From Actinotalea subterranea (GTDB taxonomy: Bacteria; Actinomycetota; Actinomycetes; Actinomycetales; Cellulomonadaceae): a stretch of 64,000 nucleotides of DNA. Made by a program: the position numbers and the translations under genes. Positions within the stretch are counted from its first letter, which is position 1; each line of letters opens with the position of its first letter. The stretch covers positions 310,001 through 374,000 of the forward strand of contig NZ_VTTP01000002.1 of NCBI RefSeq assembly GCF_008364845.1. The letters run 5' to 3'. Below, piece by piece: positions 1 to 64,000 of the stretch. The notes under the pieces were generated by a model. It made no database searches, was not told where the DNA came from, and saw only the letters and a list, made by a program, of their open reading frames with translations.

Positions 1-2
1 TC

Positions 3-950
3 GAGATCGCACCCCTCGTCCTCGTGACAGGTGGTGAGGCGCTCCTGGCGGAGAGAGCGGTCGAGCGGGTCCTCGGCCAGGCGCGCGAGCAGGACCCGTC
101 CGTCGAGGTCACTCGCCTCGAGGGTCCCTCCTACGAGGCCGGGCGGCTCCAGGTCGCGACGAGCCCCTCGCTCTTCGACGAGGCCCGCGTGGTCGTGCTC
201 ACCGACCTGCAGGCCGCGACCGAGCAGGCGCTCGCCGACGTCACGGAGTACGTCGCGGCGCCGGCGCCCGACGTCGTCCTGGTGCTCCAGCACGGGGGCG
301 GTGTCCGGGGCAAGCGCACGCTCGACGCGATCCGGGCCGCCGGTGCCCTGACGGTGGCGTGCGACCCGGTCAAGCGGGACGCGGACAAGTCGGCGTTTGC
401 GGTGGCCGAGCTCCGCAGGGCCCGGCGCAAGGCCGAGCCCGCTGCGCTGCGCGCGCTCGTGGAGGCATGCGGCGCGGACCTGCGCGAGCTCGCGGCGGCG
501 TGCCAGCAGCTCGCCGCCGACACGACCGGGACCGTGACCCTCGAGGTCGTGACCCGCTACTACGGGGGCCGCGTCGAGGCGACGGGTTTCCGCGTGGCCG
601 ACGCCGCGGTCGAGGGACGGGCCGGGGAGGCCGTCGCGCTCCTGCGCCACGCGGTCGCCACGGGCACGGATCCCGTGCCGCTGGTCGCCGCGCTGGCGGC
701 GAAGCTCCGCACCCTGGCCAAGGTCGGTGCAGCGCGTGGTCGCGGGCTGGACCCTGCGCGGGACCTGGGTCTCGCGTCGTGGCAGGTGGACCGCGCCCGC
801 CGGGACCTGTCCCGATGGACCCCCGAGGCGCTCGCCGACGCGATCGCCGCCGTCGCCCAGGCCGATGCCGAGGTCAAGGGCGCCGGACGCGACCCCGTCT
901 TCGCGATCGAGCGCGCGGTGCTGCGGGTCGCCTCAGCGGTGCGACCCTGA
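3..950 (+). CDS. holA: DNA polymerase III subunit delta (5' partial)
   Basis: Clamp-loader delta subunit, which opens the beta sliding clamp during loading at the replication fork. The frame is open from base 3 and reads EIAPLVLVTG, which is the start of the P-loop-like AAA+ fold, so the true start lies upstream of the window; the internal GTG at 24 is not the start. The visible 315 residues cover nearly the whole usual length of about 320-340. Helical clamp-loader features follow, such as DVVLVLQHGGG and the C-terminal collar region with DPVFAIERAVLRVA. It ends 18 bp inside the convergent EAL gene. In actinobacteria holA is normally followed closely by rpsT, so the 3.7 kb between them here is an insertion relative to the usual order. 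Confidence 0.93.
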   Translation, partial: EIAPLVLVTGGEALLAERAVERVLGQAREQDPSVEVTRLEGPSYEAGRLQVATSPSLFDEARVVVLTDLQAATEQALADVTEYVAAPAPDVVLVLQHGGGVRGKRTLDAIRAAGALTVACDPVKRDADKSAFAVAELRRARRKAEPAALRALVEACGADLRELAAACQQLAADTTGTVTLEVVTRYYGGRVEATGFRVADAAVEGRAGEAVALLRHAVATGTDPVPLVAALAAKLRTLAKVGAARGRGLDPARDLGLASWQVDRARRDLSRWTPEALADAIAAVAQADAEVKGAGRDPVFAIERAVLRVASAVRP

Positions 951-1691
951 GGACCTGACCCGCCCGACGTCGAGCACGAGGGCGGGCTCCAGGAGGTTCC
1001 CCTGGACGAGGTCGAAGCCCAGCGTGCGGCACCACGCGAGGTCGTCCGGCGTCTCGACCCGCTCGGCCACCGTCGTCGCGCCGTAACGCCGCGCCGCGTC
1101 CAGGAGTCCCGCGCCGTGCGCGCGAAGGTCCCTCAGGTCGATCTTCACGAGGTCGACGTCCGGCAGGAGGACCAGCTGGTCCGGCAGCCCGCTGAAGTCG
1201 TCGATCGCGACCAGGTGACCTGCGTCGCGTAGTGCCCGCACCCCGGCGACGACGTCCGGCTCGGCCCGCACCGACTCGACGACCTCGAGACCCATACCTG
1301 CGGGCAGGGGCGGCAGGTCCATCTCGCCCACGAACAAGGTCCGGGTGGCGTTGACGAACACCGGGCCGTGCCCACCGAGCGCCTCGAGCCCGCACCGCAG
1401 CGCCGTGAGGACCACGTGCCGCGTGGCGCGGTCCTGCTCGTCGGCGGGCCACTCGTCGACAGGCGTCGTCGCGACGGCCGAGCGGTACAGGAGCTCGCAG
1501 CCGTAGCGCGCGCCGCCGACCGTGAACACCGTCTGCCGCCCGAGCAGGACGGGGCGGCGCCTGTCCGCCTCGCCCGCCTGACGGTGCGCCGGTGGCGGGG
1601 AGGGCAGGGTGCCGCCCTCGCGCTGACGTGGGACCTCACCGCCGCGCTGCCGTGGGACCCGCGGGGCCCGGTGCGAGCCGTCGGCTCGCAC
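933..1691 (-). CDS. EAL-domain protein 1 (YuxH-like c-di-GMP phosphodiesterase domain)
   Basis: Stand-alone EAL domain of about 200 residues without the HDOD half found in YuxH proteins. Visible motifs in order: CELLYR (EAL signature position), FVNATR (metal Asn), EVVES (metal Glu), AIDDFSG (DDF), VKIDLRDL (Lys), AERVET (general Glu) and VQGNLL (Gln). Most catalytic positions are kept, so hydrolysis of cyclic di-GMP is plausible but not shown. The open frame extends to 1823, but two perfect palindromes lie at 1719-1737 and 1768-1787 inside that extension, and the extension has no conserved sequence. I therefore place the start at GTG 1691 (GTG 1724 or ATG 1781 are alternatives). The gene is paralogous to the EAL gene at 3782-4570 and the two flank an XRE-TPR regulator. 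Confidence 0.7.
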   Translation of the reverse strand: MRADGSHRAPRVPRQRGGEVPRQREGGTLPSPPPAHRQAGEADRRRPVLLGRQTVFTVGGARYGCELLYRSAVATTPVDEWPADEQDRATRHVVLTALRCGLEALGGHGPVFVNATRTLFVGEMDLPPLPAGMGLEVVESVRAEPDVVAGVRALRDAGHLVAIDDFSGLPDQLVLLPDVDLVKIDLRDLRAHGAGLLDAARRYGATTVAERVETPDDLAWCRTLGFDLVQGNLLEPALVLDVGRVRSSGSHR

Positions 1692-1718
1692 CGCACGGGG
1701 TGCAGCGCTCAGAAGCGG

Positions 1719-1737
1719 AGTCACATCAGATGTGACT
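1719..1737. promoter_or_regulatory. Perfect 19-bp palindrome (possible CRP-family or regulator operator)
   Basis: AGTCACATC-A-GATGTGACT is a perfect 9-bp inverted repeat around one base. It sits about 30 bp upstream of the preferred EAL-1 start and on the peptide-gene side of the divergent region. It shares the TGTGA/TCACA words of the neighbouring palindrome at 1768-1787, in opposite orientation. Confidence 0.6.
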
Positions 1738-1767
1738 GCCAGGGCACGTTCGGATGACGTGGCAACA

Positions 1768-1787
1768 GGTGTGATGAACATCACACC
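1768..1787. promoter_or_regulatory. CRP/GlxR-like binding site
   Basis: GGTGTGATG-AA-CATCACACC is a perfect 9-bp inverted repeat. It contains TGTGA-N6-TCACA, the exact consensus spacing of CRP-family sites (GlxR/Crp in actinobacteria). It lies between the EAL-1 gene (minus) and the small-peptide gene (plus), so either could be controlled by cAMP receptor protein. No crp gene is in the window. Confidence 0.6.
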
Positions 1788-1880
1788 GAAATGGCGGGTG
1801 GATCCCTCCGGCTTTGTCAGCAAACGTCGGGCAGATGTGCCCCCGAGGTCCTTGATCGCCGGTGCAAATCAGGAGGAACC

Positions 1881-1901
1881 CTGTCATAGTCGTCATGACA
1901 G
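1881..1901. promoter_or_regulatory. Inverted repeat upstream of the small peptide gene
   Basis: CTGTCAT-N7-ATGACAG is a perfect 7-bp inverted repeat ending 30 bp before the ATG of the peptide gene. It directly follows an AGGAGG word at 1871. It could be an operator or an mRNA hairpin in the 5' leader. It differs from the TGTGA palindromes further upstream. Confidence 0.45.
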
Positions 1902-1931
1902 CCCCCCCGCTGCAGACGAAGGAGAAGGACC

Positions 1932-2063
1932 ATGAACCGCTCGCTCAAGACCCTCGCGGCGACCGCCATCACGCTCAGCCTCGCGGTCGTCGGCCTCCCG
2001 CTGACGTCCGGCGACGGCGGCATGACCATCAGCACCGGGACCTCGGGCTGCTGCCGCCAGTGA
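1932..2063 (+). CDS. 43-aa secreted peptide, candidate signalling pro-peptide
   Basis: Small ORF not of a family I recognise. It begins with a basic n-region (MNRSLK), then a hydrophobic core of about 18 residues ending near GLPLTSG, then a short polar tail ending GTSGCCRQ. This is a signal-peptide-like precursor with a tail of about 16 residues. A strong Shine-Dalgarno (GAAGGAGAAGG) precedes the ATG by a few bases, and a 14-bp hairpin terminator follows 20 bp after the stop, so it is a complete transcription unit. It lies about 300 bp upstream of, and in the same direction as, an XRE-TPR regulator of the type that binds exported and re-imported peptides in Firmicutes. A signalling role is inference; a structural or antimicrobial peptide is also possible. 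Confidence 0.6.
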   Translation: MNRSLKTLAATAITLSLAVVGLPLTSGDGGMTISTGTSGCCRQ

Positions 2064-2082
2064 CCGGTGCCGCGTCGCACGA

Positions 2083-2114
2083 CGAGGGGTTCCCGGCAGA
2101 CCGGGAGCCCCTCG
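2083..2114 (+). terminator. Hairpin terminator after the 43-aa peptide gene
   Basis: CGAGGGGTTCCCGG pairs with CCGGGAGCCCCTCG across the loop CAGA, giving 14 bp with one G-U wobble. It starts 20 bp after the peptide stop codon. No U-tract follows, as is common for terminators in high-GC actinobacteria. Confidence 0.65.
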
Positions 2115-2155
2115 CCGCTGGCCGGGCCGGAGACCCGCGCGTCTGACAGGACCAC

Positions 2156-2290
2156 CGACCCGCCCGCCTGACCGTCCCGCCGACCCGCGCGCCTGACCTG
2201 CCTTTGCCGACCTGCCCACCGGCCCGCGCGCCTGACCGTCCCTGTCGACCATGCGAGCCGACCTGCGCGGCTGACCTGCCCGGACGGTCG
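2156..2290. repeat. Degenerate GC-rich short repeats
   Basis: At least four imperfect copies of a word like CCGACC-GCGCGCCTGACC-TGCC follow each other with variable spacing. The copies are too diverged and irregular to be CRISPR. They separate the peptide terminator from the regulator promoter. Confidence 0.4.
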
Positions 2291-2354
2291 CGGCACGCGC
2301 GTTTTTCACCCCGACGAGTGTGGACAGCCCCTCCCGTCGAGGCCGTGTCATGGG

Positions 2355-2360
2355 TACAGT
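2355..2360 (+). promoter_or_regulatory. -10 box of XRE-TPR gene (leaderless)
   Basis: TACAGT lies 8 nt before the GTG start, placing the transcript start at or next to the start codon. No Shine-Dalgarno is present. Confidence 0.5.
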
Positions 2361-2368
2361 TACGGCTT

Positions 2369-3715
2369 GTGACTGACCTTTCGGAACGGCTGCGTGCGGA
2401 GCGGACCCGTGCTGGGCTCTCGCAGACCGCCCTTGCAGGGGACGACTTCTCGCCGAGCTACATCTCGCTCATCGAGGCGGGGCGGAGGACGCCGACCGAG
2501 GCGGCACTCAAGGTCCTCGCCGGCCGGCTGGGCACCTCGGCGGACTACCTCCGGTTCGGCGACAAGGCGCCGAGCGAGGAGAAGGCCCGCATGGAGATCG
2601 GCTTCGCACGGCTCGCGCTCGCGAACGGAGAGCCTGCGGAGGCCCGTGACCGCCTTCTGGCGCTCGACCTCTCGACGATCGCGCCGCGGCACCACCAGGA
2701 GGCGCTCCACGCCCTCGCTCTCGCCCACGAGGCGCTCGGCGACCTTGACGAGTCCGTCGCCGTGCTGGAGCCCCTGCTCAACGACGCCCGGGCGCACCGG
2801 CGCTCCCTCGAGTCCGCGCGTCTGGCGACCGACCTCGTCGCCTCCTACCACGAGGCCGGCGACCTCGGGCACAGCATCGAGCTCGGCGAGGACGTCCTGC
2901 GGGAGATCGAGGCGGACGGGATCGCCGGTACCGACGAGCACCTGCGGCTCGCCTCGACGGTGCTGTGGTCGTACTACGACCGCGGCGACATGCTCTACGC
3001 GACGCACCGTGCCGGCGAGCTGATCTCGCTCGCCGACGGGCAGGGCTCCATGCGTGGCCGGGGGAGCATCTACTGGAACGCCTCGCTCGTGGCGGAGGGC
3101 CGCGGCGACTTCGCCGAGGCGCGCCGGCTCGCCGAGCGTGCCCTCGCGTACCTGAGCGAGGGCGCCGCGAGCCGTGACGTCCCGCGGCTGCGCCAGCACT
3201 ACGGCTGGCTCCTGCTCCGGACGGACCCGCCCGAGCCCGAGACCGCGCTGGAGCACCTCGAGCAGGCGGCGGTCGACCTGGCTCTCATCGGCTCCGAGGT
3301 CGAGCTCGCGCGCTGCGCGTTCGAGTCGGCGCGTGCCCACCTCATGCTCGGACGCACGGACGTCGCGGACACGCTCGTCCAGGAGGGCCTGGCACGACTC
3401 GACGACAAGGCCGTGTTCGAGGCGTGCGACGGCCACATCGTCCTCGGTGACGTGCGGGCCGCGCTCGGAGACCGCGACGGCGCCCAGGAGGCGTACCGCT
3501 GGGCGGCCGACAGGCTCGCGATGATGTCGGCAGGGCGCCAGTCGGCGACCGTGTGGCGTTCGCTGGCCGACCGCATGCTCGAGTACGGGGACGAGGCGGG
3601 CGCCGTGCGCGCCTACGAGATGGCGCTGCGCGAGGCCGGGATCCGGCCGACGACGTTCCCGCTCGTCACGCCGCGCGCCCTCGCCGCTGGGTTCGGTCAG
3701 GCCGCAGAGGTCTGA
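2369..3715 (+). CDS. XRE-family transcriptional regulator with TPR domain (RRNPP-like)
   Basis: 448-residue regulator. Residues about 3-60 form an HTH_3/XRE DNA-binding domain (LSERLRAERTRAGLSQ, YISLIEAGRRTPT, LAGRLGTSADYL). Residues about 70-430 are tandem TPR helices (repeated A-x-x-A-L-x-x-x-G/LGD patterns, e.g. ALAHEALGDLDESVAVLEP and EAYRWAADRL). This HTH plus TPR plan is that of RRNPP peptide-binding regulators (PlcR, Rgg, PrgX), described mainly in Firmicutes. GTG 2369 is chosen because the HTH starts there and a -10 box sits just upstream; the open frame upstream to 2204 is low-complexity. A short secreted-peptide gene lies upstream and EAL-domain genes lie on both sides, suggesting regulation of second-messenger genes by a peptide or other ligand. 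Ligand and targets are unknown. Confidence 0.85.
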   Translation: MTDLSERLRAERTRAGLSQTALAGDDFSPSYISLIEAGRRTPTEAALKVLAGRLGTSADYLRFGDKAPSEEKARMEIGFARLALANGEPAEARDRLLALDLSTIAPRHHQEALHALALAHEALGDLDESVAVLEPLLNDARAHRRSLESARLATDLVASYHEAGDLGHSIELGEDVLREIEADGIAGTDEHLRLASTVLWSYYDRGDMLYATHRAGELISLADGQGSMRGRGSIYWNASLVAEGRGDFAEARRLAERALAYLSEGAASRDVPRLRQHYGWLLLRTDPPEPETALEHLEQAAVDLALIGSEVELARCAFESARAHLMLGRTDVADTLVQEGLARLDDKAVFEACDGHIVLGDVRAALGDRDGAQEAYRWAADRLAMMSAGRQSATVWRSLADRMLEYGDEAGAVRAYEMALREAGIRPTTFPLVTPRALAAGFGQAAEV

Positions 3716-3781
3716 CCTGCGTCATCGGGGCTGGCGGGCAGGGGGAGCCAGCGCCGTGCTCTCACCACGCGTCGAGCGCCC

Positions 3782-4570
3782 TCAGGCAGGGCGCGGAGCG
3801 GGCACGTGGGTGGGACTGTGGGGCGCCGTACCTCGCGGCGGCGCCCCGGGGCGGTCCACCGGCTGTCGCGGCTGCGGGACCGTCATCGGGTCGGCAGCGA
3901 GCACGCGGGCGGGCTCGAGCAGGTTGCCCTGGAACAGGTCGAACCCCAGGGCCACGCAGTCGTCCCACTGGGCGGCGGTCTCGATCCGCTCGGCGACGAG
4001 CAGCGCGCCATGGCTGCGGGCGAGGTCCAGGAGCCGTGGGCCCCGTGTCGCAAGGTCGCGCAGGTCGACCTTCACGTACGAGGCGTGGGGCAGGATGAGC
4101 AGCTGGCTGTCCAGGCCCACGAAGTCGTCGATCGCGAGCGCGTAGCCCGCGTCGCGCAGGCGACGGACGCCCGCGAGCACCGCGGCGTCGACACGCACCG
4201 TCTCGACGGCCTCGACCACGAGGTGCTCGGGGCTGGGCGGGAGCGGCAGGCGCCCCGTGAGGTACGAGCGCGTGCAGTTGACGAAGGCCGGCCGACCACC
4301 GAGCAGCGGCCCCGGGCCGTTGCGGGTGAACGTCGCGCCGAGCACACGCATGGTCGCCCGGTCCTGGGCCGCGGGTGACCAGCGGTCGACCTTGAGCGCG
4401 TGGTCCTGACCCGTGCGGTAGAGGAACTCGTGGCCGTGGACCGCGCCGTCGGCCGTGAAGATGCCCTGGCGCCCCACGACCCGGGGTCGGGGTCGGGGTG
4501 CCGTGTCGAGCTCGGGGGTCACCAGGCTGAGCAGCGGTTCAGGGGCGACCAGGGGCGCGGCGTTCGGCAC
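3782..4570 (-). CDS. EAL-domain protein 2 (YuxH-like)
   Basis: Second stand-alone EAL domain, paralogous to the one at 933-1691. Motifs in order: HEFLYRT (Glu), FVNCTRS (Asn), VVEAVE (Glu), AIDDFVG (DDF), VKVDLRDL (Lys), AERIET (Glu) and FQGNLL (Gln), so the c-di-GMP phosphodiesterase residues look intact. No HDOD or sensory domain follows. The frame stays open to ATG 4627, but that start lies inside the tandem rpsT terminator hairpins (4585-4644), so I prefer GTG 4570 (GTG 4522 is also possible). It is convergent with the XRE-TPR gene (66 bp between stops). The two EAL proteins differ mainly in their low-complexity N-terminal tails. Confidence 0.7.
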   Translation of the reverse strand: MPNAAPLVAPEPLLSLVTPELDTAPRPRPRVVGRQGIFTADGAVHGHEFLYRTGQDHALKVDRWSPAAQDRATMRVLGATFTRNGPGPLLGGRPAFVNCTRSYLTGRLPLPPSPEHLVVEAVETVRVDAAVLAGVRRLRDAGYALAIDDFVGLDSQLLILPHASYVKVDLRDLATRGPRLLDLARSHGALLVAERIETAAQWDDCVALGFDLFQGNLLEPARVLAADPMTVPQPRQPVDRPGAPPRGTAPHSPTHVPAPRPA

Positions 4571-4584
4571 ACCTGGTGAGACGC

Positions 4585-4620
4585 CGACGGCGTCACCCCA
4601 TGACGCGGGTGACGCCGTCG
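4585..4620 (-). terminator. rpsT terminator hairpin B
   Basis: CGACGGCGTCACCC pairs perfectly (14 bp) with GGGTGACGCCGTCG around an 8-nt loop. It is the second of two hairpins immediately downstream of rpsT on the minus strand. Confidence 0.7.
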
Positions 4621-4621
4621 A

Positions 4622-4644
4622 TCTCACGGACGTCGTCCGTGAGA
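4622..4644 (-). terminator. rpsT terminator hairpin A
   Basis: TCTCACGGAC-GTC-GTCCGTGAGA is a perfect 10-bp stem with a 3-nt loop, ending 9 bp from the rpsT stop codon. With the hairpin at 4585-4620 it forms a tandem terminator separating rpsT from the EAL-2 gene. Confidence 0.7.
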
Positions 4645-4652
4645 GGTGTGGC

Positions 4653-4913
4653 TCAGAGGCTCGCGACCTGCTTGGCGAGCGACGACTTGCGGTTCGCTGC
4701 CTGGTTGGCGTGGATGACGCCCTTGCTCACAGCCTTGTCGAGCTTGGTCGAGGCCGTGCGCAGCGCGGTCGCGGCCGCGTCCTTGTCACCGGCGGCGATG
4801 GCCTCGCGCACACGACGCACATGCGTCTTGAGCTCGGACTTCACCGCCTTGTTGCGGAGGCGCGCGATCTCGTTGGTACGGATGCGCTTGATCTGGGACT
4901 TGATGTTCGCCAC
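4653..4913 (-). CDS. rpsT: 30S ribosomal protein S20
   Basis: Primary 16S rRNA-binding protein of the small subunit. The 86-residue product starts [21 protein letters not shown] and ends [11 protein letters not shown], a full-length S20 with the lysine- and arginine-rich three-helix pattern. GTG 4913 is the start that gives the conserved ANIKSQ N-terminus; the frame upstream is unrelated. It is divergent from lepA across 286 bp and has its own tandem terminator. rpsT next to lepA is the standard actinobacterial arrangement. Confidence 0.96.
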
Positions 4914-5199
4914 GTAGGTTGACTCTCTTGTGCGTTCGCCGAAGCGATCTGACAGGTCGTAGAGGGCGCGTCCAGCGCCGGGACTGGGGCGTGGGGACAC
5001 CCTCGGAGAGGAGCTGGACCAGTGCCCGCCGACCTGGGCGGACACGCGAACGCCGATGATATCAGCCGGGGTCCTGCACGAGCGACCGTGCGGCATCGGC
5101 ACCGGCTCGTGGGACCATGGTGGCACCCGTCGGACGACGGCACGGGTGACCGCAGCCGTCGTCGACCGTCCACCCCACGAGTCCCGGAGCGCGTCCTTA

Positions 5200-7089
<1,890 letters not shown>

Positions 7090-7102
7090 CGGTGGGCACG
7101 CC

Positions 7103-8359
7103 ATGACCCCGGCGCTGCCCGACGGCGAGCCGGTCCCGGACGACGGCGCCCTTCCCGCCTGGGTGCGTCAGGCCCGGACCGCGCCGGCGGGAGTCGAGGA
7201 GCGCGCCTTCGGCGTGTACCTGCACGTGCCGTTCTGCACGGTGCGGTGCGGGTACTGCGACTTCAACACGTACACGGCGAGCGAGCTCGGCGGGGGCGCG
7301 AGCCAGGCGTCCTACGCGCAGACGGCCGTCCAGGAGATCGCCCTCGCCGCCCGGGTCCTCGACGACGCCGGGGTCGGTGGACGCGCGGTCTCGACCGTGT
7401 TCGTCGGCGGCGGGACGCCCACCGTGCTGCCCGTGGCGGACCTGAGCCTCATGCTCGCGGCTGTCCGGCGGACCTGGGGCCTGGCCCCGGGCGCCGAGGT
7501 GACGACCGAGGCCAACCCGGACTCCGTGACCCCCGAGTCGCTCGAGCGCCTCGCCGCTGCCGGGTTCACCCGCGTGTCCTTCGGGATGCAGTCGGCCGTC
7601 ACGCGCGTGCTCGCGACGCTCGAGCGGACCCACGACCCGGCGCGCGTGCCCCAGGTGGTCGCGTGGGCGCGCGCCGCGGGGCTCGACGTCTCGCTGGACC
7701 TCATCTACGGGACGCCGGGGGAGACCCTCGCAGACTGGCGGGAGTCCGTCGAGGCGGCCCTCGCCTGCGGCGTCGACCACGTGTCGGCCTACGCGCTCGT
7801 CGTCGAGCAGGGCACACGCATGGCGGCGCAGGTGCGCCGCGGCCTCCTGACGCTCCCCGACGAGGACGACCAGGCCGCGAAGTACGAGCTCGCCGACGAC
7901 CTGCTCGCGTCGGCCGGGCTGCACTGGTACGAGGTGAGCAACTGGTCGCGCGGACCCGAGCACGCGAGCCGTCACAACCTGGCCTACTGGCGGGGCGACG
8001 ACTGGTGGGGGGTCGGTCCCGGTGCGCACTCGCACGTGGGTGCCGGCGACCGGGCCGTGCGCTGGTGGAACGTCAAGCACCCCCGCGCGTACGCGGACCG
8101 GCTCGCCGGTGCACGGAGCCCGGCTGCCGGCCGTGAGCTCCTGGAGCCGGAGGACGTCGCGCTCGAGCGCGTCCTGCTCGGCGTGCGGCTCGCCGAGGGC
8201 ATGGACCTCGGTCTCCTCGCCCCGGGCGCCCGGACCGCCGTCGCGGGTCTCGTGGCGGACGGCCTGCTCGACGGGGTCGCCGCGGTGCGTGGTCGCGTGC
8301 TGCTCACGCGGCGCGGGCGGCTGCTCGCCGATGCGGTGGTCCGCGCGCTGACGGACTGA
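7103..8359 (+). CDS. hemW: Radical SAM heme chaperone HemW
   Basis: HemN-like radical SAM protein that, in characterised members, inserts heme rather than oxidising coproporphyrinogen. The motif HVPFCTVRCGYCDF carries the CxxxCxxC iron-sulfur ligands near residue 38-45, without the extra Cys typical of true HemN. This is followed by VFVGGGTPT, EANPDSVTPE, RVSFGMQS and LDLIYGTPGET, and a C-terminal HemN domain with YEVSNWSRG. The 418-residue length is typical. It lies 13 bp behind lepA, a conserved pairing, and is followed by a bidirectional terminator. Confidence 0.93.
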   Translation: MTPALPDGEPVPDDGALPAWVRQARTAPAGVEERAFGVYLHVPFCTVRCGYCDFNTYTASELGGGASQASYAQTAVQEIALAARVLDDAGVGGRAVSTVFVGGGTPTVLPVADLSLMLAAVRRTWGLAPGAEVTTEANPDSVTPESLERLAAAGFTRVSFGMQSAVTRVLATLERTHDPARVPQVVAWARAAGLDVSLDLIYGTPGETLADWRESVEAALACGVDHVSAYALVVEQGTRMAAQVRRGLLTLPDEDDQAAKYELADDLLASAGLHWYEVSNWSRGPEHASRHNLAYWRGDDWWGVGPGAHSHVGAGDRAVRWWNVKHPRAYADRLAGARSPAAGRELLEPEDVALERVLLGVRLAEGMDLGLLAPGARTAVAGLVADGLLDGVAAVRGRVLLTRRGRLLADAVVRALTD

Positions 8360-8419
8360 GCTGCTCCCGCGCCCGACGCACCACCGCCGCGGACCTCGCG
8401 GCCCGTGCCTCTGAGACGC

Positions 8420-8457
8420 ACGAGGGGCCGGCGACCTCGCGGTCACCGGCCCCTCGT
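8420..8457. terminator. Bidirectional terminator between hemW and the DUF4870 gene
   Basis: ACGAGGGGCCGG pairs with CCGGCCCCTCGT (12 bp), and the inner GACC/GGTC pairs continue the stem. It lies between two convergent genes and can serve both. Confidence 0.75.
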
Positions 8458-8472
8458 CGTGCGCCTAGCGGC

Positions 8473-9087
8473 TCACTTGATGAAGCGGATGTTCACCGGG
8501 TAGCGGTACGCCTCGCCCTTGTTGGCGGCGACCGCGGCCATGATCATAAAGACCAGCGGTGCGATCATCACGACCCACAGGATCGAGCCGAGGCCGAAGG
8601 TGACCACGGTGATCACGGTGAGCGCGATGCTCGCGATCACGACGGTGATCTGGAAGTTGAGGGCCTCCTTGGCCTGCTCCTCGACGAAGCGGCCACGGTC
8701 CTTGTACATCAGCCAGATCACGAGCGGGGCGATGAAGCTGAGGATCAGGCCACCGATGTGCGCGAGGGTCGCCCAGAGGCGCTGGTCGGCGTCGGTCATC
8801 GGTGCACCCATCGGCGCGCCGTACCCGGGCGCCTGCGGCGCGGCGCCGTACCCGGGCGGCGGGGTCGCGCCGTACGCGGGCGGCGGCGTGCTGCCGTAGG
8901 CCGGCGGGGGCGTCGTGCCGTAGGCGGGCGGGGGCGTGCTGCCGTACGCGGGCGGCGGAACCGCACCGGGCGGGGGCGGGACGGCGCCGGCCGGCGGCGT
9001 CGCGGGTGCCTCGTACGCGGGCGGCGGCGGAGGTGCCGGCTGGTCGCTGCCCGGCACGTTGGGCTCGTCGGACGGGTTGGTCGTCAT
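8473..9087 (-). CDS. DUF4870 domain-containing membrane protein
   Basis: 204 residues. The N-terminal half (to about residue 95) is Pro/Tyr/Gly-rich low-complexity sequence with five copies of an octapeptide like TPPPAYGS. The C-terminal half is a DUF4870 domain: ATLAHIGGLILSFIAPLVIWLMYKD, FVEEQAKEALNFQI, then two further hydrophobic segments. Three to four membrane spans are expected, with the Pro-rich tail probably cytoplasmic. ATG 9087 is the start. Function is unknown; such Pro-rich DUF4870 proteins are common in actinobacteria. It is convergent with hemW. Confidence 0.85.
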   Translation of the reverse strand: MTTNPSDEPNVPGSDQPAPPPPPAYEAPATPPAGAVPPPPGAVPPPAYGSTPPPAYGTTPPPAYGSTPPPAYGATPPPGYGAAPQAPGYGAPMGAPMTDADQRLWATLAHIGGLILSFIAPLVIWLMYKDRGRFVEEQAKEALNFQITVVIASIALTVITVVTFGLGSILWVVMIAPLVFMIMAAVAANKGEAYRYPVNIRFIK

Positions 9088-9197
9088 GATCAGTTCACCG
9101 GCTCTGTCGAGAAGGGTCGCCTGCCCGGCGCGGGAGGGCGCCGGTCGAGCTCGCGGAGCGATCGCTCCCAGTTCAGTGGAAACAGTAGCGAAAGGGG

Positions 9198-10100
9198 TCA
9201 GGGAGTGGGGGGAGCGTCCGCCGTGACGAAGTCGATGAGCTCCTCCATCCGCCCCAGGAGAGCGGGCTCGAGGTCCCGGTAGTCGCGTACCGACGCCAGG
9301 ATCCGCTGCCAGCCCCGGGCGACGTCGGCCTGGTCCGCGCAGGGCCAGCCGAGCTGGTCGAGGATGCCGTGCTTCCACTCGGTCCGGCGGTCGACGGTCG
9401 GCCAGCGGTCGAGGCCGAGGCGGGCGGGCCGCACCGCCTGCCAGACGTCGACGTAGGGGTGGCCGAGCACGAGCACGGTGCCGGGGCGGGTGCCCCGCAC
9501 CGCCTCGGCGGCGATGCGCGACTCCTTGCTCCCGGGCACCAGGTGGTCCACGAGGACGCCCACCCGCCGGTCGGCCGAGGGGGCGAAGTCCGCCAGCGCG
9601 TCGGCGAGGTTGTCGACGCCGTCGAGCATCTCGACGACGACGCCCTCGATCCGCAGGTCGTCACCCCAGACCTTCTCGACGAGCTCGGCGTCGTGGCGGC
9701 CCTCGACCCAGATCCGCGCGCCGCGCGCGACGCGAGCACGGACGCCCGGGACGGCGCGTGACCCCGACGCCGTCCGGGTGGGCGCCGCGGGCGCCGACGG
9801 TCCGGCGGGCGGGGTGAGCTCGACGGGCTCCCCGTCGACCCAGAAGCCCGGGCCGAGCGGGAACGTCCGCGTGCGCCCGTGCCGGTCCTCGAGGACGACC
9901 ACCCGCATGCCGCCGGAGCGCTCGACGCGCACCACGGCGCCCACCCAGCCCGTCGTGACCTCCTCGACGACGAGGCCGGTCTCGGCGACCTGCGGGCGCG
10001 ACGTCCGCATGCCGCGCGTCCGCGCCGCGCTGCCGCGGGGTGCGCCCGGAGCCGGGTCCGGGGCTCGGAGCACGTCGCGCCCGTACCGGTCCGTGGTCAT
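9198..10100 (-). CDS. DUF3097 domain-containing protein
   Basis: 300-residue actinobacterial protein of the DUF3097 family. It starts [11 protein letters not shown], a conserved N-terminus of the family, at ATG 10100. Residues about 125-200 read [19 protein letters not shown], then EMLDGVDNL, then [15 protein letters not shown]. This has the spacing of a Toprim-like Rossmann fold (Glu after the first strand, Asp in later strands), suggesting nucleic-acid metabolism; that is inference. The C-terminus ([28 protein letters not shown]) is also conserved. It is divergent from hrcA across a region carrying CIRCE. Confidence 0.85.
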
Positions 10101-10404
10101 GCGTGGTCCCTGCTCACCGGTTCCCTCGTCCTCCTGTGCGGTCCGGTCGATGATGCCAGGGGGACGTCCGGGTGCCCCGCAGGCGGGCGGCAGCGTGTCA
10201 CCGGGCACCCACGCGGGCGCGGGCACCTGCGACGGCCGCGTGCCGGCGCTCGCACCCGACGCGAGGCGCCCGGGACGCCTCGCGTCGCACGGGCGTCGTA
10301 GGATTGGCACTCGGAGGGGTCGAGTGCCACCGGTCGGCGGCGCGCCGGGTGCGGCGCCGCAGCGGCGGACCGGCCCCGCGGTGTCCGTGGCGGGAGGAGG
10401 TTCC
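10101..10404. other. Divergent DUF3097/hrcA intergenic region
   Basis: This 304-bp stretch holds no gene that I can support. It contains the CIRCE operator at 10304-10330 and the hrcA ribosome binding site (GGGAGGAGG near 10392). Confidence 0.6.
10304..10330 (+). promoter_or_regulatory. CIRCE element (HrcA operator)
   Basis: TTGGCACTC-N9-GAGTGCCAC matches the CIRCE consensus TTAGCACTC-N9-GAGTGCTAA, with 8-bp perfect arms. It lies 75 bp before the hrcA start, so hrcA-dnaJ should be autorepressed by HrcA and induced by heat shock. Confidence 0.9.
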
Positions 10405-11424
10405 ATGGTCGAGGACCGCAGGCTCGGTGTGCTCCGCGCGATCGTGGAGGACTACGTGCAGACGCACGAGCCCGTCGGCTCGCGCGTGCTCGTGGAGCGC
10501 CACAACCTCGGTGTCTCGCCGGCGACGATCCGCAACGACATGGCGGCGCTCGAGGACGCGGGGTACATCGCCCAGCCCCACACGTCGGCGGGGCGGGTGC
10601 CGACCGACAAGGGCTACCGGCTCTTCGTGGACCGCCTCTCGACCATCAAGCCTCTCTCGTCGCCCGAGCGTCGGGCGATCCAGCACTTCCTCGAGGACGC
10701 CGTCGACCTCGACGACGTCGTGGACCGGTCGGTGCGGCTGCTCGCGCAGCTCACGCACCAGGTCGCCGTCGTGCAGTACCCGTCGCTGCGCCGGTCAGCC
10801 CTGCGCCACCTCGAGCTCGTGCCGGTGGGGGACAGCCGGCTGCTCGTCGTCATCATCACGGACAACGGAAGGGTCGAGCAGCGCATGCTCGACCTCGAGG
10901 ACGCGCTCGCCGAGCACGTGGTCCCGGAGCTGCGGGCGCGCCTGAACGCGACGGTCGCGGGCAGGCGGCTCGTCGACCTCCCGGAGCCGCTCGAGCAGAT
11001 GGTGAGCGCGTTCCCCGTGGCGGACCAGGCCCTCGTGCGACGCGTGATCCGCGTGGTCGAGGACACGCTCGCGGAGGCCACCGAGGAGCGCATCGTCATG
11101 GCCGGCACCGCGAACCTCGCGCGCAGCGGGACCGACTTCACCCAGACCATCCGGCCCGTGCTCGAGGCGCTCGAGGAGCAGGTCGTCCTGCTGCGCCTGC
11201 TCACGGAGATGGCCGAGGACTCCGAGGGCGTGGCCGTCCGCATCGGCCGGGAGACCCGTCACGCAGGCCTGGCCGAGACGTCGATCGTGGCGACGGGCTA
11301 CGGTGCGGAGGGCGACCCGGTCGCACGCATCGGCTCGCTCGGACCGACCCGCATGGACTACGCGGGGACGATCGCCTCGGTCCGGGCCGTCGCCCGGTAC
11401 CTGTCCCGGATCCTGGCGGGCTGA
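10405..11424 (+). CDS. hrcA: Heat-inducible transcription repressor HrcA
   Basis: Repressor of class I heat-shock genes that binds CIRCE and needs GroEL for activity. The N-terminal winged helix reads [23 protein letters not shown]-like sequence with [18 protein letters not shown] and [14 protein letters not shown]; the rest is the GAF-like/dimerisation domain ending [21 protein letters not shown]. 339 residues, full length. ATG 10405 has a strong GGAGGAGG ribosome binding site. CIRCE lies upstream and dnaJ follows after 113 bp. Confidence 0.96.
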
Positions 11425-11537
11425 GGCGTGCCCGACAGACCGCCTCCGCCCGCACCTGCCCGCACGAGCCACCGACCGTTCCCGCACCACCGTCACGTCC
11501 GGGCGAGCCGCCAGGCGGCCCCGGCAGAGAGCGACAC

Positions 11538-12674
11538 GTGAGCAGCAACTACTACGAGATCCTCGGCGTCAGCCCCGACGCGACGCAGGACCAGATCAAG
11601 AAGGCGTACCGCCGGCTCGCACGCGAGCTGCACCCGGACGTCGCGAGCGGGGACGGCTCGGAGGAGCGGTTCAAGGACGTCTCGCGCGCCTACGAGGTGC
11701 TGTCCAACCCCGAGAAGCGCCAGATGTACGACCGCGGGGTCGACCCGACGGCGCCCGGTGGGGGATCCGCGGGGTTCGGGCCGGGGTTCGGCTTCCAGGA
11801 CATCTTCGAGACGTTCTTCGGTGCGCCCCAGGGGGCCTCGGCCCAGCGTGGCCCGGTGCCGCGCGCGCGGCGTGGGCAGGACGCGCTCGTGCACGTCGAG
11901 ATCGACCTCTCGGAGGCGGCGTTCGGCGTGCACCGCGACGTCCCCGTCGACACGGCCGTCCTCTGCTCCACGTGCCAGGGCAGCTGCTGCCGTCCGGGCA
12001 CGTCGCCGCGCACGTGCGACGTGTGCGGCGGGCGCGGCGTCGTGCAGCGCGTCGCGCGGTCCTTCCTCGGCCAGGTCATGACGTCGAGCCCGTGCGCCGC
12101 GTGCCACGGGTTCGGCACCGTCATCCCCGAGCCGTGCCCGGAGTGCTCGGGCGAGGGCCGGGTGCGCAGCCGCCGGACGCTGTCGGTGGACATCCCCGCA
12201 GGCGTCGACACCGGCACACGCATCAAGCTCACGGGCCAGGGCGAGGTCGGCCCCGCGGGTGGTCCCCCCGGCGACGTGTACCTCGAGGTGCGTGAGCGCC
12301 GGCACGAGATCTTCCTGCGCCGCGGCGACGACCTGCACTGCACGCTCGAGATCCCGATGACCGCCGCCGCGCTCGGCACGAGGGTCGAGCTCGAGACCCT
12401 CGACGGCCCACGGCAGATCGACGTCAGGCCCGGGACGCAGCCGGACGAGGTCATCGTCGAGCGCGGGCTGGGCATCGGCCACCTGCACGTCGGCGGACGT
12501 GGGGACCTGCACGTCCACGTCGACGTCCAGGTGCCGACGAGCCTCGACCCGGAGCAGGAGCGGCTCCTGCGCGAGCTCGCCGTGCTGCGCGGCGAGGAGC
12601 GTCCCCCGTCACGCCTCGCCCCCGCCCACCCCGGGGTCTTCGCGAAGCTCCGCGACAAGCTCGCGGGTCGCTGA
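11538..12674 (+). CDS. dnaJ: Molecular chaperone DnaJ (DnaJ2 type)
   Basis: Hsp40 co-chaperone that stimulates DnaK ATPase. The J-domain occupies residues 1-70 with HPD in RELHPDVASG, followed by a Gly/Phe-rich linker. The cysteine-rich region (about 140-205) has CxxCxGxG repeats: CSTCQGSC, CDVCGGRG, CAACHGFG and CPECSGEG. In the first, the final Gly is replaced by Cys, a mild deviation that keeps both zinc-ligand cysteines. The C-terminal substrate domains end near residue 350. GTG start at 11538; linked to hrcA upstream and rsmE 6 bp downstream, the classic hrcA-dnaJ2-rsmE operon. Confidence 0.95.
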   Translation: MSSNYYEILGVSPDATQDQIKKAYRRLARELHPDVASGDGSEERFKDVSRAYEVLSNPEKRQMYDRGVDPTAPGGGSAGFGPGFGFQDIFETFFGAPQGASAQRGPVPRARRGQDALVHVEIDLSEAAFGVHRDVPVDTAVLCSTCQGSCCRPGTSPRTCDVCGGRGVVQRVARSFLGQVMTSSPCAACHGFGTVIPEPCPECSGEGRVRSRRTLSVDIPAGVDTGTRIKLTGQGEVGPAGGPPGDVYLEVRERRHEIFLRRGDDLHCTLEIPMTAAALGTRVELETLDGPRQIDVRPGTQPDEVIVERGLGIGHLHVGGRGDLHVHVDVQVPTSLDPEQERLLRELAVLRGEERPPSRLAPAHPGVFAKLRDKLAGR

Positions 12675-12680
12675 ACCGAC

Positions 12681-13454
12681 GTGACCGCCCCCGTCTTCCT
12701 CACCGAGCCCGGCCTGCTCGGCGGCTGCGCGGCCGGCTCGCGCTACGAGCTCTCCGGCGCCGAGGCGCGCCACGCTGGCGTCGTCCAGCGCCGTCGGGCG
12801 GGGGAGCGCGTCGACGTGGTCGACGGCGCAGGGGTCCGGATCCGCTGCACGATCGCGCAGGTCGAGCCCGGGCGCCTCGTGCTGGAGGTCCTCGAGCGCG
12901 AGGACGAGCCGGCGCCGACCGTCCGCCTCGTCCTCGCGCAGGCCCTGGCCAAGGGGGACCGCGACGAGCTCGCCATCGAGGCCGCGACCGAGGTCGGGGT
13001 CGACGCCGTGCTGCCCTGGCAGGCAGCCCGGTCGATCGTCGTGTGGCGGGGCGACCGGGCCGCGAAGAGCCGCGCCAAGTGGTGCGCGACCGTGCGCGAG
13101 GCCGCGAAGCAGTCCCGCCGGGCGTTCGTCCCGCACGTCCACGAGGCGGTCGACACGCGCGGTCTGGTCGCGCGGGTCCGGGACCTCACGGGAGCGGGCG
13201 GGGTCGCGCTCGTCCTCCACGAGTCGGCGGAGCTGCCCCTGTGGGACACCGACCTGCCTGAGCCCGCGCCGGACGGCTCGACCGATGTGCTGGTCGTCGT
13301 CGGGCCCGAGGGCGGGATCGCGGACGAGGAGCTGGCGGTGCTGGCCGACGCCGGCGCGCGGCCCGTGCTCCTCGGGCCGCACGTGCTGCGGACGTCGACG
13401 GCCGGCCCGGTCGCCCTCGCGCTCCTGGCGCGCCGCCTCGGTCGGTGGGCCTGA
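12681..13454 (+). CDS. rsmE: 16S rRNA (uracil(1498)-N(3))-methyltransferase
   Basis: SPOUT-family SAM-dependent methyltransferase for U1498 of 16S rRNA. The N-terminal PUA-like domain is followed by the SPOUT trefoil-knot motifs ATEVGVDAVLPWQAARS, VVVGPEGGIADEEL and LLGPHVLRTSTA. 257 residues, normal length. GTG start 6 bp after dnaJ, co-transcribed with it. It converges with a lipoprotein gene 20 bp away. Confidence 0.94.
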   Translation: MTAPVFLTEPGLLGGCAAGSRYELSGAEARHAGVVQRRRAGERVDVVDGAGVRIRCTIAQVEPGRLVLEVLEREDEPAPTVRLVLAQALAKGDRDELAIEAATEVGVDAVLPWQAARSIVVWRGDRAAKSRAKWCATVREAAKQSRRAFVPHVHEAVDTRGLVARVRDLTGAGGVALVLHESAELPLWDTDLPEPAPDGSTDVLVVVGPEGGIADEELAVLADAGARPVLLGPHVLRTSTAGPVALALLARRLGRWA

Positions 13455-13473
13455 GCGAGCCGTCAGGCCACGG

Positions 13474-14046
13474 TCACTCGACGGTGAACGTGACCTCGAC
13501 CGGGTTGGTGCCGAGGCCGTCCGTGCCCTCAGCGCCCTCGCCGCCCTCGCCGTCGGACATGTCCGGCTCCCACACCTGGAGCGTGTACTGGCCGGGCTCG
13601 AGCGCGAGGTCGATCGTCCACGGGCCGACCTCGCCGTTGGCGCCGGCCATGGTGTAGTCCGGCCCGACGACGACGTCGCCCGACGCCGCGTCGACCACCT
13701 GGTAGCTGAGGGTCGCCTCGAACGCGGTGCCCTCGCCGGTGGCCGTGACCTGCGGGCCGGCGAGCGTGTCGCCCGCGACGGGGCTCGTGATCGTGTTGGG
13801 GCCGTTCGTCGCGGCGCCCGCGTCCGGTGCCGTCGAGGGGCTCGGCTCATCGGTCGGTGTGGGCTCAGCGGTCGCCGTCGGCGTGGGCGTCCCGGTCGAC
13901 GGCTCGTCGGCCGGCTCCTGACCGGTCTGGCAGCCCGCGAGCACGAGCAGCGCGACAGCCGCCGCGGCAGCGCGGGGGCCGAGCCGCGACGCGGTGCGCC
14001 GGGTGCTCCTGGTGACGGTCGTGCCCCGCCTCGTCGTGGTTCGCAT
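13474..14046 (-). CDS. Gmad2-type immunoglobulin-like lipoprotein
   Basis: 190-residue exported lipoprotein. The Arg/Thr-rich n-region and hydrophobic stretch (AAAAVALLVLAGC) end in a lipobox at Cys about 39. A Thr/Pro/Ser-rich linker (about 45-85) follows, then a beta-rich domain beginning NTITSPVAGDTLAGPQVTATGEG, which resembles the Gmad2 (bacterial spore germination immunoglobulin-like) domain. ATG 14046 is chosen because GGAGAAGGAC precedes it; an upstream ATG at 14064 lacks one. The function is unknown, probably cell-surface binding. Divergent from the HIT gene. Confidence 0.8.
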   Translation of the reverse strand: MRTTTRRGTTVTRSTRRTASRLGPRAAAAAVALLVLAGCQTGQEPADEPSTGTPTPTATAEPTPTDEPSPSTAPDAGAATNGPNTITSPVAGDTLAGPQVTATGEGTAFEATLSYQVVDAASGDVVVGPDYTMAGANGEVGPWTIDLALEPGQYTLQVWEPDMSDGEGGEGAEGTDGLGTNPVEVTFTVE

Positions 14047-14112
14047 GTCCTTCTCCGTCCGCAAGGTCGTGCCGTCCGGTCATCCTCCCAGGGATCCGGC
14101 TCGACGCGGCAC

Positions 14113-14118
14113 TACTCT
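14113..14118 (+). promoter_or_regulatory. -10 box of HIT gene (leaderless)
   Basis: TACTCT lies exactly 6 nt before the ATG at 14125, with no ribosome binding site, predicting a leaderless mRNA. Confidence 0.55.
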
Positions 14119-14124
14119 GGCGGC

Positions 14125-14493
14125 ATGTCGACGTCCTCCGAGGGCCACCTGACCGTGCCGGACTGCCTGTTCTGCCGCGTCGTGAGCGGCGAGGTGCCCG
14201 CCACGGTCGTCGCGACGACCGAACGGGCGGTCGCGTTCGCGGACATCAACCCGCAGGCGCCGCTCCACGTGCTCGTCGTGCCCCGCGACCACCACGCCGA
14301 CGTCGCCCAGCTCGCTGCGGTGGACCCCGCGCTCCTCGCCGAGGTCGTGGGCCTCGCGGACGAGGTCGCGCAGACGGAGGCGAACGGCCAGTTCCGGCTC
14401 GTGTTCAACACCGGCGCCGAGGCCGGCCAGTCCGTGTTCCACGTCCACGCCCACGTCATCGGTGGCACGCAGCTCGGCTGGTCTCCCGCCTGA
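14125..14493 (+). CDS. HIT family nucleotide-binding protein
   Basis: Histidine-triad hydrolase of the HINT branch, acting on nucleoside phosphoramidates or similar AMP conjugates. The zinc-binding-type start CLFCRVVSGEVPA, then FADINPQAPLHVLVVPRDH, and the triad QSVFHVHAHVIGG near the C-terminus. 122 residues. It lies 92 bp before phoH, a conserved neighbourhood. Substrate unknown. Confidence 0.92.
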   Translation: MSTSSEGHLTVPDCLFCRVVSGEVPATVVATTERAVAFADINPQAPLHVLVVPRDHHADVAQLAAVDPALLAEVVGLADEVAQTEANGQFRLVFNTGAEAGQSVFHVHAHVIGGTQLGWSPA

Positions 14494-14584
14494 CGCGACC
14501 CCGGGTGCGCGTGGCGCACCTCGGTAGGATGGGTGGGCACGCTCGACCACACCCCGAGGAGACCCAGGCCCGTCGGCCGTTCCC

Positions 14585-15613
14585 ATGGCAGAGACACCCG
14601 CACGCCGCAGCCCCGGTGCTGGCGACGTCGAGCACCGCATCGTGGTCCCCGCGCACCTCCCCGTCGTGGCCCTCCTGGGGCCCGGCGACGAGGTCCTGCG
14701 TGCCGTCGAGGCCGGGTTCCCGACGGTCCGCATCCACGCCCGCGGTGACGAGATCACGCTGCACGGCGCCCCGGGCGAGGTCGAGCTCGTCGCGCGCCTC
14801 ATCGACGAGCTGCTCGAGGTCGCGCTGAGCGGGACCCCGCTCAGCGCGGACGTCGTCGGGCGCTCGGTGCAGATGCTCACCGCGGCGACGGTGAGCCGGC
14901 CCGCCGAGGTGCTCACGCAGAACATCCTGTCGAGCCGTGGGCGCACCATCCGTCCCAAGACGGTCGGGCAGAAGGCGTACGTCGACGCGATCGACCGGCA
15001 CACGATCACGTTCGGCATCGGGCCCGCGGGCACCGGCAAGACCTACCTCGCGATGGCGAAGGCCGTCCAGGCCCTCCAGGCCAAGCAGGTCAACCGCATC
15101 GTGCTGACGCGTCCCGCCGTCGAGGCCGGCGAGCGCCTCGGGTTCCTGCCGGGGACGCTCAGCGAGAAGATCGACCCCTACCTGCGTCCGCTGTACGACG
15201 CGCTCCACGACATGGTGGACCCCGACTCGATCCCGCGGCTCATGGAGGCGGGGACCGTCGAGGTCGCCCCTCTGGCGTACATGCGCGGGCGCACGCTCAA
15301 CGACGCGTTCATCATCCTCGACGAGGCGCAGAACACCTCGACCGAGCAGATGAAGATGTTCCTGACCCGGCTGGGGTTCGGCTCACGCATCGTCGTGACC
15401 GGCGACGTCACGCAGGTCGACCTGCCGGGCGGCACCACGTCGGGCCTGCGGGTGGTCGAGGAGATCCTCGGCGGCGTCGACGACGTCGAGTTCTGCCGCC
15501 TGACCTCGGAGGACGTCGTGCGTCACAGGCTCGTCGGCGACATCATCGACGCCTACGCGAGCTGGGACGTGCGGCGTGAGGCCGGCCGCGACACGCGTGG
15601 AGGTGTGCGATGA
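14585..15613 (+). CDS. phoH: PhoH family ATPase
   Basis: Cytoplasmic P-loop ATPase related to RNA helicases. An N-terminal KH-like region (residues about 20-90) is followed by the PhoH domain with Walker [17 protein letters not shown] (near 147) and Walker [23 protein letters not shown], plus [12 protein letters not shown]. 342 residues, standard for the PhoH-like form. The stop overlaps the ybeY start by 4 bp, and the phoH-ybeY-corC-era genes overlap one after another, implying translational coupling in ribosome and RNA quality control. Confidence 0.95.
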
Positions 15614-16062
15614 GCATCGAGGTCAACAACGAGTCCGGCTACGCCGTCGACGAGGCCGAGTTCGCGGCGCTCGGGCGGCACGTGCTCGACGCGATGCACG
15701 TGCACCCGCAGACCGAGCTGTCGATCCTGCTCGTCGGCACCGACGTGATGAGCGAGCTCCACGTGCAGTGGATGGACGAGCCCGGCCCGACGGACGTGCT
15801 GTCGTTCCCCATGGACGAGCTGCGCCCCGGCTCCGACGCCGAGCCGACGCCGGCGGGCCTCCTCGGCGACGTCGTCCTGTGCCCCGAGGTCGCGGCGCGT
15901 CAGGCGCGTGAGGCGGGACACTCGACCGAGGAGGAGCTCCTGCTCCTGACCACGCACGGGATCCTGCACCTGCTCGGCTTCGACCACGCCGAGCCCGAGG
16001 AGGAGAAGGAGATGTTCGCCCTCCAGCGTCAGCTCCTCCTGACCTTCCTCGCGCGTCGATGA
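15610..16062 (+). CDS. ybeY: Endoribonuclease YbeY (rRNA maturation)
   Basis: Zinc-dependent single-strand RNase for 16S rRNA 3' maturation and ribosome quality control. The signature [11 protein letters not shown] carries the three zinc histidines; upstream [13 protein letters not shown] and [13 protein letters not shown] are conserved. 150 residues. The ATG overlaps the phoH stop (ATGA), and its own stop overlaps the next gene. Confidence 0.96.
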
Positions 16063-17345
16063 ACGGTGTGCCCGACGGCGCCCTGGTCGCTCTTGCCCTC
16101 GCTGCGGCCCTCGGAGCCGCCCTCCTGTCGGCCGGTGAGACCGCGACCCGGCGCGTGAGCCGTACGGCGCTGGCCGAGCTCGGCTCGTCGTCCCTGCCCG
16201 GTGCCGTGCGCGTGCGCCGGGCGATGGCCGACCCGCGTGGCACGGCCGCCGCTGCCGCCGCTGCCGCGACGGTGCTCGAGGTGGTCGCCGCCGTCTGCCT
16301 GATGGTCGTGGTGGGGGGCGCCGCGTCGACGTGGTGGGAGGCGCTCGGCGTCGGTCTCGCCGTCGTCGGCTCCTTGGCGCTCCTCGTCGTGCGATGGCTG
16401 CCCCGACGCCTCGCGCGTCGCCACCCGCTGGGCGCGCTCCTGATGAGCTCGGTGCTGCTGGCCGCTGCCCGCGCCTGCACGGCTCCCGTGCGCAGGCTCG
16501 GGCGATCCGACGAGGCGGCGCTGACCGACGAGGAGATCCGCGACATGGTCGACCGCGTCAGCGAGTCGGACCACATCGAGGACGACGAGCGCGAGATGTT
16601 CCGGTCGGTCCTCGAGCTCGGCGAGACGATCACGCGGGCCGTCATGGTCCCCCGCACGGAGATGATCACGCTCCCGGGCGGGACGCCCCTGCGCAAGGCC
16701 CTCTCGCTGTTCCTGCGCTCGGGCTACTCGCGTGTCCCGGTCGTCGGGGAGTCGGTCGACGACCTCGTGGGGGTCCTGTACCTCAAGGACGTGGTCCGGC
16801 ACCGGCACCTGCACCCGGAGACCGACCAGGAGCCCGTCGACGCCCTCGTGCGGCCCCCGGTCTTCGTGCCGGAGTCCAAGCCCGTCGACGACCTGCTGCG
16901 GGAGATGCAGCAGGGTGCGTTCCACATGGCGATGGTGGTCGACGAGTTCGGCGGCATCGCGGGCCTCGTGACCATCGAGGACGCGCTCGAGGAGATCGTC
17001 GGCGAGCTGACCGACGAGCACGACCACTCGGCCCCGGAGGTCGAGGACCTCGGTGACGGGACCTTCCGGGTGCCCGCGCGCCTGCCCGTGGACGAGCTCG
17101 GCGAGCTCTTCGGCCTCGACCTCGAGGACGACGACGTCGACACCGCCGGCGGGCTGCTCGCCAAGGCGCTGGGCAAGGTACCCCTGGCGGGCTCGAGCGC
17201 CGAGGTGGGCAGCCTCCGGCTGACCGCCGACCGCGTCGAGGGCCGCCGCAAGCAGGTCGCGACCCTCGTCGTCGGCCGCGCGCAGCACGAGCACGACACC
17301 GAGCCGTCCGACGGCGCACCACCTCACCAGGGAGCCACCCGATGA
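16059..17345 (+). CDS. Hemolysin/CorC-family CNNM transporter-like protein
   Basis: 428-residue membrane protein with an N-terminal DUF21/CNNM domain (residues about 5-140, three to four hydrophobic segments), paired CBS domains (about 200-320; [61 protein letters not shown]) and a C-terminal CorC_HlyC transporter-associated domain (about 335-410). This family is linked to Mg/Co efflux. It sits between ybeY and era with 4-bp overlaps at both ends, the conserved actinobacterial order. Confidence 0.92.
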
Positions 17346-18274
17346 CCACCCCGACGCCGTTCCGATCGGGCTTCGTCTGCATCGTGGGCCGGCCCAACGC
17401 CGGCAAGTCGACGCTGACCAACGCGATCGTCGGCCAGAAGGTCGCGATCACGTCCGGTCGGCCGCAGACCACGCGCCACGTCATCCGCGGCATCGTGCAC
17501 CGGCCCGCCGCCCAGGTGGTCCTCGTCGACACGCCGGGTCTGCACCGGCCGCGGACCCTCCTCGGGGAGCGCCTCAACGACCTCGTGCGCAACACCCTGA
17601 CCGAGGTCGACGTGGTCGTGTTCTGCCTGCCGAGCGACCAGCGGGTGGGGCCGGGTGACCGCTTCATCGCGCAGCAGCTGACCGAGCTCGCGCAGGGGCC
17701 GCAGCGCACCCCCGTCGTCGCCGTCGCCACCAAGGCGGACCTCGTGCCGAAGGGCCGCCTGGCCGAGCACCTCATGGCCGTGGCGGAGCTCGGCGAGTGG
17801 GCCGACGTCGTGCCCGTGAGCGCGACCGAGGGCTACCAGGTCGACACGCTCGTCGACGTCCTGGTCAGCCACCTCCAGCCCGGCCCCGCCCTGTACCCGG
17901 ACGGGGAGCTCACCGACGAGCCCGAGGCGGTCATGGTCGCCGAGCTGGTCCGCGAGGCGGCGCTCGAGGGCGTCCGGGACGAGCTGCCCCACTCCCTGGC
18001 CGTCGTGGTCGACGAGATCACGCCGCGCGAGGGCCGCGACGGCAGCGACGGCAACCCGCCGTTCCTCGACGTGCGGGTCCAGCTCTTCGTCGAGCGCGAC
18101 AGCCAGAAGGCGATCATCATCGGGCGCGGCGGTGAGCGCCTGCGCGACGTCGGCTCGACCGCTCGCCGGGGCATCGAGGCGCTCCTCGGCGCCCGCGTCT
18201 ACCTGGACCTCCACGTGAAGGTCGCGAAGGACTGGCAGCGCGACCCGAAGCAGCTGCACCGGCTCGGGTTCTGA
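17342..18274 (+). CDS. era: GTPase Era
   Basis: Ribosome-assembly GTPase that binds the 3' end of 16S rRNA. G1 GRPNAGKSTLTNAIVG, G2 region TSGRPQTTRH, G3 DTPGLH, G4 TKADL, G5 SATEG, and a C-terminal KH domain with IIIGRGGERLRDVGSTARRGIEALLG. 310 residues. It starts ATG 17342 overlapping the preceding stop. Last gene of the phoH-ybeY-corC-era operon. Confidence 0.96.
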   Translation: MTTPTPFRSGFVCIVGRPNAGKSTLTNAIVGQKVAITSGRPQTTRHVIRGIVHRPAAQVVLVDTPGLHRPRTLLGERLNDLVRNTLTEVDVVVFCLPSDQRVGPGDRFIAQQLTELAQGPQRTPVVAVATKADLVPKGRLAEHLMAVAELGEWADVVPVSATEGYQVDTLVDVLVSHLQPGPALYPDGELTDEPEAVMVAELVREAALEGVRDELPHSLAVVVDEITPREGRDGSDGNPPFLDVRVQLFVERDSQKAIIIGRGGERLRDVGSTARRGIEALLGARVYLDLHVKVAKDWQRDPKQLHRLGF

Positions 18275-18294
18275 AGCCCGTCACCAGGCGTGGC

Positions 18295-18300
18295 TAGACT
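18295..18300 (+). promoter_or_regulatory. -10 box of hydrolase gene (leaderless)
   Basis: TAGACT lies exactly 6 nt before the GTG at 18307, predicting a leaderless transcript separate from era. Confidence 0.55.
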
Positions 18301-18306
18301 CCCCGC

Positions 18307-19797
18307 GTGCGGTACCGGATAGCGCTGACCAGCGCAGTGGTGGTGGTGGCGCTCGGAGTGGTCGGCGCGGTGTCCGGACCGGGCTGGGACCCCGTGCCGA
18401 TGACCGAGACGATCGACGTCGAGACGTCCGACACCTCGGTCGGCGGGACCGAGGGCACAGACCCCGTCGGGACCTACGAGGTCGAGACGCAGGTCGTGAC
18501 CGTCGACCTCGCCGGCGCGCAGGTCGAGGCGCGCATCAGCACCCCTGTCGGCGCCGACGGCGCCCGGCCCGGCGTCGTCTTCGTCCATGGGGCCGGCACG
18601 GGCCGGTTCGCGGACGCGTTCGTCGCGCAGGCCGAGGCCCTGGCGAGCGCGGGCGTCGTCGCGATGGTGCCGAACAAGCGCCTCGACACGTACTCGACGC
18701 GCGACCGGGACTACATCGCCATGGCCAACGACTACCTGCGCAGCGTCCAGCTCCTGCGCGAGCTCCCGGGCGTCGACGCGGACCGGGTCGGCGTGTACGG
18801 CGAGAGCGAGGGCGCATGGATCGTCCCGGTCATGGCCGCGGACAACCCCGCCGTCGCGTTCGTCGTGCTCGTCGCCGCCCCGGTCGTGCCGCCGCGCCAG
18901 CAGGCGGCGTTCGCGGTGGACTCGTACCTGCGCAACACCGGTGTGCCGGACGAGGTGCTGCGCGCGATCCCGCGGTTCGTCGGCATGGAGTTCCCGGGCG
19001 GAGGGTTCGACTACGGACGGTTCGACGTGCGGCCGTTCCAGCAGCGCATGCGTCAGCCGCTCCTGCTCGTGTACGGCACCGGCGACGCCGCGATGCCGAC
19101 GGTGCAGGGCGCGCTCCAGGTCATCGAGGACCTCGAGGTCGCGGGCAACCCCGACCACACGGTGCGCTACTACGAGGGCGCGAACCACGGCATCAAGGTC
19201 GACCGGGTGCTTGTCCCCGCGTTCGCCCGCGACCTGTCGGGCTGGATCCAGGCCCTTCCGACGTCCGCGCACGCCGAGCCGCGGATCGCCGGAGCCGAGC
19301 CGTACCAGCGCTTCCTGGCCGCGCCCGTCGAGCGACCCCGCTGGTTCGCGGAGGGCGACCTGATCGTGGCGGGCATGGCCGCGGCCTTCCTCGCGCTGCT
19401 CGTGGGTCCCGTGCTGTGGATGGTCCGTCGCGTGCGAGGGAACCGCGGTCGTGCGCTCGGTGACGGGGTCCTCGCACCCCTCGCCACGGTGACGGCCGGG
19501 TCCGTCGCGACGCTGCTCAGCCTGGTGGTGTACCTGCTGACGGTCGCGAACCTCGCGCAGAACTACCGCCAGAGCGCCGTCGTCGTGCAGGGAGGCTGGC
19601 TCGTGATCCGCATGCTCGGGATCGCGTGCGTCGTGGCCGGCGTCGTGCTGCTCTACCGGGTGCTGGACGGCCGTCGTCGGGGCCGGGAGTCGGCCGCTCG
19701 GACGCTTGCGGGCGCGTGGACCGTCGCGTGCGGGGTGGGCGGCTCCTCGGCGCTCCTGGTGATGCTCGCGTACTGGGGCGTGTTCCCGACGTTCTGA
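18307..19797 (+). CDS. Membrane-anchored alpha/beta hydrolase
   Basis: 496 residues. An N-terminal hydrophobic anchor (about 5-24) precedes an extracytoplasmic alpha/beta-hydrolase domain (about 60-310). It shows the oxyanion region VVFVHGAGTG, nucleophile elbow VYGESEGAW (Ser near 163) and a C-terminal histidine in YEGANHGIKV; the acidic residue is probably in LLVYGTGDAAM. After residue 350 come four hydrophobic segments (LIVAGMAAAFLALLVGPVLWM, LAPLATVTAGSVATLLSLVVYLL, MLGIACVVAGVVLLYRVL, WTVACGVGGSSALLVMLAYWG). A hydrolase fused to a C-terminal four-helix membrane module is unusual. The substrate is unknown; an esterase or acyltransferase acting at the envelope is a guess. Confidence 0.8.
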   Translation: MRYRIALTSAVVVVALGVVGAVSGPGWDPVPMTETIDVETSDTSVGGTEGTDPVGTYEVETQVVTVDLAGAQVEARISTPVGADGARPGVVFVHGAGTGRFADAFVAQAEALASAGVVAMVPNKRLDTYSTRDRDYIAMANDYLRSVQLLRELPGVDADRVGVYGESEGAWIVPVMAADNPAVAFVVLVAAPVVPPRQQAAFAVDSYLRNTGVPDEVLRAIPRFVGMEFPGGGFDYGRFDVRPFQQRMRQPLLLVYGTGDAAMPTVQGALQVIEDLEVAGNPDHTVRYYEGANHGIKVDRVLVPAFARDLSGWIQALPTSAHAEPRIAGAEPYQRFLAAPVERPRWFAEGDLIVAGMAAAFLALLVGPVLWMVRRVRGNRGRALGDGVLAPLATVTAGSVATLLSLVVYLLTVANLAQNYRQSAVVVQGGWLVIRMLGIACVVAGVVLLYRVLDGRRRGRESAARTLAGAWTVACGVGGSSALLVMLAYWGVFPTF

Positions 19798-19888
19798 CGG
19801 TGGGAGGACTACCCACGGCACCCCCGACCAGCGCTAACGTTCGCCCTGAAGCCGCCGCACGTCGCGGCACGGAGAGGGCAGCAGGTAC

Positions 19889-20983
19889 ATGAGCCAGGAA
19901 GACAGCTACACCAGCGCGCAGGCGTCGGACCCCACCACGAGCCCCCAGGTGCTCGCCGACATCGCCGCCCTTCGTCCGGACCTCCGTGCGGCCGTGGCGG
20001 CGAACCCGTCCGCGTACCCGGGTCTCCTCGAGTGGCTCGGCGGCCTCGGCGAGCCCGCCGTCGACGCGGCCATCGCCGCGCGGCCCGAGGCCCCTTCGGC
20101 CCCCCAGGCTCCCGACGCCCCGCAGACCGCCGAGACGCCGCAGTGGCAGTCGGAGCCGACCGCCCCGCAGGCACCCCAGTGGCAGGCGCCGACGGCGCAG
20201 CAGCCTGCCTGGCAGGGGCAGCAGCCTGCCTGGCAGGGGCAGCAGCCGGCCTGGCAGGGGCAGCAGCCCCAGCAGGCCGCCCCGGGCTTCGGCACCCCGC
20301 CGCCCGGGCCCCAGGGCTTCGCGGGCGGCGCGCCGGCCTACCAGGCCCCCGGTCAGGCTCCGGCCGGCCCCGGCCAGCCCTATGCGGGTCAGCCGTACGG
20401 CTACCAGGGTGGCCCGGGCGCCCCCGCTCCCAAGAAGAGCAGCAAGACGGCCCTCTGGATCGTCCTGGGCGTCGTCGGCCTCGTGGTCGTGCTCGGCGTC
20501 GCCGGCATCTTCGTGGTCCGCGGCCTGCTCGACAAGGTGGGCTCCTACGGGTCGGACGCCGCGCTGGACGAGCTCTACGACGCGTGCGCCGACGAGGACT
20601 GGGCCGCCTGCGACGACCTGTACAACCAGTCCCCGCTCGACTCCGAGTACGAGGAGTTCGGCTTCTCGTGCGGCGGGCGCAGCGACCAGGACATCCTGTG
20701 CACCGAGCAGTTCGGCGCGGCCGGGACCGACGAGGGCACGACCGACACGGGCGACACCGGTGAGGACACGGGCGAGGACACCGGCACCGACACCGGGGCG
20801 TCCGAGGGCACCTACGGCAGCGACCCCGAGCTCGACGCCCTGTACGACGCGTGCGCCGACGGGGACAACCAGGCGTGCGACGACCTCTACATGGAGTCCG
20901 GCTTCGGCACGGAGTACGAGGAGTTCGGCGACACCTGCGGCGGTCGCGGTCGCGACGCCGGGCAGCTCTTCTGCAACGAGTGA
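19889..20983 (+). CDS. LRV-repeat membrane protein with duplicated C-terminal motif
   Basis: 364-residue protein. Residues 8-65 form a variant leucine-rich repeat (LRV) segment (DPTTSPQVLADIAALRPDLRAAVAANPS-type sequence, PAVDAAIAARPEA). Residues about 65-180 are Pro/Gln/Ala-rich with three tandem AWQGQQP heptads. A single membrane span (ALWIVLGVVGLVVVLGVAGIFVV, about 190-213) follows. Outside are two copies of a motif with YGSD-LD-LYDACAD, ACDDLY, EYEEFG and CGGR, separated by a Thr/Gly/Asp/Glu linker (TDTGEDTGEDTGTDTG). Each copy has paired Cys likely to form disulfides. This layout recurs in actinobacteria but has no known function. The ribosome binding site is GAGAGGGCAGCAGG; start ATG 19889. 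Confidence 0.8.
   Translation: MSQEDSYTSAQASDPTTSPQVLADIAALRPDLRAAVAANPSAYPGLLEWLGGLGEPAVDAAIAARPEAPSAPQAPDAPQTAETPQWQSEPTAPQAPQWQAPTAQQPAWQGQQPAWQGQQPAWQGQQPQQAAPGFGTPPPGPQGFAGGAPAYQAPGQAPAGPGQPYAGQPYGYQGGPGAPAPKKSSKTALWIVLGVVGLVVVLGVAGIFVVRGLLDKVGSYGSDAALDELYDACADEDWAACDDLYNQSPLDSEYEEFGFSCGGRSDQDILCTEQFGAAGTDEGTTDTGDTGEDTGEDTGTDTGASEGTYGSDPELDALYDACADGDNQACDDLYMESGFGTEYEEFGDTCGGRGRDAGQLFCNE
20206..20268 (+). repeat. 21-bp coding tandem repeat (AWQGQQP x3)
   Basis: Three near-identical 21-bp units of the form GCCTGGCAGGGGCAGCAGCC inside the LRV membrane protein gene encode AWQGQQP. The array is expandable by slippage. Confidence 0.7.
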
Positions 20984-20993
20984 CGTGCACCGG

Positions 20994-21044
20994 CGTGGGG
21001 ACGCCCTTGGCCCGCCAGGTGGTCGGGTCTGGGACGTCCCCACG
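20994..21044 (+). promoter_or_regulatory. Long inverted repeat before leuA leader
   Basis: CGTGGGGACG (20994-21003) is perfectly complementary to CGTCCCCACG (21035-21044), with a 31-nt gap. It lies just after the LRV gene stop (20983) and before the leuL promoter, so it is most likely the terminator of the upstream gene. Confidence 0.5.
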
Positions 21045-21052
21045 TCCGGGGG

Positions 21053-21058
21053 TATGGT
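21053..21058 (+). promoter_or_regulatory. -10 box of leuL-leuA (leaderless)
   Basis: TATGGT ends 7 nt before the GTG of the leader peptide at 21066, so the leader peptide is probably translated from the very 5' end of the mRNA. Confidence 0.55.
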
Positions 21059-21065
21059 GTCGACC

Positions 21066-22987
<1,922 letters not shown>

Positions 22988-22990
<3 letters not shown>

Positions 22991-23066
22991 CCCGGGCTGC
23001 ACGCAGCCTGATCCGGGCTGCGACGCAGTCTGATCCGGGGTGCGACGCAGCCTGATCCGGGGTGCG
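22988..23066. repeat. 22-bp tandem repeat after leuA
   Basis: Three full units and one partial of about 22 bp (TGATCCGGGGTGCGACGCAG plus CC). The array starts inside the leuA stop codon and fills half of the gap to rsgA. Each unit contains CTGCG-A-CGCAG or similar, so each RNA copy can form a small hairpin; together they may terminate leuA transcription. Confidence 0.7.
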
Positions 23067-23144
23067 CCCGTCCTCGCGGGCGGGCGCGCCCCGGGCCGGC
23101 TCGTGCCCACCGCCGGAGCGTCCTGGGCTCGAGGCCCTGGTGCT

Positions 23145-24458
23145 TCAGCGCCGCTTGGGGTGTGCCCGGGCGGCGCGCGCATGCTCCTTCCACGGCCGGA
23201 CGAGCTCGGCGCGCAGGCGGGCATCGGTGCGCGACGCCTGCCACGCCGCCTCCCGCAGGAGCTTGCGGAAGCTGAGCAGACGGCGCAGCGGCAGGTCACC
23301 GGCGTCGACGGCCGCGAGCACGGCGCAACCCGGCTCGGTGCGGTGCTCGCAGTCCCGGAACCGGCACGCGGCGGCGAGCTCCTCGATCTCCGGGAACACC
23401 GTCTCGACGTCCGTGTGCCCCGAGAGGCCGATCGTGCGCATCCCCGGGGTGTCCAGCACGGCGCCCGCCACCGGACCGAGATGGAGCTCCCGGGTGACGG
23501 TTGTGTGCCTGCCCTTGCCCTCCGCCCCGAGGGACCGCGTGGCCATCGGCCCGGTGCCAACGTCGCCCGCGACGAGCGCGTTGAGGAGCGTCGACTTGCC
23601 GACACCCGACGCGCCCAGCAGGGCGATCGTCGCGCCGGCCGCCAGGTGGGCGTGCAACGCCTCGAGGCCGTCACCCGAGGGCGTGGAGACGGCGAGGACG
23701 TCGGCACCGGGGGCCAGCAGCGCGACCTCGTCCCGGACCGCGCCCGGGTCCCGTGCGAGGTCGGCCTTCGTCAGGACGACGACGGGCCGGGCGCCCGAGG
23801 ACCACGCGAGCGCGAGGAGGCGCTCGATCCGCGCCTCGTCGAGGTCCGGCACCATGCCCTCGACGACGGCCACGACGTCGGCGTTGGCCGCGAGCACCTG
23901 GCCGTGGGACGAGCCGTCCGCCTGCGCCCGGACGACGGCCGTGCGGCGCGGGAGGACAGCCGTCAGGACGAGCCTGGCCTCGGCCCGGGAGCCGTCCACC
24001 GGCTCGGCGACGACCCAGTCCCCGGCGGCGGGGACCCGGGTCGGGTCGTGGGACACGGCGCGTTCGAGCGCCGGGCCCCACGCGGCGGTCAGCGTGACGA
24101 GCTCGGCGCCGCGGGTCCCGCCGACCTGGGGCGCGAGCACCTCGCACGAGCCACGGTCGGCACGCGCGACCCGGCCGACCACGCGCCCGGCCGACCTCGG
24201 GCCGCCGGGCCGGGCCTCGTCGAGGTCGCGCAGGGCTGCGGACCAGGTGGTGTCCCAGCCGAGCCGCAGGAGCGCGTCGTCGGGCGTGGGGACGGAGCCC
24301 GGCGCGGTGGGTCCTGGAACCGCGGATGCTGCGGCTGCGGGAACCCGGGCTGCGGGAACGCGGGCTGCGGGAACGCGGGCTGCGGACCCTGGTGCTGAGG
24401 GAACGGGGGCTGCGGAGCCGGGCACTGCGGGTGCTGGCACTGCGGGTACTGACGGCAC
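23145..24458 (-). CDS. rsgA: Ribosome small subunit-dependent GTPase A
   Basis: Circularly permuted GTPase for late 30S assembly. The OB-fold region (about 100-190) is followed by permuted G-motifs: G4 VVLTKADL, G5 VSTPSGDG, G1 GASGVGKSTLLNALVG-type sequence, G3 DTPGMRTIGL, then the zinc knuckle CRFRDCEHRTEPGC. 437 residues, longer than the usual 300-360 because of an N-terminal Ala/Pro/Val tail of about 55 residues containing pentapeptide repeats (AARVP). GTG 24458 is the longest supported start, with GAGAGG upstream; downstream Val codons in the tail are mostly not GTG. Convergent with leuA. Confidence 0.9.
   Translation of the reverse strand: MPSVPAVPAPAVPGSAAPVPSAPGSAARVPAARVPAARVPAAAASAVPGPTAPGSVPTPDDALLRLGWDTTWSAALRDLDEARPGGPRSAGRVVGRVARADRGSCEVLAPQVGGTRGAELVTLTAAWGPALERAVSHDPTRVPAAGDWVVAEPVDGSRAEARLVLTAVLPRRTAVVRAQADGSSHGQVLAANADVVAVVEGMVPDLDEARIERLLALAWSSGARPVVVLTKADLARDPGAVRDEVALLAPGADVLAVSTPSGDGLEALHAHLAAGATIALLGASGVGKSTLLNALVAGDVGTGPMATRSLGAEGKGRHTTVTRELHLGPVAGAVLDTPGMRTIGLSGHTDVETVFPEIEELAAACRFRDCEHRTEPGCAVLAAVDAGDLPLRRLLSFRKLLREAAWQASRTDARLRAELVRPWKEHARAARAHPKRR
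24333..24422 (-). repeat. 15-bp coding tandem repeat in rsgA
   Basis: Six tandem 15-bp units (GGCTGCGGGAACGCG and variants) encode the pentapeptide repeats of the RsgA N-terminal tail. The first three are nearly identical and the others diverged. Confidence 0.65.
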
Positions 24459-24490
24459 GGTCTGGACCTCTCGGGGAGACCCGCGCGGCC

Positions 24491-24547
24491 TCAGTGCTGC
24501 GCGGGGCGGAAGGGGGTGGGCACGACGACGAGCACATCGGCAGTCAT
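24491..24547 (-). CDS. Possible 18-aa leader ORF upstream of rsgA
   Basis: Minus-strand ORF starting ATG with a GGGAGG-type ribosome binding site 8 nt upstream, encoding MTADVLVVVPTPFRPAQH. It ends 32 bp before the rsgA start. The Val/Leu-rich beginning resembles branched-chain leader peptides, but rsgA is not a biosynthetic gene. It may be a translated upstream ORF or chance. Confidence 0.3.
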   Translation of the reverse strand: MTADVLVVVPTPFRPAQH

Positions 24548-24741
24548 GGTCCGCACCTCCCCGTCCGTTCCGGCGCGTCCGGGTCCCGCCCGGCCGTCGT
24601 CCCGCACGTTAGCCCCGGTGCCGCGCGCTCGTCACGTGCATTCCTGGGGCCGGCCGGGCGGCCAAGCCTCGCGCCCGGTCGGATCGAGGATCGTCGGACG
24701 ACGGCGGGCGCGCCGGGCACGCGGTCGTGGGGCCGACGGGG

Positions 24742-24747
24742 GACAAT
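24742..24747 (+). promoter_or_regulatory. -10 box of recO (leaderless)
   Basis: GACAAT lies 6 nt before the GTG at 24754. It is a close TANNNT variant at the same spacing as the other leaderless starts in this window. Confidence 0.45.
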
Positions 24748-24753
24748 GGGCGG

Positions 24754-25485
24754 GTGAGTCTCTACCGTGACGAGGCGATCGTGCTGCGCGCCCAGAAGCT
24801 GGGGGAGGCCGATCGGATCGTCACGCTGCTCACCCGTCAGAACGGCAAGGTGCGCGCGGTCGGCAAGGGGGTCCGCCGCACGTCGTCGCGCTTCGGCTCA
24901 CGCCTCGAGCCCTTCATGCTCATCGACGTCCAGCTCTACACGGGGCGCAGCCTCGACGTCGTGACCCAGGTCGAGACCCTCGGCCCGTACGGCCGCGCGG
25001 TGTGCGCGGACTACGCGCTGTACACGGCCGGGACGGCGATGCTCGAGACCGCGGAGCGGCTCGTCGAGGCCGAGCGGGAGCCGTCGACGCAGCAGTTCCT
25101 GCTCCTCGTCGGCGCCGTCCGTTCGCTCGCCGAGCGCGCCCACGCCCCGGGCCTGGTGCTCGACTCCTACCTCCTGCGGGCGCTGTCCGTCGCGGGGTGG
25201 GCGCCGTCGTTCGCGGACTGCGCGCGGTGCGGCGCGCCCGGCCCGCACCGCGCGTTCGCCGTCGGGTCGGGCGGGGCGGTCTGCTCCGCGTGCCGACCGC
25301 CCGGTGCGGCCTCCCCGGCGCCCGAGACCTTCGAGCTGCTCGCCGCGCTGCTCTCCGGCGAGTGGGGCACCGCGGACGCGAGCCACGAGCGCCACCGCCG
25401 TGAGGCGAGCGGTCTCGTCGCGGCCTTCCTGCAGTTCCACCTCGAGCGGAGCCTGCGCTCGCTGCGCATGGTCGAGCGCGTATGA
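24754..25485 (+). CDS. recO: DNA repair protein RecO
   Basis: RecFOR-pathway mediator that anneals single strands and loads RecA. The N-terminal OB domain begins [28 protein letters not shown]; the C-terminal part has the zinc-finger cysteines in [10 protein letters not shown] and CSACRPPG. 243 residues. GTG 24754 is set by homology to the conserved N-terminus. Its TGA overlaps the uppS ATG by 4 bp. Confidence 0.95.
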
Positions 25486-26306
25486 CGCCGCGCGCCGGGG
25501 GCTGGGGCAGGTCGGCCGCACCCGCGTCCCACGTGGTCGTCCCGCCGCCACCGCACCCGTCGGGCGAGACCGCCCCGCGCATCCCGGCCGAGTTCGTGCC
25601 GCGGCACGTGGCGATCGTCATGGACGGCAACGGCCGGTGGGCCAACGAACGTGGCCTCCCGCGGACCGCCGGGCACGCGGCGGGCGAGGCGGCGCTGCTG
25701 GAGGTGGTCGCCGGCGCGATCGAGATCGGCGTCAAGCACGTGTCCGCCTACGCGTTCTCGACCGAGAACTGGAAGCGCTCGCCCGAGGAGGTGCGCTTCC
25801 TCATGGGCTTCAACCGGGACGTGCTGCGGCGGCGGCGCGACACGATGCACGACTGGGGCGTCCGCGTCCGCTGGGCGGGGCGTCGGCCACGGCTCTGGCA
25901 GTCGGTGATCCACGAGCTCGAGACGGCCGAGGAGCTCACGCGCCGCAACGACGTGTGCACCCTGACGATGTGCGTCAACTACGGAGGGCGCGCCGAGGTC
26001 GCCGACGCGGCCCGCGCGATCGCTCGTGAGGTCGCGGCCGGGCGCATCAACCCGGACCGGGTCGACGAGCGCACTGTCGCGCGCTTCCTCGACGAGCCGG
26101 AGCTGCCCGACGTCGACCTCTTCGTGCGGACATCGGGGGAGCAGCGCACCTCCAACTTCATGATCTGGCAGGCGGCCTACGCGGAGCTCGTCTTCCTCGA
26201 CGAGTACTGGCCCGACGTCGACCGGCGGCACCTGTGGCGTGCCGTCGAGACCTACGCGCGCCGTGACCGCAGGTACGGCGGCGCCGTCGACGCGACGCAG
26301 GCCTGA
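25482..26306 (+). CDS. uppS: Isoprenyl transferase (cis-polyprenyl diphosphate synthase)
   Basis: Makes the long-chain polyprenyl diphosphate carrier for cell-wall synthesis. Motif [21 protein letters not shown] (catalytic Asp near residue 47), [16 protein letters not shown], and motif [27 protein letters not shown]. 274 residues. ATG 25482 overlaps the recO stop (ATGA), the usual recO-uppS pairing. The chain length of the product cannot be read from sequence here. Confidence 0.95.
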
Positions 26307-26359
26307 GCGCTCCCGCCCGCGGTTCGCCCCGTCGCATGTCGGGTGTGGGTGCCCGGCGC

Positions 26360-26365
26360 TAGCGT
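26360..26365 (+). promoter_or_regulatory. -10 box of VOC gene (leaderless)
   Basis: TAGCGT lies exactly 6 nt before the ATG at 26372. Confidence 0.5.
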
Positions 26366-26371
26366 CGTGCC

Positions 26372-26722
26372 ATGACGATGAACGTGGCGATGGTGACCTT
26401 CGACGCGCGAGACGCCCGGGCGCTCGCGACCTGGTGGGCGCGGCAGGTCGGCGGTGAGGTCGTGGCGGACCACGACGGGTGGTTCCTCATGGTGTCGGCC
26501 GGGCCGGACCGGCCGGTCCTGGGGTTCCAGCAGGTCGCAGACCCCACGCCCGGGAAGAACAAGGTCCACCTCGACCTCGAGGCGCCCGATCGTGAGCTCG
26601 AGGTCGAGCGGCTGCTCGCCGACGGCGCCCTCCAGGTCGCACGTCACGAGAGCGCGGGGTTCGCCTGGGTCGTGCTCGCGGACCCCGAGGGCAACCAGTT
26701 CTGCGTGTCGCAGCGGCACTGA
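26372..26722 (+). CDS. VOC family protein (glyoxalase-like)
   Basis: 116-residue vicinal-oxygen-chelate fold protein. The pattern VTFDARDARALATWWARQVGGEVV, HDGWFLMV, LGFQQVADPTPGKNKVHLDLEA and VLADPEGNQFCV is typical of the Glyoxalase_6-type subgroup of actinobacteria. Likely a metal-binding enzyme or antibiotic- or metabolite-binding protein; substrate unknown. Monocistronic by its own promoter; convergent with the DedA-like gene. Confidence 0.85.
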   Translation: MTMNVAMVTFDARDARALATWWARQVGGEVVADHDGWFLMVSAGPDRPVLGFQQVADPTPGKNKVHLDLEAPDRELEVERLLADGALQVARHESAGFAWVVLADPEGNQFCVSQRH

Positions 26723-26737
26723 CGGCACGCGCCCGGC

Positions 26738-27256
26738 TCACGGCCTGGCGTCGGCGCCCTCGGCGGCGAGGTCCTCGATGCGGTCACGCTGCTCACGTCG
26801 GCGACGGCTGCGCACCACGAGGACCGTGACGAGAGCGACCGCGACCGTGACGGCCCCCGCGAGCGCCCACGGCGAGCGGGCCGCGAGGGCGATCGCGCCC
26901 GCCACGGCCGCCATCCCGCCGCCACCCCACACCGCGGCCCACACGAGGCACCCGGGCAGCGCCCACAGCGTGTAGCGGAGCCAGCCGATCCGCAGCAGAC
27001 CCGCGGCGGCGTTCACGGCCGTCTGGAAGCCCACCGTGAGGAACGACAGCGGCACGATGGGCATGCCCCACCGCTCGATCGCCCGCACGCCGCGGTGGAC
27101 ACGCGGGGAGTCGAGCCGGTCCTTCCAGCGTGACCTCAGCACGCGGACGGCCACGCCCCGTCCCGCCCAGTACGTCGCCTGCGACCGCATGAGCGCGCCG
27201 GAGAGGAAGAACAGGTAGATGCCCAGGACCGGCCAGTCCGAGGTCCAGGCGGGCAT
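26738..27256 (-). CDS. DedA/VTT-like membrane protein
   Basis: 172 residues with about four hydrophobic segments. A re-entrant-type stretch near the N-terminus (YLFFLSGALMRSQATYWAGRG) is followed by VRAIERWGMPIVPLSFLTVGFQTAVNAAAGLLRI and a Gly/Ala-rich span, as in the VTT (SNARE-associated/DedA) fold of lipid scramblases. The C-terminal tail is charged (RRRREQRDRIEDLAAE). ATG 27256 is the first good start. It follows zur by 19 bp on the same strand and may be the last gene of the zinc operon. Confidence 0.65.
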   Translation of the reverse strand: MPAWTSDWPVLGIYLFFLSGALMRSQATYWAGRGVAVRVLRSRWKDRLDSPRVHRGVRAIERWGMPIVPLSFLTVGFQTAVNAAAGLLRIGWLRYTLWALPGCLVWAAVWGGGGMAAVAGAIALAARSPWALAGAVTVAVALVTVLVVRSRRRREQRDRIEDLAAEGADARP

Positions 27257-27275
27257 CAGGGGGCCTGCGTGGGCG

Positions 27276-27710
27276 TCATGACGCGCCCTCGTGCGGGCCC
27301 GGGCCCCGGTCGGTGGGTGCGTCGTGGGCGGCGCACGCCGCGCAGGTGCCGTAGAGCTCCATCGTGTGGTCGATGTCGATGAACCCGTGGCTCGCACCGA
27401 CCTGGGCGGCCCAGGCCTCGACGCTCGGACCGTCGATCTCGACGGTCCGACCGCAGGTCCGGCACATGAGGTGGTGGTGGTGCTCACGCCGGGCGCACCG
27501 GCGGTACACGGCCTCGCCGTCGGTGCTGCGGAGCACGTCGACCTCGCCACCGTCCGCGAGCGACTGCAGGGTCCGGTAGACCGTGGCGAGCCCGATGCCC
27601 TCGCCACGGTCACGCAGGAGCTCGTGGAGCTGCTGGGCGGAGCGGAACTCCTCGACCTCGGTGAGCGCGTCCGCCACCGCGGAGCGCTGGCGGGTCATGC
27701 GCTGCATCAT
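27276..27710 (-). CDS. zur: Fur-family regulator, probably Zur
   Basis: 144-residue Fur-fold metalloregulator. The winged helix reads RQRSAVADALTEVEEFRSAQQLHELLRDRGEGIGLATVYRTLQSLADGG-like sequence; REHHHHLMCRTCGRTVEI gives regulatory histidines and C83/C86; C123/C126 (TCAAC) complete the structural zinc site. It overlaps the znuB-like permease stop by 4 bp and is the distal gene of znuA-znuC-znuB-zur, so zinc is the likely co-repressor. Candidate Zur boxes lie over the znuA start. Confidence 0.9.
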   Translation of the reverse strand: MMQRMTRQRSAVADALTEVEEFRSAQQLHELLRDRGEGIGLATVYRTLQSLADGGEVDVLRSTDGEAVYRRCARREHHHHLMCRTCGRTVEIDGPSVEAWAAQVGASHGFIDIDHTMELYGTCAACAAHDAPTDRGPGPHEGAS

Positions 27711-28639
27711 CGACCTCCCGGGGTGGCCAGCTCGACGTCGTCGGCGACCTGCGGGTGCGGGTCCACACCTTCGCGGCGCCGCCGCCTCGCGAAGCCTAGG
27801 ACACCGCGGACCAGGGTCGTGACCGCGTACAGGCCGATCGCGAGGACCACGATCATGGCCCCGGGCGACACGTCCTGCCAGTAGGTGATGGACAGGCCGG
27901 TGACGCACACGACGACCCCCACGACCATGGCGGTCGCCATGGTGCGTCGGAACGAGGACGTGACGAGCTGTGCGACGGCGACGGGCACGATCATCAGGGC
28001 GCTCACGAGCAGCAGGCCGACGACGCGCATCGCCACCGTGACCGTGAGCGCCGCGATGACGGCGATCGCGAGGTTGAGGGCGCGCACCGGCAGACCGCTG
28101 GCCCGCGCGAACTCCTCGTCGTGGCTCACCGCGAAGAGCGCCGTGCGCAGCCCGACGCCGACCACGAGCACGCCGAGCGCGAGGAGCACCGTCAGGGTGA
28201 GGTCACCGGTCGTGACCGTGGAGATCGACCCGAAGAGGTAGCCCATGAGGTTGGCGTTCGTGCCGCCGGCCTGCGAGATGAGCAGCACGCCGCCGGCGAT
28301 GCCGCCGTAGAAGAGCAGCGCGAGGGCGACGTCACCGCTGGTCTGCCCGCGCTCACGCACGAGCTCGATCGCGAGGGCGCCGAGCACCGCGGCCACGACG
28401 GCGCCCGGGACGGCGAGCGCGTCGTCGGGCGCCAGGCCGAGCGCGTTGCCGATGAGCCATCCGAGCGCGACGCCCGTGAGTGCCACGTGGCCGATCCCGT
28501 CGCCCAGCAGCGACAGCTTGCGCTGCACGAGGTAGGTGCCGATCACGGGCGCCGCGAGGCCCACGAGCAGCGCCGCGACCAGCGCACGCTGCATGAGGGG
28601 GTCCGACAGCATCGCGCCGAGCTCGTCCAGGGCGTTCAT
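27707..28639 (-). CDS. znuB: Zinc ABC transporter permease
   Basis: ABC-3 family permease of 310 residues with eight or more hydrophobic segments, beginning MQRALVAALLVGLAAPVIGTYLV-type sequence and including RKLSLLGDGIGHVALTGVALG and SHDEEFARASGLPVRALNL. Forms the membrane channel of the zinc importer with ZnuC and ZnuA. Overlaps znuC by 4 bp and zur by 4 bp. Confidence 0.92.
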   Translation of the reverse strand: MNALDELGAMLSDPLMQRALVAALLVGLAAPVIGTYLVQRKLSLLGDGIGHVALTGVALGWLIGNALGLAPDDALAVPGAVVAAVLGALAIELVRERGQTSGDVALALLFYGGIAGGVLLISQAGGTNANLMGYLFGSISTVTTGDLTLTVLLALGVLVVGVGLRTALFAVSHDEEFARASGLPVRALNLAIAVIAALTVTVAMRVVGLLLVSALMIVPVAVAQLVTSSFRRTMATAMVVGVVVCVTGLSITYWQDVSPGAMIVVLAIGLYAVTTLVRGVLGFARRRRREGVDPHPQVADDVELATPGGR

Positions 28640-29421
28640 GCCTGCCACCTGATGGTCGGTGCGAGGGCGGGCTGCCCCTCGGACGCCGGGCCGCGGTCGC
28701 CGTCGTGCGGGTGCAGGTGCACGTGGTCCGGGCCGGCGTGCTCCGCGGACGGCGCGGGCGGGGTGCCGTCGTGCGCGACGCAGCCGTGCCGCAGCACGAC
28801 CGCACGGCGGATCAGCGGCTCGAGCGCGCCCAGCTCGTGCAGCACGACGAGCACGGTGGTGCCCCGGTGCGTGAGCCGGGTCAACGCATCGGCGAAGACC
28901 TGCTGGCTGGGCAGGTCGACGCCGGCGACGGGCTCGTCGAGCACGAGCAGGTCGGGGGAGCGGACGAGCGCGCGCGCGATGAGCACGCGCTGCTGCTGCC
29001 CTCCGGACAGCTCCCGGACCGGGCGGTCGGCCTCTGCCCCGAGACCCACCTCCTCGAGCGCGGCGCACGCACGCCGGCGCGCGTCGCGCGGGGGGAGCAG
29101 GCGGCGCGCGTGGAGCGTGCCGGAGACGACGACCTCGCACGCCGTGGCGGGCACGCCGGACGCCGCGCTCACGCGTTGCGGCACGTAGCCGACGCGCTCC
29201 CACGGGACGGCACGGCCGAGGGGTGTGCCGAAGAGCTCGACCGTGCCCGACTCGGCGGGCACGGCACCGACGAGCGCGCGGACCAGGGTCGACTTGCCCG
29301 ACCCGTTGGCGCCGAGCAGGGCCACGACCTCGCCGTCGTCGACGGCGAGGTCGATGTGGTGAAGGATGACGGACCCGCCGAGACTGACCCGCAGTCCCGC
29401 GGCGCGGACGACCGGTGTCAT
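28636..29421 (-). CDS. znuC: Zinc ABC transporter ATP-binding protein
   Basis: 261-residue ABC ATPase. Walker A LLGANGSGKSTLVRAL, signature LSGGQQQRVLIARAL, Walker B DLLVLDEPVAGVD and H-loop VLVVLHELGAL. The C-terminus has a His-rich stretch (HAGPDHVHLHPHDGDRG) that may bind zinc. Overlaps znuA (upstream) and znuB (downstream) by 4 bp. Confidence 0.93.
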   Translation of the reverse strand: MTPVVRAAGLRVSLGGSVILHHIDLAVDDGEVVALLGANGSGKSTLVRALVGAVPAESGTVELFGTPLGRAVPWERVGYVPQRVSAASGVPATACEVVVSGTLHARRLLPPRDARRRACAALEEVGLGAEADRPVRELSGGQQQRVLIARALVRSPDLLVLDEPVAGVDLPSQQVFADALTRLTHRGTTVLVVLHELGALEPLIRRAVVLRHGCVAHDGTPPAPSAEHAGPDHVHLHPHDGDRGPASEGQPALAPTIRWQA

Positions 29422-30407
29422 CGGCAGCCGAGCGCGGCGCGCAGCGCCGAGAGGTTCTGCTCCATGACTCCACGGTAGTCCGTGGCGTCGTCCGTCTGGC
29501 TCTCGACCGGGTCGAGCACGGCGGTCGTGATCCCCAGGTCGTCCGCGAGGGTCTCCGCGACCTTGGGGTTGACGAGGGTCTCCGTGAAGACGGTCGTGAC
29601 CCCGTGCTCGGTGACGACCTCGCGGATCTCGCGCAGGCGCGCCGGCGACGGCTCGGACTCGGGGTCGAGCCCGGAGATCCCGACCTGCTCGAGCCCGTAG
29701 CGCTCGGTCAGGTAGCCGAAGGCGGCGTGGGAGGTGACGATCACGTCGCGCTCGCAGTCGGCGAGGCCGTCGGTGAGCTCGGTGTCGAGCGCCGCGAGGT
29801 CGGTTCCCAGTGCCTCGGCGGCGGTGGTGTAGTCGTCGGCGTGGTCCGGGTCGGCCTCGCTCAGTGTGTCGGCGACGTCGAGCGCGACGGCCGCGAGCAG
29901 GGTCGGGTCGAGCCAGAAGTGCGGGTCCTGCCCGTCGTGCCCGTGGCCGTCGTCGGCCTCGGCCGTCTCCTCCTCGGACGCGTGCTCGTCGGCCTCGTCC
30001 TCCTCGGCGTGCTCCTCGGTCGCCTCGCCCATGTGCTCGGCGACGGCGGGCGTGGCGGCGGCGTCGACCAGATGGGCCGGCTCGCGTGCCTCGACGGCCG
30101 TGTCGACGGCGGGCTGGAAGCCTGCGAGGTAGACGACCACCTCGGCCTCGCCGACCTCACGGACCTGCCGCGGCGAGAGCTCGACGTCGTGGGGCTCGGC
30201 GCCGGGCGGGGTCAGGGAGGTGACGTCGACGAGGTCGCCGCCGACCTGGTCGACGACGTACTGGAGCGGGTAGAACGACGCGAGGACCTGGAGGCGACCC
30301 GAGTCGTCCGCGCCGGCCTCGGTCGCGCAGCCGCCGAGGGTCAGTGCCGCGGCGGCGGTCAGTGCGACGGAGGTGGCGGCCGCGCGGCGGCGACGGGGGG
30401 ATGTCAT
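29418..30407 (-). CDS. znuA: Zinc ABC transporter substrate-binding lipoprotein
   Basis: 329-residue ZnuA-type periplasmic-face receptor. Lipobox LTLGGCATE near residue 27. Metal histidines lie in AEPHDVELSP, DPHFWLDP and TSHAAFGYL. Between the first two is an Asp/Glu/His-rich loop (about residues 125-160), the hallmark of zinc-specific ZnuA. ATG 30407 is preferred over 30416 because a Zur box (30407-30421) covers the latter. First gene of the operon. Confidence 0.93.
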   Translation of the reverse strand: MTSPRRRRAAATSVALTAAAALTLGGCATEAGADDSGRLQVLASFYPLQYVVDQVGGDLVDVTSLTPPGAEPHDVELSPRQVREVGEAEVVVYLAGFQPAVDTAVEAREPAHLVDAAATPAVAEHMGEATEEHAEEDEADEHASEEETAEADDGHGHDGQDPHFWLDPTLLAAVALDVADTLSEADPDHADDYTTAAEALGTDLAALDTELTDGLADCERDVIVTSHAAFGYLTERYGLEQVGISGLDPESEPSPARLREIREVVTEHGVTTVFTETLVNPKVAETLADDLGITTAVLDPVESQTDDATDYRGVMEQNLSALRAALGCR

Positions 30408-30421
30408 GAGGATCATTCTCA
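30407..30421 (-). promoter_or_regulatory. Zur box 1
   Basis: TGAGAATGATCCTCA on the minus strand is a near-perfect 15-bp palindrome close to the actinobacterial Zur consensus (TGAAAATGATTTTCA type). It abuts the znuA ATG, so binding would block transcription start. Confidence 0.75.
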
Positions 30422-30428
30422 GTAGTGG

Positions 30429-30443
30429 TGAGAACGATTGTCA
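30429..30443 (-). promoter_or_regulatory. Zur box 2
   Basis: TGACAATCGTTCTCA on the minus strand is a second near-palindrome of the same type, separated from box 1 by 7 bp (22 bp centre to centre, two helical turns). Confidence 0.75.
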
Positions 30444-30579
30444 AACCGGCCCCGGCGCGGTCGCGCGTGCGGCGTGCGGTCCGCCGGTAGCCTTGGCCGA
30501 CGACGTGCCCCGCCTGCGCCGGCGCGTCCCGTCCGCGCGAGCCACGTGCGGACCCGCACGAGCTCTGGAGTGATCACCT

Positions 30580-31968
30580 GTGGCCGCAACGCCGTCCCGC
30601 CTCGACGCCGTCACCAACCTGGCCAAGCGCCGGGGGTTCGTGTTCCCCTCGGGCGAGATCTACGGCGGTACGCGGTCCGCGTGGGACTACGGCCCCCTCG
30701 GTGTCGAGCTCAAGGAGAACATCAAGCGCCAGTGGTGGCGGGCGATGGTCACGAGCCGTGACGACATCGTCGGGCTCGACTCGTCCGTCATCCTGCCTCG
30801 GCAGGTCTGGGTGGCCTCCGGTCACGTCGGCGTGTTCACGGACCCGCTCACCGAGTGCCTGAGCTGCCACAAGCGGTTCCGTGAGGACCAGATGCTCGAG
30901 GAGTTCGAGGAGAAGAAGGGCCGTGCGCCCGAGGGGGGCCTCGCCGAGGTCGCCTGCCCCAACTGCGGCACGCGGGGCCGCTGGACCGAGCCGCGCGACT
31001 TCAACATGATGCTCAAGACGTACCTCGGCCCCGTCGAGGACGAGTCGGGCCTGCACTACCTGCGCCCCGAGACGGCCCAGGGCATCTTCGTCAACTTCGC
31101 GAACGTCATGACGACGTCGCGACGCAAGCCGCCGTTCGGCATCGGGCAGATCGGCAAGTCCTTCCGCAACGAGATCACGCCCGGCAACTTCATCTTCCGC
31201 ACACGCGAGTTCGAGCAGATGGAGATGGAGTTCTTCGTCGAGCCCGGCACCGATGCCGAGTGGCACCAGTACTGGATCGACACCCGGACGGACTGGTACG
31301 TCGGTCTCGGGCTGTCGCGGGACAACCTGCGCCTGTACGAGCACCCGCAGGAGAAGCTGTCCCACTACTCGACGCGCACGGTCGACATCGAGTACCGGTT
31401 CGGCTTCCAGGGCAGCGAGTGGGGCGAGCTCGAGGGCATCGCGAACCGCACGGACTTCGACCTGAAGACGCACAGCGAGCACTCGGGCCAGGACCTGTCG
31501 TACTTCGACCAGGCCAAGAACGAGCGGTGGGTGCCCTACGTCATCGAGCCCGCGGCCGGTCTGACGCGCTCGCTCATGGCGTTCCTCGTCGAGGCGTACG
31601 CCGAGGACGAGGCGCCCAACGCCAAGGGCGGCGTCGACAAGCGGACCGTGCTGAGGCTCGACCCGCGGCTGTCGCCCGTCAAGGCCGCGGTGCTGCCGCT
31701 CTCGCGGCACGAGGACCTGTCGCCGGTGGCGCGGGACCTCGCCGCCGAGCTCCGCAAGGCGTGGAACGTCGACTTCGACGACGCCGGCGCGATCGGTCGG
31801 CGGTATCGCCGGCAGGACGAGATCGGCACGCCCTTCTGCATCACCGTGGACTTCGACTCGCTCGAGGACCAGGCCGTCACCATCCGGTCGCGCGACACGA
31901 TGGCGCAGGAGCGGGTCTCGCTCGACCAGGTGACGGGCTACCTCGCCGCACGCCTCGTCGGCTGCTGA
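30580..31968 (+). CDS. glyS: Glycine--tRNA ligase (alpha2 type)
   Basis: Class II aminoacyl-tRNA synthetase, single-chain dimeric form, 462 residues. [25 protein letters not shown], motif 2 region [26 protein letters not shown], and the anticodon-binding C-terminal domain. A zinc-binding insertion uses CLSCHKRF and [11 protein letters not shown] 30580 is preceded by GGAG. Divergent from znuA over 172 bp holding the Zur boxes. Followed by a bidirectional terminator. Confidence 0.96.
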
Positions 31969-32002
31969 GCCCCGGTCCACGCTCAGGTCTGCTCGGCGCC
32001 GG

Positions 32003-32030
32003 CCCCGCTGCACCCACGGGTGCGGCGGGG
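32003..32030. terminator. Terminator between glyS and the YibE/F gene
   Basis: CCCCGCTGCACCC pairs with GGGTGCGGCGGGG (13 bp, one G-U) with a minimal loop, between two convergent genes. Confidence 0.7.
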
Positions 32031-32038
32031 TCGCGTCG

Positions 32039-33400
32039 TCAGTCGGTCTGCGCGCCCCGAGCGGGTGGTTCCGTCGCGCCCGGTCCGCCGTCCGGGCCGG
32101 ACGGGGCAGAGCCGGACGGGGCAGAGCCGGACGACGGCGCCACCGCCGTGGCTGCGTGGGCGTGCAGGTGGCCGCCGGCCTGCGGCGAGCGGTGCCGGCT
32201 CGCCGGTGACGCCGTGACGACGGCCGCGGCGATCGCCGTCGTCAAGGGGATCGCCAGCACGAGGCCGATCGAGCCCACCAGGGTGCGGGCGACCTCCTCG
32301 GCGAACTCGCCGCTGCTCAGCGTCTGGAGCAGGGGCAGCTGGTACACCTGGAGGAGGAGCAGCACGGGCAGCGCCGCGCCCGCGTAGGCGAACGCGATCG
32401 TGTACACGGTCGACGCGATGTGGTCCCGGCCGATCCGCATCCCACGTGAGAACAGGGTCCGGCGGGACGCGTCGGGGTCGGAGCTGCGCAGCTCCCACAC
32501 GGCGGACGCCTGCGTGATGGTCACGTCGTTCAGCACGCCCAGCCCGGCGAGCACCACCCCGCACAGGAACAGGCCGCGCAGCGCCGACCCGTCGAGCTGG
32601 CCGGTGAGCTGGGCGAGCCGGTAGTCCTCCTCGGTCGCGATGCCGGTCAGGTGCGCGGCGCGCGCCGCGAGGACCCCGAGGCCCGCCGTCACGCCGAGCC
32701 CGGCGAGGGTTCCGACGAGAGCCGTCGTCGTGCGCCTCGAGAACCCGTGCGCGAGGTAGAGGACGACGAACATGATGGCCGACGAGCCCACGAGGCCCAC
32801 CGTGAGCGCGTCGGCGCCCTCGAGGAGCGCGGGGAGCATGAAGGCCCCGATCACGGCGAAGGCGATGACGAGGCCGACGAGCGCACGCAGGCCGCGCAGG
32901 CCGGCCACGGCGACCACGACGATCGCGAACGCCACGGCCAGCGCGCCGAGGGGCGTCGTCCGCGCGAAGTCGTACCAGGCCCACACCTCCGGCTCCGTGT
33001 CGGTCTGGAGGTAGCGGACGAGCACGATCGAGGTCCCCGCGGGGAGGTCGCGGTCACGCACGTTGGCGGGTGCCCAGACCTCTACCTGCTCCCCGGCCGC
33101 GTCGGACGACGTGACCTCCGCGGTCACGAGCGTGCACGCCACCGACTCCGGGATCGTGCCGTCGGGCAGGCGGTCCTCGTTCTCGCCGCCGCAGGACTCG
33201 CTCGTGGCCGTCAGGACGCGAGCCGACGGGTACTCCGCGTCCATCGCGACGATGCCCGTGGTCGGGCCCTCGCCGGTGGGCCACAGGGCGACCAGGCCCG
33301 CGACCGTGGCGAGCGCGAGGGGCACGAGGACCGCGAGGAGCGCGGTGGTGGTCCGGTCGAGGCGGCGGGACGGGCGTGGCACCCGCAGATCATCCCTCAC
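32039..33400 (-). CDS. YibE/F family membrane protein
   Basis: 453 residues. An N-terminal span (about 15-38), an extracytoplasmic domain (about 40-150; GENEDRLPDGTIPESVACTLVTAEV), then seven or more membrane segments with the YibE/F signature GVLNDVTITQASAVWEL and GRDHIASTVYTIAFAYAGAALPVLLLL. The C-terminal tail is His/Ser/Pro-rich with SGSAPSGSAPSG repeats. Role unknown. GTG 33400 is chosen because the frame further upstream is only the shadow of dusB; GGTGAGG lies upstream. Divergent from dusB. Confidence 0.85.
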   Translation of the reverse strand: MRDDLRVPRPSRRLDRTTTALLAVLVPLALATVAGLVALWPTGEGPTTGIVAMDAEYPSARVLTATSESCGGENEDRLPDGTIPESVACTLVTAEVTSSDAAGEQVEVWAPANVRDRDLPAGTSIVLVRYLQTDTEPEVWAWYDFARTTPLGALAVAFAIVVVAVAGLRGLRALVGLVIAFAVIGAFMLPALLEGADALTVGLVGSSAIMFVVLYLAHGFSRRTTTALVGTLAGLGVTAGLGVLAARAAHLTGIATEEDYRLAQLTGQLDGSALRGLFLCGVVLAGLGVLNDVTITQASAVWELRSSDPDASRRTLFSRGMRIGRDHIASTVYTIAFAYAGAALPVLLLLQVYQLPLLQTLSSGEFAEEVARTLVGSIGLVLAIPLTTAIAAAVVTASPASRHRSPQAGGHLHAHAATAVAPSSGSAPSGSAPSGPDGGPGATEPPARGAQTD

Positions 33401-33460
33401 GCCGGGCGGCCTCACCGGGCGGCGCCGCGGCCTGGTCACGGGGCCGGGCCGACGGGATGG

Positions 33461-33466
33461 GAGAAT
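33461..33466 (+). promoter_or_regulatory. -10 box of dusB (leaderless)
   Basis: GAGAAT lies exactly 6 nt before the ATG at 33473, the same spacing as the other leaderless starts. Confidence 0.4.
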
Positions 33467-33472
33467 CGGCGG

Positions 33473-34624
33473 ATGACCGCTGTGCTGCCACCCCTGCGGA
33501 TCGGCCCGCTCACGGTCGAGACCCCCGTCGTGCTCGCCCCGATGGCGGGCGTGACGAACCGCGCGTTCCGGCGCCTGTGCCGCGAGCACGGCGCGGGTCT
33601 GTACGTCGCCGAGATGGTCACGTCGCGCGCGCTCGTCGAGCGGACGCCGGAGTCCATGCGCATCATCCGGCACGACGCCGACGAGCGGCCGCGGTCCGTC
33701 CAGGTGTACGGCGTCGACCCGACGACCGTCGGTGCCGCCGTCCACGTCCTCGCGTCCGAGGACAGGGCCGACCACGTCGACCTCAACTTCGGGTGCCCCG
33801 TGCCCAAGGTCACGCGCCGCGGCGGGGGAGCGGTGCTCCCGTGGAAGCGGGACCTGTTCGCGTCGATCGTGCGTGCCGCCGTCGACGCCGCGGCGCCGTA
33901 CGGCGTGCCCGTCACGATCAAGATGCGCAAGGGGATCGACGAGGACCACCTGACGTACCTCGAGGCGGGCCTCGTGGCGCAGGACGCCGGGGTCGCGGCC
34001 GTCGCCCTGCACGCCCGCACCGCCGCCGACTACTACTCGGGCACCGCGGACTGGGACTCGATCGCCCTCCTCAAGCAGACGGTGACCGACATCCCGGTGC
34101 TCGGGAACGGGGACATCTGGTCCGCGGAGGACGCGCTCGAGATGGTCGCGCGCACGGGCTGCGACGGCGTCGTGGTCGGCCGGGGGTGCCAGGGCCGGCC
34201 GTGGCTCTTCGCGGACCTGGCGGCCGCGTTCCACGGCTCGGACGTGCGTGTGCGCCCCGGGCTGCGCGAGGTCGCGGACGTGATCCGGCGGCACGCGGAG
34301 CTCATGGTCGAGGAGTTCGGCGACGAGCTCAAGGCGCTGCGGGAGATGCGCAAGCACATGGCCTGGTACCTGAAGGGGTACGTCGTCGGCGGCGCCCTGC
34401 GTGCCGAGCTCGGCCTCGTCGAGACGCTCGAGCACCTCGACGCGCTGCTGTCGACGCTCGACCTCGACCAGCCGTACCCCGGTGCGGGTGCTGAGGGGCA
34501 GCGTGGTCGGTCCGGGTCGCCCAAGCGGCCCATCCTGCCCGAGGGCTGGCTCGACTCGCGGGACCTGAGCCCCGCCTTCCGCTCGGCCCTCGCGGAGGCC
34601 GAGCTGAGCGTCTCGGGCGGCTGA
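33473..34624 (+). CDS. dusB: tRNA-dihydrouridine synthase (DusB family)
   Basis: FMN-dependent reductase forming dihydrouridine in tRNA D-loops. TIM barrel starts VVLAPMAGVTNRAFRRLCRE; catalytic Cys in DLNFGCPVPKVTRRGGGAVL (near residue 106); FMN phosphate motif GCDGVVVGRGCQGRPWLF; C-terminal helical domain ALREMRKHMAWYLKG. 383 residues. The last codons and the bases after the stop share the repeat AGCGTCTCGGGCGG. Confidence 0.94.
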   Translation: MTAVLPPLRIGPLTVETPVVLAPMAGVTNRAFRRLCREHGAGLYVAEMVTSRALVERTPESMRIIRHDADERPRSVQVYGVDPTTVGAAVHVLASEDRADHVDLNFGCPVPKVTRRGGGAVLPWKRDLFASIVRAAVDAAAPYGVPVTIKMRKGIDEDHLTYLEAGLVAQDAGVAAVALHARTAADYYSGTADWDSIALLKQTVTDIPVLGNGDIWSAEDALEMVARTGCDGVVVGRGCQGRPWLFADLAAAFHGSDVRVRPGLREVADVIRRHAELMVEEFGDELKALREMRKHMAWYLKGYVVGGALRAELGLVETLEHLDALLSTLDLDQPYPGAGAEGQRGRSGSPKRPILPEGWLDSRDLSPAFRSALAEAELSVSGG

Positions 34625-34736
34625 GCCCAGCGTCTCGGGCGGTTAGGGTGCGCCTGCCTGGAGGCTGAGCCCCGACCAGCACGGCGGCCGAGCAGCGCGC
34701 GCCCCCGACCGGGTGCCCCGGTGCGCGTCGGTTGGT

Positions 34737-34742
34737 TACGCT
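34737..34742 (+). promoter_or_regulatory. -10 box of beta-propeller gene (leaderless)
   Basis: TACGCT lies exactly 6 nt before the ATG at 34749. Confidence 0.5.
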
Positions 34743-34748
34743 CGCGTC

Positions 34749-36359
34749 ATGCGCGGCCGACGTGGGCGACGCTCGGGCCATGACACGGAGCTCATGGAGG
34801 TCGAGCTCGTCGACGCGAGCCCGTGGGACGACGTGGTCGAGGACCTCCTGGTCTCGCGCGGGTTCTCGATCGACGACGACGCCGCGGAACAGGCGGAGGA
34901 CCCCGACCCGGCTGAGGGCGGACGGCGCGGTGCGGCGGTCGTGCGGCGCCTGCGTCGCGCGCGGCCCCAGGTCCTCGTGGCCGCGGGACTCGCGCTCGCC
35001 GTCGTCGTCGGCGCCAACGTCGTCGAGGGGCGGGCCGCGGCGGAGCGCCGCGAGACGCTCGCCGCCGCGCTGGGGCCCGTGCCGTCGCTCGCCGAGCCCC
35101 TCGAGGAGCTGTGGCGTGCACCCGGCTGGTACTCGGGCGACGCCGGGGAGGTGCTGCTCGTGCGGTCGGACACGGGCATCTCCGGCCTGGACCCGGCGAC
35201 CGGAGCGGTCGTCTGGTCCCGGACGGACGCCGCAGGCGACCCGGAGCTCGGCGAGACCCAGGAGTACTGCGCCCCGGTCGGCGAACGCGCCCGGGACCTC
35301 GGGCTGACGGTCGACGCGACGGGGCGTCAGTCGGTGGCAGCGCAGGGGGCCGAGGCGGACGACCGCCCGGTGCTGCTCGCATGCTTCGCGTCCGGCGCAT
35401 ACGGCTACAGCAGCGGCTCCGACGCGCGGGAGGTCGCGCCCGCGCCGTGGACCCTGACCGTCGTGGACGGCGCGACGGGCCGCTCGCTGCGGACGCGGAC
35501 GGTCGAGGGTGCCCTCATCAACGCGCTGAGCACCGAGGACGACGTGATCCTCGGCACCGCGACCGCGGACGGGTTCCTGCGCGTGACGCGTTGGGACCCC
35601 GACTCCGGCGAGCTCGCGTGGGAGTGGACGAGCCCGGAGCCGATCGCCCCCGGCGGGACCGTCCAGGGCTGGGAGCTGCGCGACGGCTTCCTCGTGATCA
35701 CCGGGACCATGCGGGTGAGCGTCTCGGTCGAGACCGGGGAGCCCGGGGAGCGCGGCGAGGCCGTCTCGGCGACGGACAACACGGCGTGGATGACGCGCAC
35801 CGACCTGGGCGGTGGGCGGGAGGCCGTCTGGCGCGAGGGCTCGGTCCACCTCGCCAGCGAGGGTGAGGTCCTCGGCCCGGACGGGCAGGTCCTGTTCGCG
35901 CTGCCCGGCCAGGTCCTTCGCCCCCACCACTACGACGGCTCGTTCCCCGAGGTGCTCGTGGTCGGCGCCGGCGCGGGCATCGCGGCGCTCGACCTGGCCG
36001 ACGGCGAGCGGCGGTGGCGCTCGGACGAGATCGTGGGGTCGAGCGTCCCGTTGCTCCAGGTCGACGGCGTGCTCGTCCTCCAGGACGGCAACGCGGTGCA
36101 CGCGGTGGACGTCCGTGACGGCGCCGTCCGGTGGTCGACCCCGGACGGGGCGATGGGCTACGGGTCGTCGCTCACGGACGGCGAGCTGATCGTCACCTCG
36201 GAGATGACCGGCACGCAGACCATGCTCGTCGCGCGGGACGTGCAGGACGGCACGGTCCGCTGGCGCGCGCCCGTGCCCGAGGGGTTCATGTTCCTTCAGA
36301 CGACGGGCAGCGGCGCCGTGCTCGCCGCGACCCAGGACGGTGTCGTCGCCCTCGGGTGA
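34749..36359 (+). CDS. Membrane-anchored PQQ-type beta-propeller protein
   Basis: 536 residues. A cytoplasmic N-terminal segment of about 75 residues (acidic, then RRLRRARPQ) precedes one membrane span (VLVAAGLALAVVVGANVV, about 78-95). The outer part is a PQQ-like beta-propeller with repeats of the form GLDPATGAVVWSR, DGATGRSLRTR, WDPDSGELAWEW, DLADGERRWRS, DVRDGAVRWST and DVQDGTVRWRA. Probably a binding or assembly scaffold; no catalytic residues identified. Single-gene unit with a leaderless promoter. Confidence 0.85.
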   Translation: MRGRRGRRSGHDTELMEVELVDASPWDDVVEDLLVSRGFSIDDDAAEQAEDPDPAEGGRRGAAVVRRLRRARPQVLVAAGLALAVVVGANVVEGRAAAERRETLAAALGPVPSLAEPLEELWRAPGWYSGDAGEVLLVRSDTGISGLDPATGAVVWSRTDAAGDPELGETQEYCAPVGERARDLGLTVDATGRQSVAAQGAEADDRPVLLACFASGAYGYSSGSDAREVAPAPWTLTVVDGATGRSLRTRTVEGALINALSTEDDVILGTATADGFLRVTRWDPDSGELAWEWTSPEPIAPGGTVQGWELRDGFLVITGTMRVSVSVETGEPGERGEAVSATDNTAWMTRTDLGGGREAVWREGSVHLASEGEVLGPDGQVLFALPGQVLRPHHYDGSFPEVLVVGAGAGIAALDLADGERRWRSDEIVGSSVPLLQVDGVLVLQDGNAVHAVDVRDGAVRWSTPDGAMGYGSSLTDGELIVTSEMTGTQTMLVARDVQDGTVRWRAPVPEGFMFLQTTGSGAVLAATQDGVVALG

Positions 36360-36371
36360 GGGCGCCTGGGC

Positions 36372-38150
36372 TCAGGCGGTCAGCCGTGCCCACACGGTCG
36401 TGTCCGGCGGCACGAGCACGGCGTCGTCGTCCGCGACGGGCAGGTCGTCCGACGCGTGGACGAGCGTCAGGTCGGCGGGCAGTCGCAGGGCGTCGGGGCC
36501 GAAGTTCGTGATGACCAGCAGCTCGCGGTTCACGAAGGCCAGCACCGTGCAGTGCGCACCCGCGGGCAGGCCGTCGACCCACGCGAGGGAGCCCGAGCCG
36601 AGCCGGAACTCCCGGCGCAGCCGCAGGGCCGATCGGTACACCTCGTAGGTCGACCCGGCCGTGCCGCGCTGCGCGTCGAGGGCGTAGCGGCGGTAGGACT
36701 CCGGCTGCGTCAGCCAGGCGGCGCCCGTCGGCGAGAACCCGAACGCGGGCTCGTCCGCGGCCCACGGCAGCGGGACGCGGCACCCGTCACGGCCGCGCTC
36801 GGTGTGCTCGGAGCGCCACCACGTCGGGTCCTGGCGCTCGTCGTCGTCGAGGCTCGTGTGCTCGGGGAGGCCGAGCTCCTCACCCTGGTAGAGGTACGCG
36901 GAGCCGGGGAGCGCGAGCATCATGAGCGTCGCCGCCCGTGCGCGGCGCAGGCCCAGGGCCTCGTCAGGCTGCGGGTCGCCGGCTCCGATGCCGTTCGGCT
37001 TGGACCCGGGCACCTCGAGGCCGAGGCGCGACGTGTGCCGCACGACGTCGTGGTTCGAGAGCACCCACGTCGTCGGGGCGCCGACCGCGTCGTTGGCCTC
37101 GAGGGACGCGGTGACGACCTCGCGGAGCACCGGCGCGGACCACAGCGCCGTGAGGAAGGAGAAGTTGAACGCCTGCTGCATCTCGTCCGGGCGGACGTAC
37201 CGGGCGAGCCTGCTCAGGGGCTCGACCCAGGCCTCGGCGACGAGCGCGCGGTCGCCGTCGTACTCGGCGAGGACGGCGTGCCACGAGCGGTAGATGTCGT
37301 GCACGCCGTCCTGGTCCCACATGGGCCCCTGGTTCCCGGCGCCCGTCGAGCCGTCCTCGGAGCCGGTGGTCCCCTCGTGCGCGCCCTCGATCATCGAGGA
37401 GCTGCCGGCCCAGTCGGGCAGTCCGGGCTCCTTGACCATGCCGTGCGCGACGTCGACGCGGAACCCGTCCACGCCGCGGTCGAGCCAGAAGCGCAGGACG
37501 GACTCGAACTCCGCGCGCACCTCGGGGTTGGTCCAGTCCAGGTCGGGCTGGGTGGTGTCGAAGAGGTGCAGGTACCACTGGCCGGGCGTGCCGTCCGGTT
37601 CCGTCACGCGTGTCCATGCGGTGCCGCCGAAGACGGAGGTCCAGTTGTTCGGGGGCGCGGCGCCGTCGGGCCCCCGGCCGTCACGGAAGACGTAGCGCGC
37701 CCGCTCGGGGCTGCCGGGGGCTGCCGTGAGAGCGGCGCGGAACCACGCGTGCTCGTTCGAGGTGTGGTTGGGGACGAGGTCCACGATCACGCGGATGCGG
37801 TACCGGTGCGCCGCGGCGAGCATCGTGTCGAAGTCGTCGAGCGTCCCAAACAGGGGGTCGACGTCGCGGTAGTCGGCCACGTCGTACCCGGCGTCGTGCT
37901 GGGGCGAGCGGTAGAAGGGTGAGAGCCACACCGCGTCGACGCCGAGGCGTGCGAGGTGCGGCAGCCGCGACGTGATCCCTGCCAGGTCGCCGATGCCGTC
38001 GCCGCTCGCGTCCGCGAACGAGCGTGGGTAGACCTGGTAGATCACCGCTGTGCGCCACCACTCGGCCGCCCCCGTCGCGGGCGTGTGCACGAGGGTCGTG
38101 GTGGTGGTCGGCGCGGGCGCCGTCGTGGCGGTGGGCGTGTCTGAGCGCAC
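36372..38150 (-). CDS. GH13 alpha-glucosidase / oligo-1,6-glucosidase-type enzyme
   Basis: 592-residue cytoplasmic GH13 enzyme (no signal peptide). YQVYPRSFADASGDGIGDLAGI, LDLVPNHTS-type region I, nucleophile Asp233 in DGFRVDVAHG, acid/base Glu306 in LVAEAWVEP, and Asp368 in VLSNHDVVRH. YQGEELGLPE and DPTWW are typical of the alpha-glucosidase subfamily acting on maltose and short maltodextrins or isomaltose. A Thr/Pro/Ala-rich N-terminal tail of about 25 residues precedes the barrel; GTG 38150 is the start used, GTG 38090 is possible. It lies beside the LacI regulator and the malEFG transport genes. Confidence 0.9.
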   Translation of the reverse strand: MRSDTPTATTAPAPTTTTTLVHTPATGAAEWWRTAVIYQVYPRSFADASGDGIGDLAGITSRLPHLARLGVDAVWLSPFYRSPQHDAGYDVADYRDVDPLFGTLDDFDTMLAAAHRYRIRVIVDLVPNHTSNEHAWFRAALTAAPGSPERARYVFRDGRGPDGAAPPNNWTSVFGGTAWTRVTEPDGTPGQWYLHLFDTTQPDLDWTNPEVRAEFESVLRFWLDRGVDGFRVDVAHGMVKEPGLPDWAGSSSMIEGAHEGTTGSEDGSTGAGNQGPMWDQDGVHDIYRSWHAVLAEYDGDRALVAEAWVEPLSRLARYVRPDEMQQAFNFSFLTALWSAPVLREVVTASLEANDAVGAPTTWVLSNHDVVRHTSRLGLEVPGSKPNGIGAGDPQPDEALGLRRARAATLMMLALPGSAYLYQGEELGLPEHTSLDDDERQDPTWWRSEHTERGRDGCRVPLPWAADEPAFGFSPTGAAWLTQPESYRRYALDAQRGTAGSTYEVYRSALRLRREFRLGSGSLAWVDGLPAGAHCTVLAFVNRELLVITNFGPDALRLPADLTLVHASDDLPVADDDAVLVPPDTTVWARLTA

Positions 38151-38185
38151 GGTGTTCCCGTCGGGATCGGGGGCGAGGGCAGTTT

Positions 38186-39223
38186 TCAGCGTACGGCGGG
38201 TGCGGGTCCCGTCGAGCCACGGACGATGAGCTCCGGGTGGAAGAGCAGCTCGGTGCGGGGCACGCGCGCGCCGGAGACCTCCGAGAGCAGTGCGCTCACG
38301 GCGGCCTTGCCCATGCCGCTGACGGGCTGGCGGACGGTCGTCAGCGGGGGGTCGGTGAAGGCGATGAGCGGGGAGTCGTCGTAGCCGAGGACCGAGATGT
38401 CCTCGGGGACGCGCAGCCCGCGTGCGCGAGCCGCGCGGATGGCGCCGAGCGCCATGAGGTCCGAGCCGCAGATGATCGCGGTGTGCCCGCTGTCGATGAG
38501 CTCGCCGCCTGCGGCCTGCCCGCCCTCGACGGTGAAGAGCGTGGTGACGATGTGCTCGGCGGGGTCGATGTCGGGCGTCTGCCGCCGCAGGCCCTCGCTG
38601 AAGGCCGCGACCTTGCGGCGTGCGGGGATGTACCGGTCGGGGCCGATCGCGAGGCCGATCTCCCGGTGCCCGAGGGAGCGCAGGTGCCGCAGCGACAGGT
38701 CGATCGCGACGGCGTCGTCGGTGGAGACGGTCGGGGCGTCGACACCCTCGGCGTAGCCGTTGACCAGGACGACGGGGAGCCCGCGGCTGATCAGGCGGTG
38801 GTAGCGGTCCCGGCTCGCGGTCGTGTCGGCGTGCCGCCCGGAGACGAAGACGATGCCGTCGACGCCGTGCTCGAGGAGCATCTCGACGTACTCGTCCTCG
38901 GTGGTGCCGCCGGGGGACTGGGTGCACAGGAGCGGCGTGTAGCCGCGGTCGGAGAGGGTGGTCTCGATCGCCTGCGCGAGCGCCGGGAAGACAGGGTTGT
39001 CGAGCTCGGGCACGATGAGCCCGATGAGGCCCTCGGACCGGGTGCGCAGCTTCTCGGGACGGTCGTAGCCCAGCACGTCGAGGGCTGCGAGGACGGCCTT
39101 GCGCGTCTCCCCGGCGACACCCGCCTTGCCGTTGAGGACCCGTGAGACGGTCGCCGTGCTGACGCCGGCCTGGTCGGCAAGGTCCTTGAGGCGTGTACGC
39201 ACGTGGGGCAGCGTAGAGGACAC
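38186..39223 (-). CDS. LacI-family regulator of the maltose locus
   Basis: 345-residue LacI/GalR repressor. HTH at residues about 10-32 (TRLKDLADQAGVSTATVSRVLNGKAGV), hinge, and periplasmic-binding-like effector domain (IGLIVPELDNPVFPALAQAIE, EYVEMLLEHGVDGIVFVSGR, VLGYDDSPLIAFTDPPLTTVRQP). GTG 39223 is favoured over GTG 39229 because GAGGAG is at proper spacing. Divergent from malE; LacI-type operators lie between. MalR is the likely functional name. Confidence 0.88.
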   Translation of the reverse strand: MSSTLPHVRTRLKDLADQAGVSTATVSRVLNGKAGVAGETRKAVLAALDVLGYDRPEKLRTRSEGLIGLIVPELDNPVFPALAQAIETTLSDRGYTPLLCTQSPGGTTEDEYVEMLLEHGVDGIVFVSGRHADTTASRDRYHRLISRGLPVVLVNGYAEGVDAPTVSTDDAVAIDLSLRHLRSLGHREIGLAIGPDRYIPARRKVAAFSEGLRRQTPDIDPAEHIVTTLFTVEGGQAAGGELIDSGHTAIICGSDLMALGAIRAARARGLRVPEDISVLGYDDSPLIAFTDPPLTTVRQPVSGMGKAAVSALLSEVSGARVPRTELLFHPELIVRGSTGPAPAVR

Positions 39224-39270
39224 CAGCACCTCCTCGTGGTGGACGCCCCGGCCTCTGCGCCGGGTCTCTC

Positions 39271-39305
39271 GTAAGCGTTGCCTGAAAGTTACCGCAACGG
39301 CTTGC
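39271..39305. promoter_or_regulatory. LacI-type operator candidates between malR and malE
   Basis: GCAA-CGGC-TTGC at 39294-39305 is a perfect short palindrome followed by AGG. GTAAGCGTTGCC at 39271-39282 is an imperfect copy with central CG. CGTTGC and GCAACG also form an inverted repeat with a 12-bp spacer. All are the kind of sites bound by LacI-family maltose repressors. Confidence 0.5.
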
Positions 39306-39408
39306 AGGATCGCCAGTCGCCGGGTTAGCGTCCCGTCATCAGGGCCGGCGTCGGCGGTGAGACCGGCGACGGACGGCCGGTTTCACGACCCGTTTGGAGA
39401 CAACCCCG

Positions 39409-40644
39409 ATGCGACGGAGCATCCCCCTGGTAGCGGTGGCCCTGGGCGCCGCACTGACCCTGACCGCGTGCGCCGGATCGGACCCCGAGCCCGAGGAGTC
39501 CGCAGCCGCGGAGGAGACCGAGGCGGCCGACGGCGGCGCGCTGACCGTCTGGGTCGACGAGACCCGCCAGGCCGCGGTCGAGGCCGCAGCCGCCGACTTC
39601 GAGGCCGAGACCGGCGCCGATGTCGAGCTCGTGCTCAAGAACTTCGACGACATCCGCGCCGACTTCCTCGCGCAGGTGCCGACGGGCGAGGGCCCCGACA
39701 TCACCGTGGGCGCGCACGACTGGCTCGGCGAGATGACCGCCAACGGCGTCGTCGCGCCCATCGAGCTCGGCGACCTCGCAGGAGACTTCGCCGACGTGGC
39801 CGTCGAGGCGTTCACCTACGACGGCCAGGTCTACGGCCTGCCCTACGCGATCGAGAACATCGCGATCATCCGCAACACCGCGCTCGCGGACTCCACGCCC
39901 GCGACCTGGGACGAGATGATCGCGAAGGGCCGCGCGGCCGGCACGACCTACCCGTTCCTCGTCCAGGTTGACGAGAAGGGCGACCCGTACACGATGTACC
40001 CGCTCCAGACGTCGTTCGGTGCGCCCGTGTTCGCGCAGGCCGAGGACGGCTCCTACACGTCCGACCTCGCGCTCGGCGGCGAGACGGGCAACGCGTTCGC
40101 CACGTGGCTCAAGGCCCAGGCCGACGCCGGCGTGCTCTCGACGTCGATGACGTACGACATCGCCGTCCAGGCGTTCGCCGACGGCGAGTCGCCGTACATC
40201 CTCGGTGGCCCGTGGATGCTCGAGCAGTTCGCGGACCTCGACCTCGCGATCGACCCGATCCCGAGCGCCGGTGGCCAGCCCGCCCAGCCGTTCACGGGCG
40301 TCGCCGGCTTCTACGTCAACGCGCAGTCCGAGAACCAGGTGCTCGCGACCGACTTCCTCACCAACTTCATGGCCACAGAGGAGGCGCAGATCGCGATCTA
40401 CGAGGCGGGCAACCGTCCGCCGGCCCTCACGGCCGCTGCCGAGACCGTCTCCGAGGACCCGATCACGGCGGGCTTCCTGGCCGTCGGCGAGGGCGCCCTG
40501 CCCATGCCGTCGATCCCCGAGATGGGCTCCGTCTGGTCGTTCTGGGGCGTGACCGAGGCCGGCATCATCTCGGGCTCGATCGAGCCCGTCGCCGGCTGGG
40601 AGAAGATGGTCACGGACATCCAGGCCGCGATCGACGCGTCCTGA
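39409..40644 (+). CDS. malE: Maltose/maltodextrin ABC transporter substrate-binding lipoprotein
   Basis: 411-residue MalE-type solute receptor. Lipobox LTLTACAGS near Cys 21, an acidic linker, then the SBP_bac_1 fold: LTVWVDETRQAAVEAAAADFEAETG, PDITVGAHDWLGEM, YGLPYAIENIAIIRN, FTGVAGFYVNAQSENQ, EAGNRPPALTAAAE. Those blocks match maltose-binding proteins. ATG 39409 has GGAGA upstream; an in-frame TTG at 39394 is less likely. First gene of malEFG; a strong hairpin follows before malF. Confidence 0.92.
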   Translation: MRRSIPLVAVALGAALTLTACAGSDPEPEESAAAEETEAADGGALTVWVDETRQAAVEAAAADFEAETGADVELVLKNFDDIRADFLAQVPTGEGPDITVGAHDWLGEMTANGVVAPIELGDLAGDFADVAVEAFTYDGQVYGLPYAIENIAIIRNTALADSTPATWDEMIAKGRAAGTTYPFLVQVDEKGDPYTMYPLQTSFGAPVFAQAEDGSYTSDLALGGETGNAFATWLKAQADAGVLSTSMTYDIAVQAFADGESPYILGGPWMLEQFADLDLAIDPIPSAGGQPAQPFTGVAGFYVNAQSENQVLATDFLTNFMATEEAQIAIYEAGNRPPALTAAAETVSEDPITAGFLAVGEGALPMPSIPEMGSVWSFWGVTEAGIISGSIEPVAGWEKMVTDIQAAIDAS

Positions 40645-40663
40645 CGCGACGCAGCGTGACCGC

Positions 40664-40703
40664 CGTGGCGCGCAGCCGGAGCACCTGCCGGCTGCGCGCC
40701 ACG
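40664..40703 (+). terminator. malE-malF intercistronic hairpin
   Basis: CGTGGCGCGCAGCCGG pairs perfectly (16 bp) with CCGGCTGCGCGCCACG around an 8-nt loop, 20 bp after the malE stop. Such a stem-loop usually gives partial termination or protects malE mRNA, so that receptor is made in excess of permeases. Confidence 0.7.
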
Positions 40704-40838
40704 CGCACGACCCGCGCCCCGGGCGTCGCCCGGCGCGCGACCCCCACCGCACTGATGATCCGCACGGCCCGCCGGACCGGCAGGTCGGCGGCCCCCCACC
40801 CCTGACGCGCGCGCGGACCGCGACCAGCGCCCGCACGC

Positions 40839-40896
40839 CCCGAGGGTCGCGACGACGCGGCCCACGTCCCGAGGGTCGCGGCGACGCGACCCGGCC
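40839..40896 (+). repeat. 29-bp direct repeat before malF
   Basis: Two copies of a 29-bp unit beginning CCCGAGGGTCGCG lie back to back, 20 bp before the malF start. Purpose unknown. Confidence 0.55.
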
Positions 40897-40915
40897 CGCA
40901 GCCACGGAGGACCCG

Positions 40916-42559
40916 ATGAGCTCGCCCCACGTCCCACAGGCCACGCCGACGGACGGTGCACCGCAGTCCGACGAGGCGGGGCGCGACGTGCGGGTCGTGC
41001 CGCCGCGCGGCGGCGCCTCCCATGCACGCACGTGGTCGCGAGGGTTCCTCGCCAAGCTCGTGCTCCTCGCGGTGGTCGACGCGCTCGGCGTCTACGTCGC
41101 GATGGCCGCCCTCGCCCAGGAGTCCTACGGGATCCTCTGGGTCATGGTGGCGCTCCTCGTCGTCACCAACTGGGTCTACTTCTCCCGCCGGGCCGTGCCG
41201 CTGAAGTACTTCCTGCCCGGCCTCGCGTTCCTGCTCGTCTACCAGGTGTTCGTGGTCGGCTACACGGGCTACGTGGCGTTCACGAACTACGGGGACGGTC
41301 ACAACTCCACCAAGGCCCACGCGGTCGACGCGCTCCTGATCCAGAACGAGCAGCGGCTCGAGGACAGCGCGACCTACCCGCTCGCCGTCGTCGAGGGCGG
41401 CGGGGGACTGGGCTTCGCGGTGCTCGACGGGGACGAGGTCCGGGTCGGTACGGCCGACGAGCCCCTCGCCGACGCGCCGGACGCCGTGGTCGTCGACGGC
41501 GACATCACGGAGGTCCCCGGGTACGAGGTGCTGAGCCGCGCCCAGGTGCTCGAGCGGCAGACGGAGGTCACGGCGCTCCGGGTCCCGTACTCGGACGAGG
41601 CCGACGCCGGGTCGGTGCGCACCCAGGACGCGCGCAACGGCTACCTGTACCGCTCGACGCTCGTCTACGACGAGGCCGCGGACACGATGACCGACACCGA
41701 GACGGGCACGGTGTACGAGCCCAACCGTGACGGGCAGTTCGAGGCGGCGGACGGCTCGACGCTCGCGGTCGGCTGGCGGGTCCCCGTCGGGTTCGACAAC
41801 TTCACCACCGCGTTCGGCGACCCGCGGTACTCGACGCCGTTCTTCAAGGTGCTCGTCTGGACCGTGGTGTTCGCGCTGCTCTCGGTCGCGCTCACGTTCT
41901 TCGTGGGGCTCTTCTTCGCCGTCGTGCTCAACGACGACCGCATCCGGTTCCGGCGCGTGCTGCGGTCCTTCCTGATCCTGCCGTACGCGTTCCCGGCGTT
42001 CATGTCCTACCTGCTGTGGCGGGGGATGCTGAACAAGGACTACGGGTTCGTCAACACCGTGCTGCTCGGCGGCGCGGACCTGAACTGGCTGAGCGACCCG
42101 TGGCTCGCCAAGATCGCGATCCTCGGGGTGCAGGTCTGGGTGGGCTTCCCCTACATGTTCCTCATCTGCACGGGCGCCCTGCAGTCGATCCCGGGGGACC
42201 TCGTCGAGGCGGCCAAGATCGACGGGGCGGGCCGTCTGCGCCTGTGGCGGTCGATCACGCTCCCGCTGGTCCTCGTCGCGACCGCGCCCCTGCTCATCTC
42301 GTCGTTCGCGTTCAACTTCAACAACTTCAACATCATCGAGATGATCACCGAGGGCAACCCGCGGTTCCCGGACGCGTCGGTCCCCGTCGGCTCGACGGAC
42401 ATCCTCATCACGATGGTCTACTCCGTGTCCGGCCTCGACGGCGGCGCGGCGAAGAACTACGGCCTGGCCAGCGCGCTCTCCATCGTGATCTTCGTCATCG
42501 TGGCGACGATCTCGGTGATCAGCTTCAAGCGCACCCGCTCGCTCGAGGAGATCAACTGA
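40916..42559 (+). CDS. malF: Maltose ABC transporter permease MalF
   Basis: 547-residue permease. Three N-terminal spans (residues about 45-120) are followed by a large extracytoplasmic loop (about 120-300; MalF P2-like, with QNEQRLEDSATYPLAV and VLDGDEVRVGTAD). Then come the core spans with the EAA motif VEAAKIDGAGRLRLWRSITLPL near 435. The large loop is characteristic of MalF. Preceded by CGGAGG; 1 bp before malG. Confidence 0.93.
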   Translation: MSSPHVPQATPTDGAPQSDEAGRDVRVVPPRGGASHARTWSRGFLAKLVLLAVVDALGVYVAMAALAQESYGILWVMVALLVVTNWVYFSRRAVPLKYFLPGLAFLLVYQVFVVGYTGYVAFTNYGDGHNSTKAHAVDALLIQNEQRLEDSATYPLAVVEGGGGLGFAVLDGDEVRVGTADEPLADAPDAVVVDGDITEVPGYEVLSRAQVLERQTEVTALRVPYSDEADAGSVRTQDARNGYLYRSTLVYDEAADTMTDTETGTVYEPNRDGQFEAADGSTLAVGWRVPVGFDNFTTAFGDPRYSTPFFKVLVWTVVFALLSVALTFFVGLFFAVVLNDDRIRFRRVLRSFLILPYAFPAFMSYLLWRGMLNKDYGFVNTVLLGGADLNWLSDPWLAKIAILGVQVWVGFPYMFLICTGALQSIPGDLVEAAKIDGAGRLRLWRSITLPLVLVATAPLLISSFAFNFNNFNIIEMITEGNPRFPDASVPVGSTDILITMVYSVSGLDGGAAKNYGLASALSIVIFVIVATISVISFKRTRSLEEIN

Positions 42560-42560
42560 C

Positions 42561-43478
42561 ATGGCCACGCACACCGTGAGCGCCCCCGCGGCACGCCGTG
42601 GCCGGCGGCCCGCCGACCAGCACACCGCGGTCACCGGCCGCCGCTGGTGGAGCGAGCTCGGCTGGCGCTACGTCGTCGCCGGCCTCGCGATCGTCTACGC
42701 CGGGTTCCCGATCCTGTACGTCATCTCCGCCTCGTTCGCCTCCGGGGGCACCCTCACGGGTTCCAACCAGCTCTTCGGGACGATCACGGGCGACAACTAC
42801 GCGGCGCTCAACGACACGCGCTTCTGGTCCTGGGTCAGCAACACCCTGGTGATCGCGACGGTCACCGCCCTGGGCACCGTGCTCATGGGGGCTGCGGCCG
42901 CGTACGCGTTCTCCCGCTTCAGGTTCACGGGCCGGCGCGTCGGGCTCACGACGCTGCTCGTGATCCAGATGTTCCCGCAGCTCCTCGCGTTCGTCGCGGT
43001 CTTCCTGCTGCTGCTCGCGCTCGGCGACGTCGTGCCCGCTCTCGGCCTCAACTCCCGCCTCGCTCTGATCATGGTGTACCTCGGCGGCGCGCTCGGCGTG
43101 AACACGTTCCTCATGTACGGGTTCTTCAACACCGTGCCCAAGGAGCTCGACGAGGCCGCCAAGATCGACGGGGCGACCCACGCGCAGGTCTACTGGACGA
43201 TCATCCTGCGGCTCGTCTCGCCGATCCTCGCGGTCGTCGGCCTGCTGTCCTTCATCAGCTCGTTCTCCGACTTCCTGCTGGCCAAGCTCATCCTGCAGTC
43301 CGAGGAGAACTGGACCCTCGCGGTCGGGCTCTACCAGTGGGTCGCGGACCGCCTCTCGGCCAACTGGGGGCTCTTCGCCGCCGGTGCCGTGATCAGCGCG
43401 GTGCCCGTGGTCCTCCTGTTCATCTTCCTGCAGAAGTACATCGTCGGCGGGCTCACGGCGGGGTCCGTCAAGGGATGA
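42561..43478 (+). CDS. malG: Maltose ABC transporter permease MalG
   Basis: 305-residue second permease with six spans and the EAA motif DEAAKIDGATHAQVYWTIILRLV near 200. Ends LQKYIVGGLTAGSVKG, the classical MalG C-terminus. Its stop overlaps the next GH13 gene (ATGA). No MalK ATPase is in this cluster, so a shared MsiK-like ATPase elsewhere is expected. Confidence 0.94.
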   Translation: MATHTVSAPAARRGRRPADQHTAVTGRRWWSELGWRYVVAGLAIVYAGFPILYVISASFASGGTLTGSNQLFGTITGDNYAALNDTRFWSWVSNTLVIATVTALGTVLMGAAAAYAFSRFRFTGRRVGLTTLLVIQMFPQLLAFVAVFLLLLALGDVVPALGLNSRLALIMVYLGGALGVNTFLMYGFFNTVPKELDEAAKIDGATHAQVYWTIILRLVSPILAVVGLLSFISSFSDFLLAKLILQSEENWTLAVGLYQWVADRLSANWGLFAAGAVISAVPVVLLFIFLQKYIVGGLTAGSVKG

Positions 43479-45289
43479 GCCGGATCGACCTGGGCCCGCA
43501 CCACGACGGCAGCGGGCTCTACGTCCCGGCGGGCACCCCGGCGCTCGGCGACGTCGTACCCGTGCGCGTCCGCGTCCCCGCGTCGGCCGGGGAGCGCGGC
43601 GTCCACGTGCGCGTGGTGCGCGACGGCGAGCCCATGGTCACGCCCGCCCGCCTCGACCGCAGCACGCCCGACGAGCGCTGGTACGTCGCGGAGGTCCAGG
43701 TCCACAACCCGGTCACGTCCTACCGGTTCCTGCTCGACGAGCCGGGCGGCTACCGGTGGCTCAACGGACGTGGCCTGCACGCGCGCGACGTCCCCGACGC
43801 CGCCGACTTCCGGCTCACCGTCCACGAGCCCGCACCCGCGTGGGCCCGCGACGCCGTCGTCTACCAGGTGTTCCCCGACCGGTTCGCGCGCTCACGCGAC
43901 GCCGGGCGACGCGACCTGCCGTCGTGGGCGGAGCGCGCCGTGTGGGACGACGAGCCCGTGGGCGCGGGGCCCAGCACGCCGCGTCAGCTCTACGGCGGCG
44001 ACCTCGCGGGCATCGAGGAACGGCTCGACCACCTCGTCGCGCTCGGCGTCGACGTCCTGTACCTCACACCGTTCTTCCCGGCCCGCTCGAACCACCGCTA
44101 CGACGCCAGCTCGTTCGACCACGTCGACCCGCTGCTGGGGGGCGACGAGGCCCTGGCGTCCCTGTCGAGGGCGCTGCACGCCCGCGGGATGCGCCTCATG
44201 GGGGACCTCACCACGAACCACACGGGCGACGGGCACGAGTGGTTCGCGCGCGCGCAGGCGGACGCGTCGAGCGACGAGGCGTCGTTCTACCACTGGACCG
44301 ACGACGGGGGGTACGTCGGGTGGCTCGGCCACGCGAGCCTGCCCAAGCTCGACCACGGGGCCCCGGCGCTCGCGGCGAGGATGGTCGACGGGCCGGACTC
44401 GGTCATCGCACGCTGGCTCCGTGAGCCGTACGCGCTCGACGGCTGGCGCATCGACGTCGCGAACATGACGGGCAGGTACGCGGACGTCGACCGCACGCAC
44501 GCCGTCGCCCGGACGATCCGCCGCACGATGCGCGCCGTCGCGCCCGAGACCCTCCTGATCAGCGAGCACTTCCACGACGCGACCGGCGACCTGGTCGGCG
44601 ACGGCTGGCACGGCAACATGAACTACACGGGCTTCACGCGCCCCGTGTGGACCTGGCTGATACCCCGGGGTGCTGACGAGGCCATGTTCGGGCTGCCGGT
44701 GCCGCGACCCCGGCGGCCCGGCCCGGCCATGGTCGCCACGATGCGCGACTTCGACTCCGCCGTGCCGTGGCAGGTCACGTCCCAGCAGTGGAACATGCTC
44801 GGCTCGCACGACACGCCACGGATCCGCACGCTCCTGGGCGCCCCGGGTCTGGTCGAGGCCGCCGTGGGGCTCCTCATGACCTACCCCGGCACGCCCGTCC
44901 TGTTCGCGGGCGACGAGATCGGTGCGACGGGCCGCAACGGGGAGCACGCGAGGGTCACCATGCCCTGGGACCGCCCCGAGCGCTGGGACGCCGGGACGCT
45001 CGCCACGTACCGCACCCTCATCGCCGTCCGACGCTCGTCGCGCGCGCTGACCCACGGCGGGCTGCGCTGGGTGCTCGTCGAGGACGACGCCGTCGCATAC
45101 CTGCGCGAGACGTCCGACGAGCGGGTTCTCGTCCTGGTCGCACGCGCCCCGTGGGCAGGCGCGACGCTTCCCGGCCACCTCCTGGCGGGCGGCCGGGTCG
45201 AGACCCTGCACGGCCCGGACCTGCGCGCGGACGCCGACGGCCTGCACCTGCCCGGCGACGGGCCCGGCGTGGGGGTGTGGCGCCTGTGA
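43475..45289 (+). CDS. GH13 cyclomaltodextrinase/neopullulanase-like glycosidase
   Basis: 604-residue GH13 enzyme with an N-terminal beta-domain (residues 1-118; VHVRVVRDGEP, YRFLLDEPGGYRWLNG), as in the GH13_20 maltogenic amylase group. The barrel begins DAVVYQVFPDRFARS; nucleophile Asp327 in DGWRIDVANM, acid/base Glu364 in LISEHFHD, Asp446 in GSHDTPR. No signal peptide, so it degrades imported maltodextrins in the cytoplasm. It overlaps malG at its start and the AAC(3)-like gene at its end, forming a tightly coupled operon. Confidence 0.92.
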   Translation: MSRIDLGPHHDGSGLYVPAGTPALGDVVPVRVRVPASAGERGVHVRVVRDGEPMVTPARLDRSTPDERWYVAEVQVHNPVTSYRFLLDEPGGYRWLNGRGLHARDVPDAADFRLTVHEPAPAWARDAVVYQVFPDRFARSRDAGRRDLPSWAERAVWDDEPVGAGPSTPRQLYGGDLAGIEERLDHLVALGVDVLYLTPFFPARSNHRYDASSFDHVDPLLGGDEALASLSRALHARGMRLMGDLTTNHTGDGHEWFARAQADASSDEASFYHWTDDGGYVGWLGHASLPKLDHGAPALAARMVDGPDSVIARWLREPYALDGWRIDVANMTGRYADVDRTHAVARTIRRTMRAVAPETLLISEHFHDATGDLVGDGWHGNMNYTGFTRPVWTWLIPRGADEAMFGLPVPRPRRPGPAMVATMRDFDSAVPWQVTSQQWNMLGSHDTPRIRTLLGAPGLVEAAVGLLMTYPGTPVLFAGDEIGATGRNGEHARVTMPWDRPERWDAGTLATYRTLIAVRRSSRALTHGGLRWVLVEDDAVAYLRETSDERVLVLVARAPWAGATLPGHLLAGGRVETLHGPDLRADADGLHLPGDGPGVGVWRL

Positions 45290-46056
45290 TCACCCGGACG
45301 AGCCTCGCGGCCGACCTCGAACGCCTCGGCGTGCGCCCCGGCGGCGTGCTCCTCGCCCATGTGTCGCTCTCGCGGCTCGGCTGGGTGGTCGGCGGCGAGC
45401 AGGCCGTCGTGCTCGCCCTCGAGGACGCGCTCGGCCCGCGGGGGACCCTCGTGATGCCCAGCCAGTCGTGGCAGCTGTGCGACCCGGCGTACCTGCAGGA
45501 CCGGCCGGCCCACGAGTGGGACGCGGTGCGGGACGCGCTGCCCGCGTACGACCCCACGTGGACCCCGACGCGGACGATGGGCGCCGTCGCGGAGGCGCTG
45601 CGGACCCAGCCGGGGACCGTGCGCAGCGGCCACCCGCACCGCTCGTTCGCCGCCCACGGTCCCCGCGCCGCCGAGGTCGTGCGGCGTCACGACCTGGCGG
45701 ACCCCGTCGGCGAGGGCTCGCCCCTCGCAGCGGTCCACCGCCTCGACGGGCAGGTGCTCCTGCTGGGCGTGGGGCACGACAAGAACACCTCGCTGCACCT
45801 GGCGGAGGCCCGGTCCGGCCTGCCGGTGCGCACGGTCCCGAACGGTGCGCCCCTGCTGGTCGCAGGCGTGCGGCGCTGGGTCGCCTTCGAGGAGCCCGTC
45901 GTCGACGACGCCGACTTCGCCGAGGTCGGCACCCACTTCGCGGCGGCGGGGGGTGTGCGCTCGACCCAGGTCGGCGCGACGCTCGCCCAGCTCATGGACC
46001 AGCGTGCGCTCGTCGCGCACGCTGCGGCCTGGTTCGCCAGGCACCGCGCGTCCTGA
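45286..46056 (+). CDS. AAC(3)-family N-acetyltransferase
   Basis: 256-residue antibiotic N-acetyltransferase family protein (the family includes aminoglycoside 3-N-acetyltransferases). Conserved blocks: LLAHVSLSRLGWVVGGEQAVVLALEDALGPRGTLVMPSQSW, TPTRTMGAVAEALRTQPGTVRSGHPHRSFAAHG, and LLLGVGHDKNTSLHLAE. GTG 45286 overlaps the preceding stop (GTGA), so it is translated with the GH13 enzyme. Its place at the end of a maltose operon suggests a sugar or metabolic acetyl acceptor rather than drug resistance; either is possible. Confidence 0.85.
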   Translation: MITRTSLAADLERLGVRPGGVLLAHVSLSRLGWVVGGEQAVVLALEDALGPRGTLVMPSQSWQLCDPAYLQDRPAHEWDAVRDALPAYDPTWTPTRTMGAVAEALRTQPGTVRSGHPHRSFAAHGPRAAEVVRRHDLADPVGEGSPLAAVHRLDGQVLLLGVGHDKNTSLHLAEARSGLPVRTVPNGAPLLVAGVRRWVAFEEPVVDDADFAEVGTHFAAAGGVRSTQVGATLAQLMDQRALVAHAAAWFARHRAS

Positions 46057-46077
46057 CCGGGTGCGGCGTCCACTCGT

Positions 46078-46083
46078 TAAGGT
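46078..46083 (+). promoter_or_regulatory. -10 box of dgt (leaderless)
   Basis: TAAGGT ends 7 nt before the GTG at 46091, giving dgt its own leaderless transcript after the maltose operon. Confidence 0.5.
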
Positions 46084-46090
46084 CGTCCCT

Positions 46091-47374
46091 GTGCCACCCA
46101 CCGCGCAGCGACCCGTCGGCGAGTACACGACGGACGACCGTGAGCGGTGGGCCGCCGAGGCGCCCAAGTCCCAGGAGCGCACCCCGTTCGAGCGCGACCG
46201 CGCACGCATCCTGCACTCCTCGGCCTTGCGCCGGCTCGGGGCCAAGACCCAGGTCCTGGGCCCGGCGAGCGACGACTTCGTGCGGACGCGGCTGACGCAC
46301 ACGCTCGAGGTCGCGCAGGTCGGGCGCGAGCTCGGCAAGGCGCTCGGCTGCGACCCGGACGTCGTCGACACGGCGTGCCTCGCGCACGACCTGGGCCACC
46401 CGCCCTTCGGCCACAACGGCGAGCGCGCGCTCGCCGAGGTCAGCGCCGGCATCGGCGGGTTCGAGGGCAACGCCCAGACCCTGCGCCTCCTGACCCGGCT
46501 CGAGCCCAAGGTCGCCGACCCCGCCACCGGCCGGCCGGTCGGCCTGAACCTGACCCGCGCGAGCCTCGACGCGTCGACCAAGTACCCCTGGTCGGCCCTC
46601 GACGCCCCGCTGCGCCCCGACGGGACGCCGTCGGCCAAGTTCGGTGTGTACGCCGACGACGCCGAGGTGTTCGCCTGGCTGCGCGTGGGGGCGCCGGAGC
46701 GGGTCCGATGCCTCGAGGCCCAGGTGATGGACCTCGCGGACGACATCTCCTACTCGGTCCACGACGTCGAGGACGCCGTCGTCGGCGGGCGGCTCGAGCT
46801 CGACGTCCTCGCCGACCCGGCGGCGCGTGACCGGGTCGTCGCGCAGGTCATGGACTGGTACGGCAGCGTCGTCGACGAGGACGGCCTCCAGGCGGCCATG
46901 CGGCGCCTGCCCGCGACGGACACGTGGGTCTCGGGCTTCGACGGCTCGCGTCGGGCGCTCGCCGCGCTCAAGGACATGACGAGCCAGCTCATCGGCCGGT
47001 TCTGCGACGCGGCGATCGACGCGACCCGGGAGGTCTACGGGTCCGGGCCGCTCACGCGCTACGCGGCGGAGCTCGTCGTGCCGGCGCCGACGCTCGCGGA
47101 GATCCTCGTGCTCAAGGGCCTCGCGGTCACCTACGTCATGGCGCCGCGTGAGCAGGAGCCCCTCTACCGTCGCCAGCGCGAGCTGATCGCCGACCTCGTC
47201 GCGGTGCTGAGCGACCGGGCGCCCGTCGCGCTCGAGCCCCCGTTCGCGGCCGACTGGCTGGCGGCGGGCGACGACTCCGGGCGCCTGCGCGTCGTCGTCG
47301 ACCAGGTCGCGTCCCTGACCGACGTGAGCGCCGCCGAGTGGCACGCCCGGCTGGTCCGCCCGTCGCGCCTCTGA
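46091..47374 (+). CDS. dgt: Deoxyguanosinetriphosphate triphosphohydrolase-like protein
   Basis: HD-domain dNTPase that releases triphosphate from dNTPs. The N-terminus has RTPFERDRARILHSSALRRLGAKTQV; His70 in RLTHTLEVAQ and the HD pair at 99-100 in CLAHDLGHPPFGHNGE form the metal site; the distal Asp lies in DLADDISYSVHDVEDAV. 427 residues. dgt next to dnaG is a conserved actinobacterial pairing. Confidence 0.94.
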   Translation: MPPTAQRPVGEYTTDDRERWAAEAPKSQERTPFERDRARILHSSALRRLGAKTQVLGPASDDFVRTRLTHTLEVAQVGRELGKALGCDPDVVDTACLAHDLGHPPFGHNGERALAEVSAGIGGFEGNAQTLRLLTRLEPKVADPATGRPVGLNLTRASLDASTKYPWSALDAPLRPDGTPSAKFGVYADDAEVFAWLRVGAPERVRCLEAQVMDLADDISYSVHDVEDAVVGGRLELDVLADPAARDRVVAQVMDWYGSVVDEDGLQAAMRRLPATDTWVSGFDGSRRALAALKDMTSQLIGRFCDAAIDATREVYGSGPLTRYAAELVVPAPTLAEILVLKGLAVTYVMAPREQEPLYRRQRELIADLVAVLSDRAPVALEPPFAADWLAAGDDSGRLRVVVDQVASLTDVSAAEWHARLVRPSRL

Positions 47375-47439
47375 GGTCGCCCGGCCCCCGCCGCAGGCCC
47401 GGGTCGGTCCGCGCGTCGGGCCGGTGCGCCACCAGCACC

Positions 47440-47445
47440 TAGACT
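47440..47445 (+). promoter_or_regulatory. -10 box of dnaG (leaderless)
   Basis: TAGACT lies exactly 6 nt before the GTG at 47452. Confidence 0.55.
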
Positions 47446-47451
47446 CGCGCC

Positions 47452-49479
47452 GTGGCAGGACGGATCCGACGCGAGGACGTGGCGGCCGTCCGCGAGCGTG
47501 TGCGGATCGAGGACGTCGTCGGCGAGCACGTCACGCTCAAGACCGCGGGCGTCGGCTCGATGAAGGGCCTGTGCCCGTTCCACGACGAGCGGTCCCCGTC
47601 CTTCCACGTGCGGCCCCAGGTGGGTCTGTGGCACTGCTTCGGGTGCGGCGAGGGCGGCGACGTCATCTCGTTCGTGCAGAAGATCGACGGGCTCGGCTTC
47701 ACCGAGGCCGTCGAGCACCTCGCCGGTCGGGTCGGCATCCAGCTCCGCTACGAGGACGGCGGGGCGATGCGTCCCGGCGAGGAGCCCGGGCGCCGGCAGC
47801 GGCTCCTCGAGGCGCACCGCGTCGCGGCCGCGTACTACGCCGAGCAGATGCTGACGCCCGCCGCCGCGGTCGGCAGGACGTTCCTCGCGGAGCGCGGCTT
47901 CGACCGGGCCGCGGCGGAGCACTTCGGTGTGGGCTTCGCGCCCGCCGGGTGGGACCACCTCCTGCGTCACCTGCGCTCCAAGGGGTTCACGGAGGCCGAG
48001 CTCACGGCCACGGGCCTCATGAGCCAGGGCAACCGGGGCCTCTACGACCGGTTCCGGGGCCGCCTCGTGTGGCCGATCCGCGACGTCACGGGCGACGTCG
48101 TCGGGTTCGGTGCCCGGCGGCTCCTCGAGGAGGACCAGGGGCCCAAGTACCTGAACAGCCCGGAGACGGCGCTCTACAAGAAGGCCCAGGTGCTGTACGG
48201 CATCGACCTCGCCAAGCGGGAGATCGCCAAGGCGAAGCAGGTCGTGGTCGTGGAGGGCTACACCGACGTCATGGCGGCGCACCTGTCCGGTGTGCCCACG
48301 GCGGTTGCGACGTGCGGCACGGCCTTCGGCTCCGACCACGCGCGCGTCGTGCGGCGCCTCGTGGGGGACACCGCGTCGGGCGCGGGCGTGCAGCTCTCCT
48401 CCGGAGCGTCCGTCGGCGGGGAGATCATCTTCACCTTCGACGGCGACGCCGCCGGTCAGAAGGCCGCGCTGCGGGCGTTCGGGGAGGACCAGCGCTTCTA
48501 CGCGCAGACGTTCGTCGCCGTCGAGCCGGGGGGCATGGACCCGTGCGACCTGCGGCTGGCCAAGGGGCCGGAGGCCGTGCGTGCGCTCGTGGCCGGGCGC
48601 CAGCCGTTGTTCGAGTTCGTCATCCGCTCGACGCTCCGCGCGCACGACCTCGACACGGCCGAGGGCCGCGTGGCCGCGCTGCGGGCGTCGGCCCCGATCG
48701 TCGCGGGGATCCGGGACACGGCGCTGCGGCCGGAGTACACGCGCATGCTCGCCGGCTGGCTCGGCATGGAGGGTGACGCGGTGCAGCGCGCGGTCCACGA
48801 CGCGTCACGGCAGGCGCCGGTGACCGCGGGCGACCGGCGCAGGCCCGACCCGACGATGCCGGGCCCGGGGGAGCGACCCGACGGCGGCTCACGCCGGCAG
48901 GGCAGTGACACGACGCGTGACGCGCGGCCGCGGCCGATCGCGCCGGACCGGGCGGACCCGGTCGCGAAGCTGGAGCGCAACGCGCTCGAGGCCGTCCTGC
49001 AGCACCCGGAGGTCGTCGACGCGTCGGCGTTCGACGCGCTCCCGCACGACGCGTTCTCGGTCCCCGCGTTCCGCGCCGTGCACGAGGCCATCCGCGCGGC
49101 CGGGGGCCTGAGCGCCTCGCGCGGGCTGCCGGCTGGTGAGCCCGACGCCTCCGAGCACGGCGCAGGGACGGCCGGGCAGCCCCTGGGCGTCGAGCGCTGG
49201 GTCGAGCGCGTGCGCGACGAGGCCGCAGCACCCGTCGCGGGGCTCGTGACGGAGCTTGCCGTGACACCCCTGCCCGAGGACCGGCCCGACGCGGTCGACG
49301 ACTACGTGCGCGGGGTGGTCGAGGCGCTCGTCGACCTCGGCCTGACGCGTCAGATCGCCGACGCGCGGGGACGGCTCCAGCGCATGGACCCGGTGGTGGA
49401 GGCACAGGCGTACCAGGCGGCGTTCGCCGACCTCGTGGGGCTCGAGGGGCGTCGGCGCGCGCTGCGCGACCGGGAGTGA
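47452..49479 (+). CDS. dnaG: DNA primase
   Basis: Synthesises RNA primers at the replication fork. The CHC2 zinc finger uses C41, H44, C62 and C65 (LCPFHDERSPSF, WHCFGCGEGGD). The RNA polymerase core follows with the Toprim motif VVVVEGYTDVMAAH (near 263) and FTFDGDAAGQKAA. A linker rich in Arg/Pro/Asp (about 450-500) leads to the C-terminal helicase-binding domain. 675 residues, normal for actinobacteria. Note EVQLSS-type insert GDTASGAGVQLSSGASVGGE near 305-325 in the Toprim domain, common in this group. Confidence 0.96.
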   Translation: MAGRIRREDVAAVRERVRIEDVVGEHVTLKTAGVGSMKGLCPFHDERSPSFHVRPQVGLWHCFGCGEGGDVISFVQKIDGLGFTEAVEHLAGRVGIQLRYEDGGAMRPGEEPGRRQRLLEAHRVAAAYYAEQMLTPAAAVGRTFLAERGFDRAAAEHFGVGFAPAGWDHLLRHLRSKGFTEAELTATGLMSQGNRGLYDRFRGRLVWPIRDVTGDVVGFGARRLLEEDQGPKYLNSPETALYKKAQVLYGIDLAKREIAKAKQVVVVEGYTDVMAAHLSGVPTAVATCGTAFGSDHARVVRRLVGDTASGAGVQLSSGASVGGEIIFTFDGDAAGQKAALRAFGEDQRFYAQTFVAVEPGGMDPCDLRLAKGPEAVRALVAGRQPLFEFVIRSTLRAHDLDTAEGRVAALRASAPIVAGIRDTALRPEYTRMLAGWLGMEGDAVQRAVHDASRQAPVTAGDRRRPDPTMPGPGERPDGGSRRQGSDTTRDARPRPIAPDRADPVAKLERNALEAVLQHPEVVDASAFDALPHDAFSVPAFRAVHEAIRAAGGLSASRGLPAGEPDASEHGAGTAGQPLGVERWVERVRDEAAAPVAGLVTELAVTPLPEDRPDAVDDYVRGVVEALVDLGLTRQIADARGRLQRMDPVVEAQAYQAAFADLVGLEGRRRALRDRE

Positions 49480-49492
49480 GCCGCGGGCGAGG

Positions 49493-49909
49493 TCAGGACC
49501 CCGCGACCGCGAGCACAGCGACGTGCTTGTCCTCGAGGTCCGTCAGGTAGCCGTCGAGCCCCTCGGGCCCCGGCGGGCGAGTGCCGATGATGACGATGGC
49601 CCAGCCGCGTCGCCGCGCGACGTCGCACCATCCCGGGTCGTCGCACCGCGTCGAGACGAGCACCTGCTCGCCGTCGACGAGCTGCACGAGACCCGCCGTG
49701 AGGTCGACGGTGCCGTTCCTCGGGTCGACTCGGCTCACGTGCTCACCCGAGCCGAGCGGGATCCGCAGGGTCCTGGTGAGGGTCCCCGTGGCGTCGAGGT
49801 CGCCGCCGCGGACGGGGTGGATGACCCAGCAGGCGATGGGCTGATGGTCTCGGGGATGCAGGGTGACCTTGAGGGTCGAGGTCACGGCACCGGGGGTGTG
49901 CTCGTCCAT
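49493..49909 (-). CDS. Hypothetical protein
   Basis: 138 residues that I do not recognise. Starts MDEHTPGAVTSTLKVTLHPRDHQPIACWV. Mixed beta-rich pattern with RIPLGSGEHVSRVDPRNGTVDL in the middle and a hydrophobic strand RGWAIVIIGTRPPG near residue 105; the end reads KHVAVLAVAGS. No signal peptide, no membrane span, no obvious catalytic motif. Its codon usage is like that of its neighbours, so it is likely a real lineage-specific gene. Convergent with dnaG, 13 bp apart. Confidence 0.65.
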   Translation of the reverse strand: MDEHTPGAVTSTLKVTLHPRDHQPIACWVIHPVRGGDLDATGTLTRTLRIPLGSGEHVSRVDPRNGTVDLTAGLVQLVDGEQVLVSTRCDDPGWCDVARRRGWAIVIIGTRPPGPEGLDGYLTDLEDKHVAVLAVAGS

Positions 49910-50112
49910 GCCGTGACGTTACGAGGTGAATGTCCGGTTCGCCTCCCAGGACCCTTCGCCTGTGGACGAGGAGCGGGGTGGGCAGGACGACGGGTGCGTC
50001 GGGGGCAGGTCGGGCCGTAGGTCCCGCGCCCGCACGGGGGGCAGGCCTGCGAGGATCGGGGACAAGAACGTGCGCGACGGCGCGCACGGTCGACCCAGGA
50101 GGTGGGCCGCAC

Positions 50113-50427
50113 ATGTCCGAGACGACGGAGACTCTGTGCCACTGGGAGAGGGTCCAGCGCCAGTGGAAGTGGGAGTGGGCGAGCTACAACTGCCACACCA
50201 CCGGCGTGTTCTGGACCGACCACGACCCGCGCGGCACCACCGAGCTGCTGGACGACGCGACGCTCGCGCCGCGGGAGCCCGAGGCCCGGGTCGACATGAA
50301 CTTCTCCAGCCGGTGGCAGCCCGTCTCGGGCACGGGGACGAACGTCGTCGTCGAGACCGCCGACCTCCCGCCCGACGCGGCGCCGGTCGGCGACGGGTGG
50401 CGCACCGCCACCCCCGTCGGGGGCTGA
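50113..50427 (+). CDS. Hypothetical Trp-rich small protein
   Basis: 104 residues, unrecognised. The ATG is preceded by a strong AGGAGG (about 50097-50102). The first half is aromatic: LCHWERVQRQWKWEWASYNCH, then TGVFWTDHD; two cysteines could pair. The second half reads NFSSRWQPVSGTGTNVVVETADLPPDAAPVG. No signal peptide or span. Convergent with helR. Confidence 0.65.
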   Translation: MSETTETLCHWERVQRQWKWEWASYNCHTTGVFWTDHDPRGTTELLDDATLAPREPEARVDMNFSSRWQPVSGTGTNVVVETADLPPDAAPVGDGWRTATPVGG

Positions 50428-50470
50428 CCGGGGCGGCCGCGGCCCGCCTCGGCACGTCAGGCCCTGAGCC

Positions 50471-52693
50471 TCAGCTCGTGAGGACCACGAGCTGCTGCGT
50501 CGCGCGCGTCATCGCGACGTAGCGGTCGACGGCGCGCACGACGCGGCCGGTCTCGTCCGGGCCGGGCGCCCGGTCGACGAGCACCACGAGGTCGAACTCG
50601 AGCCCCTTGGTGAGCTCGGCGGGCAGGGAGCGGACCCGGTCCGTCGCGCCGAACCCCGGGTGGTCGACGACGCACGCGATCCCGTCCGCGTGCTCGGCGA
50701 GCCACGCGGCGACGACGGCCTCGAGGTCGGCGATCCTCCCGTGCGCGACGGGCACGCCGCCGCTGCGCACCGACGTCGGCACGTTGGCGTCCGGCAGCAC
50801 CGCCCTGATGACCGGCTCGGCCACCGCCATGACCTCCTGGGGCGTGCGGTAGTTGATGCTCAGGCTCGCCACCGCTGCCTCGCCGAGCCCGACCCGCAGG
50901 AGCCGCTCCTGCCACGACTCGGGGAAGCCGTGGCGCGCCTGCGCGCGGTCACCCACGACCGTGAAGCTCCGGGACGGGCACCGGTGCAGCAGCATCTGCC
51001 ACTCCGCGTCGGTGAGCTCCTGGGCCTCGTCCACGACCACGTGGGCGAACGGCCCGCCGAGCAGGTCCGGGTCGGCCCGGTCCACGCCCGCACCGTCCTC
51101 GAGCGCCGCCTGGAGGTCCTCACCACGCAGCATCGACATGACGAGCAGCTCGGAGTCGTCCGACTCGATGAGGTCGCTGACGACGTCGGCCATGCGGGCG
51201 CGCTCGGCGGTCACCGCGGCCTCGTGCCGCCGTCGTCGTCGGGAGGCCTCGGGGTCGCCGAGGCGTCTGCGCGCCGCGTCCAGCAGCGGAAGGTCGGCTA
51301 CCGTCCACGCCTGGGCGTCGGCGCGCTGCAACGCCGCGACCTCGTCGGAGGACAACCAGGGGGCGCACAGGCGCAGGTAGGCGGGCACGGTCCACAGGTC
51401 CCCGACGAGGTCGGTCGCCTCGAGCACCGGCCAGGCCCTGCCGAACGCCCTGAGCAGGTCGCGGTTCTGCGCGAGCGATCGGCGCAGGAGGTCCGCGGGC
51501 ACCTCCTCGTCGTCGTGCTTGTCGACGAGGATGGCGAGCAGCGCCTCCCAGATCTCGTCGCGCGCCTCGTTGTGCGGGGTGCCGGGGTCGACCGCCTCGA
51601 ACGCCTCCGCCCAGTCCGCCGTGCTGAGCCACACGTCGGCCCACGGCGTCTCGACCGTCATCCCCGCCTGGGGCGGCCGCTCGTAGAACGCCACGGCGGG
51701 CTCGACGGCGCCGACCATGGCAGCGGCGCCCTTGAGGCGCGCGACCTCCGGGTGCGGCTCGGGCCCCGCCGACGCCCCTTCGGGCACGAGGTCGCGCAGG
51801 GTGCACGTCTGAACGCCCTCCTCCCCGAGGCTGGGCAGGACGTCCGACACGTACGCGAGGTAGGGCTCGTGCGGCCCGACGAACAGGACGCCACCCCGCC
51901 GGTGGCCGAGCCGTGGGTCCGAGTACAGGAGGTACGCGGTCCGGTGCAGCGCGACGACGGTCTTGCCCGTGCCCGGGCCGCCGTCGACGACCAGCGGGCC
52001 GTGGGCGCCCGCACGGATGATCGCGTCCTGGTCGGCCTGGATCGTCGCCAGCACGTCGCGCATCCGGGGCGTGCGGCTGCCCGCCAGGCTCGCGACGAAC
52101 GCGGACTGGTCGTCCAGGGCGGGGTGGTGCGCGAGGTCGGGAGCGCCGTCGGTGGCGCCGTTGCCGCTGGTGGCGTCGGTGATGTCCATGCCGGTGCTGT
52201 CCTGGGTGCTGAAGACCTCGTCCCAGTAGTCGCTGACGCGGCCGCCGCTCCAGCGGAACCGCCGGCGGCTCGCCAGGCCCATCGGGTTCCGGTGAGTCGC
52301 GCCGAAGAACGGCTCGGCGGCGGGGGAGCGCCAGTCGACCAGCAGACGACGGTCGGCGCCGTCCGTGAGGCCGAGGCGGCCGACGTACACGGGCTCCGTG
52401 GGCTGCGCGGCGGGGACCATCCGGCCGAGGCACAGGTCGAGCCCGAAGCGACGCAGCGTGCGCAGGCGTGCGGTCAACCGGTGGATCTCCTGGTCCCTCT
52501 CGAGCGCGGCCTGGCCGCTGCGCCCGGGTGCCCTGCGGGCGGCGTCGAGCCGCTCGGAGAGCTCGGCGAGCGTGTGCTCGAGGCTCTCGGTGATGGCGGC
52601 GAAGTGGCGCTCGTCGGCGGCGACGAGCGCCGGGTCGCCCTTGCGCGCGAGGTGGTCAGGAAGCGCGAACGCGCTGGTCCGGGTGAGGTCCAC
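50471..52693 (-). CDS. helR: RNA polymerase recycling motor ATPase HelR (HelD-like)
   Basis: 740-residue UvrD/HelD-type superfamily 1 ATPase that, in characterised relatives, binds RNA polymerase, displaces it from DNA or nascent RNA, and dislodges bound rifamycin. An N-terminal antiparallel coiled coil (about 25-85) reaches into the polymerase secondary channel; Walker A DGGPGTGKTVVAL at 237-249; Walker B VVVDEAQELTDAEW; motif VVGDRAQARHG; motif V SLSINYRTPQEV; motif VI YVAMTRATQQLVVL at the C-terminus. GTG 52693 has GGAG upstream. A rifamycin-associated element lies about 80 bp upstream, matching the HelR branch. Confidence 0.9.
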   Translation of the reverse strand: MDLTRTSAFALPDHLARKGDPALVAADERHFAAITESLEHTLAELSERLDAARRAPGRSGQAALERDQEIHRLTARLRTLRRFGLDLCLGRMVPAAQPTEPVYVGRLGLTDGADRRLLVDWRSPAAEPFFGATHRNPMGLASRRRFRWSGGRVSDYWDEVFSTQDSTGMDITDATSGNGATDGAPDLAHHPALDDQSAFVASLAGSRTPRMRDVLATIQADQDAIIRAGAHGPLVVDGGPGTGKTVVALHRTAYLLYSDPRLGHRRGGVLFVGPHEPYLAYVSDVLPSLGEEGVQTCTLRDLVPEGASAGPEPHPEVARLKGAAAMVGAVEPAVAFYERPPQAGMTVETPWADVWLSTADWAEAFEAVDPGTPHNEARDEIWEALLAILVDKHDDEEVPADLLRRSLAQNRDLLRAFGRAWPVLEATDLVGDLWTVPAYLRLCAPWLSSDEVAALQRADAQAWTVADLPLLDAARRRLGDPEASRRRRRHEAAVTAERARMADVVSDLIESDDSELLVMSMLRGEDLQAALEDGAGVDRADPDLLGGPFAHVVVDEAQELTDAEWQMLLHRCPSRSFTVVGDRAQARHGFPESWQERLLRVGLGEAAVASLSINYRTPQEVMAVAEPVIRAVLPDANVPTSVRSGGVPVAHGRIADLEAVVAAWLAEHADGIACVVDHPGFGATDRVRSLPAELTKGLEFDLVVLVDRAPGPDETGRVVRAVDRYVAMTRATQQLVVLTS

Positions 52694-52771
52694 GTCATCA
52701 GCTCCAGGGGTGTCGGTCGCAGCCGCTGGTGCCCGCCCCGGGCACCGGCCGACGAGTCTGCGGCACGACGG

Positions 52772-52790
52772 GGGCCTTGCCGCAAGACCC
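52772..52790 (-). promoter_or_regulatory. Rifamycin-associated element (RAE)
   Basis: The minus strand reads GGGTCTTGCGGCAAGGCCC, an inverted repeat differing by one base from the published 19-bp RAE core (GGGGCTTGCGGCAAGGCCC, from memory). Extra G/C runs extend the palindrome outward to 52770-52793. It is placed 79 bp upstream of helR, as RAEs are before rifamycin-inducible helR and rph genes. Confidence 0.8.
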
Positions 52791-52819
52791 CCCGTGAGCT
52801 ATACGTTGAGAACGGAGAA

Positions 52820-52858
52820 GCCCCCGGCTCGCGACCGCATGCGTCGCGAGCCGGGGGC
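52820..52858 (-). terminator. Terminator of the glycine betaine operon
   Basis: GCCCCCGGCTCGCGAC pairs perfectly (16 bp) with GTCGCGAGCCGGGGGC around a 7-nt loop, 54 bp after the proX stop. On the minus strand a T-containing tail (TTCTCCGTTCTC) follows. Confidence 0.85.
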
Positions 52859-52911
52859 GTCCTCACGTGGGGCACCCGAACGGTGCCGTGACGATCGGGT
52901 GCCGATCCGGC

Positions 52912-53838
52912 TCAGGCCTCGCCGGCGGCGTCCTTGATGGACTCGAAGAACTCCTGGTTCTCCTCGAGCCACTGCTCGACGGAGGCCTCGTTGTCCTCGC
53001 CCTGGTTCTCGTTGAACATGATGTTCTCGAGGGAGAACAGCTGCTCGTCGGTCAGCGTGAACTCCGCGAGCCAGCCGGCGAGCTGCGGGAAGTCCTCGCC
53101 GAATCCGGTGCGGCCGACCATCTCGATGCGCTCGGCCTCGCCCAGGGCGAGCTCGGGGTCCTCGAGATCCCGGATGGGGTACGCGTCGTAGGCCCAGTGC
53201 GGGCGCCACAGCGTCACGACGACGTCGCGCTCGGCGTCGACGGCGCCGGTCAGCTCGGCCAGCATGGCGGGCGTGGAGGACTCGATGAACTCCATCCCCT
53301 CGAGGCCGTACGTCGGGATGACCGACTCCTTGGTGATGCGGGTCAGGCCCGCACCGGGCTCGATGCCGACGAGGCGGTTGTCGAAGGCCTCCGCCGCGTC
53401 GCCCAGCTCGCTCAGCGAGGTGATCGACGAGTCCTCGTTCACGGCGATGGTGAGCTTGGCGTCGTCGTACCAGGAGCCGAGCTGCTCCATGTCGTCGCCG
53501 TACTTCTCGAGGTAGTCCTCGTGGGTGATGGGCAGCCACATGTCGAAGTTCACGTCGAACTGGCCGCCCGCGATGCCCGTGTACACGGGGCCGGGGTCGG
53601 CCATCTCGAGCTCGACCGAGTAGCCCTCGGACTCGAGGAGGTTCGCCCACAGGTAGGAGACGGCGATGCCCTCGTCCCAGCCGTTGTGGATGGCGATCGT
53701 GATGTCCTCCTGGTCGCCGGACGTACCGGCGCCCTGCGCCTCGTCGTCGGACGAGCCGCCGGCGCAGGCGGTCAGCGCGAGCGCGACGGCCACGCCGGAG
53801 GCAGCTGCGGTCATGGTGTGACGGGTGCGATGAGTCAT
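52912..53838 (-). CDS. proX: Glycine betaine/proline ABC transporter substrate-binding lipoprotein
   Basis: 308-residue OpuAC/ProX-type receptor. Lipobox LALTACAGG near Cys 24, then ITIAIHNGWDEGIAVSYLWANLLESEGYSVE, FDVNFDMWLPITHEDYLEKYG, GIEPGAGL, VTLWRPHWAYDAYPIRDLEDPE and the repeated EWLEENQEF-type end. The Trp residues fit an aromatic box for the quaternary amine. ATG 53838 with GGAAG upstream. Last gene of proV-proW-proX. Confidence 0.92.
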   Translation of the reverse strand: MTHRTRHTMTAAASGVAVALALTACAGGSSDDEAQGAGTSGDQEDITIAIHNGWDEGIAVSYLWANLLESEGYSVELEMADPGPVYTGIAGGQFDVNFDMWLPITHEDYLEKYGDDMEQLGSWYDDAKLTIAVNEDSSITSLSELGDAAEAFDNRLVGIEPGAGLTRITKESVIPTYGLEGMEFIESSTPAMLAELTGAVDAERDVVVTLWRPHWAYDAYPIRDLEDPELALGEAERIEMVGRTGFGEDFPQLAGWLAEFTLTDEQLFSLENIMFNENQGEDNEASVEQWLEENQEFFESIKDAAGEA

Positions 53839-53960
53839 CGCTTCCTTTCGTGGCGGCGGACCGCCGGGGTTGGCGGCCCCTCGACGGGGCCGGGGGTGTG
53901 CCGTGGTCGGGCCGGGTGGCTCGAGCCGGGGGATCGGGCGGGGTGACCCTGGGCTGTGGA

Positions 53961-54833
53961 TCAGGCGGCGGTGACCCTCATGGCTCGCGCCACCGGGGAA
54001 CGGTCGGCCAGCGCCGACGTGAGCCGGTCGAGGTAGATCGCGAGGATCACCACGGACAGACCCGCCTCGAACCCGAGCGAGACGTTGACGCGTGAGAGGG
54101 CAGAGACGACGTCGCGGCCGAGACCGTCCGCACCGACCATGCCCGCGATGACCACCATCGACAGGGCGAGCATGATCACCTGGTTGACGCCGGCCATGAT
54201 CGTCGGCAGCGCGAGAGGGATCTGGATCTGCCGCAGGATCCGGCCCGGCGTCGAGCCGAAGGCGTGGCCGGCCTCGACGACCTCCTTGTCCACCCCGCGG
54301 ATGCCGAGCTCGGTGAAACGGACACCGGGTGCGAGGGCGAACACGATGGTCGCCACGATGCCGGGCACCGCGCCGGTGAGGAAGATGATCACCACCGGGA
54401 TGAGGTACACGAACGCCGGCATGGTCTGCATGAAGTCGAGCACCGGTCGCACGGCCCTCGACACGCGATCGTCCCGCGCCGCCCAGATCCCGAGCGGGAT
54501 GCCGATGGCGAGTGCGATGACGCTCGCCACGAGCACGAGGGCGAGGGTCGCCATGGCGTTGTCCCACTGGTCGACGCCCTGCACGACGACGAAGCCGACG
54601 AGCGCGCCGACGGCGAGCTTCCAGCCCTTCGCCGCGAAGGCCATCGCGGCGAGGACGAGGGCGACGAGCCACATGGGCGGCGTCGCCAGGACCAGCTCAA
54701 GGCTGTCGAAGCAGGCGACGAGCACGGTCTTGACCAGGTCGAAGAAGCCGCCGAACGTCGCGATGAGGCCGTCCACGCCGGCCTCGACCCAGTCGCCGAG
54801 GGGGAGTCGGAGCTCGAGGTCGGTGGCGCTCAT
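53961..54833 (-). CDS. proW: Glycine betaine ABC transporter permease
   Basis: 290-residue OpuAB/ProW-type permease with an extracytoplasmic or surface N-terminal helix ([23 protein letters not shown]) and about seven spans. Core motif [37 protein letters not shown] matches the EAA loop of the ProW family. ATG overlaps the proV stop by 4 bp. Confidence 0.93.
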
Positions 54834-56062
54834 GCGGGCACCGCCGCGGACTCGTCGGCCGGTGCCGGGTCGGGTGACGACGGCTCGACCACCGGTGGGG
54901 ACATCGCCTCGAGGAGGGTGACCCGCGGGATCACGCCCACCAGGCGGCCCCGGTCGTCGATGACGGGGACGGGCAGCGGGGTCTCTGCCGAGGGTGCGAA
55001 GACGTCTGCCAGGAGAGCGTCGACGTGCACGGGGGTGACCTCGTCGCACGTGAGGTCGACGAGCGACTCCGTGCCGGCGCGCTGTGCCGCGACGACGTCC
55101 TGGTCGCGCAGCACGCCGCGCAGGGTGCGGTCGCGGTCGACGAGGTAGGCGGCGGTCGCCTGCGCCGCGCGCATCTCGTGGAGCGCGACCCGGGGGCCGG
55201 CGCCGGTCGTGACGACGGCTGCGGGGCGGACCATCACGGACCGAGCCGTGAGGACGCGCGTGCGGTCGACGTCGGCGACGAACTGCGCGACGTAGTCGTT
55301 CGCGGGGTCGGACAGGATCTGCTCGGAGGTACCGATCTGCACGATGCGCCCGTCACGCATGACGGCGATGCGGTCGCCGAGGTGCATGGCCTCGTTCAGG
55401 TCGTGCGTGATGAACACGATGGTCTTGCCGAGGGTCTGCTGGAGCTCGAGCAGCTGCTCCTGCATCTCGCGACGGATCAGCGGGTCGAGCGCGGAGAACG
55501 CCTCGTCCATGAGGAGCACGTCGGTGCCTGCCGCCAGGGCGCGCGCCAGGCCGACCCGCTGGCGCATGCCGCCGGACAGCTCGGACGGCAGGTGGTCCTC
55601 CCAACCCGCCAGACCGACCATCTCAAGCGCCTCGCCTGCGCGTCGCCGCCGTTCGGTGCGGTCGACGTCCTGGAGGGCGAGGGGGTAGGCGGCGTTGTCG
55701 ATGATCGTCCGGTGGGGGAGCAGCGCGAAGTGCTGGAACACCATGGAGACGCGTCGTTGGCGCAGCGCGCGCAGGTCCCGCGGCGTGATCGTCGACAGGT
55801 CTGCGTCGCCGAGGAGGATGCGGCCGGCGGTCGGCCGCCACAGCCCGTTGAGCATCCGGATGAGGGTGGACTTGCCCGAGCCGGAGAGGCCCATGACCAC
55901 GAAGGTCTCGCCGTCGGCGACCTCGAAGCTCGCGTCGATGACGGCTGCGGTGCCGTGGTCCTTGACCTCGTCACGGGTCTGGCCTGCCTGGAGCCGCCGG
56001 ACGGCCTCGGCCGGTCGGCGGCCGAAGACCTTGTACACGCCTTCGGCGCGGAGTGCGGTCAC
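54830..56062 (-). CDS. proV: Glycine betaine ABC transporter ATP-binding protein with CBS domains
   Basis: 410-residue ProV/OpuAA ATPase. Walker [19 protein letters not shown] near 58-75, Q-loop [13 protein letters not shown], signature [16 protein letters not shown], Walker [15 protein letters not shown]-loop [10 protein letters not shown]. Two CBS domains at about 285-400 ([37 protein letters not shown]) should sense ionic strength. The N-terminal extension [24 protein letters not shown] is typical. GTG 56062 is chosen by homology ([14 protein letters not shown]). First gene of the osmoprotectant operon. Confidence 0.93.
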
Positions 56063-56438
56063 GTGGCTCTCGTCTCGCTCGTGTCGGTCCTCGGCAGCGC
56101 GGGGGACCGCGCGCGGCACGCTCTCCCGAGGTGCGAGCGCCCACGGGGTCGTGGGCGGCCGAGGTGGATCGTCCGGCGGGCGCCTGGGGGAGCGTCCACG
56201 TCCGGGCCACGGGCGCGCCTCGGGGCGTCCTGCCGAAGAGGGTCTCGGCGGGGACGCGACACGCCCTCGAGGGGCGTCGGACGCAGTGCCTGGGCACCGG
56301 ATCATGCCGACCGATCGCTGATCAGGTCGGGCCCCACCATGTCGCGGATCGGGTCCGAGGTCCAGCGTCGATCGGCCCGATCGGGGCTCGATCGACGGGT
56401 CTGAAGGTCGGCGAGTGGCGTCTGACCTGCGGTTTTAC

Positions 56439-56462
56439 CAGATCTTGATTGTTACTGATCTG
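56439..56462. promoter_or_regulatory. Inverted repeat in AT-rich patch upstream of proV
   Basis: CAGATC and GATCTG are perfect 6-bp arms separated by 12 AT-rich bases (TTGATTGTTACT). Placed about 380 bp upstream of proV in the only AT-rich patch of the region, so it may be an operator for the osmoprotectant operon or mark its promoter. Confidence 0.4.
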
Positions 56463-56543
56463 TGACCTTGTGTTTACCCGTTCGAGGGGCGGCGGCGGCG
56501 CGATCGGTATCCGACCGGGGGCGTGACGCAGCGCGTGAACGCA

Positions 56544-56567
56544 GGAAGGCCCCGCCGAGGCGGGGCC
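56544..56567 (-). terminator. Terminator of tRNA-Asn
   Basis: AAGGCCCCGCC pairs with GGCGGGGCCTT (11 bp) with a minimal loop, 23 bp downstream of the tRNA 3' end on the minus strand. Confidence 0.8.
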
Positions 56568-56589
56568 TTGATGTGCGTCTCGTCCTGTG

Positions 56590-56662
<73 letters not shown>

Positions 56663-56763
56663 TCGCGGTTCGCAATGCTACCCGATGTGCGCGGGTGTCC
56701 AGACATCGGTCGCGGCCGGGCGGGTCGTCTACGGCCGGCCTGCCTGTGGGCCGGCCCGATGCC

Positions 56764-57273
56764 TCAGGTGAGGCCCGCCGCCTCGCGCACCCGGGCCTCC
56801 GCGGCGTCCACGAGCTCCGCGGTCGCGGGGTCCGTGAGGTCGACGTCCCCGGTCCCCAGCACCTGGGTCAGGAGGTTCTGGTCGGGGTCGCGGCGTAGTG
56901 CCACGCGCACCACCGCCCCCGAGGGCAGCGTGACCTTCTCGGTGTGGACCACGGACGCCTGCACGCGCTCGTGGACGGTCCGTGCGAGCGCGGGGGAGCG
57001 GTCGTCGGCAAGGTGGAGCGTCGTCGGCTGCGCACCGTCGACCCAGGTGAGCGTGAGCTCGGCCTCGGCGGCGTTGAGGCGTGCGCCGTCCACGTCCGAC
57101 CACGCGCGGTGGGTCACCGGCTGGTCGGTCAGTGCGATGTAGAGGCCCCGGAGGGTGGCGGCCGCCCACCCCTGCGTCAGCTCGCCGATCGCGACGACGC
57201 GCTCGCCGCGCCGGAGGTCGAGCCGGGACCGGACGTCGTCGGGCAGGTGGGGTCCTCGCCGCAGCAGTGCCAT
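56764..57273 (-). CDS. Conserved actinobacterial hypothetical protein
   Basis: 169 residues without signal peptide or spans. Begins MALLRRGPHLPDDVRSRLDLRRGERVVAIGEL and continues with GWAAATLRGLYIALTDQPVTHRAWSDVDGA and LTWVDGAQPTTLHLADDRSPALARTVHERVQASVV. This pattern recurs in many actinobacteria as an uncharacterised beta-rich protein resembling PH-like or bPH domains; that resemblance is inference. Leaderless start (TAGGTT 6 nt before ATG). Lies between tRNA-Asn and the PfkB kinase. Confidence 0.75.
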   Translation of the reverse strand: MALLRRGPHLPDDVRSRLDLRRGERVVAIGELTQGWAAATLRGLYIALTDQPVTHRAWSDVDGARLNAAEAELTLTWVDGAQPTTLHLADDRSPALARTVHERVQASVVHTEKVTLPSGAVVRVALRRDPDQNLLTQVLGTGDVDLTDPATAELVDAAEARVREAAGLT

Positions 57274-57279
57274 GCGCCC

Positions 57280-57285
57280 AACCTA
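57280..57285 (-). promoter_or_regulatory. -10 box of the conserved hypothetical (leaderless)
   Basis: On the minus strand TAGGTT lies exactly 6 nt before the ATG at 57273. Confidence 0.5.
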
Positions 57286-57293
57286 ACCCGGCG

Positions 57294-58172
57294 TCAGTCC
57301 AGCCCGGCGAGCGCGCGCACCTGTGCGAGCCCGACGTCGGCCACGAGGCCGGCCGAGGCGACCGCGAGCGCACCCGCCGCGGCTCCCAGGCGCAGGCACG
57401 CCTCGAGCGGGAGGCCGTCCAGGTGGCCGCGCAGCATCCCGGCCACGAACGCGTCGCCGGCGCCGTTCGTGTCGACCACCTGCACGGCGGGGACCGCGGG
57501 GACCTCGAGCCAGCCCTCGTCACGGCCCAGGGCGAGGGCACCGCGCGCTCCTGCCGTGCACACGACCCAGCGTGTCCCCGCCGCGACGCGCTCGGCGAGG
57601 TACGCCCGGGGGTCCGGCAGGCGCTCGGTGGACACCACCAGGACGTCCGCGGCCTCCACGAACGGAGCCTGGAACTCCGCGACGCCGTCGTGGTCGTGCA
57701 CGTCGCACCAGACCTCCCGCGCGCGGGAGCGGATGGTGGGCAGCAGGTCGCGCACGTGACCCGCGAGGTCTGCGACGACCACGTCCGCGGTGCCGAGCAG
57801 CGTGTCGACCTCCCGCGACGGCGGTCCGGGGTCCGGCGGGAGGTCGAGGTAGATCGACAGCCGCCCGCCGTCGGGCGTCATCAGGTTGAGGTGCTGCTCG
57901 CTCGCCCCGGGCCTGCGTTCGCCCGCGAGCGTGAGCAGCGGATGACCGAGGGCGACGACGATCTGCTCGGCGGCGTCGTCGTCACCCAGCGCGGTGCGCA
58001 GCGTGACCGGGACGTCGAGGCGGGCCAGAGTGAGCGCCTTGCCGGCCGACGTCCCGCCGAGCGACCGACGGTGCCCGCGGGCCATGGCGGTGTGGGACCG
58101 CGGGGCGGGGAGCGCGTCCACGTCGACGAGCGTGTTCCACGACGCCGGACCGGCGACCAGGACGTGCGGCAC
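57294..58172 (-). CDS. PfkB-family carbohydrate kinase
   Basis: 292-residue ribokinase-like sugar or nucleoside kinase. N-terminal Gly motif HRRSLGGTSAGKALTLARLDVPVTL; C-terminal signature VQVVDTNGAGDAFVAGMLRGHL with catalytic Asp in NGAGDAF. Also IYLDLPPDPGPPSREVDTLL. The sugar is not predictable from sequence. GTG 58172 with a leaderless -10 box. Not linked to a transporter or regulator here. Confidence 0.87.
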   Translation of the reverse strand: MPHVLVAGPASWNTLVDVDALPAPRSHTAMARGHRRSLGGTSAGKALTLARLDVPVTLRTALGDDDAAEQIVVALGHPLLTLAGERRPGASEQHLNLMTPDGGRLSIYLDLPPDPGPPSREVDTLLGTADVVVADLAGHVRDLLPTIRSRAREVWCDVHDHDGVAEFQAPFVEAADVLVVSTERLPDPRAYLAERVAAGTRWVVCTAGARGALALGRDEGWLEVPAVPAVQVVDTNGAGDAFVAGMLRGHLDGLPLEACLRLGAAAGALAVASAGLVADVGLAQVRALAGLD

Positions 58173-58178
58173 CCGACG

Positions 58179-58184
58179 ACCGTA
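58179..58184 (-). promoter_or_regulatory. -10 box of PfkB kinase gene (leaderless)
   Basis: On the minus strand TACGGT lies exactly 6 nt before the GTG at 58172. Confidence 0.5.
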
Positions 58185-58202
58185 GTCCCGTAGCCTTGCC
58201 GC

Positions 58203-58276
58203 GCGGGCCAGTAGCTCAGCCGGTCAGAGCAGCGGACTCATAATCCGTCGGTCGTGGGTTCAAGCCCCACCTGGCC
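58203..58276 (+). tRNA. tRNA-Ile2 (anticodon CAT, lysidine-modified)
   Basis: Cloverleaf with acceptor GGGCCAG/CTGGCCC, anticodon loop CTCATAA (CAT), T-arm GGTTCAAGCCCC, discriminator A and an encoded CCA (58277-58279). CAT alone could mean Met or Ile2. The acceptor pairs C4-G69 and C5-G68 are the TilS recognition pairs reported for tRNA-Ile2, whereas elongator tRNA-Met carries different pairs, so Ile2 is preferred. A phage-derived region begins directly after it. Confidence 0.85.
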
Positions 58277-58299
58277 CACCACTACTGAACTGGGACTAT

Positions 58300-58785
58300 G
58301 CGTCTTGGTCAATGCAGGCCCTGTACCCAGGACTGCATCCAAGGCGCATCCGGCGGATCCTCCCGAGGGGGTCCGCGACGAACGCGCCGTCCACCATCGC
58401 TCGCGCCCGCGCTGCGTTGCTCCGGCTCTTCTACGGCCCACGGAGGACGCAACAACGATGCGCGCGTCGGGCCGGTCCTGCAGGTGCCATACCGGGGTCC
58501 ACTTGGTGGTGAGGGTGGACTTGCCCTCCTGTGGGGGCATGGACACGATCAGGCGCCCGTCGAGGGTGTCGAGGGTCTCGGTGATGGCCTGGTTGATGTG
58601 GTCGAGGGGGGGCGGCGGAACCTGGGGTCGAGCTCGGCGGCCATGTCCGCGGGGGTTGGCCAGCGGGGTGCGGGCGGGGGTCCGAAGGCCCGCGCGGCGT
58701 GCTCGAGCCAGGTGAGCGACACCGGGCCCTCCCGGGGACGTAGACGCCGCCATCCGGCCACGGCAGGGTGTGCTGCGTGGAGCAT
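58300..58785 (-). pseudogene. Phage terminase large subunit remnant
   Basis: The minus strand encodes the N-terminus of an actinophage-type terminase in two frames. The first (from 58785) reads LTWLEHAARAFGPPPAPRWPTPADMAAELDPRF. The second reads LDHINQAITETLDTLDGRLIVSMPPQEGKSTLTTKWTPVW, containing the terminase Walker A PPQEGKS, then PDARIVVASS. The frames switch near a run of seven G at 58606-58612. Homology fades beyond about 58430 and the nuclease domain is missing. The gene is truncated and points towards tRNA-Ile2, consistent with a decayed prophage end. Confidence 0.7.
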
Positions 58786-59499
58786 GACGACAGCCGGGCG
58801 CTACAGCTTGCGATCGACGCGTCCGTAGGCCTGCTGGCGGCTGGCGCCGCAGTCGCCGATCCCGCGCTCGGTGTCCTCGCTGCGGGTGCAGCTCCGGCTG
58901 CGTCGGCGGGGGCGAAAGCGGCAGCGCATCGGATGCAGCAGCGTGCGGCCGCGACGGTCGGTGTGGCAGCAGCGACAGCTGGAGTGTCGCCTGAGGAGCT
59001 GGTTGATGCGCTGATCCGAGATGAGCGGCGCACACAGCTCCTCGCCGTAGCGATTCAGGGCGCCTACCGAAGTGCATGGGAGAGGCGCATCCGGGTTCTC
59101 GGTCATTCTCTGGCCACGGGTGCGCTCGTTGATGACGACGCGCTTGTCGACGAGGAGATCTACTGGGTCGGCATCCTCAGCGAGCTCGAGGCGCCACACC
59201 TACGCATGATCGAGTACCTGCTCCGAAGCGACTCGGAACGCCCTGGGCACATGATCATCGTGTCACCTGATCGGTTGGGCCAGGTCTCCGGGTTTCGTCA
59301 GCTCCGGCGTCCGGCAATCGCCACGCTAGAGCGGCACGCACTCACGCAGCGGCGCTTGGGAAGCGATCTTGCCGTGTCGGACCGCCATCGCTGGTCGCTG
59401 AACGAGAACAGCGAGGTGTATGTCAGGGGCCCGCTTACCAAAGCGTGTTTCGACCGCTTCCTCGAGGCTGGCGTCGCGGCTCCGCGGGTGGACGACTGA
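58768..59499 (+). CDS. Hypothetical protein of the tRNA-Ile2 island
   Basis: 243 residues, unrecognised. The N-terminal third is Ala/Gly-rich and hydrophobic (ASVGLLAAGAAVADPALGVLAAGAAPAAS), possibly a membrane-associated hairpin. The rest is helical and charged (EELVDALIRDERRTQLLAVAIQGAYRSAWERRIRVLG, ILSELEAPHLRMIEYLL). A C-terminal part (LRRPAIATLERHALTQRRLG, YVRGPLTKACFDRFLEAGV) resembles a winged-helix tail. Start GTG 58768 is tentative (GTG 58777 possible). Codon use is less GC-biased than in core genes, supporting horizontal origin. Confidence 0.65.
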   Translation: MCCVEHDDSRALQLAIDASVGLLAAGAAVADPALGVLAAGAAPAASAGAKAAAHRMQQRAAATVGVAAATAGVSPEELVDALIRDERRTQLLAVAIQGAYRSAWERRIRVLGHSLATGALVDDDALVDEEIYWVGILSELEAPHLRMIEYLLRSDSERPGHMIIVSPDRLGQVSGFRQLRRPAIATLERHALTQRRLGSDLAVSDRHRWSLNENSEVYVRGPLTKACFDRFLEAGVAAPRVDD

Positions 59500-59683
59500 C
59501 GTGGTTCCCGCCCTTCCGCGGTGCGCGCGGCGGGCCGCTCGTGGCGGCTGGTTGGGGTGTCGGCTCCTGGCGGGGCTGAGGAAGGCCCGGGAGCGGTTGG
59601 TGCTCGCCGGGCCTTGGGCGCGAGATATCCACGCAACGGTGTCAGCTTTCCACAGACCACGCGGTCTGGGCAACGAGGTGCCG

Positions 59684-60202
59684 TCAGTCCCTTACGACGA
59701 TGCCGAGCTGGTCGAAGTACCGCTCGAAGTCTCTGTCCCCATCGAGTAGGCGCGCGAGGCCCGTCTCCCAGCCGCTGGCCGAGTACTCCCACTCGATGTC
59801 CTGGGGGCGCGGCGCATCCGGGTCGAGGTTCAGCGCCTTCCGGTCGCCGAGCGGCAAGATCGCGCGGCCACCGTCGACGTGGACCACGTACACCCGATCG
59901 ATGAGTGAGCCTGCCCAGAACACGTCTGCGTGCACGACCGAGACCGACGGGTCAGGGAACGCGCCCCGGCGTTCCCACAGGCTCTTGGCGTCGGTGACCT
60001 TGCTCAGGTGCTGTCGGGCGCGCATGCCCCACTGGATGGTGAGGTCGACATCGGGCTTGTAGACGATGAGCGAGCCGTGCCACTCGAACGTGTCCTCGTC
60101 GACGTCTGGCACGTCCTTGAAGTACGAGCCAACGGCTACGTCGTGCCAGTCGCGCTCGCGGTCGCTGTTGATGATGAGGTCACGGATCTCGTCAAGCCTC
60201 AC
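59684..60202 (-). CDS. Hypothetical protein of the tRNA-Ile2 island
   Basis: 172 residues, unrecognised. Begins VRLDEIRDLIINSDRERDWHDVAVGSYFKDVPD; continues with EWHGSLIVYKPDVDLTIQWGMRARQ, VSVVHADVFWAGSLIDRVYVVHVDGGRAILPLGD and ends ERYFDQLGIVVRD. Soluble, alpha/beta, acidic. GTG 60202 has GGAAGG at good spacing. Lower GC3 than core genes. The DVFWAGSLIDRVYVVHVDGG block with alternating hydrophobics suggests a beta-sheet core. Confidence 0.65.
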   Translation of the reverse strand: MRLDEIRDLIINSDRERDWHDVAVGSYFKDVPDVDEDTFEWHGSLIVYKPDVDLTIQWGMRARQHLSKVTDAKSLWERRGAFPDPSVSVVHADVFWAGSLIDRVYVVHVDGGRAILPLGDRKALNLDPDAPRPQDIEWEYSASGWETGLARLLDGDRDFERYFDQLGIVVRD

Positions 60203-60216
60203 GGAGCTTCCTTCCC

Positions 60217-61045
60217 TTAGGTGACCTGCGTCGCGACGGTGCGAAGCAGGTGGAGCGGCTCCCCGCGCTCGTTGCGGATGAGCGACCCGTTGCCATCACG
60301 GGCCACTGGCAGGCTCCCACGCCGCACTGACGTGTCGAGCGAGCGCGCCGCGCGGGTGCCCTTGGACATGTCCTTCGCCTCGGTGATCGTCACAAGGGCG
60401 TCGGGGTGGGTCGTGGGGAGCTCGTGGACGGTGTGGAGGTTCGCGTACTGCAGCCATGACCGGTCCCGCCAGTCAGGCCGCACCCGGCGCCGGAGCTGGT
60501 CGCGAGGCCCGGGCGGTCCACTCCTGGACGATGCGGCCACCGCAGTGCACGCACGGTGCGGCCTGGCGTTCGGGGTTGATGCTGAGCAGCCGGCGGACCG
60601 TGGTACGGCCCCGGCGTGCCTCACCGAGGTAGTCGAACCACCCGGACACGTCGGGGTTCTGCGCGGCCCACACGGTGTGCTCGAGGAGGCACCCCGACCA
60701 GCCGCCGTTGTAGGGCTTCCCGAGGACGTCGGCCCAGGTGCAGGCCCACCCGACGAGGACGTCGATCGCGGACCCTGGTCGCTTCGCGGCTTCGATGCGG
60801 TGGCCCTCGGGGGCTTCGACGACGCGGTCGAGGCCGAAAGGCAGGCGGGAGTCGTCGTCGCTGGTGGTGACGCGGACGCCGTCGTAGCGGACGGCGCGTA
60901 GGCCCATGAACTCGGCGACGTGGAAGGGCACGGTCTCGGCTTCGTGGACGATGTCCTCGAGGATGCGCCTGGCGCGCTGGATGCAGCGTTCGCAGGTGGC
61001 CATGGACATCGTGAGGACCTCGTCGCAGGTGTTGCAGCCCCGCAC
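60217..61045 (-). pseudogene. Frameshifted phage-type zinc-finger/HTH protein
   Basis: From 61045 the minus strand encodes RGCNTCDEVLTMSMATCERC, a helical domain, YNGGWSGCLLEHTVWAAQNP and a zinc knuckle APCVHCGGRIVQEW, ending at 60473. The logical C-terminus (RPDWRDRSWLQYANLHTVHE, TITEAKDMSKGTRAARSLDTSVRRGSL) lies in another frame down to 60217. A one-base indel near 60480-60500 explains the break. An upstream CRNC pair (about 61055-61070) has no start codon in frame, so the N-terminus is also lost. Such proteins with Cys pairs plus an HTH-like end occur in actinophages. Confidence 0.65.
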
Positions 61046-61186
61046 CTGCTCGGCGCAGTTCCGGCAGACGTACGTGGAGACGGGGTCGGCGAGCTGGCGC
61101 TCCTGGATCCACTCGTGCTGCCGGGAGCGTGCTGAGTCGCTACGCCGCGCGACACGCCAGGCACGACAACTCCGCGGTGCACGCGC

Positions 61187-61201
61187 GGTTACGCAGTAAC
61201 C
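61187..61201. promoter_or_regulatory. PadR operator candidate 1
   Basis: GGTTAC-GCA-GTAACC is a perfect 6-bp inverted repeat about 35 bp upstream of padR. It is paired with a second copy 20 bp away. Confidence 0.65.
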
Positions 61202-61206
61202 TCCTG

Positions 61207-61221
61207 GTTACCCGATAACCG
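61207..61221. promoter_or_regulatory. PadR operator candidate 2
   Basis: GGTTA-CCCGA-TAACC is a perfect 5-bp inverted repeat sharing GGTTA/TAACC with site 1. Centre-to-centre distance is 20 bp, so two dimers would sit on the same DNA face. It directly precedes the padR ribosome binding site (GGAGGTG). Confidence 0.65.
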
Positions 61222-61232
61222 GAGGTGAATCC

Positions 61233-61817
61233 GTGTCCGTCCGACATGCTCTTCTCGCCCTCCTCGGCACCGCGCCTGTGGGCGCCTTCGCGCTCCGTCA
61301 GGAGTTCGAGCGCCGGACCGGCCGCACCTGGCCGCTCAACATGGGCCAAGTCTCCACGACCCTCGACCGCTTGGAGCGTGATGGCCTGGTTGCGGAAGTT
61401 CCGAGCGACGGCGACGTCCCGCACTACGCGCTCACAGACGGTGGCCGGGCGGAGCTCGAATCGTGGTGGGCGGCACCGGTCGAACGAGGCGTCCCAGCAC
61501 GCGATGAGCTGGCGATGAAGCTGGCGCTCGCGGTCACGCTGCCTGGGGTGGAGGTCCAGGCGATCGTCCGCGCACAGCGCACGGAGACGATGCGGTGGCT
61601 GCAGGCGCTGACGCGGTTGCGGGGGGAGCCGCAAGCCGACGACGTGGCGTGGCAGCTGCTGCTCGACCACTACGTGTTCGCCGCCGAGTCAGAGATGCGC
61701 TGGCTCGATCACGTCCAGGCGCGACTGACCCGGGCGGGCGCGGCGCACCCCGCGGATGCGGCCGCCAGCACTCTCGCTTCGGAGCGTGAGCGTGTCGTCG
61801 CTCGTGGTGACAGGTGA
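61233..61817 (+). CDS. PadR-family transcriptional regulator
   Basis: 194-residue PadR regulator. The winged helix occupies residues 1-75 (SVRHALLALLGTAPVGAFALRQEFERRTG, LNMGQVSTTLDRLERDGLVAEV, HYALTDGGRAELESWW). A C-terminal helical dimerisation domain (Vir_act_alpha_C type) spans about 85-180. GTG start after GGAGGTG. Its stop overlaps the ABC ATPase start (GTGA). By analogy with other PadR-ABC pairs it should repress its operon until a drug or peptide binds. Confidence 0.88.
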   Translation: MSVRHALLALLGTAPVGAFALRQEFERRTGRTWPLNMGQVSTTLDRLERDGLVAEVPSDGDVPHYALTDGGRAELESWWAAPVERGVPARDELAMKLALAVTLPGVEVQAIVRAQRTETMRWLQALTRLRGEPQADDVAWQLLLDHYVFAAESEMRWLDHVQARLTRAGAAHPADAAASTLASERERVVARGDR

Positions 61818-62575
61818 GCGAGCTCGGGGGCGCGGCCGCTTCCCGTGGCCCTGTGGTGCTGAGCGCACGGGGCCTCACCCGCGTGCACACCGGCGGGCCA
61901 GTACCGGTAACGGCCCTCGGCGGCGTCGACCTTGATCTGCGGCTCGGCGAGCTCGTGGCGGTCATGGGCCCCTCCGGTTCGGGCAAGTCAACGCTCCTGC
62001 ACCTCCTCGGGGGCCTTGACGCGCCCACGAGCGGCTCGGTCATGTTGGCCGGAGACGACCTAGCAGCGATGGACCGCGCAGGCAGGGCCCGCGTGCGGCG
62101 CCGTCGCGTCGGGTATGTCTTCCAGGATCTCAACCTCATGCCGCTGCTCACGGCGCTCGAGAACGTCGCGCTTCCGCTCGAGCTCGACGGGGTGCCCCCG
62201 AAGACAGCGCGCCGAGAGGCGGTCGAGGCGCTCGCGCAGCTCGACGTCGCGAACCTAGCCAGCCGCTTCCCCGGACAGCTGTCCGGCGGCCAGCAGCAGC
62301 GGGTCGCCATCGCCCGATCGCTCGTCGGTCCAAGGCGTGTCGTCCTCGCCGACGAGCCGACGGGCGCCCTCGACTCGGTCATGGGCGAAGAGGTGATGCG
62401 GGTGCTCCGTGGTCGGGTGGACGCCGGCGCGGCCGCTGTCGTGGTGACGCACGACGCCCGGCTCGCGGCTTGGGCGGACCGCACGATCTTCCTCGTGGAT
62501 GGCACCGTGGTGGACGAGGCGATCGCGATGGGACCAGGCGCTCTGCTCGCCGAAGGCGGTGGTCGACCGTGGTGA
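61814..62575 (+). CDS. ABC transporter ATP-binding protein (MacB/LolD type)
   Basis: 253-residue ABC ATPase. Walker [21 protein letters not shown]-loop GYVFQDLNLMPLLTALENV, signature LSGGQQQRVAIARSL, Walker B VVLADEPTGALDS and H-loop VVVTHDARLAAWAD. The ENV and LADEPTGALDS blocks are typical of the MacB/LolD/FtsE-like class that partners FtsX-domain permeases. GTG overlaps padR; the permease start overlaps its stop. Confidence 0.93.
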   Translation: MSELGGAAASRGPVVLSARGLTRVHTGGPVPVTALGGVDLDLRLGELVAVMGPSGSGKSTLLHLLGGLDAPTSGSVMLAGDDLAAMDRAGRARVRRRRVGYVFQDLNLMPLLTALENVALPLELDGVPPKTARREAVEALAQLDVANLASRFPGQLSGGQQQRVAIARSLVGPRRVVLADEPTGALDSVMGEEVMRVLRGRVDAGAAAVVVTHDARLAAWADRTIFLVDGTVVDEAIAMGPGALLAEGGGRPW

Positions 62576-64000
62576 CCGTTGACGCCCGGCCCGTGCAACT
62601 GCAAGGCGACGCGTCGCCCACGTCGGTGTCTCGGGTCCTGGCTCGCTGGCGGCTCGCGGTCCTCTTGGGCCGGCGGGACGTGCGGGCCCACCGCGTCCGG
62701 ACCGCACTCGTCGTCCTGTCAGTCGCGATCGCGACCGCAGTCGTTGGGTTCACGGCCTCGACGGTGGCCCGGGTCACCACGCCTGGCGGCTCAGTGACTC
62801 TGACGAGCGCTGCCGACCTCAACACGCAGGTGTCCGTCGACGACGCGACGGTCGCGATCCTCACAGCGGTCGGCGCGCTCGCGCTGCTGCAGACTCTCGT
62901 CCTGGTCGCTCCCGCGTTCCTGATCAGCCTGCGCCGCCGGACGCGAGAGCTTGGTGTGCTTGCGGCGACCGGCGCGCGCCCCGCTGACATCCGTCGAATC
63001 GTGCTTGGGCCGGCTGTGGTGACTGCGACTTTCGGGGCCGGGATCGGCGGCGTCGCGGCTCTGACACTCGGACTGCTGATGGCTCCGCCGACCTTGCAAG
63101 AGATCGCTGCGGTCGTGCCCACCGTGGGCGCGGTCGTGGCACTCAACGTTCTGCTGTGCGCGCTGGTCGCGTGGGTACCCGCCCGACGCGTGCTGCGCGA
63201 GTCGCCCACAGCGGCGCTTCGCGCCGCACCGGCGACGGCCGCGCCCGCGCCCGGCCGGCTGCTGGTGTGGGCCACGCTTGGAGTGACCCTGCTCGCAGGT
63301 GGCGTGCCGTTGGCGTTCGCAGGCGCCCGCAGCCAGACGGTGAGTGCGATGGTCACCGGTGTCGTCCTGGCCGAGGCAGGGCTGCTCGGGCTCGTCGGGG
63401 CGGCCCTGGGCGCGCTGGGCCGGGTCCCGCTCCGGAACGTGGTGACCGCGTACGTCCTTCGCGACGCCGCGCGCAGCCGCACGCGCGTTCTCCCGGCCGT
63501 GGCCGCAGCGGCGGTCATGATCGCGGGGGCAGTCGCGGCCCTGACCTACTCCGCGACCCAGCACGCCGACGAAGCCGCACGGCACAGGCTTGTCGCGCCG
63601 ATCGGATCAGCGCTCGTCCTGTTCGATGACACCGTCGAGTCGGTCGACGACCTTCGCACCGCAGCGCAGGCGCTCAGGGACATCCGCGACGTTGTCCCGC
63701 TCACGGTGGCGATCGGAGCGGAGGACTTCACACACATCGAGGTCGGCCCCTCCGGACCGGCCTTCGTCGATGCGGATGGTTCTGCCCTGACCATGTACGG
63801 GCCTCTCGTAGGCACGCCGGAACTGGTCACCGCGCTGGGACTGGGCGCGGGCGCCGTAGACGCGGTCGGTGACGGTTCAGCGCTCGTACCCTCCCGGCGT
63901 GTCCTCGGTGCAGATGGCACGGTGGCGCTGCGGTCGCAGGGCCGGTCGACCACCGTCTCCGCGACGGTTGTCCCAGCCCTCTGGCGGTACGCGCCAGTCG
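62572..64000 (+). CDS. ABC transporter permease, FtsX-like (3' partial)
   Basis: GTG 62572 overlaps the ATPase stop (GTGA) and the frame is open to the window end (at least 476 residues). An N-terminal span (RTALVVLSVAIATAVVGFTAS) is followed by an FtsX domain with ILTAVGALALLQTLVLVAPAFLISLRRRTRELGVLAATGARPADIRRIV. Further spans lie near residues 150-200, 240-300 and 305-330. An extracytoplasmic domain (DDTVESVDDLRTAAQAL, HIEVGPSGPAFVDADGSALTMYG) reaches the window edge. Two FtsX modules in one chain are expected. Likely an antimicrobial or lipid exporter. Confidence 0.9.
   Translation, partial: MTVDARPVQLQGDASPTSVSRVLARWRLAVLLGRRDVRAHRVRTALVVLSVAIATAVVGFTASTVARVTTPGGSVTLTSAADLNTQVSVDDATVAILTAVGALALLQTLVLVAPAFLISLRRRTRELGVLAATGARPADIRRIVLGPAVVTATFGAGIGGVAALTLGLLMAPPTLQEIAAVVPTVGAVVALNVLLCALVAWVPARRVLRESPTAALRAAPATAAPAPGRLLVWATLGVTLLAGGVPLAFAGARSQTVSAMVTGVVLAEAGLLGLVGAALGALGRVPLRNVVTAYVLRDAARSRTRVLPAVAAAAVMIAGAVAALTYSATQHADEAARHRLVAPIGSALVLFDDTVESVDDLRTAAQALRDIRDVVPLTVAIGAEDFTHIEVGPSGPAFVDADGSALTMYGPLVGTPELVTALGLGAGAVDAVGDGSALVPSRRVLGADGTVALRSQGRSTTVSATVVPALWRYAPV

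What the first reader, a model, noticed from the sequence alone, without database searches (positions are those of the whole stretch)
1692..3715. Candidate peptide-signalling pair: 43-aa secreted peptide plus XRE-TPR regulator
Seen: a 43-codon ORF with strong RBS, signal-peptide-like start, polar tail ending GTSGCCRQ and its own 14-bp hairpin terminator lies just upstream of, and co-oriented with, an HTH plus TPR regulator. Known: RRNPP regulators (Rgg, PlcR, PrgX) use this protein plan and are controlled by short peptides encoded next door, mostly in Firmicutes. Inference: this is an actinobacterial analogue. The locus interrupts the conserved holA-rpsT order, so it is an acquired module.
Basis: partly seen in the sequence, partly recalled or inferred. 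Interest (0 to 1): 0.78.

Follow-up and report, generated by a model that had tools for sequence, protein, structure and literature searches.

The report
Cys-Cys peptide beside its TPR regulator
A tiny, probably secreted peptide with a paired-cysteine end sits beside a gene regulator, here and in many other Actinobacteria, which suggests an overlooked peptide-signalling family in a group usually thought to signal with small molecules.

Summary
The 43-aa ORF (1932-2063) is real: a relative with the same end (..GCC[RK]..) lies upstream of the XRE-TPR regulator (448 aa, GTG 2369-3715) in 18 of 18 same-genus genomes and 72 of 74 homologous loci, against about 1 in shuffled DNA. It evolves under purifying selection (pN/pS 0.26). 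A palindrome GTCAY-N7-RTGAC marks the promoters of the regulator, the peptide and a divergent EAL-domain gene: 150 exact copies against 0.45 expected. Secreted-type mini-ORFs with CC near or at the very end also flank homologues across the class: 51 of 73 loci scanned, against 0 of 17 in two more distant groups. Best reading: an RRNPP-like, self-regulated peptide-signalling family of Actinomycetes. It is core to the genus, not a recent acquisition. No export, binding or response was shown; an AlphaFold read-through test saw no docking, and the EAL proteins of most relatives have lost a catalytic motif. Ten literature searches found no description; preprints and most subscription papers were not searchable.

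The parts
1932..2063 (+). 43-aa propeptide gene: Sec-like N-terminus, C-terminal GTSGCCRQ; GGAG at 1921-1924
   Evidence: relatives in 72 of 74 loci; pN/pS 0.26
2369..3715 (+). XRE-TPR regulator, 448 aa, probably leaderless GTG start; candidate peptide receptor
1883..1899 (.). operator 2 (GTCATAGTCGTCATGAC) over the putative -10 (CATAGT) of the peptide promoter
   Evidence: exact site 30-65 nt before the peptide start in 39 of 72 peptide-bearing loci
2347..2363 (.). operator 3 (GTCATGGGTACAGTTAC, one mismatch to the consensus) over the putative -10 of the regulator promoter
   Evidence: exact site 15-30 nt before the regulator in 56 of 74 loci
1720..1736 (.). operator 1 (GTCACATCAGATGTGAC); on the minus strand its last half holds the GTG start of the divergent EAL gene
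   Evidence: in 46 of the 55 loci with a far site an EAL reading frame is open from that codon
933..1724 (-). EAL1, EAL-domain protein, 263 aa, divergent from the peptide; likely third target
2083..2114 (+). 14-bp hairpin after the peptide gene; possible terminator without T tract
3782..4522 (-). EAL2, second EAL-domain gene (start inferred); no operator seen before it, membership in the unit unclear

Best explanation
The locus is a self-regulated peptide-signalling unit. The small gene makes a propeptide with a Sec-like signal sequence (shown by sequence and conservation). It is exported and trimmed to a short C-terminal peptide with the Cys-Cys core (inferred). The peptide, or a fragment taken up again, for example by oligopeptide permeases, binds the TPR superhelix of the adjacent XRE regulator (inferred). 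The regulator binds the palindrome GTCAY-N7-RTGAC at the promoters of its own gene, the peptide gene and, where present, a divergent EAL-domain gene (sites shown by conservation, binding inferred). As the sites cover putative -10 regions or a leaderless start, the regulator most likely represses and the peptide relieves or changes that repression (inferred), giving feedback control of peptide, receptor and a c-di-GMP-related protein. It is the Cellulomonadaceae branch of a class-wide family of XRE-TPR regulators paired with CC-bearing secreted peptides.
For: Peptide beside the regulator in 18 of 18 same-genus genomes and 72 of 74 loci against 1.1 in shuffles; pN/pS 0.26 over 29 close pairs; 150 exact operators against 0.45; EAL frame open from the operator's start codon in 46 of 55 far-site loci, 46 of 46 matching the window's EAL proteins; CC mini-ORFs beside homologues in other families, in divergent, upstream or downstream position, 51 of 73 against 0 of 17 in f21/f23 and 0-3 of 73 in shuffles; palindrome also in the peptide-regulator gap of f15 homologues L206-L209; HTH-TPR fold near RapI and NprR, profile match to PlcR over HTH and first TPRs (E 6.8e-9); two SBP_bac_5 oligopeptide-binding proteins in the genome.
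Against: No binding, export or response data. The AF2 read-through chain did not place the peptide (pLDDT about 33, like the linker; no control run). 22 of 73 class loci gave no CC ORF with the filter, among them 15 of 21 in f105. LGN TPR proteins match the fold better than Rap or NprR. The exact peptide-promoter site is seen in only 39 of 72 loci. DDF is lost in 44 of 46 operator-linked EAL proteins. Nine loci keep the far site without an EAL match upstream. The Cys-Cys core is nearly fixed within the family, unlike the strain-specific pheromones of many Firmicutes (recalled).
Confidence: 0.6

Rival explanations
1. The CC peptide is itself the product: a secreted effector (antimicrobial, metal-binding or redox-active thiol peptide). 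The XRE-TPR protein is its dedicated regulator and senses something else.
For: The CC core is nearly fixed; the exact operator has only the two clearly non-coding places here in the own genome, so peptide, regulator and EAL may be the whole circuit; some loci carry two peptides (L212, L213).
Against: No immunity, modification or export gene recurs in the neighbourhoods looked at (eleven representatives outside the family, no systematic test); peptide ends differ by family (GCCRxx, FCC, WCC) while the TPR protein stays the partner.
Confidence: 0.2
2. The ORF is a cysteine-responsive leader peptide: ribosomes stalling at the two Cys codons control read-through at the hairpin into the regulator gene, as for polycysteine leader ORFs of mycobacteria (recalled).
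For: CC close to the stop codon and a strong hairpin just after it.
Against: In other families the peptide is divergent from the regulator or lies after it; the signal-like N-terminus and the residues around CC are kept; the regulator has its own conserved promoter palindrome; no antiterminator was looked for.
Confidence: 0.05
3. A membrane-bound small protein that acts in the producing cell, for example as a toxin-like or sensor-modulating peptide with the XRE protein as its repressor.
For: Hydrophobic segment of about 15-20 residues; operator at the peptide promoter.
Against: Many relatives have small-residue motifs typical of signal-peptidase sites (ANA, ALA, ASA) before the polar tail (read by eye; no SignalP available); conservation centres on the tail.
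Confidence: 0.07

Closest known systems
PlcR-PapR and NprR-NprX (RRNPP/RRNPPA family, Bacillus cereus group)
   Same: HTH plus TPR receptor of similar size beside a small secreted propeptide gene; profile match to PlcR over HTH and first TPRs; NprR and Rap among the nearer folds
   Different: Actinomycete hosts; C-terminal Cys-Cys core; near-fixed core in the family; shared palindrome with a divergent EAL gene; LGN TPRs match the fold better
Rgg-SHP and ComR-ComS (streptococci)
   Same: Regulator and short hydrophobic peptide genes as neighbours; ComR HTH matched
   Different: No match to Rgg models in NCBIfam; peptide here has a longer signal-like part and CC tail
Polycysteine leader ORFs of mycobacteria (recalled)
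   Same: Short actinobacterial ORF with consecutive Cys codons near its end
   Different: RBS and signal-like N-terminus here; orientation differs between families; own promoter for the regulator
YuxH/CdgJ-type EAL proteins (recalled)
   Same: GRQ..E-L-L-Y-R-like start and EAL domain
   Different: No HDOD match in Pfam; most operator-linked copies have lost DDF

Membership tests
RRNPP/RRNPPA peptide quorum-sensing systems | Receptor of 250-500 aa with TPRs (and HTH, except Rap) | tested here: met
   448 aa; Pfam HTH and TPR above cut-offs; AF2 model pLDDT 88.7
RRNPP/RRNPPA peptide quorum-sensing systems | Small propeptide gene directly beside the receptor gene | tested here: met
   72 of 74 homologous loci
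RRNPP/RRNPPA peptide quorum-sensing systems | Propeptide secreted (Sec or PptAB) | tested here: inconclusive
   Basic start and uncharged core in 72 of 72; no SignalP and no export data
RRNPP/RRNPPA peptide quorum-sensing systems | TPR domain binds the mature peptide | tested here: inconclusive
   AF2 read-through chain left the peptide unplaced; W236 and N237 invariant in 21 diverse regulators
RRNPP/RRNPPA peptide quorum-sensing systems | Common descent with known RRNPP receptors | tested here: inconclusive
RRNPP/RRNPPA peptide quorum-sensing systems | Regulator controls the peptide or nearby genes in response to the peptide | not testable with these tools
   Shared operators are predicted, response not measurable here
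Cysteine-responsive leader ORF | Leader lies in cis upstream of the regulated gene | tested here: not met
   Met in Cellulomonadaceae, but in many other families the peptide is divergent from or downstream of the regulator
EAL c-di-GMP phosphodiesterase | EAL domain with catalytic motifs | tested here: inconclusive
   PF00563 met; motifs readable in window EAL1, but DDF kept in only 2 of 46 operator-linked relatives; activity untested

The most novel reading that the evidence does not exclude
A class-wide peptide-signal language of Actinomycetes, defined by a C-terminal vicinal Cys-Cys core read by XRE-TPR receptors, in which the thiol pair (free, disulfide or mycothiol-bound) gates the signal so that cells sense density and redox state together; in Cellulomonadaceae it controls a c-di-GMP-related EAL protein.
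Probability: 0.25. Interest if true: 0.92.

Novelty: new variant of a known kind. Interest (0 to 1): 0.78.

Why it matters
Linear-peptide quorum sensing with cytoplasmic TPR receptors is documented mainly in Firmicutes; a 2023 survey says that Actinomycetota typically use small molecules (PMC10075063, passages). If the CC peptides are signals, actinomycetes carry a large unread set of peptide signals with a simple mark (CC within a few residues of the C-terminus), predictable partners, and in one family a predicted operator and target. That makes the question whether Actinobacteria talk by linear peptides directly testable with short synthetic peptides.

Tried and rejected
Acquired module: rejected, the pair is at the same place throughout the genus. 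Riboswitch or known RNA: Rfam gave nothing credible near the locus (best BjrC68, 21.5 bits against a gathering score of 39). CRP/GlxR-type site: my first guess for the TGTGA repeats, dropped once GTCAY-N7-RTGAC proved to track this locus; a CRP-like site at 1771-1786 is not excluded. Far operator as a looping site: set aside for the EAL promoter, but nine loci keep it without an EAL match upstream. Genome-wide regulon: of 36 exact sites, 34 lie elsewhere, 32 of them coding by a codon-position-GC rule of thumb and 2 ambiguous; one-mismatch sites were not searched. AF2 docking by read-through: negative. Tree (quick method, 127 rows, 80 with CC): 13 label changes against 38 in shuffles, so CC is clustered but not one clade; several long branches. 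Plasmid and phage collections: 16 plasmid records and one unannotated phage-labelled record match an f107 regulator; of 8 regions opened, 1 passed the CC filter beside the regulator (Nonomuraea), one Streptomyces plasmid has a CC-ending neighbour seen by eye, one a CC ORF 1.9 kb downstream, the rest none that looks credible. Ten literature searches gave no description; passages of three papers were seen, of all others only the listing.

Faults corrected or carried: one search read unoriented loci (redone). In one search the EAL and rpsT queries, and the EAL1 query, were out of frame; EAL columns are not used, rpsT there marks the place only, and repeats the EAL counts in the right frame. A motif filter was too strict and was dropped. 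The 74 loci overlap the same-genus genomes (many are the same contigs), so the two sets are not independent. An exact operator always offers ATG or GTG at that offset; what counts is that the EAL frame is open from it. A one-strand scan at first suggested that CC peptides end at the family border; the two-strand scan overturned that. Homologues without a CC ORF: L195, L196, L197, L198, L200, L201, L158, L083, L084, L085 (L214's first copy has one only before its neighbour). L199, a partial match, was not scanned. Of 110 matches, own included, 90 places were scanned; 19 were not fetched, most of them f105. L245 has a CC ORF only with a relaxed filter and is not counted. Control stretches: 1 of 34 own-genome pieces gave a chance CC hit.

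Full report
What is there. The window carries holA (24-950), a minus-strand EAL-domain gene (933-1724), the 43-aa ORF (1932-2063), the XRE-TPR regulator (2369-3715), a second minus-strand EAL-domain gene (3782-about 4522), rpsT (minus) and lepA (holA, rpsT and lepA are named from sequence and order, not from a family search). The ORF has GGAG 7 nt before its ATG, a basic start, a hydrophobic stretch and the tail GTSGCCRQ. The regulator is 448 aa from GTG 2369: a GTG stands there in all 18 same-genus loci, and the open frame of most relatives is 449-458 aa, too short for the upstream TTG. The 14-bp hairpin 2083-2114 is real but has no T run.

Conservation of the pair. The regulator occurs in 18 of 18 same-genus genomes at 65-79% identity (one, G009, cut by a contig end) and in two other genera of the family at 57-58%. 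In all 18 the peptide ORF lies upstream of it with holA before; rpsT follows in 16, and the other two stretches end inside or just after the regulator. One scan of named species genomes gave 74 loci, mainly Cellulomonas and Actinotalea; the nearest rows in the tree are Actinotalea. In 72 of the 74 a mini-ORF of 36-61 aa with CC in its last nine residues lies within 600 nt upstream, and all 72 also pass a basic-start and uncharged-core rule. Controls: dinucleotide shuffles give 1.1 loci (max 4 of 74), the other strand 4, the 600 nt after the regulator 0. In 53 aligned peptides only M1 and the two Cys are invariant, and the Gly before them is present in 90% or more. Over 29 close pairs pooled pS is 0.216 and pN 0.056, ratio 0.26. 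The whole 64-kb window holds one ORF that passes the strict filter, this one; 34 other pieces of the own genome (41 kb) gave one chance hit. So the small gene is real and belongs with the regulator.

Operators and target. The palindrome GTCAY-N7-RTGAC occurs 150 times exactly in the 700 nt upstream of the 74 regulators, against 0.45 in shuffles (max 2). It lies 15-30 nt before the regulator start in 56 loci, 30-65 nt before the peptide start in 39, and 150-290 nt before it in 55. The far site has a job in most loci: in 46 of those 55 a minus-strand frame of 200-320 aa is open from the ATG or GTG that the palindrome itself holds, and 46 of 46 such proteins match the window's EAL proteins; three that were scanned pass the Pfam EAL cut-off. 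The window is built the same way: EAL1 starts at GTG 1724 inside operator 1. The regulator's own site in the window has one mismatch. In the own genome the exact palindrome occurs 36 times; besides the two here, 32 look coding and 2 are ambiguous. This fits a local circuit of three promoters, though one-mismatch sites were not searched. Window EAL1 keeps readable EAL motifs, but DDF is kept in only 2 of the 46 operator-linked relatives, so in most species the output is probably not c-di-GMP hydrolysis but binding or another use. Nine loci, all of the window's own genus group or close to it, keep the far site without an EAL match upstream. I cannot explain that.

Beyond the family. Reading both strands, divergent CC mini-ORFs lie beside homologues in families f15 and f18 and in Streptomyces glaucescens (ending GTGCC), downstream ones beside Cellulomonas paralogues (two in tandem in L212 and L213), and upstream ones in a Nocardioidaceae MAG and another Actinomycetales MAG; ten other distant homologues gave none. 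In L206-L209 the same palindrome lies in the gap between peptide and regulator. A profile of 21 diverse regulators found homologues at E 1e-40 or better in 84 of 394 class genomes, own included. I scanned 90 of the 109 other places. Outside groups f21 and f23, 51 of 73 have a CC mini-ORF with RBS and signal-like start: f107 20 of 21, f24 9 of 11, f105 6 of 21, f102 5 of 5, f121 3 of 5, f113 4 of 4, f97 2 of 3, f114 1 of 1, f122 1 of 1, f108 0 of 1. In 47 loci a mini-ORF ends exactly in CC. Other doublets reach at most 20 of 73 (RR), shuffled flanks 0-3 of 73, and f21/f23, which are weaker homologues, 0 of 17. Named cases: Nonomuraea gerenzanensis (..DAGCC, divergent) and Streptomyces goshikiensis plasmid protein WP_008741297.1 (..DIPLCC, after the regulator; seen by eye, outside the filter). 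In one f122 locus the gene beyond the peptide is a GGDEF-EAL protein, a second link to c-di-GMP but a single case.

Mechanism. Shown: a conserved, selected small ORF of secreted type beside an HTH-TPR regulator, and a shared palindrome at three promoters. Inferred: export, trimming, re-import, binding to the TPR groove, and repression relieved or altered by the peptide. Two SBP_bac_5 proteins in the genome could serve uptake. The Cys pair could be read as free thiols, a vicinal disulfide or a mycothiol conjugate; nothing here tells which.

Known or new. The plan is that of RRNPP systems, and the published signature (small, secreted, adjacent propeptide; TPR receptor of 250-500 aa; PMC10075063, passages) is met as far as it could be tested. 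That survey and PMC9765709 (passages) deal with Firmicutes; the passages seen of PMC4748050 on quorum sensing in Actinobacteria show no such pair. No paper listed in ten searches describes CC peptides with XRE-TPR regulators; preprints and most subscription papers are not in the library, so 'undescribed' is provisional. I call it a new variant of a known kind that works like RRNPP, with membership by descent left open.

Noticed in passing
window 2134-2286: Imperfect 39-nt direct repeats (64-74% alike) fill the gap between the peptide gene's hairpin and the regulator promoter.
   Followed up: no
window 1771-1786: A second palindrome, TGTGATGAACATCACA, resembling CRP/GlxR sites (recalled consensus), between the EAL1 and peptide promoters.
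   Followed up: no
window 933-1724 and 3782-4522: Two related EAL-domain genes flank the pair; EAL2 has no operator and occurs at this place in a few same-genus loci only.
   Followed up: partly
L086, L092-L095, L097-L099, L154: The far operator is kept although no EAL match lies upstream of the peptide.
   Followed up: partly
L285-L288: In family f113 (1.5-2.2 Mb genomes) the peptide-regulator gap holds a different palindrome, CTT[TC]AC-N5-GTAAAG, also 17 bp long.
   Followed up: no
L232, L236, L238, L239: Besides the divergent peptide, a second, longer CC-ending secreted-type ORF lies about 150-320 nt after the regulator on the other strand.
   Followed up: no
L310 4583-5090: Streptomyces goshikiensis plasmid: two small hypothetical proteins after the regulator, the first ending in CC, next to a BTAD-type regulator.
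   Followed up: partly
L317: A partial homologue of the regulator on an unverified phage-labelled contig from human faeces; no CC ORF found.
   Followed up: partly
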